A stretch of 36,587 bases of DNA, from contig CAMDOM010000037.1 of NCBI GenBank assembly GCA_945903645.1, positions 1 through 36,587 of the forward strand, written 5' to 3'. The notes under the pieces are model-generated. The model saw nothing but the letters and a program-made list of their open reading frames with translations, was not told where the DNA came from and did no database searches. The stretch is from Chryseobacterium gleum (GTDB lineage: Bacteria; Bacteroidota; Bacteroidia; UBA10329). The translations under genes and the position numbers were made by a program. This document shows positions 1 to 36,587 of the stretch, in pieces (position 1 is the stretch's first letter; every line of letters starts with the position of its first letter).

Positions 1-341
1 CTGAATACGCTCTCGTCCTCCACCTCGAAGAACGGCTGGAAGTCGTCCTCATAGTACTCAAAATAGGGCGAACTGCGATACGAATCAGCAATACTGCGCC
101 AATGCGTTCTGCGCCAATGCTCGTGCTCGGAGGTGCGAACTTGGTCCATCACCGAGCGATTTCCAGTTTTCTCCTTCGGTACATACAGAATCAATTTTCC
201 GTGCGGATCGGTAATGGTGCATCTGCTCCGAATGGTTTGTTTCACAAAATGTTCTTTGGCCTCCATAGTGGCATCGGTAGCAAGCAGATATGCGAAATAG
301 CTAATGGGCGGAAAATAGGCCGAGGGTAGAATAACGTTCAT
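1..341 (-). CDS. WbqC-family protein, N-terminal part (cut by window edge)
   Basis: This gene runs off the left edge, so only the first 113 codons are visible, with no stop in frame. I translated it by hand: it starts MNVILPSAYFPPISYFAYL and contains HWRRTHWRSIADSYRSSPYF and a run of Asp/Glu/Phe near the window edge. The PSAYFPPISYF start and the W-R-x-I-x-x-x-Y-x-x-S-P-Y-F motif are typical of the WbqC-like family, found in Bacteroidota near envelope or sugar genes; its biochemical role is poorly defined. The ATG at 341 gives the expected WbqC N-terminus. It is divergent from the deiminase gene at 495, so the bases between hold both promoters. The family call is good; the function is not established. 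Confidence 0.8.
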   Translation of the reverse strand, partial: MNVILPSAYFPPISYFAYLLATDATMEAKEHFVKQTIRSRCTITDPHGKLILYVPKEKTGNRSVMDQVRTSEHEHWRRTHWRSIADSYRSSPYFEYYEDDFQPFFEVEDESVF

Positions 342-464
342 GGCGGGCGAAGATAGTGGTTGTAGCTTATGGGGCTAATCACTGAGTACACGGAGGAACA
401 GAGCTTCACGAAGCTCATGGCAACATGCGCCAATCCCGCGACATCTTTCCATCACTTCCTCTCT

Positions 465-472
465 TACATTTG
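465..472 (+). promoter_or_regulatory. Bacteroidota -7 element (TACATTTG) for the deiminase gene
   Basis: TACATTTG is an exact match to the TAnnTTTG -7 consensus of Bacteroidota housekeeping promoters. It lies 22 bases before the ATG at 495, so transcription would begin around 478. No convincing TTG -33 element is seen at the expected distance. The position argues against a longer reading from 369, which would start upstream of the promoter. Confidence 0.5.
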
Positions 473-494
473 GTGCATCACCAACGCCTTGCAC

Positions 495-2219
495 ATGATC
501 CGTTTTGCATCTACCCTACTGCTACTTTCCTTTTTAGCGCCAACTATTAACGCCCAGTTTCTCCCAAAAGGACTGACTGAAGAAGAGCGCACGATGCTGC
601 CGTTGGTGCAGCATTCGGCAGGCAACAGGGATTTCACCACGCCACCTTCTATGCCTGTGCGCACCGCAGCCGAGTGGGAAGAGCTAGACGGGATTTGCAT
701 TCGATGGGAGGGCACGTGGTCGCGGTCCGTGCTGCGAAACATTGCCAAATATGCCAAAGAGCAAACCATGGTCTATATCGTTACCGAAGACCAAAGTGCG
801 GTGGTCAGTCACTTGAACCAATATGGTATCAATCAAACCAACATTGTTTTTGTAGATGAACCTTCCAACAGTATTTGGTTTCGCGATTATGGCCAATGGA
901 ACATTTACGCCAATGATGTGGAAGACCTGATGTGGGTGGACTGGATTTACAACCGACCACGCCCGCTTGACGATGTGCTGCCCTTGGCTTTGGCCAATCT
1001 GCTGAGCATTCCGCTTTATGAAACCACCGTTTCGCCAACCGATTTGGTGAATACTGGCGGCAATTATATGGTGGACGGCTTCGGTACCGCCTTCGCCTCC
1101 GAACTTATTTTGGAAGAAAATGAGACTGGAAATCCTTACGGAGTAAGCACCAAGAACGAAGGGCAGATTAATGGAATTATGGAAGATTACATGGGCATAA
1201 ACCGCTACATCAAAATGAATACACTGCCCTACGATGGCATTCACCACATCGATATGCACATGAAATTACTGGACGAGGAGACCTTGCTCGTGGGGCAATA
1301 CCCAGCTGGAGTGGCCGATGGCCCACAAATAGAGGCCAACCTAAACTATGTGCTCAACAATTTTATGTCGGTATATGGCACGCCCTACAAAGTGATACGC
1401 ATACCGATGCCGCCCGAAAATGGCGACTATCCAAACCAAGGCGCTGCCTACCGCACCTACACCAATTCGGTGTTTGTAAACAAGACCATCCTAGTACCCA
1501 TTTATGAAGAACAGTGGGACACCACAGCTCTTCGCATCTACCGCGAAGCTTTGCCGGGCTATAATGTGGTGGGTATTGACTGCAACGAAATCATCCAAGC
1601 ATCGGGAGCCATCCACTGCATTACGAAAGGTGTGGCCACCAACGACCCCTTACTCATTTCACACCAGCCTCTTGATGACACGCCATTCGTAACAGAGGAT
1701 TATGTGGTGAATGCCCTTGTGCGCCATGCATCGGGCATTGCAAACGCCACACTTTATTGGACCACCGACACCACAGCGGGCTATCAGGCGGTGGCAATGA
1801 CGCTAGCTGATGCTCCGAACCACACATGGACGGGTCTCCTTCCCTATCAGCAGTCAGGGGCAGAAGTGTTTTATTACATCCATGCTGAGTCCAACAGCGG
1901 CAAGCAACAGGTTCGCCCCATCACTGCACCCGATGGATGGTGGAAATTTCGCGTTACAGGTACACCTACAGGATTAACCGATGCCAATAGTGTCCTTTTG
2001 CGTTTGTATCCCAACCCAACAGCGGGCAGCATAACTATTGAAGGTGCTGAAGCGAAAGCATCTATTTCGGTGCACGATAGGACAGGACGCCAATTGGAAA
2101 TCTATCAACTAACACAGCCTCGCCAGCAGTTGAATCTTAGCCATTTGCCAACCGGACTCTATCTTATTCACTACACCAGCGCGTTGGGAACAGCGGTTCG
2201 GAAAGTGCAAATTCAATAA
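495..2219 (+). CDS. Secreted peptidylarginine/agmatine deiminase (PPAD-like) with T9SS tail
   Basis: The 574-residue product belongs to the PAD_porph/agmatine deiminase family (guanidino-group-modifying enzymes), which hydrolyse peptidyl-arginine or agmatine. Visible catalytic-type residues are D131 in WFRDYGQW, H251 and D253 in HHIDMHMK, and nucleophile C375 in SGAIHCITKG. The order is signal peptide (residues 1-20, MIRFASTLLLLSFLAPTINA), catalytic domain (about 40-400), an Ig-like segment (about 410-500), and a T9SS type-A sorting tail starting at LYPNPTAGS. This is the layout of Porphyromonas gingivalis PPAD, and the length is close to it (556 residues from memory). The open frame extends back to 369, but the signal peptide and the -7 element at 465-472 favour the ATG at 495. 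Whether the substrate is peptidyl-arginine or agmatine cannot be told from sequence alone; secretion favours a protein or peptide substrate. Confidence 0.88.
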   Translation: MIRFASTLLLLSFLAPTINAQFLPKGLTEEERTMLPLVQHSAGNRDFTTPPSMPVRTAAEWEELDGICIRWEGTWSRSVLRNIAKYAKEQTMVYIVTEDQSAVVSHLNQYGINQTNIVFVDEPSNSIWFRDYGQWNIYANDVEDLMWVDWIYNRPRPLDDVLPLALANLLSIPLYETTVSPTDLVNTGGNYMVDGFGTAFASELILEENETGNPYGVSTKNEGQINGIMEDYMGINRYIKMNTLPYDGIHHIDMHMKLLDEETLLVGQYPAGVADGPQIEANLNYVLNNFMSVYGTPYKVIRIPMPPENGDYPNQGAAYRTYTNSVFVNKTILVPIYEEQWDTTALRIYREALPGYNVVGIDCNEIIQASGAIHCITKGVATNDPLLISHQPLDDTPFVTEDYVVNALVRHASGIANATLYWTTDTTAGYQAVAMTLADAPNHTWTGLLPYQQSGAEVFYYIHAESNSGKQQVRPITAPDGWWKFRVTGTPTGLTDANSVLLRLYPNPTAGSITIEGAEAKASISVHDRTGRQLEIYQLTQPRQQLNLSHLPTGLYLIHYTSALGTAVRKVQIQ

Positions 2220-2306
2220 GCGAATGTGAGTAATTACGGCAATGTGCGAATGGCGAAAGCGTGAATGTTCATTGCTCTAATTCGCTTATTGGCACATTCG
2301 CTTATT
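2215..2306. repeat. Long-armed inverted repeat between convergent genes
   Basis: A perfect 14-base inverted repeat, AATAAGCGAATGTG (2215-2228) and CACATTCGCTTATT (2293-2306), is separated by 64 bases. The left arm includes the stop codon of the deiminase gene, and the right arm ends one base before the cdaA stop. Inside are further copies of the unit: GCGAATG-like words at 2220 and 2246, and a direct repeat ATTCGCTTATT at 2280-2290 and 2296-2306. It could act as a two-way transcription end or RNA-stabilising stem. There is no T-run, so it is not a classical intrinsic terminator. Confidence 0.6.
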
Positions 2307-2307
2307 C

Positions 2308-3108
2308 TTACTTCCCATCAGTAATAGTAGGTTGCACCATTTCGCGCAGCTGCTTGGGCGAAATGCCATGATGCAACACTCCATCTTTAGCTAGCGTGAT
2401 GCCACCAGTTTGTTCAGAAACCACAATTGCCAAGGCATCCGAAGTTTCGGTAAGGCCCACAGCAGCGCGATGGCGCATGCCAAGGTGAACAGGAAAATCT
2501 TCCTTTTCTGTAACGGGAAGCACAGCCCGCGCTGCCACAATACGATTGCCAACAATAATCACCGCACCATCATGCAAGGGACTGTTTTTGTAGAAAATAG
2601 ATTCCAGCAATTTCTCGCTTACCGCGGCATCTATTTTCTCTCCCGTACCAATGTAAAAATCGAGGTTGCTCATGCGTTTCAGCACAATAATGGCACCCGT
2701 TTGGCTTTGCGCCATGGTAGCGCAGGCGCGCACCAAGGCATCGAGCGTAGGGTTGGTGGCTTTCTCTTCGGCACCAAAAAAACGCAACCATGATAGGGGA
2801 AGTCCAATGCCTTTGAGCACATCGGCTGTGCCAATGGCCAATAGAAACTTACGAATCTCTTGCTGAAACACCACCACCAATGCCAACACTCCCACACCAA
2901 CAAATTGGCCCAAAATAGACTCCAACAACTGCATGTTGAGCACACGAACCAATAGCCAAACCAAGTACAGCGAGAGAATGCCTAAGAAAATGCGCACCGC
3001 CACAGTGCCCCTTATGAGGTGAAACAATTGGTATAGCAGCAACGCTACCACTATAATATCTAAGGCATCGAGCCAGCGAAAGGTGATAAAGAGCACGATT
3101 GGGTGCAT
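2308..3108 (-). CDS. cdaA: Diadenylate cyclase CdaA (c-di-AMP synthase)
   Basis: The 266-residue membrane enzyme condenses two ATP into cyclic-di-AMP, a second messenger for osmotic, potassium and wall homeostasis. Hydrophobic segments fill the first ~90 residues (IIVVALLLYQLFHLIRGTVA onwards), then the DisA_N catalytic domain carries DGA (residues 180-182, in LHDGAVIIVG) and RHR (212-214). FVGVGVLALVVVFQQEIRKF is a hallmark of CdaA proteins. The open frame extends to 3237, but family members begin shortly before the first membrane segment. A -7-like TATGTTTG at 3148-3141 overlaps the alternative ATG at 3147, so I chose the ATG at 3108. The partner usually found beside it in Bacteroidota, folP, is not here; the neighbour is the divergent cco cluster. 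No CdaR-like (YbbR) regulator is visible. Confidence 0.9.
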   Translation of the reverse strand: MHPIVLFITFRWLDALDIIVVALLLYQLFHLIRGTVAVRIFLGILSLYLVWLLVRVLNMQLLESILGQFVGVGVLALVVVFQQEIRKFLLAIGTADVLKGIGLPLSWLRFFGAEEKATNPTLDALVRACATMAQSQTGAIIVLKRMSNLDFYIGTGEKIDAAVSEKLLESIFYKNSPLHDGAVIIVGNRIVAARAVLPVTEKEDFPVHLGMRHRAAVGLTETSDALAIVVSEQTGGITLAKDGVLHHGISPKQLREMVQPTITDGK

Positions 3109-3140
3109 TGCGGGGATTTGAATGGCCAAGCCATGGAGGT

Positions 3141-3148
3141 CAAACATA
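3141..3148 (-). promoter_or_regulatory. Candidate -7 element (TATGTTTG) for cdaA
   Basis: Read on the minus strand, TATGTTTG matches TAnnTTTG exactly. It sits about 33 bases before the chosen ATG at 3108. It overlaps the in-frame ATG at 3147, which would then not be transcribed. No clear -33 element was seen. Confidence 0.4.
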
Positions 3149-3229
3149 CAGGAGAATTCTGAAAAATGGACTACACAATTCTGCAATCCTTGAATGAATA
3201 GGCATCTTGAATTAAAGTATTCGAGGAAT

Positions 3230-3245
3230 ACTGACAATAATCAGT
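3230..3245. promoter_or_regulatory. FNR/CRP-type palindrome upstream of ccoS
   Basis: ACTGACAATAATCAGT is a perfect palindrome in its arms (ACTGA-N6-TCAGT) with the TGA-N6-TCA layout of CRP/FNR-family operators. Against the E. coli FNR box TTGAT-N4-ATCAA it matches 7 of 10 defined bases. It lies about 75 bases before the ccoS ATG, in the divergent cdaA-ccoS spacer. A near -7 element (TTCCTTTG, one mismatch) at 3289-3296 would place the box centre about 64 bases before transcription start. A sister site lies at 24815-24834. Regulation of cbb3 oxidase genes by FNR/ANR proteins is well known in other bacteria; here it is inference. Confidence 0.5.
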
Positions 3246-3319
3246 TTTCTCTCTGACCACAATCACCACTGTGGCTGATGCACCCACATTCCTTTGGCGC
3301 ATCAAAACCCAGTAAAGCA

Positions 3320-3547
3320 ATGAGTGCTCTCTTTCTTCTCATCGGTGTCAGTTTGGTTTTTGCCTTTGGTTTTTTGGGAGCATTTCTATGGGCCATGAAC
3401 GACCGCCAGTTTGAAGACGACCATACTCCAGCAGTTCGCATGCTGTTTGATGATAAAATGGTTGTGACCAAAGCCAATCCTCCAATTCAAAATAGTACTT
3501 CAAAAACCATAGTTGAACCAACCGATTCAGCTATCAAAACGCAATAA
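3320..3547 (+). CDS. ccoS: cbb3 oxidase assembly protein CcoS
   Basis: The 75-residue single-pass membrane protein is needed for cofactor insertion (CuB/heme b) into cbb3 oxidase in studied organisms. The start MSALFLLIGVSLVFAFGFLG is one membrane segment, followed by the CcoS signature WAMNDRQFEDDHTPAVRMLF. The tail (about residues 47-75) is Ser/Thr/Pro-rich and not conserved. The open frame extends upstream to 3278, but family members start at MSxxxLLIG, so the ATG at 3320 is preferred. It is the first gene of the cco cluster, 28 bases before ccoNO. The copper ATPase gene ccoI, which often precedes ccoS, is not present upstream. Confidence 0.92.
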   Translation: MSALFLLIGVSLVFAFGFLGAFLWAMNDRQFEDDHTPAVRMLFDDKMVVTKANPPIQNSTSKTIVEPTDSAIKTQ

Positions 3548-3575
3548 ACACGAACCAATCATCAATACCTAATCC

Positions 3576-5684
3576 ATGCAAAAGGAAAGTTTCAACTACG
3601 ACAACGGCATAGTGCGCAAGTTCGCCATAGCCACTATGGTATGGGGCGCGGTGGGCATGCTGGTGGGGCTTATAGCCGCACTGCAAATGACCTCGCCTAT
3701 GTTCAATTTTCTCACCGAATACATTACGTTCGGAAGAATTAGACCACTGCACACCAACGCGGTGATTTTCGCATTTGTGGGAAATGGCATTTTTATGGGC
3801 GTTCACTATTCACTACAACGGCTGCTAAAAACGCGGATGTGGAGCGATAAGCTGAGCAACATCAACTTTTGGGGTTGGCAGCTCATTATCCTTTCGGCAG
3901 TTCTAACGCTTCCGTTTGGCATCACTACCAGCAAGGAATATGCAGAGCTAGAATGGCCTATTGATATTGCCATTGCCCTTATTTGGGTGGTATGGGGTAT
4001 AAATATGTTTATGACCATTTTTAACCGCAGAGAACGGCACTTGTATGTAGCCATTTGGTTTTACATCGGCACGTTTGTAACTGTGGCCATGCTGCATATT
4101 TTCAACTCGTTCGAGTTGCCAATAAGCTTTCTTAAAAGCTATTCTGGCTATGCAGGCGTTCAAGATGCGTTGGTGCAATGGTGGTATGGCCATAATGCAG
4201 TGGCGTTTTTCTTAACCACACCGTATTTGGGTTTGATGTACTATTTCATTCCTAAGGCGGCCAACCGCCCTGTGTATTCTTATCGTCTGTCTGTAATTCA
4301 CTTTTGGGCTTTAATTTTCCTTTACATCTGGGCTGGACCGCACCATTTACTATATACCGCCCTACCCGATTGGGCGCAATCGCTCGGCACAGCTTTTAGC
4401 ATAATGCTGTTGGCTCCATCTTGGGGAGGTATGCTCAATGGCTTACTCACCTTGCGCGGTGCTTGGGACAGAGTTCGCGAAGATGCCACCCTTAAATTCA
4501 TGGTGGTAGCTGTTACAGCTTATGGAATGTCAACATTTGAAGGCCCAATGCTTTCGCTCAAAAACGTGAATGCCATTAGCCACTACACTGACTGGACCGT
4601 TGCTCACGTGCACATTGGAGCCTTGGGTTGGAATGGATTTTTAACCTTCGGAATGCTCTACTGGTTATTCCCACGCATGTGGAATACCAAACTTCACTCT
4701 TCAGGCTTGGCCAATACTCACTTCTGGTTGGGCACTATGGGCATTCTGTTCTACGCCTTGCCGATGTATTGGGCTGGATTTACCCAAAGCTTAATGTGGA
4801 AAGAATTTACTGCTGAGGGTTACCTTGCTTATCCTAACTTCTTGGAAACTGTAACGCAACTTAAACCATTGTATGCCTTGCGAGCCTTTGGAGGTTTGCT
4901 TTACCTTACTGGTGTGTTTGTAATGATTTACAACCTCATTAAAACTGCAAAAAGTGGTGTGTTTCAAGCCAACGAACCAGCGGAAGCTGCTCCATTGGAG
5001 AAAAACATCAGCATAAAAGGAGAAAGCTGGCACCGCACTATGGAGCGCAGACCTATTCAAATGTTGGTATTCAGCCTTGTGGCTGTGAGCATTGGCGGGC
5101 TTATCGAGATTGTGCCTACCATGCTTATCGAGAGCAATATCCCAACCATTTCGGCTGTGAAACCCTACACTCCATTGGAATTGGAAGGTCGTGATGTGTA
5201 TATCAAAGAAGGCTGCAACAACTGCCATTCGCAAATGATTCGACCATTCCGCTCCGAAACCGAACGCTATGGCGAATACAGCAAAGCGGGTGAATTTGTG
5301 TACGACCATCCTCACTTGTGGGGTTCGAAACGAACCGGTCCAGATTTGCACCGTATTGGCGGCAAATTCAGTGATAGCTGGCACTACAATCACATGTACG
5401 ACCCAGGAAGCATATCACCCGGAACCATTATGCCAAGCTACCCATGGCTGATAGACAAAATGGTGGACAGCGCCATGACGCCTAAGAAGATAAACGCCAT
5501 GCGCAGTTTAGGAGTTCCTTATGCCGAAGGTTATGAAAACCAAGCTGTGGCCGATATGCAAACGCAGGCCAATGCAATAGCTGCTAAACTAAAAACGGAG
5601 GGGATTGAAGTGATACCCGAAACCGAAATGGTGGCGCTTATTGCCTATCTGCAACGCTTAGGCACTGACATTAAAACGAAATAA
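3576..5684 (+). CDS. ccoNO: cbb3-type cytochrome c oxidase, fused subunits I and II (CcoN-CcoO)
   Basis: The 702-residue protein is the catalytic core of a high-affinity terminal oxidase reducing O2 to water. The CcoN part (about 1-480) shows heme and copper ligands: H59 (RPLHTNAVIF, low-spin heme b), H206 (WWYGHNAVAFF, CuB), H256-H257 (AGPHHLLY, CuB), and H344 and H346 (VAHVHIGALG, the two hemes b). The CcoO part follows after a linker near 480-510: a membrane anchor (about 513-535) and a c-type cytochrome domain with CNNCH (547-551) and likely Met ligand M619 (GTIMPSY). N-O fusion is the usual arrangement in Bacteroidota, unlike the separate genes of Proteobacteria. It lies 28 bases after ccoS and 56 before ccoQ, probably in one transcript. 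Confidence 0.97.
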   Translation: MQKESFNYDNGIVRKFAIATMVWGAVGMLVGLIAALQMTSPMFNFLTEYITFGRIRPLHTNAVIFAFVGNGIFMGVHYSLQRLLKTRMWSDKLSNINFWGWQLIILSAVLTLPFGITTSKEYAELEWPIDIAIALIWVVWGINMFMTIFNRRERHLYVAIWFYIGTFVTVAMLHIFNSFELPISFLKSYSGYAGVQDALVQWWYGHNAVAFFLTTPYLGLMYYFIPKAANRPVYSYRLSVIHFWALIFLYIWAGPHHLLYTALPDWAQSLGTAFSIMLLAPSWGGMLNGLLTLRGAWDRVREDATLKFMVVAVTAYGMSTFEGPMLSLKNVNAISHYTDWTVAHVHIGALGWNGFLTFGMLYWLFPRMWNTKLHSSGLANTHFWLGTMGILFYALPMYWAGFTQSLMWKEFTAEGYLAYPNFLETVTQLKPLYALRAFGGLLYLTGVFVMIYNLIKTAKSGVFQANEPAEAAPLEKNISIKGESWHRTMERRPIQMLVFSLVAVSIGGLIEIVPTMLIESNIPTISAVKPYTPLELEGRDVYIKEGCNNCHSQMIRPFRSETERYGEYSKAGEFVYDHPHLWGSKRTGPDLHRIGGKFSDSWHYNHMYDPGSISPGTIMPSYPWLIDKMVDSAMTPKKINAMRSLGVPYAEGYENQAVADMQTQANAIAAKLKTEGIEVIPETEMVALIAYLQRLGTDIKTK

Positions 5685-5740
5685 CCCTTTTGGGCAATTC
5701 AACACAAATCATTTAATCCACCCTTGAACTTATACTAGCC

Positions 5741-5935
5741 ATGCTCAAGTTTGTAAAGCATCACATGGAAACCATAAGCGGTATAGAGATATACCCTATT
5801 ATATCCTTCCTCATATTCTTCGCCATGTTTATCGGAGTTACTGCCTATGTTATTTGGCAGCGCAAATCGCACTTCGACCACATGGGAATGCTACCTATGG
5901 AAGATGGACAACTTACTAACCCTTCTAAAAACTAA
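5741..5935 (+). CDS. ccoQ: CcoQ-like cbb3 oxidase small subunit
   Basis: This 64-residue single-pass protein stabilises the oxidase complex in other species. It begins MLKFVKHHMETISGIEIYP, which matches CcoQ-like proteins of Bacteroidota; the membrane segment IISFLIFFAMFIGVTAYVIW spans about residues 20-39, and a short cytoplasmic tail ends LPMEDGQLTNPSKN. The position between ccoNO and ccoP supports the call. A second in-frame ATG at 5765 is possible but would lose the conserved KFVKHHM start. It ends four bases before the ccoP ATG. Confidence 0.85.
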   Translation: MLKFVKHHMETISGIEIYPIISFLIFFAMFIGVTAYVIWQRKSHFDHMGMLPMEDGQLTNPSKN

Positions 5936-5939
5936 ACCG

Positions 5940-7151
5940 ATGACAAGCGCCTTTAAAAATCGAATGGCCGCCTTGATGCTAGCTATAATGGCATCTCCAG
6001 TTGTGGCCTTAGCTCAAGAAGAGGGCCCCACTCCTCCTTGGAAGAACGTGGTAAGTGCCGATGACACGTTCATATTTTATGTGTTGGCAGCCTTTGCAGT
6101 GCTTCTACTCATTCTTATTTGGGTAGTATCTGGAGTTACCAAAGGACTAACCTCCGATAGCACTATTTGGAAAAACAAATGGAACGCAAATGCCGTGATT
6201 GGACTAGTAGCACTGGGCAGTTTGTTCTCGTTTCCAAGCGCTGCAATGGCCGCTGGCGAAACCGCTGCGGTAGCTACTCCATTGTTCGAAATGTCGGACG
6301 GGCTGTTTTGGATTATGCTTTTCCTCAACATGTTCTTGGCAGGCATTCTATTCTTGATGCTCTACAATTTGAATTTGCTCATCCAAGCGTTGCGTCCAGC
6401 ATCGGAAGTGCAAGAGGCTACCATTTTCGAAAAACTAGAGAAAGTGCTTACCGCTTCGGTGCCAATAGAACGTGAAGCCGATATTATGACCGACCACAGC
6501 TATGACGGCATTCGCGAGTTGGACAATCGCCTTCCACCTTGGTGGGTGTATATGTTTTACGCCACTATTTTCTTTGCTGTGGTGTATCTCTATCACTTTC
6601 AAGTAAGCCCAATTCCAGGGTTGGATAAGCTAATTTTGCTTGGCCCAGTTGAAAAAGGAACCCAAATTGATCAATACAATTTGGCCATGTCCGAAGCGGA
6701 CAGTGCCAAAGCCCAATTCTTAGCCACATCGGCCAATGCTGTAGACGAAAACAGCGTAACGTACCTTACTGATGCTGCTAGCTTAGCTAAAGGTGCCGAA
6801 ACGTTTAAAAGCCTATGTATTGCGTGCCATTCGGCAAACGGTGCTGGCGCGCCAAACTCAGTTGGACCAAACCTTACGGATGAGTTTTGGATACATGGAG
6901 GCGGCATCAAAAACATCTTCAAAACCATCAAATACGGTGTTCCAGAAAAAGGCATGATTTCGTGGGAGGCACAGCTTAGCCCCTCACAAATGCAACAAGT
7001 GGGCAGCTGGATTTGGTCGCTTCAAGACTCTGCCCCTGCAGGTGGCAAAGAACCTCAAGGCGATAAATGGGTGGATGCTGCAATTGCTCCTTCTGTTTCC
7101 GATAGCGCTTCAGTGGCAACAGATAATACTGCAGTGGCCGTGAGTAAGTAA
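5940..7151 (+). CDS. ccoP: cbb3 oxidase subunit III (CcoP), single-heme, extended N-terminus
   Basis: This membrane-anchored cytochrome c delivers electrons to the CcoNO core. The 403-residue product has a signal-like or membrane start (about 10-26), more hydrophobic segments (about 44-64, 85-100, 121-146), then the FixP_N signature DHSYDGIRELDNRLPPWWVY (about 185-204) with its membrane helix to about 219. A soluble cytochrome c domain follows with CIACH (293-297) and likely Met ligand M339 (KGMISWE). Only one CxxCH is present, whereas proteobacterial CcoP has two. The open frame extends to 5847, overlapping ccoQ in another frame; the ATG at 5940 gives a sensible N-terminus and a 4-base gap. 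The Ala/Ser/Asp-rich tail (after about 370) is low complexity. Confidence 0.93.
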   Translation: MTSAFKNRMAALMLAIMASPVVALAQEEGPTPPWKNVVSADDTFIFYVLAAFAVLLLILIWVVSGVTKGLTSDSTIWKNKWNANAVIGLVALGSLFSFPSAAMAAGETAAVATPLFEMSDGLFWIMLFLNMFLAGILFLMLYNLNLLIQALRPASEVQEATIFEKLEKVLTASVPIEREADIMTDHSYDGIRELDNRLPPWWVYMFYATIFFAVVYLYHFQVSPIPGLDKLILLGPVEKGTQIDQYNLAMSEADSAKAQFLATSANAVDENSVTYLTDAASLAKGAETFKSLCIACHSANGAGAPNSVGPNLTDEFWIHGGGIKNIFKTIKYGVPEKGMISWEAQLSPSQMQQVGSWIWSLQDSAPAGGKEPQGDKWVDAAIAPSVSDSASVATDNTAVAVSK

Positions 7152-7204
7152 AACCAAACCTATTATCGAGCTCATTAACTCAAAATCCCTTTAATGCCAA
7201 TTAA

Positions 7205-8743
7205 ATGAGCACAAATTCTGATTCTTCATCCAACTCAGACCCTTCCATATCGGCAAGCGGAGAGGCGAAATTCCGAGCTCGCCTCTCCACGCTTGACGAC
7301 CAAGGAAAGCGGAAGTGGATTTATCCGAAGAAGGTTTTTGGTAAGTACTTTAATGCACGCACATGGCTTAGTTATGTGCTGCTAGTAATGCTTTTTGTAG
7401 GTCCTTTCCTGCGTATTGGTGGCGAACCATTGCTTATGATTAACATCATACAGAGTAAGTTCGTCATTTTCGGCAAAATCTTTTGGCCGCAAGATTTCTA
7501 TCTCTTCGGGCTTGCTATGGTAACGATGGTGGTTTTCGTTATTCTGTTCACTGTTGTATTCGGTAGACTGTTTTGCGGGTGGGTTTGTCCTCAAACCATT
7601 TTTATGGAAATGCTTTTTCGCAAGATTGAGTATTGGATTGAAGGCGATTGGAAACATCAACAAAAGCTAGATGCCCAAAAATGGGATGCCGAGAAAATTC
7701 GCAAAAAAGCGCTGAAACACAGCCTTTTCTTTGGCATATCGTTCCTTATTGCCAACACGTTTTTGGCTTACATCATCGGAAGCGATGAGCTGATAAAAAT
7801 TGTCACATCGCCACCCAGCGCGCACCTTGCGGGCTTCATGGCCATATTGGTTTTTACCGGAGTCTTCTATGGCGTATTCGCAAAAATGCGCGAACAAGTG
7901 TGCACTAACATTTGCCCTTATGGAAGATTGCAAGGAGTGCTTTTGGATAGAAATTCGATGGTTGTTGCCTACGACCATCATCGTGGCGAACAGCGCTCAA
8001 CATGGCATAAAGATGAAAACAGAAAATCTGTAGGCAAAGGCGATTGCATTGATTGCCACCAATGCGTGGATGTTTGCCCGACTGGAATAGACATTCGGAA
8101 TGGCACACAACTGGAGTGCATAAACTGCACTGCCTGCATGGATGCCTGCGACAATGTGATGAACAAAGTGGGACTGCCAACAGCCCTTATCGGCTACAAG
8201 AGTGAAGTGAGCATAAACACCCGCGTGAAATTCACCTTTACCACGCGAATGAAAGCCTACACCGTTGTGCTCGTTATTCTAATTGGTGTAATGACCGCTT
8301 TGATAGCCACAAGAGCAGATGTTGGAGCTACAATTTTACGCACACCAGGCATGCTTTATCAAGAAAATGATGGCATGATTAGCAATCTCTATAACTACAA
8401 GGTTATCAACAAAACAGGCAAGGAAATGGCCCTTCATTTCCAACTATTGGATGATAAAGGCCAACTGCGCATGATAGGCAGCATACCAACCGCGCCACCA
8501 GCAGGTGTTGCAGAAGGAGCAATGTTTATTGACATTCCACGCAGTGAGCTGGGCTGGAAAAACACCTCTGTTACGGTTGGAATTTTTGCTGGAGACAAAT
8601 TAGTTCGAAAAGTAAAAACTAGTTTCTCAGGTCCAATTCCAGGAAATATCTCCAAAGAAGACCGCGAAAAAACGGATACCAAAGACGGGCTTGAATCAGA
8701 GGATGACGAAAACGAAGAGGATAAAGACACACAAAAAGACTAA
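7205..8743 (+). CDS. ccoG: Cytochrome c oxidase accessory protein CcoG (RdxA/FixG)
   Basis: This 512-residue membrane polyferredoxin acts as a copper reductase in cbb3 oxidase assembly in studied species. Membrane segments lie at about 56-72, 98-120, 174-192, 206-224 and 346-365. Cys motifs FCGWVCP and CTNICPYGR are followed by two 4Fe-4S clusters: C281, C284, C287, C291 and C305, C308, C311, C315. A C-terminal periplasmic Ig-like domain (FixG_C, about 370-480) follows. Two oddities are a Ser/Asn-rich start of about 20 residues and a highly charged tail of about 30 residues (ESEDDENEEDKD). It lies 53 bases after ccoP and 3 bases before ccoH. Confidence 0.95.
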   Translation: MSTNSDSSSNSDPSISASGEAKFRARLSTLDDQGKRKWIYPKKVFGKYFNARTWLSYVLLVMLFVGPFLRIGGEPLLMINIIQSKFVIFGKIFWPQDFYLFGLAMVTMVVFVILFTVVFGRLFCGWVCPQTIFMEMLFRKIEYWIEGDWKHQQKLDAQKWDAEKIRKKALKHSLFFGISFLIANTFLAYIIGSDELIKIVTSPPSAHLAGFMAILVFTGVFYGVFAKMREQVCTNICPYGRLQGVLLDRNSMVVAYDHHRGEQRSTWHKDENRKSVGKGDCIDCHQCVDVCPTGIDIRNGTQLECINCTACMDACDNVMNKVGLPTALIGYKSEVSINTRVKFTFTTRMKAYTVVLVILIGVMTALIATRADVGATILRTPGMLYQENDGMISNLYNYKVINKTGKEMALHFQLLDDKGQLRMIGSIPTAPPAGVAEGAMFIDIPRSELGWKNTSVTVGIFAGDKLVRKVKTSFSGPIPGNISKEDREKTDTKDGLESEDDENEEDKDTQKD

Positions 8744-8746
8744 ACC

Positions 8747-9232
8747 ATGAAAAACGAAAATGCTTCATCTTCTATGATTAACGAAGAGCAATCAAAAAGC
8801 TGGTTTCATTTAAACTGGGGACATAAGCTGGCATTAGCATACATTGGCTTTGTCGCCTTCATGATTGGCTTGGTGGTGTTGGCTTTTCAGCAAAAATTTG
8901 ATTTGGTAGCAGATGATTACTATGCCCAAGAAATTGCCTACCAAGGCCGGATAGACCAAATGGACAAGGCTCGCGCTAAAGCCTATGTGGTTTCCTTCAA
9001 TCAGGAAGGCGAAAAAATGGCGGTAGCATTTCCAACTGTTGCATCGCAAGTTAAACTTCACTTCTTTCGGCCTTCTGATGAAAAATTGGATTTGAAAGAA
9101 ACATCCGCCAGAGTAGATTCAACATTCACTTTCCCATTGAATACGTTAACTGCTGGCAAGTACATCGCCAAGGTGGAATGGCAAGCCGATGGAGAAACGT
9201 ATTATCAAGAGAAAACTGTAATAGTGAGATAA
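8747..9232 (+). CDS. ccoH: CcoH/FixH-family cbb3 oxidase assembly protein
   Basis: The 161-residue single-pass membrane protein has a soluble domain facing the periplasm. It shows the FixH signature around WGHKLALAYIGFVAFMIGLV (membrane helix about 25-47) followed by DLVADDYYAQEIAYQGRIDQ. FixH/CcoH proteins stabilise subunits during cbb3 oxidase assembly. It lies 3 bases after ccoG and 4 before the TauE-like gene, so it is almost certainly co-translated with both. Confidence 0.9.
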   Translation: MKNENASSSMINEEQSKSWFHLNWGHKLALAYIGFVAFMIGLVVLAFQQKFDLVADDYYAQEIAYQGRIDQMDKARAKAYVVSFNQEGEKMAVAFPTVASQVKLHFFRPSDEKLDLKETSARVDSTFTFPLNTLTAGKYIAKVEWQADGETYYQEKTVIVR

Positions 9233-9236
9233 AGCC

Positions 9237-9944
9237 ATGTTTTTACCAGCATTCATCATTGGTGCACTTGGCAGTTTTCATTGCATAGGCATGTGCGGCC
9301 CTATTGCTATGGCTGTTCCTTTGGGCAGACCGGGTGGTTGGGAAAGTATTCTGCGCGGGTTGGTTTATAACCTTGGTCGTATCCTCACCTACTCCTTGCT
9401 CGGATTGATAGCGGGTTTATTGGGCCAGCGGCTTGCGCTTGGGGGCTATCAGCAAATACTTTCTATCACTGTGGGATTGCTCATTCTTGTGGGCGTGTTT
9501 TTACCACGACAGTACAGTAAAAAAATAGACCCAGCATCCAAAATTGCTATCGTACTGATGAAAGCCAAATCGCTTTTCAGCAATGCACTTCGTTCGCGGT
9601 CACTTGCGGGTCCACTAGGCTTAGGAATTATGAATGGGCTGCTTCCCTGTGGAACGGTTTACATCGGCTTAGCTGGAGCTTTAGTAGTGGGTGGTACAGC
9701 TGAAAGTGCGCTTTTTATGGCCGCTTTTGGATTAGGCACATTGCCCATGATGCTGGCAATTCAATTGGCTGGCAATCTTATTTCCATCAATCTTCGCAGT
9801 CGCATTCGTGCTATTTTACCGTATTCATTCGTAGTTATGGGGTTGTTGTTTATCCTTCGCGGGATGGGGTTGGGCATTCCATTTGTTAGCCCCAAAATGG
9901 ATGTGCGAACTGGTGGTGTAGAACAATGTCATGTAGTTAATTAG
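9237..9944 (+). CDS. TauE/SafE-like membrane protein of the cco cluster (HCIGMCG type)
   Basis: The 235-residue polytopic protein (about six hydrophobic segments) starts with the motif GSFHCIGMCGPIAMA (H15, C16, C20) and has a second motif GLLPCGTVYIGLAGAL (about 138-153). These mark the subgroup of the sulfite-exporter TauE/SafE-like family that accompanies cco genes in Bacteroidota and Proteobacteria. The conserved His/Cys in the first helix would suit copper or another soft metal, but this is inference and the family name should not be read as sulfite export. The ATG at 9237 is 4 bases after ccoH, and hemN follows 3 bases after its stop. Confidence 0.82.
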   Translation: MFLPAFIIGALGSFHCIGMCGPIAMAVPLGRPGGWESILRGLVYNLGRILTYSLLGLIAGLLGQRLALGGYQQILSITVGLLILVGVFLPRQYSKKIDPASKIAIVLMKAKSLFSNALRSRSLAGPLGLGIMNGLLPCGTVYIGLAGALVVGGTAESALFMAAFGLGTLPMMLAIQLAGNLISINLRSRIRAILPYSFVVMGLLFILRGMGLGIPFVSPKMDVRTGGVEQCHVVN

Positions 9945-9947
9945 CCC

Positions 9948-11348
9948 ATGTTAACCTCCGAATCGCAGCCAATTGAACTTTCAAGAATGGACACGGCATT
10001 AATTAGAAAATATAATGTTGCAGGGCCACGGTATACAAGCTATCCCACGGTGCCTTATTGGGACGAATCTAGTTTTAGCCCAAAAAAATGGCAAAGTCAA
10101 CTCATTCATGCTTTCGATACAACCAATGCAACCGAGGGGATTAGCCTTTATATTCATTTGCCGTATTGCGAAAGTCTCTGCACCTACTGCGGATGCAATA
10201 AGCGCATTACCAAAAATCATGGGGTAGAACAACCGTATATCAAAGCGGTGCTGCGTGAATGGAAACATTATCAAAGCAAGTTCACCTCTACTCCACGCAT
10301 TAGCGAATTACACCTTGGAGGAGGCACGCCCACATTCTTCTCGCCTCAAAACCTTCGGATGTTGATGAATGGATTGGCCAATAGTTCTGCGCGAGTAGCC
10401 AAAGCCGATTTAAGTTTCGAAGCCCATCCCAACAATACCACTCAGGCCCATTTAGAAGAATTGTATTTCCTTGGATTTAAACGATTAAGTCTTGGAGTTC
10501 AAGATTTTGATTTGGCAGTTCAAATGGCCATTCATCGCATTCAACCATTCGAAAATGTGAAGCGCGTTACCGATTGGGCTCGTGGTATTGGCTACACATC
10601 AATCAACTTCGATTTAATTTATGGTTTGCCCAAACAAACTCTTCAAAGCGTGCAAGACACTATTGAGCGCACTTTGAGTTTGATGCCCGACCGCATTGCT
10701 TTTTACAGCTACGCACATGTGCCGTGGGTTTCGCCCGGCCAACGCGGCTACTCTGAGGCTGATTTACCAACTGATGAACAAAAAAGAGAGCTGTACGAAG
10801 CTGGTAAAGAAATGCTGTTGGAGGCAGGATATGTAGAGATTGGAATGGATCATTTTGCGCTTCCAAATGACGCATTAAGCATAGCTGACCAAAACGGACT
10901 TTTACATCGAAATTTCATGGGATATGCTACCAAAAGCACCCACTTGATGTTGGGACTTGGTGTGTCGGCCATTAGTGATGCCTGGGGTGCATTTGCTCAA
11001 AACGAAAAGGTTGTAGAGGACTACATCGCTCGGGTAGAAAAGGATGAAATGCCAGTATTCCGAGGCCATATCCTTACTGATGAAGACAAACAATTACGGC
11101 AACATATTCTGGATATAATGTGTCGCCACACCACACGTTGGAGTGCGAGTGATGCATTTCCAATTGATAAAAATGAACTTGCCAACCGATTGCGCGAGCC
11201 CATCAAAGACGGGTTGGTAATACTAACTGAATACGGAATTGCCGTAACCGAAAAAGGCCGTCCTTTTATTCGAAATATCTGCATGGCATTGGATGCGCGC
11301 TTGTGGCGTAACGAGCCAAAAGGCAGCGTTTTCTCCTCTACCGTTTAG
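9948..11348 (+). CDS. hemN: Oxygen-independent coproporphyrinogen III oxidase HemN
   Basis: This radical-SAM enzyme decarboxylates coproporphyrinogen III to protoporphyrinogen IX without O2, for heme synthesis under low oxygen. The 466-residue length is typical. The N-terminal YNVAGPRYTSYPTVPYWDE is the HemN hallmark; the 4Fe-4S/SAM motif is C74-x3-C78-x2-C81-x-C83 (CESLCTYCGC), followed by GGGTPTF. The trip-wire N-terminus and C-terminal HemN_C domain are present, which separates it from HemW-type proteins. It lies 3 bases after the TauE-like gene as the last gene of the cco cluster, fitting co-production of heme with a heme-rich oxidase. A terminator-like hairpin follows. Confidence 0.95.
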   Translation: MLTSESQPIELSRMDTALIRKYNVAGPRYTSYPTVPYWDESSFSPKKWQSQLIHAFDTTNATEGISLYIHLPYCESLCTYCGCNKRITKNHGVEQPYIKAVLREWKHYQSKFTSTPRISELHLGGGTPTFFSPQNLRMLMNGLANSSARVAKADLSFEAHPNNTTQAHLEELYFLGFKRLSLGVQDFDLAVQMAIHRIQPFENVKRVTDWARGIGYTSINFDLIYGLPKQTLQSVQDTIERTLSLMPDRIAFYSYAHVPWVSPGQRGYSEADLPTDEQKRELYEAGKEMLLEAGYVEIGMDHFALPNDALSIADQNGLLHRNFMGYATKSTHLMLGLGVSAISDAWGAFAQNEKVVEDYIARVEKDEMPVFRGHILTDEDKQLRQHILDIMCRHTTRWSASDAFPIDKNELANRLREPIKDGLVILTEYGIAVTEKGRPFIRNICMALDARLWRNEPKGSVFSSTV

Positions 11349-11351
11349 TTT

Positions 11352-11378
11352 TAAAGGCCTAGATTAATCAGGCTTTTT
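11352..11378 (+). terminator. Hairpin with T-run after hemN, overlapping the converging gene end
   Basis: TAAAGGCCT (11352-11360) and AGGCTTTTT (11370-11378) form a short stem with one bulged G, a loop containing the stop codon of the minus-strand gene, and a run of five T. It would end transcription of the cco-hemN cluster and may serve the opposite gene too. The stem is short, so confidence is moderate. Confidence 0.45.
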
Positions 11379-11555
11379 GCACTGTTCCGCAGGCATAGCA
11401 CCACACATGCCGCAAGGCTGTCCATCTTTATTCAGCATCGGGTTTTGACTAGAACAAGTGCCAGCAAATTGCCCGTCTTTTTTAACCAAAATTTTGATGG
11501 CGATGCCAGCAAATGCAATTCCCATAAGGAGTATTGCTGCTATTACGACTTCCAT
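11364..11555 (-). CDS. Small membrane-anchored four-cysteine protein, unknown function
   Basis: The 63-residue product has one N-terminal membrane segment (VVIAAILLMGIAFAGIAIKI, about 3-22) and a Cys-containing tail with C34, C48, C51 and C59 (TCSSQ, PCGMCG, QCKK). I recognise the type as a short 'membrane or secreted protein' seen in many Flavobacteriia, but no function is known to me. The CxxC plus two more Cys could bind a metal or form disulfides. It converges on hemN with 15 bases between stops and lies 35 bases downstream of purA, in the same direction, so it may be the last gene of that operon. Confidence 0.7.
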   Translation of the reverse strand: MEVVIAAILLMGIAFAGIAIKILVKKDGQFAGTCSSQNPMLNKDGQPCGMCGAMPAEQCKKPD

Positions 11556-11590
11556 GGTGATCTGAATCTCAATTAATTAATACACCAAAA

Positions 11591-12880
11591 TTAAGCTGTT
11601 GCAACGGGTTTAGCCTCACGAAAGATGGTTTGGCTACGATCGGGCCCAACTGAGACCAACGTAACTGGAACCTCCGTTTGCTTTTCTATAAAAGCAATGT
11701 ATTCCATCAACTCCCTGGGCAAATCATCACTTAGAAGTGCCGCTGTTAAATTGCACTGCCAACCTTTGAAATCGACATAAACAGGTTCCACTTCCTCAGT
11801 AATATCATACGGCATGCGGTCGGTAAGCACGCCATTCACACGATAATGGGTACAAACACGAATGGTTTCAAATGTGTCCATCACATCCGCTTTCATCATG
11901 TTCAATTCGGTAACACCATTTATCATAATGGCATAATTGAGCGCTGGCAAATCCAACCAACCTGTACGTCTTCTTCTGCCTGTAGTAGATCCAAATTCGT
12001 TGCCAATTTTGCAGAGTTGTTCGCCCACTTCATCGTTCAATTCGGTAGGGAACGGGCCAGAGCCAACCCGCGTGCAATAGGCCTTGAAAATGCCGATAAC
12101 TCTTCCAATTCTATTGGGTGCAATGCCAAGCCCAGTGCAAGCTCCAGCGCAAATAGTGCTAGAAGACGTTACAAATGGATATGATCCAAAGTCAATGTCG
12201 AGAAGGGAACCTTGCGCTCCTTCGGCCAACATTTTTTTGCCTTCCTTCAATTGTTGATTCAGATAATGCTCGCTATCAATAAGCTCAAAGCGTTTCAATG
12301 TAGCCAAGCTATCTAGCCATTGCTTTTCCATTTCTGAATCTACACCGTCCTCACCTTGCTGAGCCAGCAAAAGTTCGTGTTTGTGCTTTAGGAAATTGTA
12401 TTTCTCCTCAAATTGGTCACTGAGAACATCACCCACACGAAGCCCATTTCTTCCGGTTTTATCCATGTATGTTGGACCAATCCCTTTCAACGTGCTTCCA
12501 ATTTTGCTCTTGCCCTTCGCCTTTTCGGATGCAGCATCCAGCAAGCGGTGCGTTGGCAAAATAAGGTGAGCTTTCTTCGAAATTTTGAGTCTATCAGCAG
12601 CAAACACTCCACGCGCTTCTAGGCTATCAATTTCTTTCTTAAAGATAATTGGGTCAATCACAACACCATTGCCCACCACGTTGATTGCATCTTTTCGAAA
12701 AATACCCGATGGAATAGTGTGTAAAACATGCTTTATCCCTTCAAATTCCAAAGTGTGCCCAGCATTTGGACCGCCCTGAAAACGAGCAATTACATGATAT
12801 TGTGGCGTTAACACATCTACAATTTTCCCCTTTCCCTCGTCTCCCCATTGAAGACCGAGTAGTACATCCACTTTTTCCAA
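11591..12880 (-). CDS. purA: Adenylosuccinate synthetase PurA (TTG start)
   Basis: This enzyme makes adenylosuccinate from IMP, aspartate and GTP, the committed step to AMP. The 429-residue length is standard. The N-terminal VDVLLGLQWGDEGKGKIVDV contains the GTP-binding GDEGKGK (13-19); GGPNAGHT, GPTYMDK and RVGSGPFPTE follow in order. The start must be TTG at 12880 or one of a few non-ATG codons before it, since an in-frame TAA lies at 12893-12895. Translated from TTG, the N-terminus aligns with known PurA. It lies 8 bases after the STAS gene, probably in an operon with it and the Fur-family gene. Confidence 0.96.
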   Translation of the reverse strand: MEKVDVLLGLQWGDEGKGKIVDVLTPQYHVIARFQGGPNAGHTLEFEGIKHVLHTIPSGIFRKDAINVVGNGVVIDPIIFKKEIDSLEARGVFAADRLKISKKAHLILPTHRLLDAASEKAKGKSKIGSTLKGIGPTYMDKTGRNGLRVGDVLSDQFEEKYNFLKHKHELLLAQQGEDGVDSEMEKQWLDSLATLKRFELIDSEHYLNQQLKEGKKMLAEGAQGSLLDIDFGSYPFVTSSSTICAGACTGLGIAPNRIGRVIGIFKAYCTRVGSGPFPTELNDEVGEQLCKIGNEFGSTTGRRRRTGWLDLPALNYAIMINGVTELNMMKADVMDTFETIRVCTHYRVNGVLTDRMPYDITEEVEPVYVDFKGWQCNLTAALLSDDLPRELMEYIAFIEKQTEVPVTLVSVGPDRSQTIFREAKPVATA

Positions 12881-12888
12881 TTTGCTAT

Positions 12889-13239
12889 TTATTTAAATGT
12901 AAAATGTTCGCTAGCGGATTCTACCGAACCATAAATCTTAAAAATCGAATCGAGGCGCATCATCACCAACAATTGTCGCACCTTATCAGAAACTCCACAA
13001 ATAGCAAGTTCGCCACCTGCATTTCTGGCCTTTGTTAGCATACCAATAAGCAAATTGAGCCCTGAACTATTAACATACTCAAGGGCGCTCAATTCGAGCA
13101 ATACCGAACTTTCACCTTTAGACAACATCTCTTCAAACGCGGCAATCAATTCTTCAGATTGCTCCTTTTCTGTGAGCCTCCCATTTAGGGAAATAAGACG
13201 CAGGCCGTTGATTACCGCAATGTCGTAATGAAAAGCCAT
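12889..13239 (-). CDS. STAS-domain protein (anti-sigma factor antagonist type)
   Basis: The 116-residue product is a single STAS domain. It has the SpoIIAA/RsbV-like core LLELSALEYVNSSGLNLLIG with S58-S59, where SpoIIAA-type proteins are phosphorylated by a partner kinase. Such proteins control an anti-sigma factor by a phosphorylation switch; no partner kinase or phosphatase gene is seen in the window. The usual Asp before SSG is Asn here (VNSSG), which also occurs in other family members. It sits 1 base after the Fur-family gene and 8 before purA, so it is translated in one operon. Confidence 0.85.
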   Translation of the reverse strand: MAFHYDIAVINGLRLISLNGRLTEKEQSEELIAAFEEMLSKGESSVLLELSALEYVNSSGLNLLIGMLTKARNAGGELAICGVSDKVRQLLVMMRLDSIFKIYGSVESASEHFTFK

Positions 13240-13240
13240 C

Positions 13241-13726
13241 TCAGTTCCGTGTGTCTTTGCGTGCGCAACTGCCTGTTTTAGCCAACTCGTTGCATTGCCC
13301 AGAAAAATTCAACGAGTGACTAACCACCTTAAAATCGAGCATGGACTCTACCATATTCTGAATTTGCTGAATACGCGGATCGCAAAACTCCATCACCTTT
13401 CCACAATCTTGACAAATGATATGATCATGCTGCTGATACTTATGCGAACGCTCAAAATGGGCAATATTTTTTCCAAACTGATGCTTAGTTACCAACTTGC
13501 AATTGAGCAGAATCTCAATGGTGTTATAAAGCGTGGCCCTACTTACACGGTAGTTTTTGTTCTTCATTTGAACATAGAGCGACTCTATATCGAAATGACC
13601 ACCACTAGTATAAATCTCATTTAGAATGGCAAAACGCTCGGGTGTTTTCCTGTGCCCTTTCTCTCCCAAATAATTGGAAAAGATTTCTTTCACCGTATCG
13701 TAAAGCTCAGAAGGTACTTCTGTCAT
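13241..13726 (-). CDS. Fur-family transcriptional regulator
   Basis: This 161-residue metal-responsive repressor has a winged-helix DNA-binding part (about 14-95, with [16 protein letters not shown] and [16 protein letters not shown]) and a C-terminal dimer/metal domain. Visible metal ligands are the HDH at 100-102 ([13 protein letters not shown]) and C105/C108 of the structural zinc CxxC, with C144 and C152 near the end. Fur, PerR and Zur cannot be separated with certainty; the CxxC type fits Fur or PerR. It is first in a three-gene unit with the STAS gene and purA. A -7 element (TAATTTTG) lies just before it. ATG at 13726. Confidence 0.9.
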
Positions 13727-13744
13727 TCAAGTAGTACTAAAACT

Positions 13745-13752
13745 CAAAATTA
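13745..13752 (-). promoter_or_regulatory. -7 element (TAATTTTG) for the Fur-STAS-purA unit
   Basis: On the minus strand TAATTTTG matches TAnnTTTG exactly and lies 18 bases before the Fur-family ATG at 13726, giving a leader of about 12 bases. A perfect palindrome TTGAATTCAA sits 20 bases further upstream (13772-13781) and might be an operator, but it is short and AT-rich. Confidence 0.5.
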
Positions 13753-13828
13753 GGGAAATAGAGCGAGGAAATTGAATTCAAAAACTTGGGTTATACACCA
13801 ATTTCGAACGAGTTTCCGACAATAAAAA

Positions 13829-14290
13829 TCAAATCTCCCACTTCACAAATTTTCGAGAAAACGTTTCCCCATTAGTTTCTGCAAGAATGAAATATATGCC
13901 TTGACGAAAGCCATAAACAGGAATAATAATTTGCTCGTTGGTCATCTGCTGCAAAAAGTCGTAATACATAATATTGCCATTTCGGTCAAATACATACAGG
14001 TTCACATCTGATTCAAAGCGCGTGGCTATGCGCAAATTGATGTATTCCACCACAGGATTGGGATAGAAATTAAAGGCAACTTGCTCGCATGGACCTTCGC
14101 TATATTGGTTGAGCGCAGCATACTGCCAATAGCAGAAATTAACATAGGTGGTTCCGTCACATCCGCACACTGGAATAAAATCAGGATAACAGGGCGGATT
14201 GGTAACAGGAAATGACAAACTATCCGCGCATTGCGCCTTTGTTTCCAATACAAACGACAATCCGATGAATATGAGAAAAACGAATTTCAT
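13829..14290 (-). CDS. Secreted Kazal-type inhibitor domain protein with T9SS tail
   Basis: The 153-residue product has a signal peptide (1-20, MKFVFLIFIGLSFVLETKAQ), then a single Kazal-like domain (about 21-70). Kazal domains are small disulfide-bonded inhibitors of serine proteases. The signature IPVCGCDGTTYVNFCYWQYA matches Kazal proteins, with C34-x7-C42-x10-C53 spacing plus C21, C44 and C68 (six Cys). After a short linker the tail NFYPNPVVEYINLRI to RKFVKWEI is a T9SS type-A sorting domain, so the protein should be surface-attached or released. The ATG overlaps the stop of the upstream membrane-protein gene (ATGA), so translation is probably coupled. Actual inhibition is inferred from the family only. 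Confidence 0.82.
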   Translation of the reverse strand: MKFVFLIFIGLSFVLETKAQCADSLSFPVTNPPCYPDFIPVCGCDGTTYVNFCYWQYAALNQYSEGPCEQVAFNFYPNPVVEYINLRIATRFESDVNLYVFDRNGNIMYYDFLQQMTNEQIIIPVYGFRQGIYFILAETNGETFSRKFVKWEI

Positions 14291-15675
14291 TCCGCGTCCG
14301 AAGGTACAGTTTGAGGAACGAAAAGGCGTGTTCTGTTTCCGAAATAAAGCTGTAGGTGACGATTTCGAAAGTTGGAAGTATCACTTGATAACTCGGCCGA
14401 GTGGAGCCATCCAGAATCAGGCAATGGCACTAACTCCAATAACGTATCTCCTTGGAAAATTGATGTTTCAATAGATTTCATCCGCGCATCCACTGCTTCA
14501 GAATAGGCAACCGCCTTGGGAATCACTTGCGCTGCACAAACAATTTGATAGCCCAACAATGAAACTTGAACCGCCAAAACTATTGCAAACAACTTCGCGT
14601 TGAATTTTTGATGGAGCATTTCACCAGATTGAATAGACAGGATAACTCCAGCAGCTAACATTGCCACAGCAACAGGAAGCAATGCTCTTGAAGGCCCCAG
14701 ATCGCTCATTATCAAACCCATCATAAAGGCTATGGTTAGTGTGGTTAAATCTGCCAAAACAAGCACTTTGCGATTGTCAGAAAAAAGAGCCCCAAACGAG
14801 ACTGCCTGAAATCGACCATCACTCTTGAATATCCATACCAAAGGAAATAGCACAGCAACGAAAGCAGGCAATAGCATTGGAATTCGGTAAAAAAGCAGAA
14901 TCCCATAGTTCTTAAAGCCAACAACAATTCTGTCAAATAAGGGCAATTGGGGCAGATGTTCCATTCGAACTTGTCCTCCACTTCCCAGTGCGTCCAACCC
15001 AAAACCAACTAGGCAAGCAATAGTGGCGATATGATAGCTTCTATCAGTTTGATGGGATCTAGTCATAAACCCAAGATAAAACAGCACGAGTAGAGCTACC
15101 AATGCTACAGGTTCTGAAGAACCACCTACGTAAAAAAACAGGAGTAAGATTATTAGGTAGCTCCAAACTTTTTGAGACTTCATTAATAGGGATCCGAAAC
15201 CAGCAGCTACTTCAAAAACACCCCATAAATACATCGGGGTGGATGACATCCAAAACCATGTATCGTCTTTGGCAAAAGACACATAGAAAAGCGCCATAAG
15301 CATATAAAGCGGCAAAATAGCACGCAGCACTTTGCTCACACTTAAGCCAAACTGCGTAATCAATCCTTGCAGCAATATTCTAAACGAAGCCCAACCAATT
15401 ATCAAGGTTAGACCATGCATCACTATAAGATTCTCTAATTTGCTATGCGCTAAAAGCAACGCGTTAAGCACTAAGGTAGACGCCCATCGCGGGTTCCAGT
15501 TTTGGTAATAAAAAACCATTGCACCCCAAACTCCACGTTCCTGAGTGGTTACCAAATAGTGGAAATCATCCGCTGAGAGACGATTAAAAAATCCGAGTAC
15601 CAGAAAAATAAATGCAAACACCAACGCGTTCGCAGCCATAAGAGCAATTACAATTCGATTTTTCTTGGCCTCCAT
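14287..15675 (-). CDS. Polytopic membrane protein, GT-C-like (possibly DUF6056)
   Basis: The 462-residue protein has about ten hydrophobic segments starting at residue 8. After the first helix comes SADDFHYLVTTQERGVWGAM and then WNPRWASTL, an acidic Asp-Asp loop followed by W-x-x-R-W. This pattern occurs in GT-C glycosyltransferase-like membrane proteins and in DUF6056-type proteins. The C-terminal about 80 residues are soluble and probably outside the membrane. I cannot name a substrate. It has its own -7 element at 15698-15705 and overlaps the Kazal-type gene by four bases. Existence as a gene is certain; the family call is tentative. Confidence 0.6.
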   Translation of the reverse strand: MEAKKNRIVIALMAANALVFAFIFLVLGFFNRLSADDFHYLVTTQERGVWGAMVFYYQNWNPRWASTLVLNALLLAHSKLENLIVMHGLTLIIGWASFRILLQGLITQFGLSVSKVLRAILPLYMLMALFYVSFAKDDTWFWMSSTPMYLWGVFEVAAGFGSLLMKSQKVWSYLIILLLFFYVGGSSEPVALVALLVLFYLGFMTRSHQTDRSYHIATIACLVGFGLDALGSGGQVRMEHLPQLPLFDRIVVGFKNYGILLFYRIPMLLPAFVAVLFPLVWIFKSDGRFQAVSFGALFSDNRKVLVLADLTTLTIAFMMGLIMSDLGPSRALLPVAVAMLAAGVILSIQSGEMLHQKFNAKLFAIVLAVQVSLLGYQIVCAAQVIPKAVAYSEAVDARMKSIETSIFQGDTLLELVPLPDSGWLHSAELSSDTSNFRNRHLQLYFGNRTRLFVPQTVPSDAE

Positions 15676-15697
15676 TCTTACCTGACGAAAATTTAGT

Positions 15698-15705
15698 CAA
15701 AACTA
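15698..15705 (-). promoter_or_regulatory. -7 element (TAGTTTTG) for the membrane protein/Kazal pair
   Basis: On the minus strand TAGTTTTG matches TAnnTTTG and is 22 bases before the ATG at 15675. It lies inside a small inverted repeat (TTTAGT-N4-ACTAAA, 15692-15707), which could be an operator or coincidence. Confidence 0.45.
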
Positions 15706-15750
15706 AATTCAATCCACACTAATCTTTCATCTGAGCAAGCAATAACATAG

Positions 15751-15785
15751 AAAGGCCGCTCGGAATCCGAACGGCCTTTTTGTGA
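15751..15785 (-). terminator. Intrinsic terminator of the thrS-infC-rpmI-rplT operon
   Basis: AAAGGCCGCTCGGA (15751-15764) and TCCGAACGGCCTTT (15766-15779) pair along nearly all their length with one mismatch, giving a GC-rich hairpin flanked by A and T runs. It lies about 25 bases after the rplT stop on the minus strand. The plus side has the longer T-run, so it may work in both directions. Confidence 0.75.
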
Positions 15786-15806
15786 TATTCCTGTAAAAAA
15801 AGAATC

Positions 15807-16154
15807 TTATTTTTTCACTTGAGAAACCACAGCTTTGAACGCCTCTGGGCTATTCATAGCTAGGTCTGCAAGCACTTTACGGTTTAATTCAATTCCGCTT
15901 TTGTGCAATTTGCCCATGAATGCAGAATATGAAAGTCCGTATTGACGTGCCCCAGCATTGATACGCATAATCCACAAAGCGCGGAAAGCACGTTTGCGCT
16001 GTCTGCGGTCACGGTACTGATATACTAAACCTTTTTCAACCGCGTTTTTCGCAACGGTCCAAACATTTTTTCTTCTTCCGAAATAGCCTTTGGCTTGTTT
16101 CAGAACTTTTTTTCTACGCGCCTTTGACGCGACTGAATTTACTGATCTTGGCAT
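15807..16154 (-). CDS. rplT: 50S ribosomal protein L20
   Basis: The 115-residue product binds 23S rRNA early in large-subunit assembly. The start [20 protein letters not shown] and the motifs [20 protein letters not shown] and [20 protein letters not shown] are diagnostic. It is last in the thrS-infC-rpmI-rplT operon, 76 bases after rpmI, and is followed by the terminator at 15751-15785. In other bacteria L20 represses its own operon through the mRNA leader; no such structure was established here. Confidence 0.98.
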
Positions 16155-16230
16155 TTCTTCAATTATTTTTGGCGTGAGGCGTTTCGAACAAACGAAAACT
16201 TGAAGCCTGTGGCCGGGTTAATAAAAAACT

Positions 16231-16425
16231 TCAGATTTTAAGGAGGAACTTCACGTTGTTCATGTCTGCATCGCTCACCAAACCAGCCTTAGTAAGATTT
16301 CTCTTACGCTTGGTTGACATCTTGGTCAAGATGTGACTTTTGAACGCGTGCTTCCTTTTAATCTTTCCAGAGCCTGTGATAGAGAATCTCTTCTTGGCGC
16401 TGGAATTGGTTTTAACCTTTGGCAT
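16231..16425 (-). CDS. rpmI: 50S ribosomal protein L35
   Basis: The 64-residue basic protein of the large ribosomal subunit starts [20 protein letters not shown] and contains [20 protein letters not shown], the usual L35 pattern. It sits between infC (56 bases upstream) and rplT (76 bases downstream), the conserved order. Confidence 0.98.
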
Positions 16426-16481
16426 AGCGTTTAGAATTGGTTATTGTTAGTAATTACTGATGAATTCGAATTAAAAAAAAC

Positions 16482-17030
16482 TTACTTTTTGGAAGGTGCA
16501 AGGATGATAAACATCTTTTTACCCTCCAGTTTTGGCAACATTTCCACCTTACCTACATCCTCCAACTCGTTGGCGAATTTCAATAGGAGAATTTCTCCTT
16601 GATCTTTATACACAATAGCTCTGCCTCGGAAAAAAACGAAAGCTCTAACCTTTGAACCTTCCTTTAAAAACTCTCTAGCATGCTTCAATTTGAAGTTGAA
16701 ATCGTGGTCGTCCGTATTAGGGCCGAATCTGATTTCCTTTACCACCACTTTGGCGGCTTTCGACTTCAATTCCTTTTGTTTCTTCTTCTGTTCGAACAGA
16801 AACTTTTTGTAATCAAGTATTTTACAAACCGGAGGAACCGCAGATGGTGAAATCTCAACAAGGTCTAACTCTTGCTCTTCCGCCAACTCCAAGGCTCTTC
16901 TAATTGGATAGATACCCTCTACTCCTTCGCCTACTAGGCGAACCTCTGGTGTTGTAATCCGTTCATTAATCCTGTGGGGATCTTCTGCACGCATCACTCT
17001 CCGCGCTGGTCTAGGTCTTCTTATCGCCAA
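16482..17030 (-). CDS. infC: Translation initiation factor IF-3 (TTG start)
   Basis: The 182-residue factor binds the 30S subunit and checks the start codon and initiator tRNA. The N-domain shows [20 protein letters not shown] and [17 protein letters not shown]; the C-domain shows [20 protein letters not shown] and FFRGR. The start is TTG at 17030 because an in-frame TAA lies two codons upstream; the first ATG is at 16994 and would trim the basic N-terminus seen in relatives. AGGAT lies at a Shine-Dalgarno-like distance before the TTG. Rare start codons in infC are part of IF-3 autoregulation in E. coli (AUU), so the non-ATG start may matter. It lies 33 bases after thrS. Confidence 0.97.
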
Positions 17031-17063
17031 TTGTTATCCTTTGTGTATTACTTGATTTATAAC

Positions 17064-19013
17064 TTAACTCACTACTAAATCTGCTTCAATCTCACTCTTA
17101 ATAAGCTTGGCAAACTCCTCAATTGAGAAACTTCCCAAATCGCCTTCTCCTTGTTTCCTTATAGAAAGTTGACCAGAAGTGGCTTCCTGTTCACCAAGAA
17201 TAATCATGTAAGGAACTTTTCTCAATTCGGCATCGCGAATCTTCTTTCCTACCTTCTCACTTCTTTCGTCAACAAGGCCGCGAATTTCGTAATTATTCAG
17301 CAACTGTGAGAGTTTTTTTGCCTCTTCGTTAAATTTGTCTGAAATAGGCAGTATTGCTGCCTGTTCGTAGGTTAACCATAGGGGAAATTTGCCTGCACAA
17401 TGCTCCAACAATACAGCCACGAACCTCTCCATACTGCCAAAAGGAGCACGATGAATCATTACGGGGCGATGTTTTGCATTGTCGCTGCCCACATACTCCA
17501 ATTCAAAGCGTTCGGGTAGGTTGTAATCCACCTGAATGGTGCCCAACTGCCAACTGCGACCAATAGCATCGCGAACCATAAAGTCAAGTTTTGGCCCGTA
17601 AAATGCGGCTTCACCATATTCGGTAACGGTTTTAATATCGCGCTCTCCAACTGCTTCAACAATTGCGGCTTCCGCTTTCGCCCAATTTTCATCAGAACCA
17701 ATATACTTCTCTTTATTATTTGGGTCGCGCAGTGAAATTTGTGCCGTGAACTCCTTGAAATGAAGCGCATTCAGCACATAGAGAACCAAGTCAATTACTT
17801 TCACAAATTCCTCTTTCACCTGATCGGGACGGCAAAAAATGTGTGCATCATCTTGTGTAAATCCACGAACTCGCGTTAAACCATGCAATTCGCCACTTTG
17901 CTCATAGCGATATACCGTACCAAACTCGGCCAACCGTACAGGCAAATCTTTATACGACCGTGGTTTGAACTTATAAATCTCACAGTGATGCGGGCAGTTC
18001 ATCGGTTTCAACAAGAATTCCTCGCCTTCATTTGGTGTGTTTATCGGCTGAAAACTGTCTTTTCCATACTTGGCATAATGCCCAGAAGTCACATACAATT
18101 CCTTGCTGCCAATGTGAGGTGTAATTACCATCTCATATCCTGCCTCTACTTGCTGCTTCTGGAGGAAATTTTCCAACCGTTTGCGCAAATCGGCTCCTTT
18201 GGGCAACCAAAGTGGCAATCCTTGTCCTACTTTTTGAGAGAAGGTGAACAACTCCAACTCCTTGCCCAACTTGCGGTGGTCACGTTTCTTGGCCTCTTCA
18301 AGTAGTTCGAGATATTCCTTCAAATCTTTCTCCTTCGGAAACGAAATGCCATACACACGAGTGAGCTGCTTCTTGGTCTCATCTCCGCGCCAATAGGCAC
18401 CTGCAACGTTAATGATTTTGATGGCTTTGATAACTCCAGTGTTCGGAATATGCCCACCTCGGCACAAATCGGTAAAATCGCTGTGATCACAAAACGTGAT
18501 TTCGCCATCATTTAAGTTCTCGATGAGCTCCACTTTGAACTCATTACCTGCATCACGATACAATTTCAGTGCATCGGCTTTGCTCACAGGTTTCATTTTG
18601 AACTCTGCCTTTTGACGAGCAAATTCAAGGAACTTCTGTTCAATTGTAGGGAAATCCGCATCTGAAATGGAGCGACCAACCCCTAAATCCACATCATAAT
18701 AAAACCCACTTTCTATTGCAGGACCAATCGTGAGTTTAACTCCTGTATAAAGATGCTCTAAAGTTTGGGCAAGCACGTGAGCACTCGAATGCCAAAAGGC
18801 AGTTTTTCCTTCTTTATCGTTAAAGGTATACAAGGTAAGATTCGCATCTTGCATAATTGGTGTAGACGACTCCACTGTTTTGCCATTTACTTTGGCAGAT
18901 AAAACATTGCGCGCCAATCCTTCGCTGATGCTCAGGGCTACGTCCATCGCAGTAACTCCAGCGGCATATTGCCGTTGGGCGCCATCAGGTAGCGTGATTG
19001 TAATGTTGCTCAA
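17064..19013 (-). CDS. thrS: Threonyl-tRNA synthetase (TTG start)
   Basis: The 649-residue class II aminoacyl-tRNA synthetase charges tRNA-Thr. The order is TGS domain (about 1-60), editing domain with HSSAHVLAQ (about 74-82) and HIPNTG, catalytic core with [10 protein letters not shown] (zinc site) and motif 2 around [20 protein letters not shown], motif 3 [11 protein letters not shown], and the anticodon-binding domain (about 545-649). Translation from TTG at 19013 gives the standard [12 protein letters not shown]-terminus. An in-frame TAA lies shortly upstream with no ATG between, so the start is TTG (or the ATT just before it). It is first in the thrS-infC-rpmI-rplT operon. Confidence 0.97.
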
Positions 19014-19115
19014 AATGGTAGTTTTTTAATAAGCGCGCAAAGATAGAACGTTGAAGCAACGGGCAGACAGCAGAAAAGCAAAATGAATCTGACTAAACTG
19101 GAGAAATCCTGTATG

Positions 19116-19123
19116 TACATTTG
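19116..19123 (+). promoter_or_regulatory. -7 element (TACATTTG) for the aldo/keto reductase gene
   Basis: TACATTTG matches TAnnTTTG exactly and is the same word as the one before the deiminase gene. It lies 30 bases before the ATG at 19154 and overlaps a TTG at 19121 that could otherwise be read as an earlier start. Confidence 0.5.
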
Positions 19124-19153
19124 GCCGCATTCAAAATTTTAGCAAAACCACGT

Positions 19154-20107
19154 ATGACAGCATTAACATTTGCCAACGGAGACATCATGCCGATTTTCGG
19201 ATTGGGAACTTGGAAATCGAAACCAGGAGAAGTGTATGCCGCAGTGCGCCAAGCCATTAAAATAGGCTATCGCCACATTGACTGCGCAGCTATTTACATG
19301 AACGAGCCTGAAATTGGAAAGGCATTTCAAGATGCATTTGCGGATGGCGATGTGAAACGTGAGGATTTGTGGATTACCTCCAAACTGTGGAATAATGCAC
19401 ATGCCGAAAGTCAAGTTTTGCCAGCGCTGCGCAAAACATTAGCAGATTTAAAGCTCGATTATCTTGACCTATATCTCGTGCATTGGCCTATCGCATTCAA
19501 AAGCGATATTTTGGGTCCGAAAGATGCTGACGATTTTATTCCACTCACAGAACTACCCCTTATTGGCACTTGGCACGGAATGGAAACAGCGCAAGCATTG
19601 GGATTAGCCAAACACATTGGCGTTTCTAATTTTAGCGTGAAAAAGCTGAAAAACCTAATCGCAGAGGCCAAAGTGAAGCCAGAAATGAATCAAATTGAGC
19701 TACATCCGTTATTAGCTCAAAATGAAATGTTGCAATTCTGCAAGCAAGAGAACATTCATCTTACTGCATATTCTCCGCTTGGCTCTTTTGACCGCAGTGC
19801 TACCTTAAAAGGAGCTGACGAGCCAAATTTATTTGACCATCCAATTATAAAAGATGTCGGGAAAAAGCACGGGGCATCCGAAGCGCAAGTGCTTATTAAA
19901 TGGGCGATACAGCGGGGCACTTCCGTCATCCCCAAAAGCGTAAATCCTGAAAGATTGCGACAAAACTTTGATGCACAGAAATTGCAACTTTCAGATGCAG
20001 ATATGCAAATGCTTGCTCATGTCGACCGCCATTTCCGATTTATTGATGGCACATTTTGGGCTTATCCAAAATCGAGCTATACCGTTGCCAATCTTTGGGA
20101 CGAATAA
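19154..20107 (+). CDS. Aldo/keto reductase
   Basis: The 317-residue NADPH-dependent TIM-barrel oxidoreductase acts on aldehydes or ketones. The catalytic tetrad is visible: D43 (GYRHIDCAAIY), Y48, K77 (WITSKLWN) and H110 (LYLVHWP). GVSNFSVKKL and the C-terminal IPKSVNPERLRQNF coenzyme-binding motif are present. The ATG at 19154 gives MTALTFANGDIMPIFGLGTW, the usual AKR beginning. Substrate cannot be assigned. It runs into the C1 protease gene 51 bases later, possibly one transcript. Confidence 0.93.
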   Translation: MTALTFANGDIMPIFGLGTWKSKPGEVYAAVRQAIKIGYRHIDCAAIYMNEPEIGKAFQDAFADGDVKREDLWITSKLWNNAHAESQVLPALRKTLADLKLDYLDLYLVHWPIAFKSDILGPKDADDFIPLTELPLIGTWHGMETAQALGLAKHIGVSNFSVKKLKNLIAEAKVKPEMNQIELHPLLAQNEMLQFCKQENIHLTAYSPLGSFDRSATLKGADEPNLFDHPIIKDVGKKHGASEAQVLIKWAIQRGTSVIPKSVNPERLRQNFDAQKLQLSDADMQMLAHVDRHFRFIDGTFWAYPKSSYTVANLWDE

Positions 20108-20158
20108 TTGAATCTATACACAGTTAAATTGAACCATTTCCAATTCTGTTTTGAACCA

Positions 20159-21355
20159 ATGAAAAAGACCATCCTCCTACTCTCTTGCATAGTTTACATG
20201 AGCAATTCGCTTGTGGCACAAGACACGTTGACCAACAAAAAAGGCAGCGAATATCGATTTGAAGTGATTGTGAGTCATGATGCAAATCCAGTAGAAAACC
20301 AGAACCAAACGGGAACCTGTTGGAGTTTTTCGGCACTTTCCTATTTCGAATCTGAATTGATTCGCAAGGGAAAAGGCAAGCACTTATTGAGCGAAATGTA
20401 TATTGTGAGAAAAGCCTACGAAGGCAAAGCAGAAAATTATGTACGAATGCATGGTTTATCAAATTTTGATGCTGGCGGTGCCTTTCACGATATTCCTTAT
20501 GTGATTCGCAGACATGGAATAGTACCACTTTCGGCTTATGATGGATTGAATTATGGCGAAAAAGATCACAATCATGAAGAGTTGAATTTGATTCTGAAAG
20601 CAACCGTTGGGGTAATTAAAGATAACCCACAAGAAAACCTAACTCCATCGTGGAAAAAAGCCATAGGTGGTGTTTTGGATGCTTATTTGGGTGACGAGCC
20701 CAAATCATTTACCTACCAAGGAAAGGAATACAATCCCCGCTCATTCTCCGATTTTTTAGGCTTAAATATGGATGATTATGTGGCTATCACATCGTATTCA
20801 CATCATCCCTATTACAAACCATTTGTTATAGAAATTCCGGACAATTGGGCTTTTGGTCAGTGCTACAATGTTCCGCTAGACGAGCTTGTACAAATTATGG
20901 AACATGCACTACTCAAAGGCCACACTCTTGCTTGGGGTGCCGATGTGTCGGAAAATGGATTCGCCTATCGTGAAGGTTTGGCATTGCTTCCAGAGGATGA
21001 AAGCACCATCAAAAAAACAGGAAAAGACAGCAAACTTTTTAATGATGCTGGAGCAGAAAAGAAAAGCAATGCATTCGAAACACCCGTAAAGCAACGTTGG
21101 GTGAGCCAAGAGGAACGCCAAGCAGCTTTCGACAACTATCAAACTACTGATGACCACGGCATGCACGTAACAGGTATGGTGAAGGACCAAAATGGCGATA
21201 AGTATTTTATTGTAAAAAATAGTTGGGGCACAGACCGCAATCAATTGGATGGATTTTTCTACGCTTCTTTAGCCTATGCGCGCTACAAGACCATGAATAT
21301 CTATGTCCATAAAGATGCTTTGCCTTCGGATATTCGCAGAAGTCTTGGACTTTAA
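20159..21355 (+). CDS. Secreted C1-family cysteine peptidase (bleomycin hydrolase/PepC-like)
   Basis: The 398-residue papain-fold aminopeptidase-like enzyme has catalytic residues C54 ([10 protein letters not shown]), H336 ([10 protein letters not shown]) and N354 (VKNSWGT), in the order of the bleomycin hydrolase (C1B) group. A signal peptide ([20 protein letters not shown]) predicts export, unlike cytoplasmic PepC. The open frame extends to 20108, but the signal peptide fixes the ATG at 20159. There is no T9SS tail, so it is likely periplasmic. It lies 5 bases before yidD. Confidence 0.9.
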
Positions 21356-21360
21356 TACTT

Positions 21361-21597
21361 GTGGTAAATAGAGTTATTTCGTTCTTACTCATTTTACCCA
21401 TTAGGTTTTACCAAGGTGCAATTTCGCCTTGGCTACCACCTACGTGCCGGTACGCACCAACCTGCTCTGCTTATGCCGTGGAAGCAATTCAAGTATGGGG
21501 CCCCATAAAAGGAAGTTGGCTTAGCGTTAAGCGAATTGCAAGTTGCAACCCTTGGGGTGGGCACGGACACGATGAAGTGCCTAAAAAACTCCCCTAG
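21361..21597 (+). CDS. yidD: Membrane protein insertion efficiency factor YidD (GTG start)
   Basis: The 78-residue product helps the YidC insertase place proteins in the inner membrane. It shows the family pattern [20 protein letters not shown], then [11 protein letters not shown] and CNPWGGHG. The frame contains no ATG, so the start is GTG at 21361, 5 bases after the protease stop. The usual partners (yidC, rnpA) are not here. Confidence 0.92.
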
Positions 21598-21674
21598 CTA
21601 TATTGCAAGCATGACGATGCATAATAATTACGAGTCGTTTAGTTTTATTCACCTGTAAGCAAATTAAGGAAAAG

Positions 21675-23033
21675 ATGAGCAGAAGGAGATTTATTAAAAC
21701 TGCGCTTCAGGGCTTACCAATAGCTTTTTTGCCAACCGCTATTTTTTCAGCTTGCGGTAAGGTCATAGAGACTTTAGACAACGGTAAATCTGTGATTATT
21801 GTTGGAGCAGGCATTTCTGGATTGGCAGCTGCCAAACATTTAAAGCAGAAAGGATTTAATGTTTTAGTCCTAGAATCAAGCGAGAAAACTGGGGGAAGAT
21901 TGCGAACAAATCGCAGCCTTGGCTTTGCTTTTGACGAAGGTGCAAGTTGGATTCATGGCCCAAACGACAATCCAATTACAGCGCTTGCCAATGAAGCTGG
22001 GGCTAACTCGTTTTTAACCAACGACAACGATTTTATTGCTTATGATTTAGGTGGTGCGCAATGGTCGGACTCGGTTTACACTCAAACCGAGAATCAATAT
22101 TACAATGTACTTCAAACATTGAGGAATAGTGGAGCTCCCAATCAAAGCTTCCAAACCGTATTCGACAATCAATATCCCCAATTTATTGACAACCGTCTTT
22201 GGAGGTTTATTCTATCCACCTATTTAACGTTCGATACAGGCGATTTGGACAAATTGTCTTCGTTGTATTACGATGAAGGTGAAGTATTTGGTGGAAAAGA
22301 CCGCATTATTACCAATGGCTATGATAGCATTACCAACTTTTTGGCGCAGAGTGTAGAGGTATATCTCAACAGTCCGGTTACCGAAATTGACTACACTAGC
22401 AATAAAGCTGTCGTTACAAGCAACGGCAGCCAACATAAAGCCGATTATGTGATTGTTACAGTTCCATTAGGCGTTTTAAAAAACAATAGCATTGAATTTA
22501 GTCCAGCCCTTCCTTCAAATAAACTGAACGCTATTGAAAAAGTAGGAATTGGATGCGTAAATAAGTTTGTTCTCACTTGGGATACTTCCTTTTGGGATGA
22601 TACCCAATACATAGCATATACTCCAGAAGCAAAGGATAAATTCAACTACTTCCTGAACATAAATAAGTTTAGTCCAAACGCCAATGCCCTAATGACATTC
22701 GCATATGCGGATTATGCTCGGTTAACCGAGACAATGTCCGATAGTCAGGTTATCAGCGAAATAATGGCGCATTTACGTGATGTTTACGGAACAGATATTC
22801 CCGAACCTACACAAATGCTTCGCACCAAATGGGGAACCAATAGCCATGCTTTCGGGTCATATTCCTTTACCGCAATTGAAACCAAAATGTCACATTTCAA
22901 TGACCTAGCTGCCGAGATAAACAACACGGTGTTCTTTGCTGGCGAACATACTGAAGTGGACTATTTTTCCACAACGCACGGGGCATATTTGAGCGGCATT
23001 CGCGAAGCGAACAAAATTATTGACCTCCAATAA
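21675..23033 (+). CDS. FAD-dependent amine oxidase, Tat-exported, possible lipoprotein
   Basis: The 452-residue flavin amine oxidoreductase belongs to the polyamine/monoamine oxidase type. The N-terminus MSRRRFIKTALQGLPIAFLP has a twin-arginine motif (SRRRFIK), and IFSAC at 23-27 is a possible lipobox with C27, so it may be exported folded with FAD and anchored. The Rossmann motif VGAGISG (43-49), GGRLRTNRS, DEGASWIHGP, and the C-terminal FFAGEHTEVDYFSTTHGAYL are classical. Substrate unknown; polyamine, amino acid or monoamine are all possible. Confidence 0.88.
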   Translation: MSRRRFIKTALQGLPIAFLPTAIFSACGKVIETLDNGKSVIIVGAGISGLAAAKHLKQKGFNVLVLESSEKTGGRLRTNRSLGFAFDEGASWIHGPNDNPITALANEAGANSFLTNDNDFIAYDLGGAQWSDSVYTQTENQYYNVLQTLRNSGAPNQSFQTVFDNQYPQFIDNRLWRFILSTYLTFDTGDLDKLSSLYYDEGEVFGGKDRIITNGYDSITNFLAQSVEVYLNSPVTEIDYTSNKAVVTSNGSQHKADYVIVTVPLGVLKNNSIEFSPALPSNKLNAIEKVGIGCVNKFVLTWDTSFWDDTQYIAYTPEAKDKFNYFLNINKFSPNANALMTFAYADYARLTETMSDSQVISEIMAHLRDVYGTDIPEPTQMLRTKWGTNSHAFGSYSFTAIETKMSHFNDLAAEINNTVFFAGEHTEVDYFSTTHGAYLSGIREANKIIDLQ

Positions 23034-23090
23034 TTTCTTTTTGTAATAACCATTTTTGACCGGCTCCAAAAGCCAGAAAAAAGGCTATTT

Positions 23091-23918
23091 CTATCCCAAA
23101 TCGTGCATTACTAGAATTGGCACTTTTACATGCATCGCCAATTTCCGAGTAACGCTACGATGAAAAATAGAATCGAAAAAGTTATTTCTTCTTGGCACTG
23201 TAACCACCAAATCAACTGCATTTGCATGTACGTGTTGCTCAATGGCTAACGCTTTATCTGAATTAGATAAAAACAAGTAATCGTGCGGAATTTCTGCGAG
23301 CAAATGCTCCATTTGAAGTCCAGCAATGGCTTCGTTCACATTGATAACATGACCTTCGTCTACCACATGCAGCAAGTGAAGTTGCGCTCTGGTTTGCTTG
23401 GCCAATTTCAACATAGGTTCGGCTATCTCTGAACTGCTCAATCCCTTATTATCAATTGCAAAAAGAATGGTTTTCGGAAGTTTCAATTCGGCTTGTTGAG
23501 GAACAACAATTACGGGACACGTTGTGGTAGAAACTACTTCGGCCGATACGCTTCCGAATATGGCGCCTTCCAAACCAGAAGCGCCTTTTGTCCCCATCAC
23601 AATCAAATCAATTTTACGCTGTTCAGTTAGTTCATCAATGCAAGGAGCAACTCCGCCAAACACAACTTTCGCCTCGAAAGTGAACGGATTCTTTGAGAAT
23701 TCTGATATCAAAGGTACAACTCGGTCTAACAGATTTCGCTCCATTTCTTGCGCGTCCAACACATTAAAAGTGAGTGGAACATCTGCCCCATAAGCAGAGA
23801 TATCTATAGATTGAAAAATTATGAACGTAGTTGCTTCACCAGATTGAAGTTGCATTGCATAACGCATAGCATGTTCGACATTCGCACTTCCATCCGTTGG
23901 CAGAATTATCGTTTTCAT
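23091..23918 (-). CDS. Universal stress protein, two UspA domains
   Basis: The 275-residue product has two UspA domains (about 1-142 and 148-275). Domain 1 has the ATP-binding motif G-x2-G-x9-G-S (MGTKGASGLEGAIFGSVS). Domain 2 is degenerate there (VPRRNNFFDSIFHRSVT) and probably does not bind ATP the same way. Usp proteins are induced by starvation, redox or oxygen stress in other bacteria. It lies 5 bases after the second usp gene, in one operon. Confidence 0.92.
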   Translation of the reverse strand: MKTIILPTDGSANVEHAMRYAMQLQSGEATTFIIFQSIDISAYGADVPLTFNVLDAQEMERNLLDRVVPLISEFSKNPFTFEAKVVFGGVAPCIDELTEQRKIDLIVMGTKGASGLEGAIFGSVSAEVVSTTTCPVIVVPQQAELKLPKTILFAIDNKGLSSSEIAEPMLKLAKQTRAQLHLLHVVDEGHVINVNEAIAGLQMEHLLAEIPHDYLFLSNSDKALAIEQHVHANAVDLVVTVPRRNNFFDSIFHRSVTRKLAMHVKVPILVMHDLG

Positions 23919-23923
23919 AGGGT

Positions 23924-24739
23924 TTAGCTTTGTGATTCAGGAATTATGAGCAGCGGAATTTTCGCATGCAGGGCCATTTCTTTTGTAACACTAGACCCAA
24001 AAAGATTGGCAAACAAGTCGTTCTTTCTTCGAACCAATACTATTAAATCAATATCGTGTTTGGTTGCGAATTTAGTGATGACGGCTTCCGTGTCATTACC
24101 TTTTTCAAAGTGATATGTATGTGGTAAATCCCCAAATACGTTCATTGGAACGTGGGCATCATTTTCAGCAGGCAAGTGCTGGTCTTCCTTTAAAATATTT
24201 AAAATCTTTATAGAAGCGTTGCTGCATGTAGCAATAAATTGCAGTGCCTCTGGACACTTATCTCTTTGCAATGACAGATTATCGGAAGCAAAGAGTATGA
24301 GTTTCGGTTTTAGAATAGTTGCATCTTCAGGGATCGATAAAACTGGATACCCAACATTTTGAATTACACTAAGCGCAATACTGCCAAGCAACACACCTTT
24401 TAAGCCAGTAGCACCTTTGGTTCCCATCACAACCATGTCATAACCTTTATCCAACAACTTTTTTAGTACTACTTCGGGTAAACCCATTTCGGCTTTCACG
24501 GCTAAAGCATCAGATAAATAGGGGAATTCATCTTCCAATTTCACCAATTGTTCATCCAGCAATTGTTCGGAATCGCGCTTTAGTATATCCGCAATCGATA
24601 TCAGCATTGTGCTTCCAGAATGCGGAATTTGGTATGCATTCACTAAGGTATAGGTGGCAGAATCACCAAAAAGACCTAGCGCATATTTAGCTGCATTATG
24701 GGCATTCTCGGAAAAATCTGTCGGAATTAGAATCTTCAT
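23924..24739 (-). CDS. Universal stress protein, two UspA domains
   Basis: The 271-residue paralogue of the next gene starts MKILIPTDFSENAHNAAKYA. Domain 1 keeps G-x2-G-x9-G-S (MGTKGATGLKGVLLGSIA); domain 2 is degenerate (VRRKNDLFANLFGSSVT). A longer frame reaches 24790 from a TTG, but the ATG at 24739 gives the standard Usp N-terminus. It leads the two-gene operon; a CRP/FNR-like palindrome lies 76-95 bases upstream at 24815-24834. Confidence 0.92.
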   Translation of the reverse strand: MKILIPTDFSENAHNAAKYALGLFGDSATYTLVNAYQIPHSGSTMLISIADILKRDSEQLLDEQLVKLEDEFPYLSDALAVKAEMGLPEVVLKKLLDKGYDMVVMGTKGATGLKGVLLGSIALSVIQNVGYPVLSIPEDATILKPKLILFASDNLSLQRDKCPEALQFIATCSNASIKILNILKEDQHLPAENDAHVPMNVFGDLPHTYHFEKGNDTEAVITKFATKHDIDLIVLVRRKNDLFANLFGSSVTKEMALHAKIPLLIIPESQS

Positions 24740-24814
24740 CTTGCAAAATATTTTTTTTGGAACCTCAAAATAAACAAGTAACTCGGCCAAGAATTGTGAG
24801 AATGGTCAAAACAA

Positions 24815-24834
24815 AAAGTGACTTTAATCACTTT
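24815..24834. promoter_or_regulatory. FNR/CRP-type palindrome between usp operon and M43 protease gene
   Basis: AAAGTGACTTTAATCACTTT has perfect 7-base arms (AAAGTGA / TCACTTT) around six bases, the TGA-N6-TCA design of CRP/FNR operators. It shares TGAC-N2-TAATCA with the site before ccoS (3230-3245). The centre is about 85 bases before the usp ATG and about 130 before the protease ATG, so usp is the more likely target. Confidence 0.5.
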
Positions 24835-24898
24835 CTACTTATCGAACTAATCTTGAAGGTTTGTCATCGAAGCTATTTTTCGTGAATTTAGGAATAGC

Positions 24899-24906
24899 TA
24901 CTTTTG
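24899..24906 (+). promoter_or_regulatory. -7 element (TACTTTTG) for the M43 protease gene
   Basis: TACTTTTG matches TAnnTTTG and lies 47 bases before the ATG at 24954. A TTTG at 24860-24863 is too far upstream for a normal -33 element. Confidence 0.45.
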
Positions 24907-24953
24907 ACAAACGAACACTAAAAATCTTCACACAACTCAAGTAAACCATCAAA

Positions 24954-27056
24954 ATGAATCGTTCTTTATCTATTTTTTTATTCTTTTCACTGTTTTTATC
25001 GTCATTCGCTTCTGCACAAGAATTGCCTTGTGGTTCATCTCAAGTAAACAACGAGGTGTTACGTTTATATCCTGAAAAAGCAGCATTAGCCGAGCAAATG
25101 AATCGGGAAGCTTTGGAATACACTTCAGAAAATTATGGGCAGAATCGAAGTGTTGTTAGGGTAATTCCTGTGGTGGTTCACATAATACATAACAACGGGC
25201 CTGAGAATATTTCAAAAGAGCAGGTGATTGACGCCATGCGAGTAATTAATGAGGATTTTCGAGGTCAAAATCCCGATTTGAATCAAGTTGTAGATAACTT
25301 TTCTGGCATAACGGCAGATTCTGAAGTTGAATTTCGTTTGGCAAAACTTGATCCTAATGGGAATTGTACAGATGGTATTACACGAACAGTTTCAGTCTTA
25401 ACATTTACCGCGGGTGAAAACGTGAAATCACTTGTGAATTGGAACACATCTCGCTATCTGAACATATGGGTTGTAGCCAGTATTGAAAGCGGTGCAGGTG
25501 CATATGCATATTATCCAGGTTGGGCTCCGGGCCAAGACAATGAAGGAATTGTTTGTCGAAATACGCAGTTTGGCAGCATTGGAACAAGTAATGGCGGTAA
25601 TTTTTCTGCCCGCACGCTATCTCACGAAATAGGTCATTACTTCAATCTTGCGCACACCTGGGGAAACAGTAACGACAATAATCTTCCAGAGAATTGTGGG
25701 GATGATGATGGCGTGGATGATACTCCAAATACCATTGGTTCTGCCCAAAATTGCGACCTAAATCAAATTACTTGCGGAAGTCTTGATAACGTTGAGAATT
25801 ATATGGATTACAGCACGTGTGGCAGAATGTTTACGCTAGGTCAAAAGGCAAGGATGCAGTCTGCTTTGCAATCCTCGGCTGGGCAACGTAATAATTTATG
25901 GACAAGCACCAACCGTTTGAATACTGGGACTAACAATGGATTTGATGCTCCATGTGCTCCAACAATCGAATTCTTAGCATCGAATACGCTTGCCTGCGAA
26001 GGTGCCACAGTGCAGTTTACAGACGTGTCGTGGGGTGCTGATCAAGATGAAACTTGGGCATGGAATTGGAGCTTTCCTGGTGGAACTCCCTCTTCAAGTG
26101 CAGAACAAAACCCGATAATCACTTACAACCAAGCGGGAACTTACAACGCTACTCTAACAATTAATACTGGTGCGGGACCAGCAAGCGAAACACAAACCAA
26201 CCTTATTTCAATTGGTGAATTTGGAAACGGACAGTTGGCTCCTTATAGCCAAGGTATGGAAGACGCTACCTTTCCTTCAAATCCTTCAAACTCTAATTAC
26301 GACTGGGCTATTGAGGCGGGTAGTGCTACAACATGGCAACGGACAAGTACCGCAGCTGCAACTGGTGCTGCTAGTGTTCGCATCAATCTTCGGGTAATTT
26401 CATCTGGAACGGTAAACAGCCTAATCTCTCCGCCAATAAATATGTCAGCGGTTTCTTCTGAGGATGCGCGACTTACTTTTAAAGTGGCTCACGCCCCACG
26501 TAATTCTGGAGGCTCAACGGAGCGCTTGAGGGTTTATTCATCTACTGATTGTGGAGAAACTTGGCAAATTCGCTATACCAAAGCTGGTAGCACATTAAGC
26601 ACTATTGGAAGCATTACGGTAAGTGGCACATTTACTCCAAGTGCCAATCAATGGCGCTCTGAAAGTGTTAATCTTGCAACAGCCGCAGGTCAGGAACATG
26701 TGCTTTTCAAATTTGAAGCTTTAAGCGATGGTCAAAATTACCTCTACCTAGATGACATCAATATTCTGGCTGGGACTTTAGGAATTGAGGACAACAATAC
26801 GATTGAAAACGTTTCAGTAATTCCGAATCCAATTTCTGACAACGCCATATTGTCTATTACATCTGCAATGGCATCTGATGTTCACGTTGCAATAACTGAT
26901 GCTTTGGGCAGAATGTTGGGAGATAGTTGGTTGACTATAGATGCTGGTACAATTGCTATTCCGCTGAACAAAGTTGCTTCGGTTTCTATTCCAGGAGTAT
27001 ACTTCGTCACATTGTACTCAGGGCAGAATCAGAGCACCATTAAATTGGTGAAATAG
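24954..27056 (+). CDS. Secreted M43-family metalloprotease with PKD domain and T9SS tail
   Basis: The 700-residue secreted zinc protease (pappalysin/cytophagalysin type) has a signal peptide (MNRSLSIFLFFSLFLSSFAS). The zinc site is HEIGHYFNLAH (H224, E225, H228, H234), followed by the Met-turn NYMDYSTCG (M284). A PKD domain (about 340-425, with WAWNWSFPGG and YNQAGTYNATLTI), a MAM-like or jelly-roll segment (about 430-605), and a T9SS type-A tail (about 620-700, IPNPISDNAILSI to STIKLVK) follow. The usual Gly in HExxHxxGxxH is replaced by Asn here (HYFNLAH), as in several Bacteroidota M43 proteins I recall. It converges on the SGNH hydrolase gene through a shared terminator. Confidence 0.93.
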   Translation: MNRSLSIFLFFSLFLSSFASAQELPCGSSQVNNEVLRLYPEKAALAEQMNREALEYTSENYGQNRSVVRVIPVVVHIIHNNGPENISKEQVIDAMRVINEDFRGQNPDLNQVVDNFSGITADSEVEFRLAKLDPNGNCTDGITRTVSVLTFTAGENVKSLVNWNTSRYLNIWVVASIESGAGAYAYYPGWAPGQDNEGIVCRNTQFGSIGTSNGGNFSARTLSHEIGHYFNLAHTWGNSNDNNLPENCGDDDGVDDTPNTIGSAQNCDLNQITCGSLDNVENYMDYSTCGRMFTLGQKARMQSALQSSAGQRNNLWTSTNRLNTGTNNGFDAPCAPTIEFLASNTLACEGATVQFTDVSWGADQDETWAWNWSFPGGTPSSSAEQNPIITYNQAGTYNATLTINTGAGPASETQTNLISIGEFGNGQLAPYSQGMEDATFPSNPSNSNYDWAIEAGSATTWQRTSTAAATGAASVRINLRVISSGTVNSLISPPINMSAVSSEDARLTFKVAHAPRNSGGSTERLRVYSSTDCGETWQIRYTKAGSTLSTIGSITVSGTFTPSANQWRSESVNLATAAGQEHVLFKFEALSDGQNYLYLDDINILAGTLGIEDNNTIENVSVIPNPISDNAILSITSAMASDVHVAITDALGRMLGDSWLTIDAGTIAIPLNKVASVSIPGVYFVTLYSGQNQSTIKLVK

Positions 27057-27088
27057 CATCCGGAAAAGGGGAACGCCATTAAACTAAA

Positions 27089-27124
27089 AAGGGGCTGCCT
27101 CGTAATTGAGACATCCCCTTCTTT
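27089..27124. terminator. Two-way terminator hairpin between M43 and SGNH genes
   Basis: AAGGGG (27089-27094) pairs with CCCCTT (27115-27120), with an inner CTC/GAG pairing around GTAATT and two mismatches between. It is flanked by A-rich sequence on the left and a T-rich run (CTTTTCTTTATTT) on the right, so it suits both converging genes. Confidence 0.65.
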
Positions 27125-27136
27125 TCTTTATTTCAC

Positions 27137-28786
27137 TTATTGCTTAACAACGCGCTGCCAAGTACTACCTTTTTCTGTCGTTACATGCAGCATGTATGGG
27201 CCAGCAGGCAAATGGCTCAAATCCAATTGTGAAGTGGTTTGACCATTTGTAGAAATTACCACTGAACCAAGGATATTAACAACTTCAAGCGCGGAAATAG
27301 CCTGGCTTTCAGTATCAATTGTTAATTGACCATTTGTAGGATTTGGATAAACCTTAAGGATTCTTTCTGACTCAACCATATCAGCAACAGAAGATGGGTC
27401 AGATGTATATGTGATATTCAATACGGGAGCAAAATCTGGGTCAGTTCCATCATTAAATGTTACCAATGCTCCGCTTACACCTGGAGCAGAAATAACAAAT
27501 TGAACATCCTCTTCATTGGTGATAAATGGAAGTAAATTCTCGGGCAATTCTAGACGAACCCAGTGTCCATCATCTCCATTGGAACCGAAAATGCAAACAT
27601 TTGCACTAGCATCTCCAGTAGCAGAAAAGTCGTCTTCTTCCAAATTCACGGTTCCACCAAAATTTCCGCTAATTACTTTAACCTCAACACCAGAACTGTA
27701 TGGGTTTCCTCCAACTAAACTCTCTCTTCTAAGAAAAATACTTGCCTTAGAAACTGTAGTATCTTCCATGGCAGAAGTATTAAAGGAAAGTACTGTTGCA
27801 TAATCGATTCCACCAGATTCGCCAAGCATGGGCGAACTGTTAACTATACCAGTAGACGAAACGCCACCAGTACTTGCGCCACTATTGGATAACAGGTACA
27901 AATCATCCATAAAGAATTTATGGTAAAATTTCTGCATTTGGTAGTCAATAAAAGCACTGTAGCCTGGCGCAGATAGATGGAAGCAATCCGTGAAAAAGAA
28001 ATAGTCGCGCATAGTGCCTGCGGGAGAGGGATACTCTGGATAGCCCATGGGCATTGGAGCTTCAAATTGCGCATATGATCCTCCTGGGGCAACAGGAAGT
28101 GGAGTGGTTTGCCCAAATGCATGTTGAAGAACACCTGTGCAGTTTACAAAGTCCACTTGAGAATCTGTGTCAGCATATTCAGACACTGTAGCCGAAAAGC
28201 TATTAAGAATGGAATTAAGTTGGATAAATGTCGGTTGTCCCATGCCATCCCAAGTATCGAAAAATGGATGGGAAGATTGTGCAGTTGGAGATAGCACTCC
28301 CAAAACTTCACCAAAGTTGGGGTACACATATCCGCTCCAAACTATGCGAATTCCAGGTTTAACACTTTTGATAAAATCAATGATTGAGGTTAATCGCACT
28401 GTGACAGCATCTTCCAACGAATCGGTTTGGGCTTGTGTAAAGTTGATGTTCCAATCACCCAAAACATCGTTACCACCAATGCTAAGATGAACTACTTCAA
28501 TATCTGGGTTGGCAAGAAGCTGCGCTGCTATTTCGTCTTGCTTTACGGAACCCTGAAAATCATCAGTTTCAGAACCATTTTCGGAAATAGTAAGATTGGT
28601 GTAATAACTTTTATCCGAATGTCCCCATTTGGTAAGGGCATTATTGAAAGTTCCGTCAGCGTTCATAAATACAGCCCAACTATCTCCGGCCAACAAAATT
28701 TTCGTTTTTTCAGTTTCTGAACATTGAGAATAAGCACTTGCAGCAGTCGCACAAGCAAAAATAACGGAGAATAGTTGTCTTTTCAT
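27137..28786 (-). CDS. Secreted SGNH/GDSL-type hydrolase with C-terminal beta-domain and T9SS tail
   Basis: The 549-residue secreted esterase-like enzyme has a signal peptide (MKRQLFSVIFACATAASAYS). The catalytic SGNH parts are S36 (LLAGDSWAVF), N106 (SIGGNDVLG), D267 and H270 (FTDCFHLSAPGY). After the domain ends near residue 310 comes a beta-sandwich segment (about 325-470) like the DNRLRE/CBM96 type (LSFNTSAMEDTTVSKASIFL). The T9SS type-A tail begins around LKVYPNPTNGQ. The ATG at 28786 gives the signal peptide; the frame extends to 28837. Substrate unknown; polysaccharide deacetylation or lipid-ester cleavage are both possible. Confidence 0.87.
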   Translation of the reverse strand: MKRQLFSVIFACATAASAYSQCSETEKTKILLAGDSWAVFMNADGTFNNALTKWGHSDKSYYTNLTISENGSETDDFQGSVKQDEIAAQLLANPDIEVVHLSIGGNDVLGDWNINFTQAQTDSLEDAVTVRLTSIIDFIKSVKPGIRIVWSGYVYPNFGEVLGVLSPTAQSSHPFFDTWDGMGQPTFIQLNSILNSFSATVSEYADTDSQVDFVNCTGVLQHAFGQTTPLPVAPGGSYAQFEAPMPMGYPEYPSPAGTMRDYFFFTDCFHLSAPGYSAFIDYQMQKFYHKFFMDDLYLLSNSGASTGGVSSTGIVNSSPMLGESGGIDYATVLSFNTSAMEDTTVSKASIFLRRESLVGGNPYSSGVEVKVISGNFGGTVNLEEDDFSATGDASANVCIFGSNGDDGHWVRLELPENLLPFITNEEDVQFVISAPGVSGALVTFNDGTDPDFAPVLNITYTSDPSSVADMVESERILKVYPNPTNGQLTIDTESQAISALEVVNILGSVVISTNGQTTSQLDLSHLPAGPYMLHVTTEKGSTWQRVVKQ

Positions 28787-28876
28787 GAGCGAAAGGTGCA
28801 AAAAAGAAATGAAAATTAACGTTGCGTTAAAAAACAATTAAGCAATACTACTTCTTACGCTACGAGTTCGTAATCT

Positions 28877-31800
28877 CTACCGAATCAAGGTAACCCCACC
28901 TTCATAGCTTCGCTCTCTGTCAAACCAATCTCTTAGCAAGAATTGGTATATGTACGTTCCAGCTGGACATTCCTTGCCGTTGTGTGTTCCGTCCCAACCC
29001 AATTGGTCGTCACCACTGTAAAAGAGCAACTCGCCCCAGCGATTAAAGATTGACATTTGATAATCCGTGTATCCTTCACCTAATCCCAAAAACACCTCGT
29101 TTTTTCGATTATTATTTGGAGTAAATCCACTTGGAATATAAAATGAGAAAATCGGATCAACCTTTAATATGGATTCAGTCATATCAACGCAATTAGCGTT
29201 TTCAACCGTTAAGGTAATGGTGTAAATTCCCGGGTCCACATAAGAATTAGATGGACTTGGCAATGAAGAAGATAGGCCATTTCCAAAATCCCATTGGTAA
29301 TTCAACGCATCAACCGAAGCATCGGTGAATTGAACAAGAGGCCTATCGATAGCGATAACATCATCGCTTTGGGTGAAACTAGCTTCTGGTGTAACGTTCA
29401 CAGTAACCGCATTAGTTTGCGTTACAATAGCTTGGCAACCTTGAGTGCTAATCGCGGTGAGAGTTACATCAAAACTACCAACGGTATCAGAGTAAACAAC
29501 TGTCGGGTTGGACTCCGAAACAATTTCGCCCAATCCTAAATCCCATATGTACGTTGCAATTCCACCAGAGGCTATCACCGAATTATTAAAAAATGAAGTG
29601 GTGTGCGGCTCGCAACCTTCGGCCTCAGTAACCAAAAACACAGGCTCTGGATTTGGGAAAACATTCGTCAAAATGTTCCCTGTGCTCACGCAACCGCTAT
29701 CCGTTGCCGCTGTTAGAGAAACGTTATAGGAACCATGATTTGAATACGTATGTGCAGCACTAGAACCAGTTGCCGATTGCGTATCATCAAAATTCCATGT
29801 CCAACTTAAAATAGTTGCATCCTGAGGCGTTGAAAGATTCTGGAATTGGGTTTCAGACCCGATACAAACATCCGTTGCCAAAATTGAAATAACGGGCGTT
29901 GGATTAACCCAAACACTCTGCACAGTAGTATCTCTGCAACCTTGATTAGTCTGTGCAATGAGTTCCACATTATAGTTACCTGTCTGCGGATAGTTGTAAA
30001 TAGGATTCTGACTATACTCAAATGGCTCACCATTATTATAATCCCATTGCCAACCACTAATTGTACTGCTTCCTTGAACGGTCGACAAATCTGTAAGAAC
30101 GGTTGCATCACCCTCGCACGCAACAGAGAAATCAAAATCAGCTATTGGAGTGTCGTAAATGTTTACGGTTCGAATGGTGGAATTTATACAGCCTAAATCT
30201 GACAATACCAACAGACGAACATTATATGTTCCATAATTCGGATATGCATAAACTGGATTGCCCTGAGCACTAGAGCTACCTGGAGATGGCGGAAGGCCTG
30301 GTTGGTAATTAAAATTCCAAGATACGCCAGCACTAATTCCTGATGATGTGTTCTGAAAATTGATAGGCTCTCCTTCGCAGAAATCTGGACCATTTGCAAT
30401 TGTCATATTAACTACGGGCAATGGAGAGACCACCGCTGTTGTGTTAGCTAAACCTTGGCAACCATTGACATCTGTAACTTCTAACGAAACAGGAAATGTT
30501 GTGGCAGAACCATACGTATGCGAAAAAGATGAGTTGGCATTGCTCGTGTTTTCACCAATAGTCCAAGCATAGGTCAACCCATTACCTATTGAACTCTCAC
30601 TAAAAAATGTAGGCAATCCAAGGCAAACATCCGAAACAACATCTATGATGGCCTGTGGCAAAGGATTTACAACAATTTCAACTTGATCGCTGTCCACACA
30701 GCCATTTGCATCAGTTCCTGTAACCGTTAAAATAGTGGTACTTGAACTTGTGAGTTCCGGATTTGCACTAGTAGCATCATCTAAATCTGTACTTGGTATC
30801 CAAGCATATGAACTAGCTCCACTCGCACTAAGTTGAAATATCTCTTGGGCACAAATTTCACCATCTATTCCTGCATTAATTAAAGGTAATGCATTTACGG
30901 TAATGTCAATATCATCAGTATTCACGCAACCATTTATGTCTGTACCAATAACCGTTAAAGTAGCATCGATAGGACCCGAAAAAATTGGATTACCAATAGC
31001 TGCATTACTCAAATCGATGGCTGGATTCCAAACGTAAGTTGATGCTCCGGAAGCAGCCAACTGCAAAGTCAATCCATCGCATACTCCAGCATCTGGGCCT
31101 GCACTGACTATAGGAAGTGCGTTTACAGTAACTGTAATTTGATTGGTATTAACACATCCATTGCCATCCGTTCCCGTTACCGTTAATATGGATGTCGCTA
31201 ACCCAGAAAAAATTGGATTAGCAATGTTTACCACATCCAAATCAATTGCCGGATTCCACACGTAGTTTATCGCTCCAGAAGCATTGAGCTGTGTAACGTC
31301 ACCAATGCAGATACCAACATCTACACCAGCTTCCACTGGCGGAAGGGGATTCACAGTCATCATCATAGATGCTGTATTGATACAACCATTGGCATCCGTT
31401 CCAGTAAGAATATAGCCAGAAGATGCTGACCCTGAGAAAACTGCATCAGGTTCTGTAGCATCATCCAATCCAGTGGGAGGATTCCATGAATAATCTAACG
31501 CTCCAGAGCCAACCATTTGATACGTGTCTCCGCTGCAAATTACCGCATCCAAACCAGCACTAACCGTTGGCAATGCATTTACTGTAACAGTTATCTGATC
31601 AGAATCTTGACAGCCGTTGGCATCAGTAACCAATAGCGTATAATTGGTGGTAACGATAGGGGATGCTTCAGGCGTACCAATATTGACTGCGGACAATCCT
31701 GTGGCTGGCGACCAAAGCAACGTTTGTGCTCCCCAACCATTCAAACTAGCAACTTCTCCTTCGCAAATTGTTTGGCTAACTCCCGCAATGGCAACTGGCA

Positions 31801-32947
31801 ATGGATTCACAACAATAGTTACATCATCAGATGCTTGACACCCGTTGGCATCAGTCACGGTCATAATATAGGATGCCGTGTTTGGAGTAGTTATAACTGG
31901 ATCTGGTATATTTGGATTGCTGACACCGTTGCTAGGAAACCAACTATAAGCCAACGAAGGGTTTATATTGTTGGGCGTCATAATTACCACATCACCCAAA
32001 CAGATTGGAACATCAACACCAGCATCAGCAGTTGGCTTTGGGTTGATTGTAACTGGAGTGGAAAACACTTCTACGCATCCCTCAGAGGTTATAGTCAGTG
32101 TAGCAGTGTAGTTGCCAGCAGAAGTATAGGTATGGGTAGGATTGGTTCCAGTTGCCGTTACGCCATCACCAAAATCCCAAGCGAAACCTGTAATCTGACC
32201 AGTGCTTACAACCGAGCTACTATTAAAAATGATTGGAGTTCCAGCACATTGTGTTGCTGACAAAATGTTGAACGAAGGATTCAGCGTATTGCAAAACTGG
32301 TGCTGATTGCTCGCACCACCCGTTGCAGCAGTAAAGCCCCAATAAGCCTGAGGTGTACCGCCAAAAGCTGCGAGTATATTCCCCGAGTACGTCATTCGAA
32401 CAACCCCATCAAACGATACAGAAAATGTTTGAGTTGTTGGGTTCCAAGAAACTTGAAGTGAATGCCACGCACAATCTTCCACATTGCTAGATGTGGCACT
32501 TGTTTGAATTGGACCAGCAAGAGTACTTCCTGTTCCATGGGTCACCACACCGTTTACCTGCAACGCCATGTGATCATAAGACGGGTCCGTATTGTTTTGA
32601 TACGTATCCATCTCAATAGCCAAGCTTGGAGCAATGTTCTGGTATCCAAGCCCGCCTCCAGAACTGCCAGCGTTTACACTAAGTGGCTGCAGAACGAACG
32701 CCATACCATCCGCTCCACCATCATTACAGCCTAGAAAAACATCGAACGTAAACGTGAACGGACTGTTTAGATTTATCTGGTTCACATTCCAAACCGACCC
32801 ACTTTGCCCACCAGCATCAGGAGTAACTGCGAAACAATTGCAGGAAGTTCGGTTTGCGCTACCGTTAACTTGATACTGTGCAAATACAACAGCAGGTGCA
32901 ATTGCCAATAAAAAAACCAATAAAATTCCTGGAAACAGTTTTTTCAC
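28877..32947 (-). CDS. Giant T9SS type-B repeat protein: L-type lectin, Ig-like/PKD repeats, CHU_C tail (GTG start)
   Basis: The 1356-residue surface protein is likely an adhesin or polysaccharide-binding scaffold. The order is: signal peptide (1-23); an L-type (legume-like) lectin domain (about 25-228, with DGMAFVLQPL and LAIEMDTYQN); one PKD (about 229-302); six Ig-like repeats (303-761); about six PKD domains (762-1266); and a CHU_C gliding/type-B T9SS tail (1268-1356, FYIPSGFTPNNN, FNRWGELLFYS, YIYQFLLRDW). Nearly every repeat has two Cys, suggesting one disulfide each. The start is GTG at 32947; no ATG lies in frame back to the upstream stop region. It is five bases after the stop of the other giant gene, so the two are co-transcribed. 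Confidence 0.88.
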   Translation of the reverse strand: MKKLFPGILLVFLLAIAPAVVFAQYQVNGSANRTSCNCFAVTPDAGGQSGSVWNVNQINLNSPFTFTFDVFLGCNDGGADGMAFVLQPLSVNAGSSGGGLGYQNIAPSLAIEMDTYQNNTDPSYDHMALQVNGVVTHGTGSTLAGPIQTSATSSNVEDCAWHSLQVSWNPTTQTFSVSFDGVVRMTYSGNILAAFGGTPQAYWGFTAATGGASNQHQFCNTLNPSFNILSATQCAGTPIIFNSSSVVSTGQITGFAWDFGDGVTATGTNPTHTYTSAGNYTATLTITSEGCVEVFSTPVTINPKPTADAGVDVPICLGDVVIMTPNNINPSLAYSWFPSNGVSNPNIPDPVITTPNTASYIMTVTDANGCQASDDVTIVVNPLPVAIAGVSQTICEGEVASLNGWGAQTLLWSPATGLSAVNIGTPEASPIVTTNYTLLVTDANGCQDSDQITVTVNALPTVSAGLDAVICSGDTYQMVGSGALDYSWNPPTGLDDATEPDAVFSGSASSGYILTGTDANGCINTASMMMTVNPLPPVEAGVDVGICIGDVTQLNASGAINYVWNPAIDLDVVNIANPIFSGLATSILTVTGTDGNGCVNTNQITVTVNALPIVSAGPDAGVCDGLTLQLAASGASTYVWNPAIDLSNAAIGNPIFSGPIDATLTVIGTDINGCVNTDDIDITVNALPLINAGIDGEICAQEIFQLSASGASSYAWIPSTDLDDATSANPELTSSSTTILTVTGTDANGCVDSDQVEIVVNPLPQAIIDVVSDVCLGLPTFFSESSIGNGLTYAWTIGENTSNANSSFSHTYGSATTFPVSLEVTDVNGCQGLANTTAVVSPLPVVNMTIANGPDFCEGEPINFQNTSSGISAGVSWNFNYQPGLPPSPGSSSAQGNPVYAYPNYGTYNVRLLVLSDLGCINSTIRTVNIYDTPIADFDFSVACEGDATVLTDLSTVQGSSTISGWQWDYNNGEPFEYSQNPIYNYPQTGNYNVELIAQTNQGCRDTTVQSVWVNPTPVISILATDVCIGSETQFQNLSTPQDATILSWTWNFDDTQSATGSSAAHTYSNHGSYNVSLTAATDSGCVSTGNILTNVFPNPEPVFLVTEAEGCEPHTTSFFNNSVIASGGIATYIWDLGLGEIVSESNPTVVYSDTVGSFDVTLTAISTQGCQAIVTQTNAVTVNVTPEASFTQSDDVIAIDRPLVQFTDASVDALNYQWDFGNGLSSSLPSPSNSYVDPGIYTITLTVENANCVDMTESILKVDPIFSFYIPSGFTPNNNRKNEVFLGLGEGYTDYQMSIFNRWGELLFYSGDDQLGWDGTHNGKECPAGTYIYQFLLRDWFDRERSYEGGVTLIR
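30665..32041 (-). repeat. Six tandem Ig-like repeats of 76-79 codons
   Basis: Residues 303-761 of the lectin-repeat protein form six units starting at (P/A)-x-P (303, 382, 458, 534, 610, 686). The first is 79 residues and the next five are exactly 76 (228 bases). Each unit has an N-terminal A-G-x-D-x-x-I-C-x-G motif and a C-terminal T-D-x-N-G-C motif, so two Cys per repeat. The DNA copies are diverged; units four to six are closest. Confidence 0.85.
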
Positions 32948-32952
32948 TGCTC

Positions 32953-35900
32953 TTATCGCATGAGATTAACGTGACCGTTGAAATGATGAATTTCTCCATC
33001 CCAATCCGTCACGGCAAAAACGTAAACATAAACACCCTGTTGCAACTGATGCCCATCCATGGTTCCATCCCATTGATAATCTATATCATTCGATTCAAAA
33101 ATCATTTCGCCCCAACGGTCAAAAATAATCATACTATATGCACTTATTCCAGTGCCTTGACCATAAAACATCTCATTATTTCCCTCACTGTTTGGAGTAA
33201 ACGTATTCGGGATATAAAAGGTGAATGTGGGTTTCACCACAACCTCGTAAACTGCCGTATCTAAACATCCAAATGGCGTTGAAACCAACAAGACCACAGG
33301 GTATGTTCCCGTATCTCCATAAATATGCTGTGGGCTTGTGATGTTAGTTGAATTTCCATCTCCAAAATCCCAATCCCAATAATTCACATTGATGCTCGAT
33401 AAATCTGTAAACTGAATTCGTGGATTATTCATATCCACCAAATTGGGATTTGCATCAAAAAATGCAGTTGGTTTAGGATGCGTAAGAACAAAATTGTTAG
33501 ATGTGAATGATGCTACGCAACCATTTCCGGAGGTTACCTGCAAAGAAATGTCGTAAAGTCCAGAATCTAGCGGTGTGATGTTTTCGTCATAAAACGTGTA
33601 TGCTGGAAACTGTGCGGTAGCGCTATCCGTTCCTAGGTCAAAATTCCACTGCCATTGCGCTAGCGAATATGGCGGAGCGATAACGGTTTGGTCAATAAAC
33701 TGAACCTCCAACGGCTGACATCCTTCTTGCACATCAGAGGTAAATGCTACTGTTGGAAGCGGAAATATTTCCACATTCTGAATCAATGTACCTGCACAAC
33801 CTTTATCGGTAATAACGCTCAGTTGTACTGGAAAAAATCCATCCGAACCATACAGGTGAACTGGATTTTCTTGACTTGAAAATGTACCATCCGCAAAATC
33901 CCAAGCTTGAGAAACAACCGTGTCATTCAATAAGTTTTGCACTGTAGAAAAGTCCTGGAAATAGGTGCTATCGTTCAGACAGTTATTTATTGTATTGCTA
34001 AATTGAGCCACCGGAATTGGATATACAGCAGCATTTCCGTTGGTTGCAGAAGATAAACAACCCATGGTTGTAGTCACGTTGAGCGTGGCTGAGTATTGAT
34101 CAGCAGATGGAAATGTAATCTGCGGGCTGGCAATAGTCGAAGTTTGCCCATCGCTAAATTGCCAAGCGTAAGTATCTATTGGATAGGCACCATTTGCTAT
34201 CGAAAAATCGGTGAACTGATTTGGAATTCCAAAACAAACACTATCCCAACTAAATAAAACAATGGGCATTGGATAAATTTCAATGTTCATGGTGGTATCG
34301 TGCGTGCATCCCAAATCGGAAACAACCACCAATTGCACTGGAAATATTCCATCGGTCAGATATTGTTGCGCGGCAGGATTTTGAAACGTGGAAGTAGTCG
34401 AATTTCCAAAATCCCAACCCCAACCAATTATTGAACCTGATGCCACGTTGGAATTATCAGCAAATACAATCAATTTGTCTAAACATTCATCGCTAAACTG
34501 AAAATCTGCAACTGGAATTGGACCGACCGAAATATTCTGAATGGTACTATCAATACATCCTTGATCAGAAGTGGCAATCAATTGAACCGCATATGTAGAA
34601 TCGTTTGCGTAGGTATTAAAAGGCGCTGCAAGATTGGAGCTATTGCTATCACCAAAATTCCATGCATAACCGGTCACCAATCCTGAAAGAATGGTAGATG
34701 TATTTGTAAAAACAGTAGCATCGCCCAAACATGAAATTGGAGCCGAAAAATCTACCACAGGCAAGGGATGAACAACAACAGTGTTCAAAGTGACTTGGTC
34801 TTGGCAGCCTAAACTATCGGTAACAAGTAAAGTAGCAAAGTATTGACCAGCGGCTGCAAATGTGGTTGTAGGATTTTGTAACGAAGATGTTTGACCATTT
34901 TCAAAAGTCCAATCATAAGCTACAATTGGATACGTGCCAGCAGAAACGGAAGCATCTGTAAATGCGTTGTCTAATAGCAAACACGCATACTGTACTGTAA
35001 AGGCCGCAGTTGGGTTGGGATAAATATCGATTGATATAGTTGTATCGTGTAAGCATCCAAATCCTGTGGCCACTTCCAATTGAACGTTGTAGGTGGCAGA
35101 AACAGGATATGAAATGTCAACAGGAATTTGAAGTATCGAAGTTTGAGTGTTCCCAAAATCCCAATTCCACGATGCGATTGCTCCAGACGAAACAGATGCA
35201 TTCTCATTGAAAGCAATCATTTGGTCCGCACAATCACTTTGAGCTGCAAAATCTGCAATTGGCAGCGGATGTACTATTGTTGTTTGCGAAATACTATCTA
35301 CACAACCTTGCGTTGAGGTAACGGTAAGAACCACATCATAACTCCCATCTGCAGCGTAGGTATTATTCGCTGTGGGAGTTGCAACAGTTGCAGAAGCATC
35401 ACCAAAATTCCAAGAAGTTGAGGATATAACGCTTCCAGCAACAGTAGAAGTATTGGTAAACACCGATGCTTCATTGAGGCAAACGTCTGCCATAGTAAAT
35501 GAAGGAACCGGCAAATTGTAAATCGTAACTAGAGCGGAATCAACTCCAATGCAGCCATTCGGACTCGTAACCGTTACCGCAAACCACGTAAAAGCGAATG
35601 GTATAGCGAGTGGATTTACAATTCCAGCATTGGACAAACCCAAACTAGGACTCCACGAATACGTGGAACCTGCTGTAGCTCCAACCACATTTAATTGCAC
35701 TCCAATGCCTTGACAAACCGCAATATCGCCAATCGCATCTATCGGGTCAGCAGGCAATTCTGTTATTGAAACTTGGTCAGTATCACTGCACGAGCCAATC
35801 CATGCCACCAACATGTAATCAATGTTTCCTGATGGATTAAGCACAACCGTAGGTTCTGTGCTGACTTGTGTCATTGCTGGCAATTGATACCACACGTATG

Positions 35901-36587
35901 AATCGGCTCCAACAGTAGAAAGTGTCACCGCATCGCCAGTACAATACACCTGATTTGGCCCAGCATTGGCAACAGGAACGGCATCGATTGTTACTGTGAC
36001 GCTATTGGAAGTTGGATTTGCAGAAGAGCAATAATCCGTAGCGCTAACCGTGTAATTGGAAGAAACTGCGGGACTCACGTAAATCGTGTCGGTAGCAGCG
36101 CCTGTGCTCCAAGTATAACTTACACCACCTCCTCCACCCTGCGACTCGGCCCAGAGCATGGCAGTACCTCCTGGGCAAAATGCCGTGTCGCCTAACGCTT
36201 GAACGGTCAGCGGAACAAGATCGTTGAGATACACTATTATGGCATCAGTTGCGCACACGCTGGTTTGCACATCAATAATTATGGTTTCAATTCCTTCTTG
36301 AACACCATCTTGAATTGGCGTGATTTGAAAGCTCGTGGTAAGCTGATTTGCCGGTATGGTAACACTTGCTGGAATCTGGGTAAAGTCAGTTCCATTTGAT
36401 GCTGTTCCAAGCACATTGTAGTTAATTACAGTTGGTGTACTTACAGCGCTACCCAAGGTGAAAGTTACTGTGGCTGAGGAGCACCCTTCGTAAGCTGTAG
36501 AATCGACCGAAGCTGTGCTTGCAGCAATCTGAACCGCATTACTGATAAGACTGTTTTCCTCAATAAAAACACCCGAATCGTAGATAC
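32953..36587 (-). CDS. Giant T9SS type-B PKD-repeat protein, 5' end outside window
   Basis: The visible 1210 residues run in frame to the window edge; an apparent start at 36456 is an internal TTG, and 43 more codons precede it. The first visible residues, YDSGVFIEENSLIS, match the end of 'choice-of-anchor L' domains. Then come a Calx-beta-like domain (SATVTFTLGSAV to ETIIIDV), about three Ig-like repeats, nine PKD domains, and a CHU_C tail (FYIPNTFTPNSEG, FDRWGEMIFES, YVYVFAVTDW) for T9SS type-B sorting. It is probably a surface adhesin or scaffold; no enzyme domain is seen. It is first of the co-transcribed pair with the lectin-repeat gene. Confidence 0.9.
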   Translation of the reverse strand, partial: IYDSGVFIEENSLISNAVQIAASTASVDSTAYEGCSSATVTFTLGSAVSTPTVINYNVLGTASNGTDFTQIPASVTIPANQLTTSFQITPIQDGVQEGIETIIIDVQTSVCATDAIIVYLNDLVPLTVQALGDTAFCPGGTAMLWAESQGGGGGVSYTWSTGAATDTIYVSPAVSSNYTVSATDYCSSANPTSNSVTVTIDAVPVANAGPNQVYCTGDAVTLSTVGADSYVWYQLPAMTQVSTEPTVVLNPSGNIDYMLVAWIGSCSDTDQVSITELPADPIDAIGDIAVCQGIGVQLNVVGATAGSTYSWSPSLGLSNAGIVNPLAIPFAFTWFAVTVTSPNGCIGVDSALVTIYNLPVPSFTMADVCLNEASVFTNTSTVAGSVISSTSWNFGDASATVATPTANNTYAADGSYDVVLTVTSTQGCVDSISQTTIVHPLPIADFAAQSDCADQMIAFNENASVSSGAIASWNWDFGNTQTSILQIPVDISYPVSATYNVQLEVATGFGCLHDTTISIDIYPNPTAAFTVQYACLLLDNAFTDASVSAGTYPIVAYDWTFENGQTSSLQNPTTTFAAAGQYFATLLVTDSLGCQDQVTLNTVVVHPLPVVDFSAPISCLGDATVFTNTSTILSGLVTGYAWNFGDSNSSNLAAPFNTYANDSTYAVQLIATSDQGCIDSTIQNISVGPIPVADFQFSDECLDKLIVFADNSNVASGSIIGWGWDFGNSTTSTFQNPAAQQYLTDGIFPVQLVVVSDLGCTHDTTMNIEIYPMPIVLFSWDSVCFGIPNQFTDFSIANGAYPIDTYAWQFSDGQTSTIASPQITFPSADQYSATLNVTTTMGCLSSATNGNAAVYPIPVAQFSNTINNCLNDSTYFQDFSTVQNLLNDTVVSQAWDFADGTFSSQENPVHLYGSDGFFPVQLSVITDKGCAGTLIQNVEIFPLPTVAFTSDVQEGCQPLEVQFIDQTVIAPPYSLAQWQWNFDLGTDSATAQFPAYTFYDENITPLDSGLYDISLQVTSGNGCVASFTSNNFVLTHPKPTAFFDANPNLVDMNNPRIQFTDLSSINVNYWDWDFGDGNSTNITSPQHIYGDTGTYPVVLLVSTPFGCLDTAVYEVVVKPTFTFYIPNTFTPNSEGNNEMFYGQGTGISAYSMIIFDRWGEMIFESNDIDYQWDGTMDGHQLQQGVYVYVFAVTDWDGEIHHFNGHVNLMR
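34021..35511 (-). repeat. Duplicated three-PKD block (two copies of about 248 codons)
   Basis: Within the 5'-truncated giant, PKD domains 1-3 (34768-35511, 248 codons) and 4-6 (34021-34767, 249 codons) correspond one-to-one. Domains 2 and 5 share GC-x-HDTT-x-x-I-x-IYP, domains 3 and 6 share a G-x-YPI then DGQTS/NGQTS core, and domains 1 and 4 share FTNTST and QGC(V/I)DS. This shows a past duplication of a three-domain unit rather than single-domain copying. Confidence 0.75.

Follow-up and report, generated by a model that had tools for sequence, protein, structure and literature searches.

A tandem FNR/CRP-type promoter, probably activated at low oxygen, precedes the cbb3 oxidase cluster and a universal stress protein gene pair in Chryseobacterium gleum

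A predicted low-oxygen activator promoter with two tandem FNR/CRP-type boxes was found before the cbb3 oxidase cluster and before a pair of universal stress protein (usp) genes in a 36,587-nucleotide stretch of the Chryseobacterium gleum genome (the window). The palindrome upstream of ccoS would be the upstream half of a complete activator-dependent promoter, at which two dimers of an FNR/CRP-type transcription factor would sit side by side at -63.5 and -41.5, i.e., two helical turns apart. The bound dimers would recruit RNA polymerase to the Bacteroidota -7 element (TAnnTTTG), with no -33 element. The cbb3 cluster from ccoS onwards and the usp pair, which has the identical promoter, would be switched on in this way, most likely at low oxygen. 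This reading is given a probability of about 0.8. The boxes, their spacing, the offset of the -7 element, conservation and the classes of downstream genes are direct observations.

The palindrome ACTGACAATAATCAGT at 3230-3245 lies, as described in a first-pass annotation, in the spacer between cdaA (minus strand, start at 3147) and ccoS (start at 3320), and has the TGA-N6-TCA design. Its counterpart on the usp side, AAAGTGACTTTAATCACTTT at 24815-24834, had been called perfect; instead, both palindromes are imperfect, with perfect outer arms (5 and 7 bp) around an N6 core with mismatches. The 12-mer TGAC-N2-TAATCA, proposed as common to both sites, is indeed exact in both and has exactly these two occurrences in the window, and with five one-mismatch matches versus 2.7 expected it is only suggestive. 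A single TGA-N6-TCA was rejected as evidence, being at chance level in the window (13 occurrences versus about 11 expected, as estimated from base composition).

A second TGA-N6-TCA was located exactly 22 bp downstream of each site, towards ccoS and usp, respectively. In the ccoS promoter, the core of the reported palindrome forms the distal box 1 (TGACAATAATCA, 3232-3243, plus strand), and the second motif forms the proximal box 2 (TGACCACAATCA, 3254-3265, plus strand). The -7 element TTCCTTTG (3289-3296, plus strand), with one mismatch to TAnnTTTG, lies at +57 from box 1. The predicted transcription start is at 3301 on the plus strand, as follows from the -12 to -5 placement of TAnnTTTG. ccoS (3320-3547, plus strand) is the first gene of the cbb3 cluster and is followed by a ccoNO-type gene (3576-5684), a ccoP-type gene, ccoG, ccoH, an SAE-type gene and hemN (all names by sequence resemblance). 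The usp promoter is arranged likewise on the minus strand, with box 1 (TGATTAAAGTCA, 24819-24830), box 2 (TGACCATTCTCA, 24808-24797) and the -7 element TTATTTTG (24766-24773) at +57 from box 1. Downstream on the same strand lie the first usp gene (23924-24739; PF00582, E-value 8.6e-26) and the second (23091-23918).

The usp site shares its spacer with a divergent secreted metalloprotease-like gene (24954-27056 of the window). The same pairing was seen in most members of the genus (L043, L049, L061, L064, L066, L072 and L075), and in L073 the site before a CBS-domain gene likewise comes after one of these genes. The pairing of metalloprotease-like gene and box-bearing promoter may be conserved for a reason.

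The whole genome (3.195 Mb) was analyzed by pattern searches rather than by a matrix scan. The exact tandem occurred three times, twice in the window and once inside a coding sequence, with 0 control matches. The copy in the coding sequence (C11:13028) was set aside as chance, as were most one-mismatch tandems, which also fall in coding sequence. Allowing one mismatch added two intergenic sites, namely C32:15363 before a CBS-domain gene and C10:39203 (minus strand) before a small conserved gene; these were chosen from eight one-mismatch places for being intergenic and because the genes they precede are found repeatedly behind the element in other places. At each of the four own-genome sites, TAnnTTTG with at most one mismatch was present as a -7 element at exactly +57 from box 1, as compared to a background chance of 0.0074 per position, and the distance from box 1 to the start codon was 82 to 91 bases. 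Since the search had used the boxes alone, the -7 element provided a largely independent check. At the own-genome ccoI gene (L240:1429 on contig C13; start codon uncertain), a single box, TGACGTTCGTCA, is followed by GAATTTTG at +34. This arrangement is close to the single-box design described below, one base off.

In Flavobacterium psychrophilum, TAnnTTTG lies at -12 to -5 (PMC9723704). From this placement and the offsets between boxes and -7 element, the two boxes are predicted to have their centres at -63.5 and -41.5, and single boxes with the element at +35 theirs at -41.5. The latter is the canonical position of a class II activator, and the operator would therefore stand where such a promoter has it; this placement is a prediction from the offsets. 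The operator itself, an inverted TGA-N6-TCA, is that of FNR/CRP-type class II promoters, and altered spacers (N5, N7) were at chance in related loci.

The exact tandem was present 3 to 7 times in each of nine genomes of the genus, while the reversed control gave 0. Many of these tandems clearly belong to promoters, namely of usp, ccoI, ccoS/ccoN and CBS genes, with the end of box 2 usually about 50 to 60 bp from the start codon; tandems in coding sequence or without a clear target are probably due to chance. When the spacing between boxes was left free (0-30), it was exactly 10 bp in 28 of 76 pairs within the genus, with every other spacing found four times or fewer. One member of the genus has no ccoN (G006); there the tandem lies before an operon for cytochrome c and a nitrate reductase-like (narG-type) enzyme (L245:11040-12026), and another Crp/Fnr gene is nearby.

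For a wider comparison, genome contigs were scanned with a CcoN alignment, yielding 80 named loci from Bacteroidota, Ignavibacteria and related groups, with 77 usable upstream regions. Box 1, as TGAY-N4-RTCA, was present upstream of ccoS/ccoN in 61 of the 77 (2.25 in shuffled sequences; 2 and 1 with N5 and N7 spacers), a recognizable box 1 being absent from about a fifth of the related loci. The tandem, with TGA or TAA in the second box, was found in 34 of the 77 upstream regions, as compared to 0.01 in shuffles. Among 32 tandem promoters, 28 had TAnnTTTG within one mismatch at +57. The promoters not scored as tandem had it at +57 in 12 cases, many with a degenerate second box, and at +35, i.e., exactly 22 bp closer, in 10. 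The tandem counts given beside these offsets lean upward, since the instance of box 1 at each locus was chosen with a preference for tandems; the -7 offset was outside this choice.

The elements were combined into a composite 65-bp pattern (box, 10, TRA-N6-TCA, 23, TAnnTTTG), which matched in 113 of 296 genomes of the class, representing 74 of 166 genera; no genome listed matched the reversed control. The strict composite leaves out the window's own sites only through one mismatch in their -7 elements. Of 30 loci fetched by the composite alone, 12 lay before ccoS or ccoN, and usp genes, a REC-CRP regulator gene and the small conserved gene were also among them. With an earlier, stricter box sequence, 11 matches were obtained beyond the genus and none in the control; ccoN, usp and a cytochrome-oxidase-like operon were among the downstream genes. 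Related genomes are not independent, and controls and shuffles of the same sequences were near zero. The shared FNR/CRP-type operator proposed in the first-pass annotation gained support from a tandem design that recurs before oxidase and usp genes, its expectation of conservation in relatives was borne out within the genus and the class, and composite and tandem matches lay before respiration, haem and usp genes, as anticipated, with controls at zero. The common regulon suggested there for oxidase, usp and related genes is likewise favoured by the genus, phylum and composite searches, with low oxygen as its likely signal.

A protein of about 125 residues, conserved and with no Pfam or NCBIfam match, is encoded downstream of tandem boxes and beside usp/hemN genes (L074:2646-3014, minus strand; L095:187-561, minus strand; L096:1571-1963, plus strand; L273). 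It is a candidate new low-oxygen gene family.

That the likeness of the ccoS and usp sites arose by chance is suggested by the lone motif, which is about as frequent as base composition predicts, and is a practically negligible alternative in view of the zero control matches (tandem, 9 genomes; composite, 296 genomes), the recurrence of the same classes of downstream genes and the -7 element at +57 in four of four own-genome sites. For the composite element, the chance reading is already contradicted. It is fairly unlikely that only one box is the regulator's site, the second TRA-N6-TCA being the site of a second transcription factor or part of the core promoter. Box 2 is indeed more degenerate than box 1, often with TAA for TGA; it may be weak or of another kind, and in some promoters a lone box stands directly at -41.5. 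Yet box 2 kept the TCA 3' half in all tandem promoters selected, often as a full TGA-N6-TCA at the fixed two-turn spacing, and the single-box promoters mark -41.5 as a working position for the same box. We infer that one Crp/Fnr protein occupies both boxes and acts there as an activator in response to low oxygen. The first-pass annotation had further suggested that the site could also act on cdaA and so connect oxygen sensing with c-di-AMP. The position of the site within the divergent cdaA-ccoS spacer would allow this; however, the sole -7 element within one mismatch in that spacer, both strands considered, points to ccoS, and none is directed at cdaA. In addition, none of the 80 related loci and none of the genus relatives checked had cdaA adjacent to cco, the neighbour in G004 being a different one. 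The link to cdaA is therefore very unlikely.

Candidate regulators were sought beside the oxidase genes. In 15 of the 80 loci, a Crp/Fnr gene lay no more than about 6 kb from ccoN, and all cco-adjacent Crp/Fnr proteins except one paralogue carry the recognition helix GT(A/S)xExxxR, with the Glu and Arg of FNR. In FNR, these two helix residues contact DNA. Several of the proteins are fusions of receiver, cNMP-binding and HTH_Crp domains, and the remainder are standalone. Ten standalone proteins (L121, L124, L127, L156, L158, L166, L174, L176, L179 and L180) share the pattern C-x2-C-x45-C-x52-C, in which three cysteines fit the spacing of FNR and the fourth is displaced; the fusions are without these cysteines. 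The distance of 99 from the second to the last cysteine equals that of Cys23 to Cys122 in FNR (E. coli numbering), with one ligand position differing. The NCBIfam Fnr model was the best match of the standalone proteins, with about 95 bits, below its cut-off of 228.

The REC-CRP fusion is encoded upstream of ccoI in six genomes of the genus and, where seen, is preceded by a kinase. Such regulators following PAS histidine kinases were located at L096:428-1486, L246:6269-8886 and L243:3-2014. The first PAS domain of the kinase beside the fusion, FixL/DosP-like in L246, matches FixL and DosP and has its haem histidine aligned with that of FixL, the distal Arg of FixL being Met there (manual alignment, one relative). 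The regulator of the relatives is probably a four-cysteine FNR-like protein or a Crp-output response regulator, the latter with an adjoining FixL-like kinase where the neighbour was seen.

The own genome encodes four Crp/Fnr proteins, none of which is a fusion or has the FNR cysteines. The first-pass annotation had called for a Crp/Fnr regulator, and these four answer to that, whereas neither an FNR-like iron-sulphur regulator nor a REC-CRP fusion was found in the assembly, which is 95% complete. The fusion was not found as the regulator here, nor was a FixL-like kinase partner, and the place of the kinase and fusion in the nearest relative holds another gene. Only L014 among the four has an FNR/CRP-type helix, with Glu and Arg kept and without the FNR cysteines. 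Candidate readers of the boxes in the own genome are L014 or a gene in the missing 5% or so of the assembly.

Autoregulation was rejected, a box being near the start of only 3 of the 15 cco-adjacent regulator genes. One REC-CRP gene (L263) has the full composite upstream. In L180, the FNR-like gene (2582-3298, minus strand) has the box TGATAATTATCA 24 bases upstream of its start codon, in overlap with the likely core promoter, which would fit autorepression.

The targets in the genus and in the wider loci are respiratory and low-oxygen genes, as in an FNR regulon, and a predicted low-oxygen regulon is well supported by comparison. Low oxygen is the likely signal, judging from the target genes and the neighbouring sensors. 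In F. psychrophilum, cbb3 oxidase and haem genes are strongly induced under oxygen limitation (PMC9723704). It is unlikely that the boxes serve instead a CRP/MalR-type regulator answering carbon or general energy state, with the oxidase genes as one target among many. The own-genome Crp/Fnr proteins are nearer CRP than FNR, and in a community study, Crp/Fnr homologues of Flavobacteriales and Saprospiraceae were predicted to sense carbon (PMC8510549); against this, the targets are respiratory, haem and usp genes, and for the cco-adjacent regulators the Fnr model gives the highest score, with either four conserved cysteines in the protein or a FixL-like kinase as partner. The tandem boxes are thus preferably read as low-oxygen activator sites. 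On a wider scale, much of Bacteroidota may share a low-oxygen regulon with a standard 65-bp promoter and two exchangeable readers, one being an FNR variant whose fourth cysteine is displaced and the other a FixL-like kinase paired with a Crp/Fnr-output response regulator that merges FixJ and FixK; some genomes, perhaps this one, would keep the promoters with a changed reader. We put this proposal at even odds.

Oxygen control in Bacteroidota is poorly assigned, a transcript map of a flavobacterium having recorded cbb3 induction without naming a Crp/Fnr protein in the main text (PMC9723704) and homologues having been ascribed to carbon sensing (PMC8510549). The promoter rule (box, 10 bp, box, 23 bp, TAnnTTTG) allows the regulon to be listed directly in any genome of the class. 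It also offers a route to the sensor of the regulon and to low-oxygen reporters for Bacteroidota.

Oxidase, haem and usp genes are target classes of FNR/ANR in Proteobacteria. The class II promoters of FNR/ANR have in common with those described here the TGA-N6-TCA core, the activator box at -41.5 and these targets. They differ in that two boxes (-63.5 and -41.5) are the common form here and the core promoter is TAnnTTTG, and the own-genome Crp/Fnr proteins found are not FNR by their cysteines. The oxygen-limitation response of F. psychrophilum shares TAnnTTTG, and cbb3 and haem genes are up there; the main text of that study neither names Crp or Fnr nor describes the operator (PMC9723704). 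HcpR2 of Bacteroides and Porphyromonas also represents an FNR-like family in Bacteroidota, its predicted regulon comprising hcp genes and not cbb3 (PMC1274295). No Bacteroidota operator of this kind was found described in a search of the open-access literature. For the fusion system, the closest analogue would be rhizobial FixL-FixJ-FixK, which controls fixNOQP (cbb3): in both, cbb3 genes have as neighbours a FixL-like PAS kinase and, adjoining it, a regulator that binds DNA through a Crp/Fnr domain, whereas in the relatives of the own genome, and not in its assembly, a single protein combines the receiver and Crp/Fnr domains.
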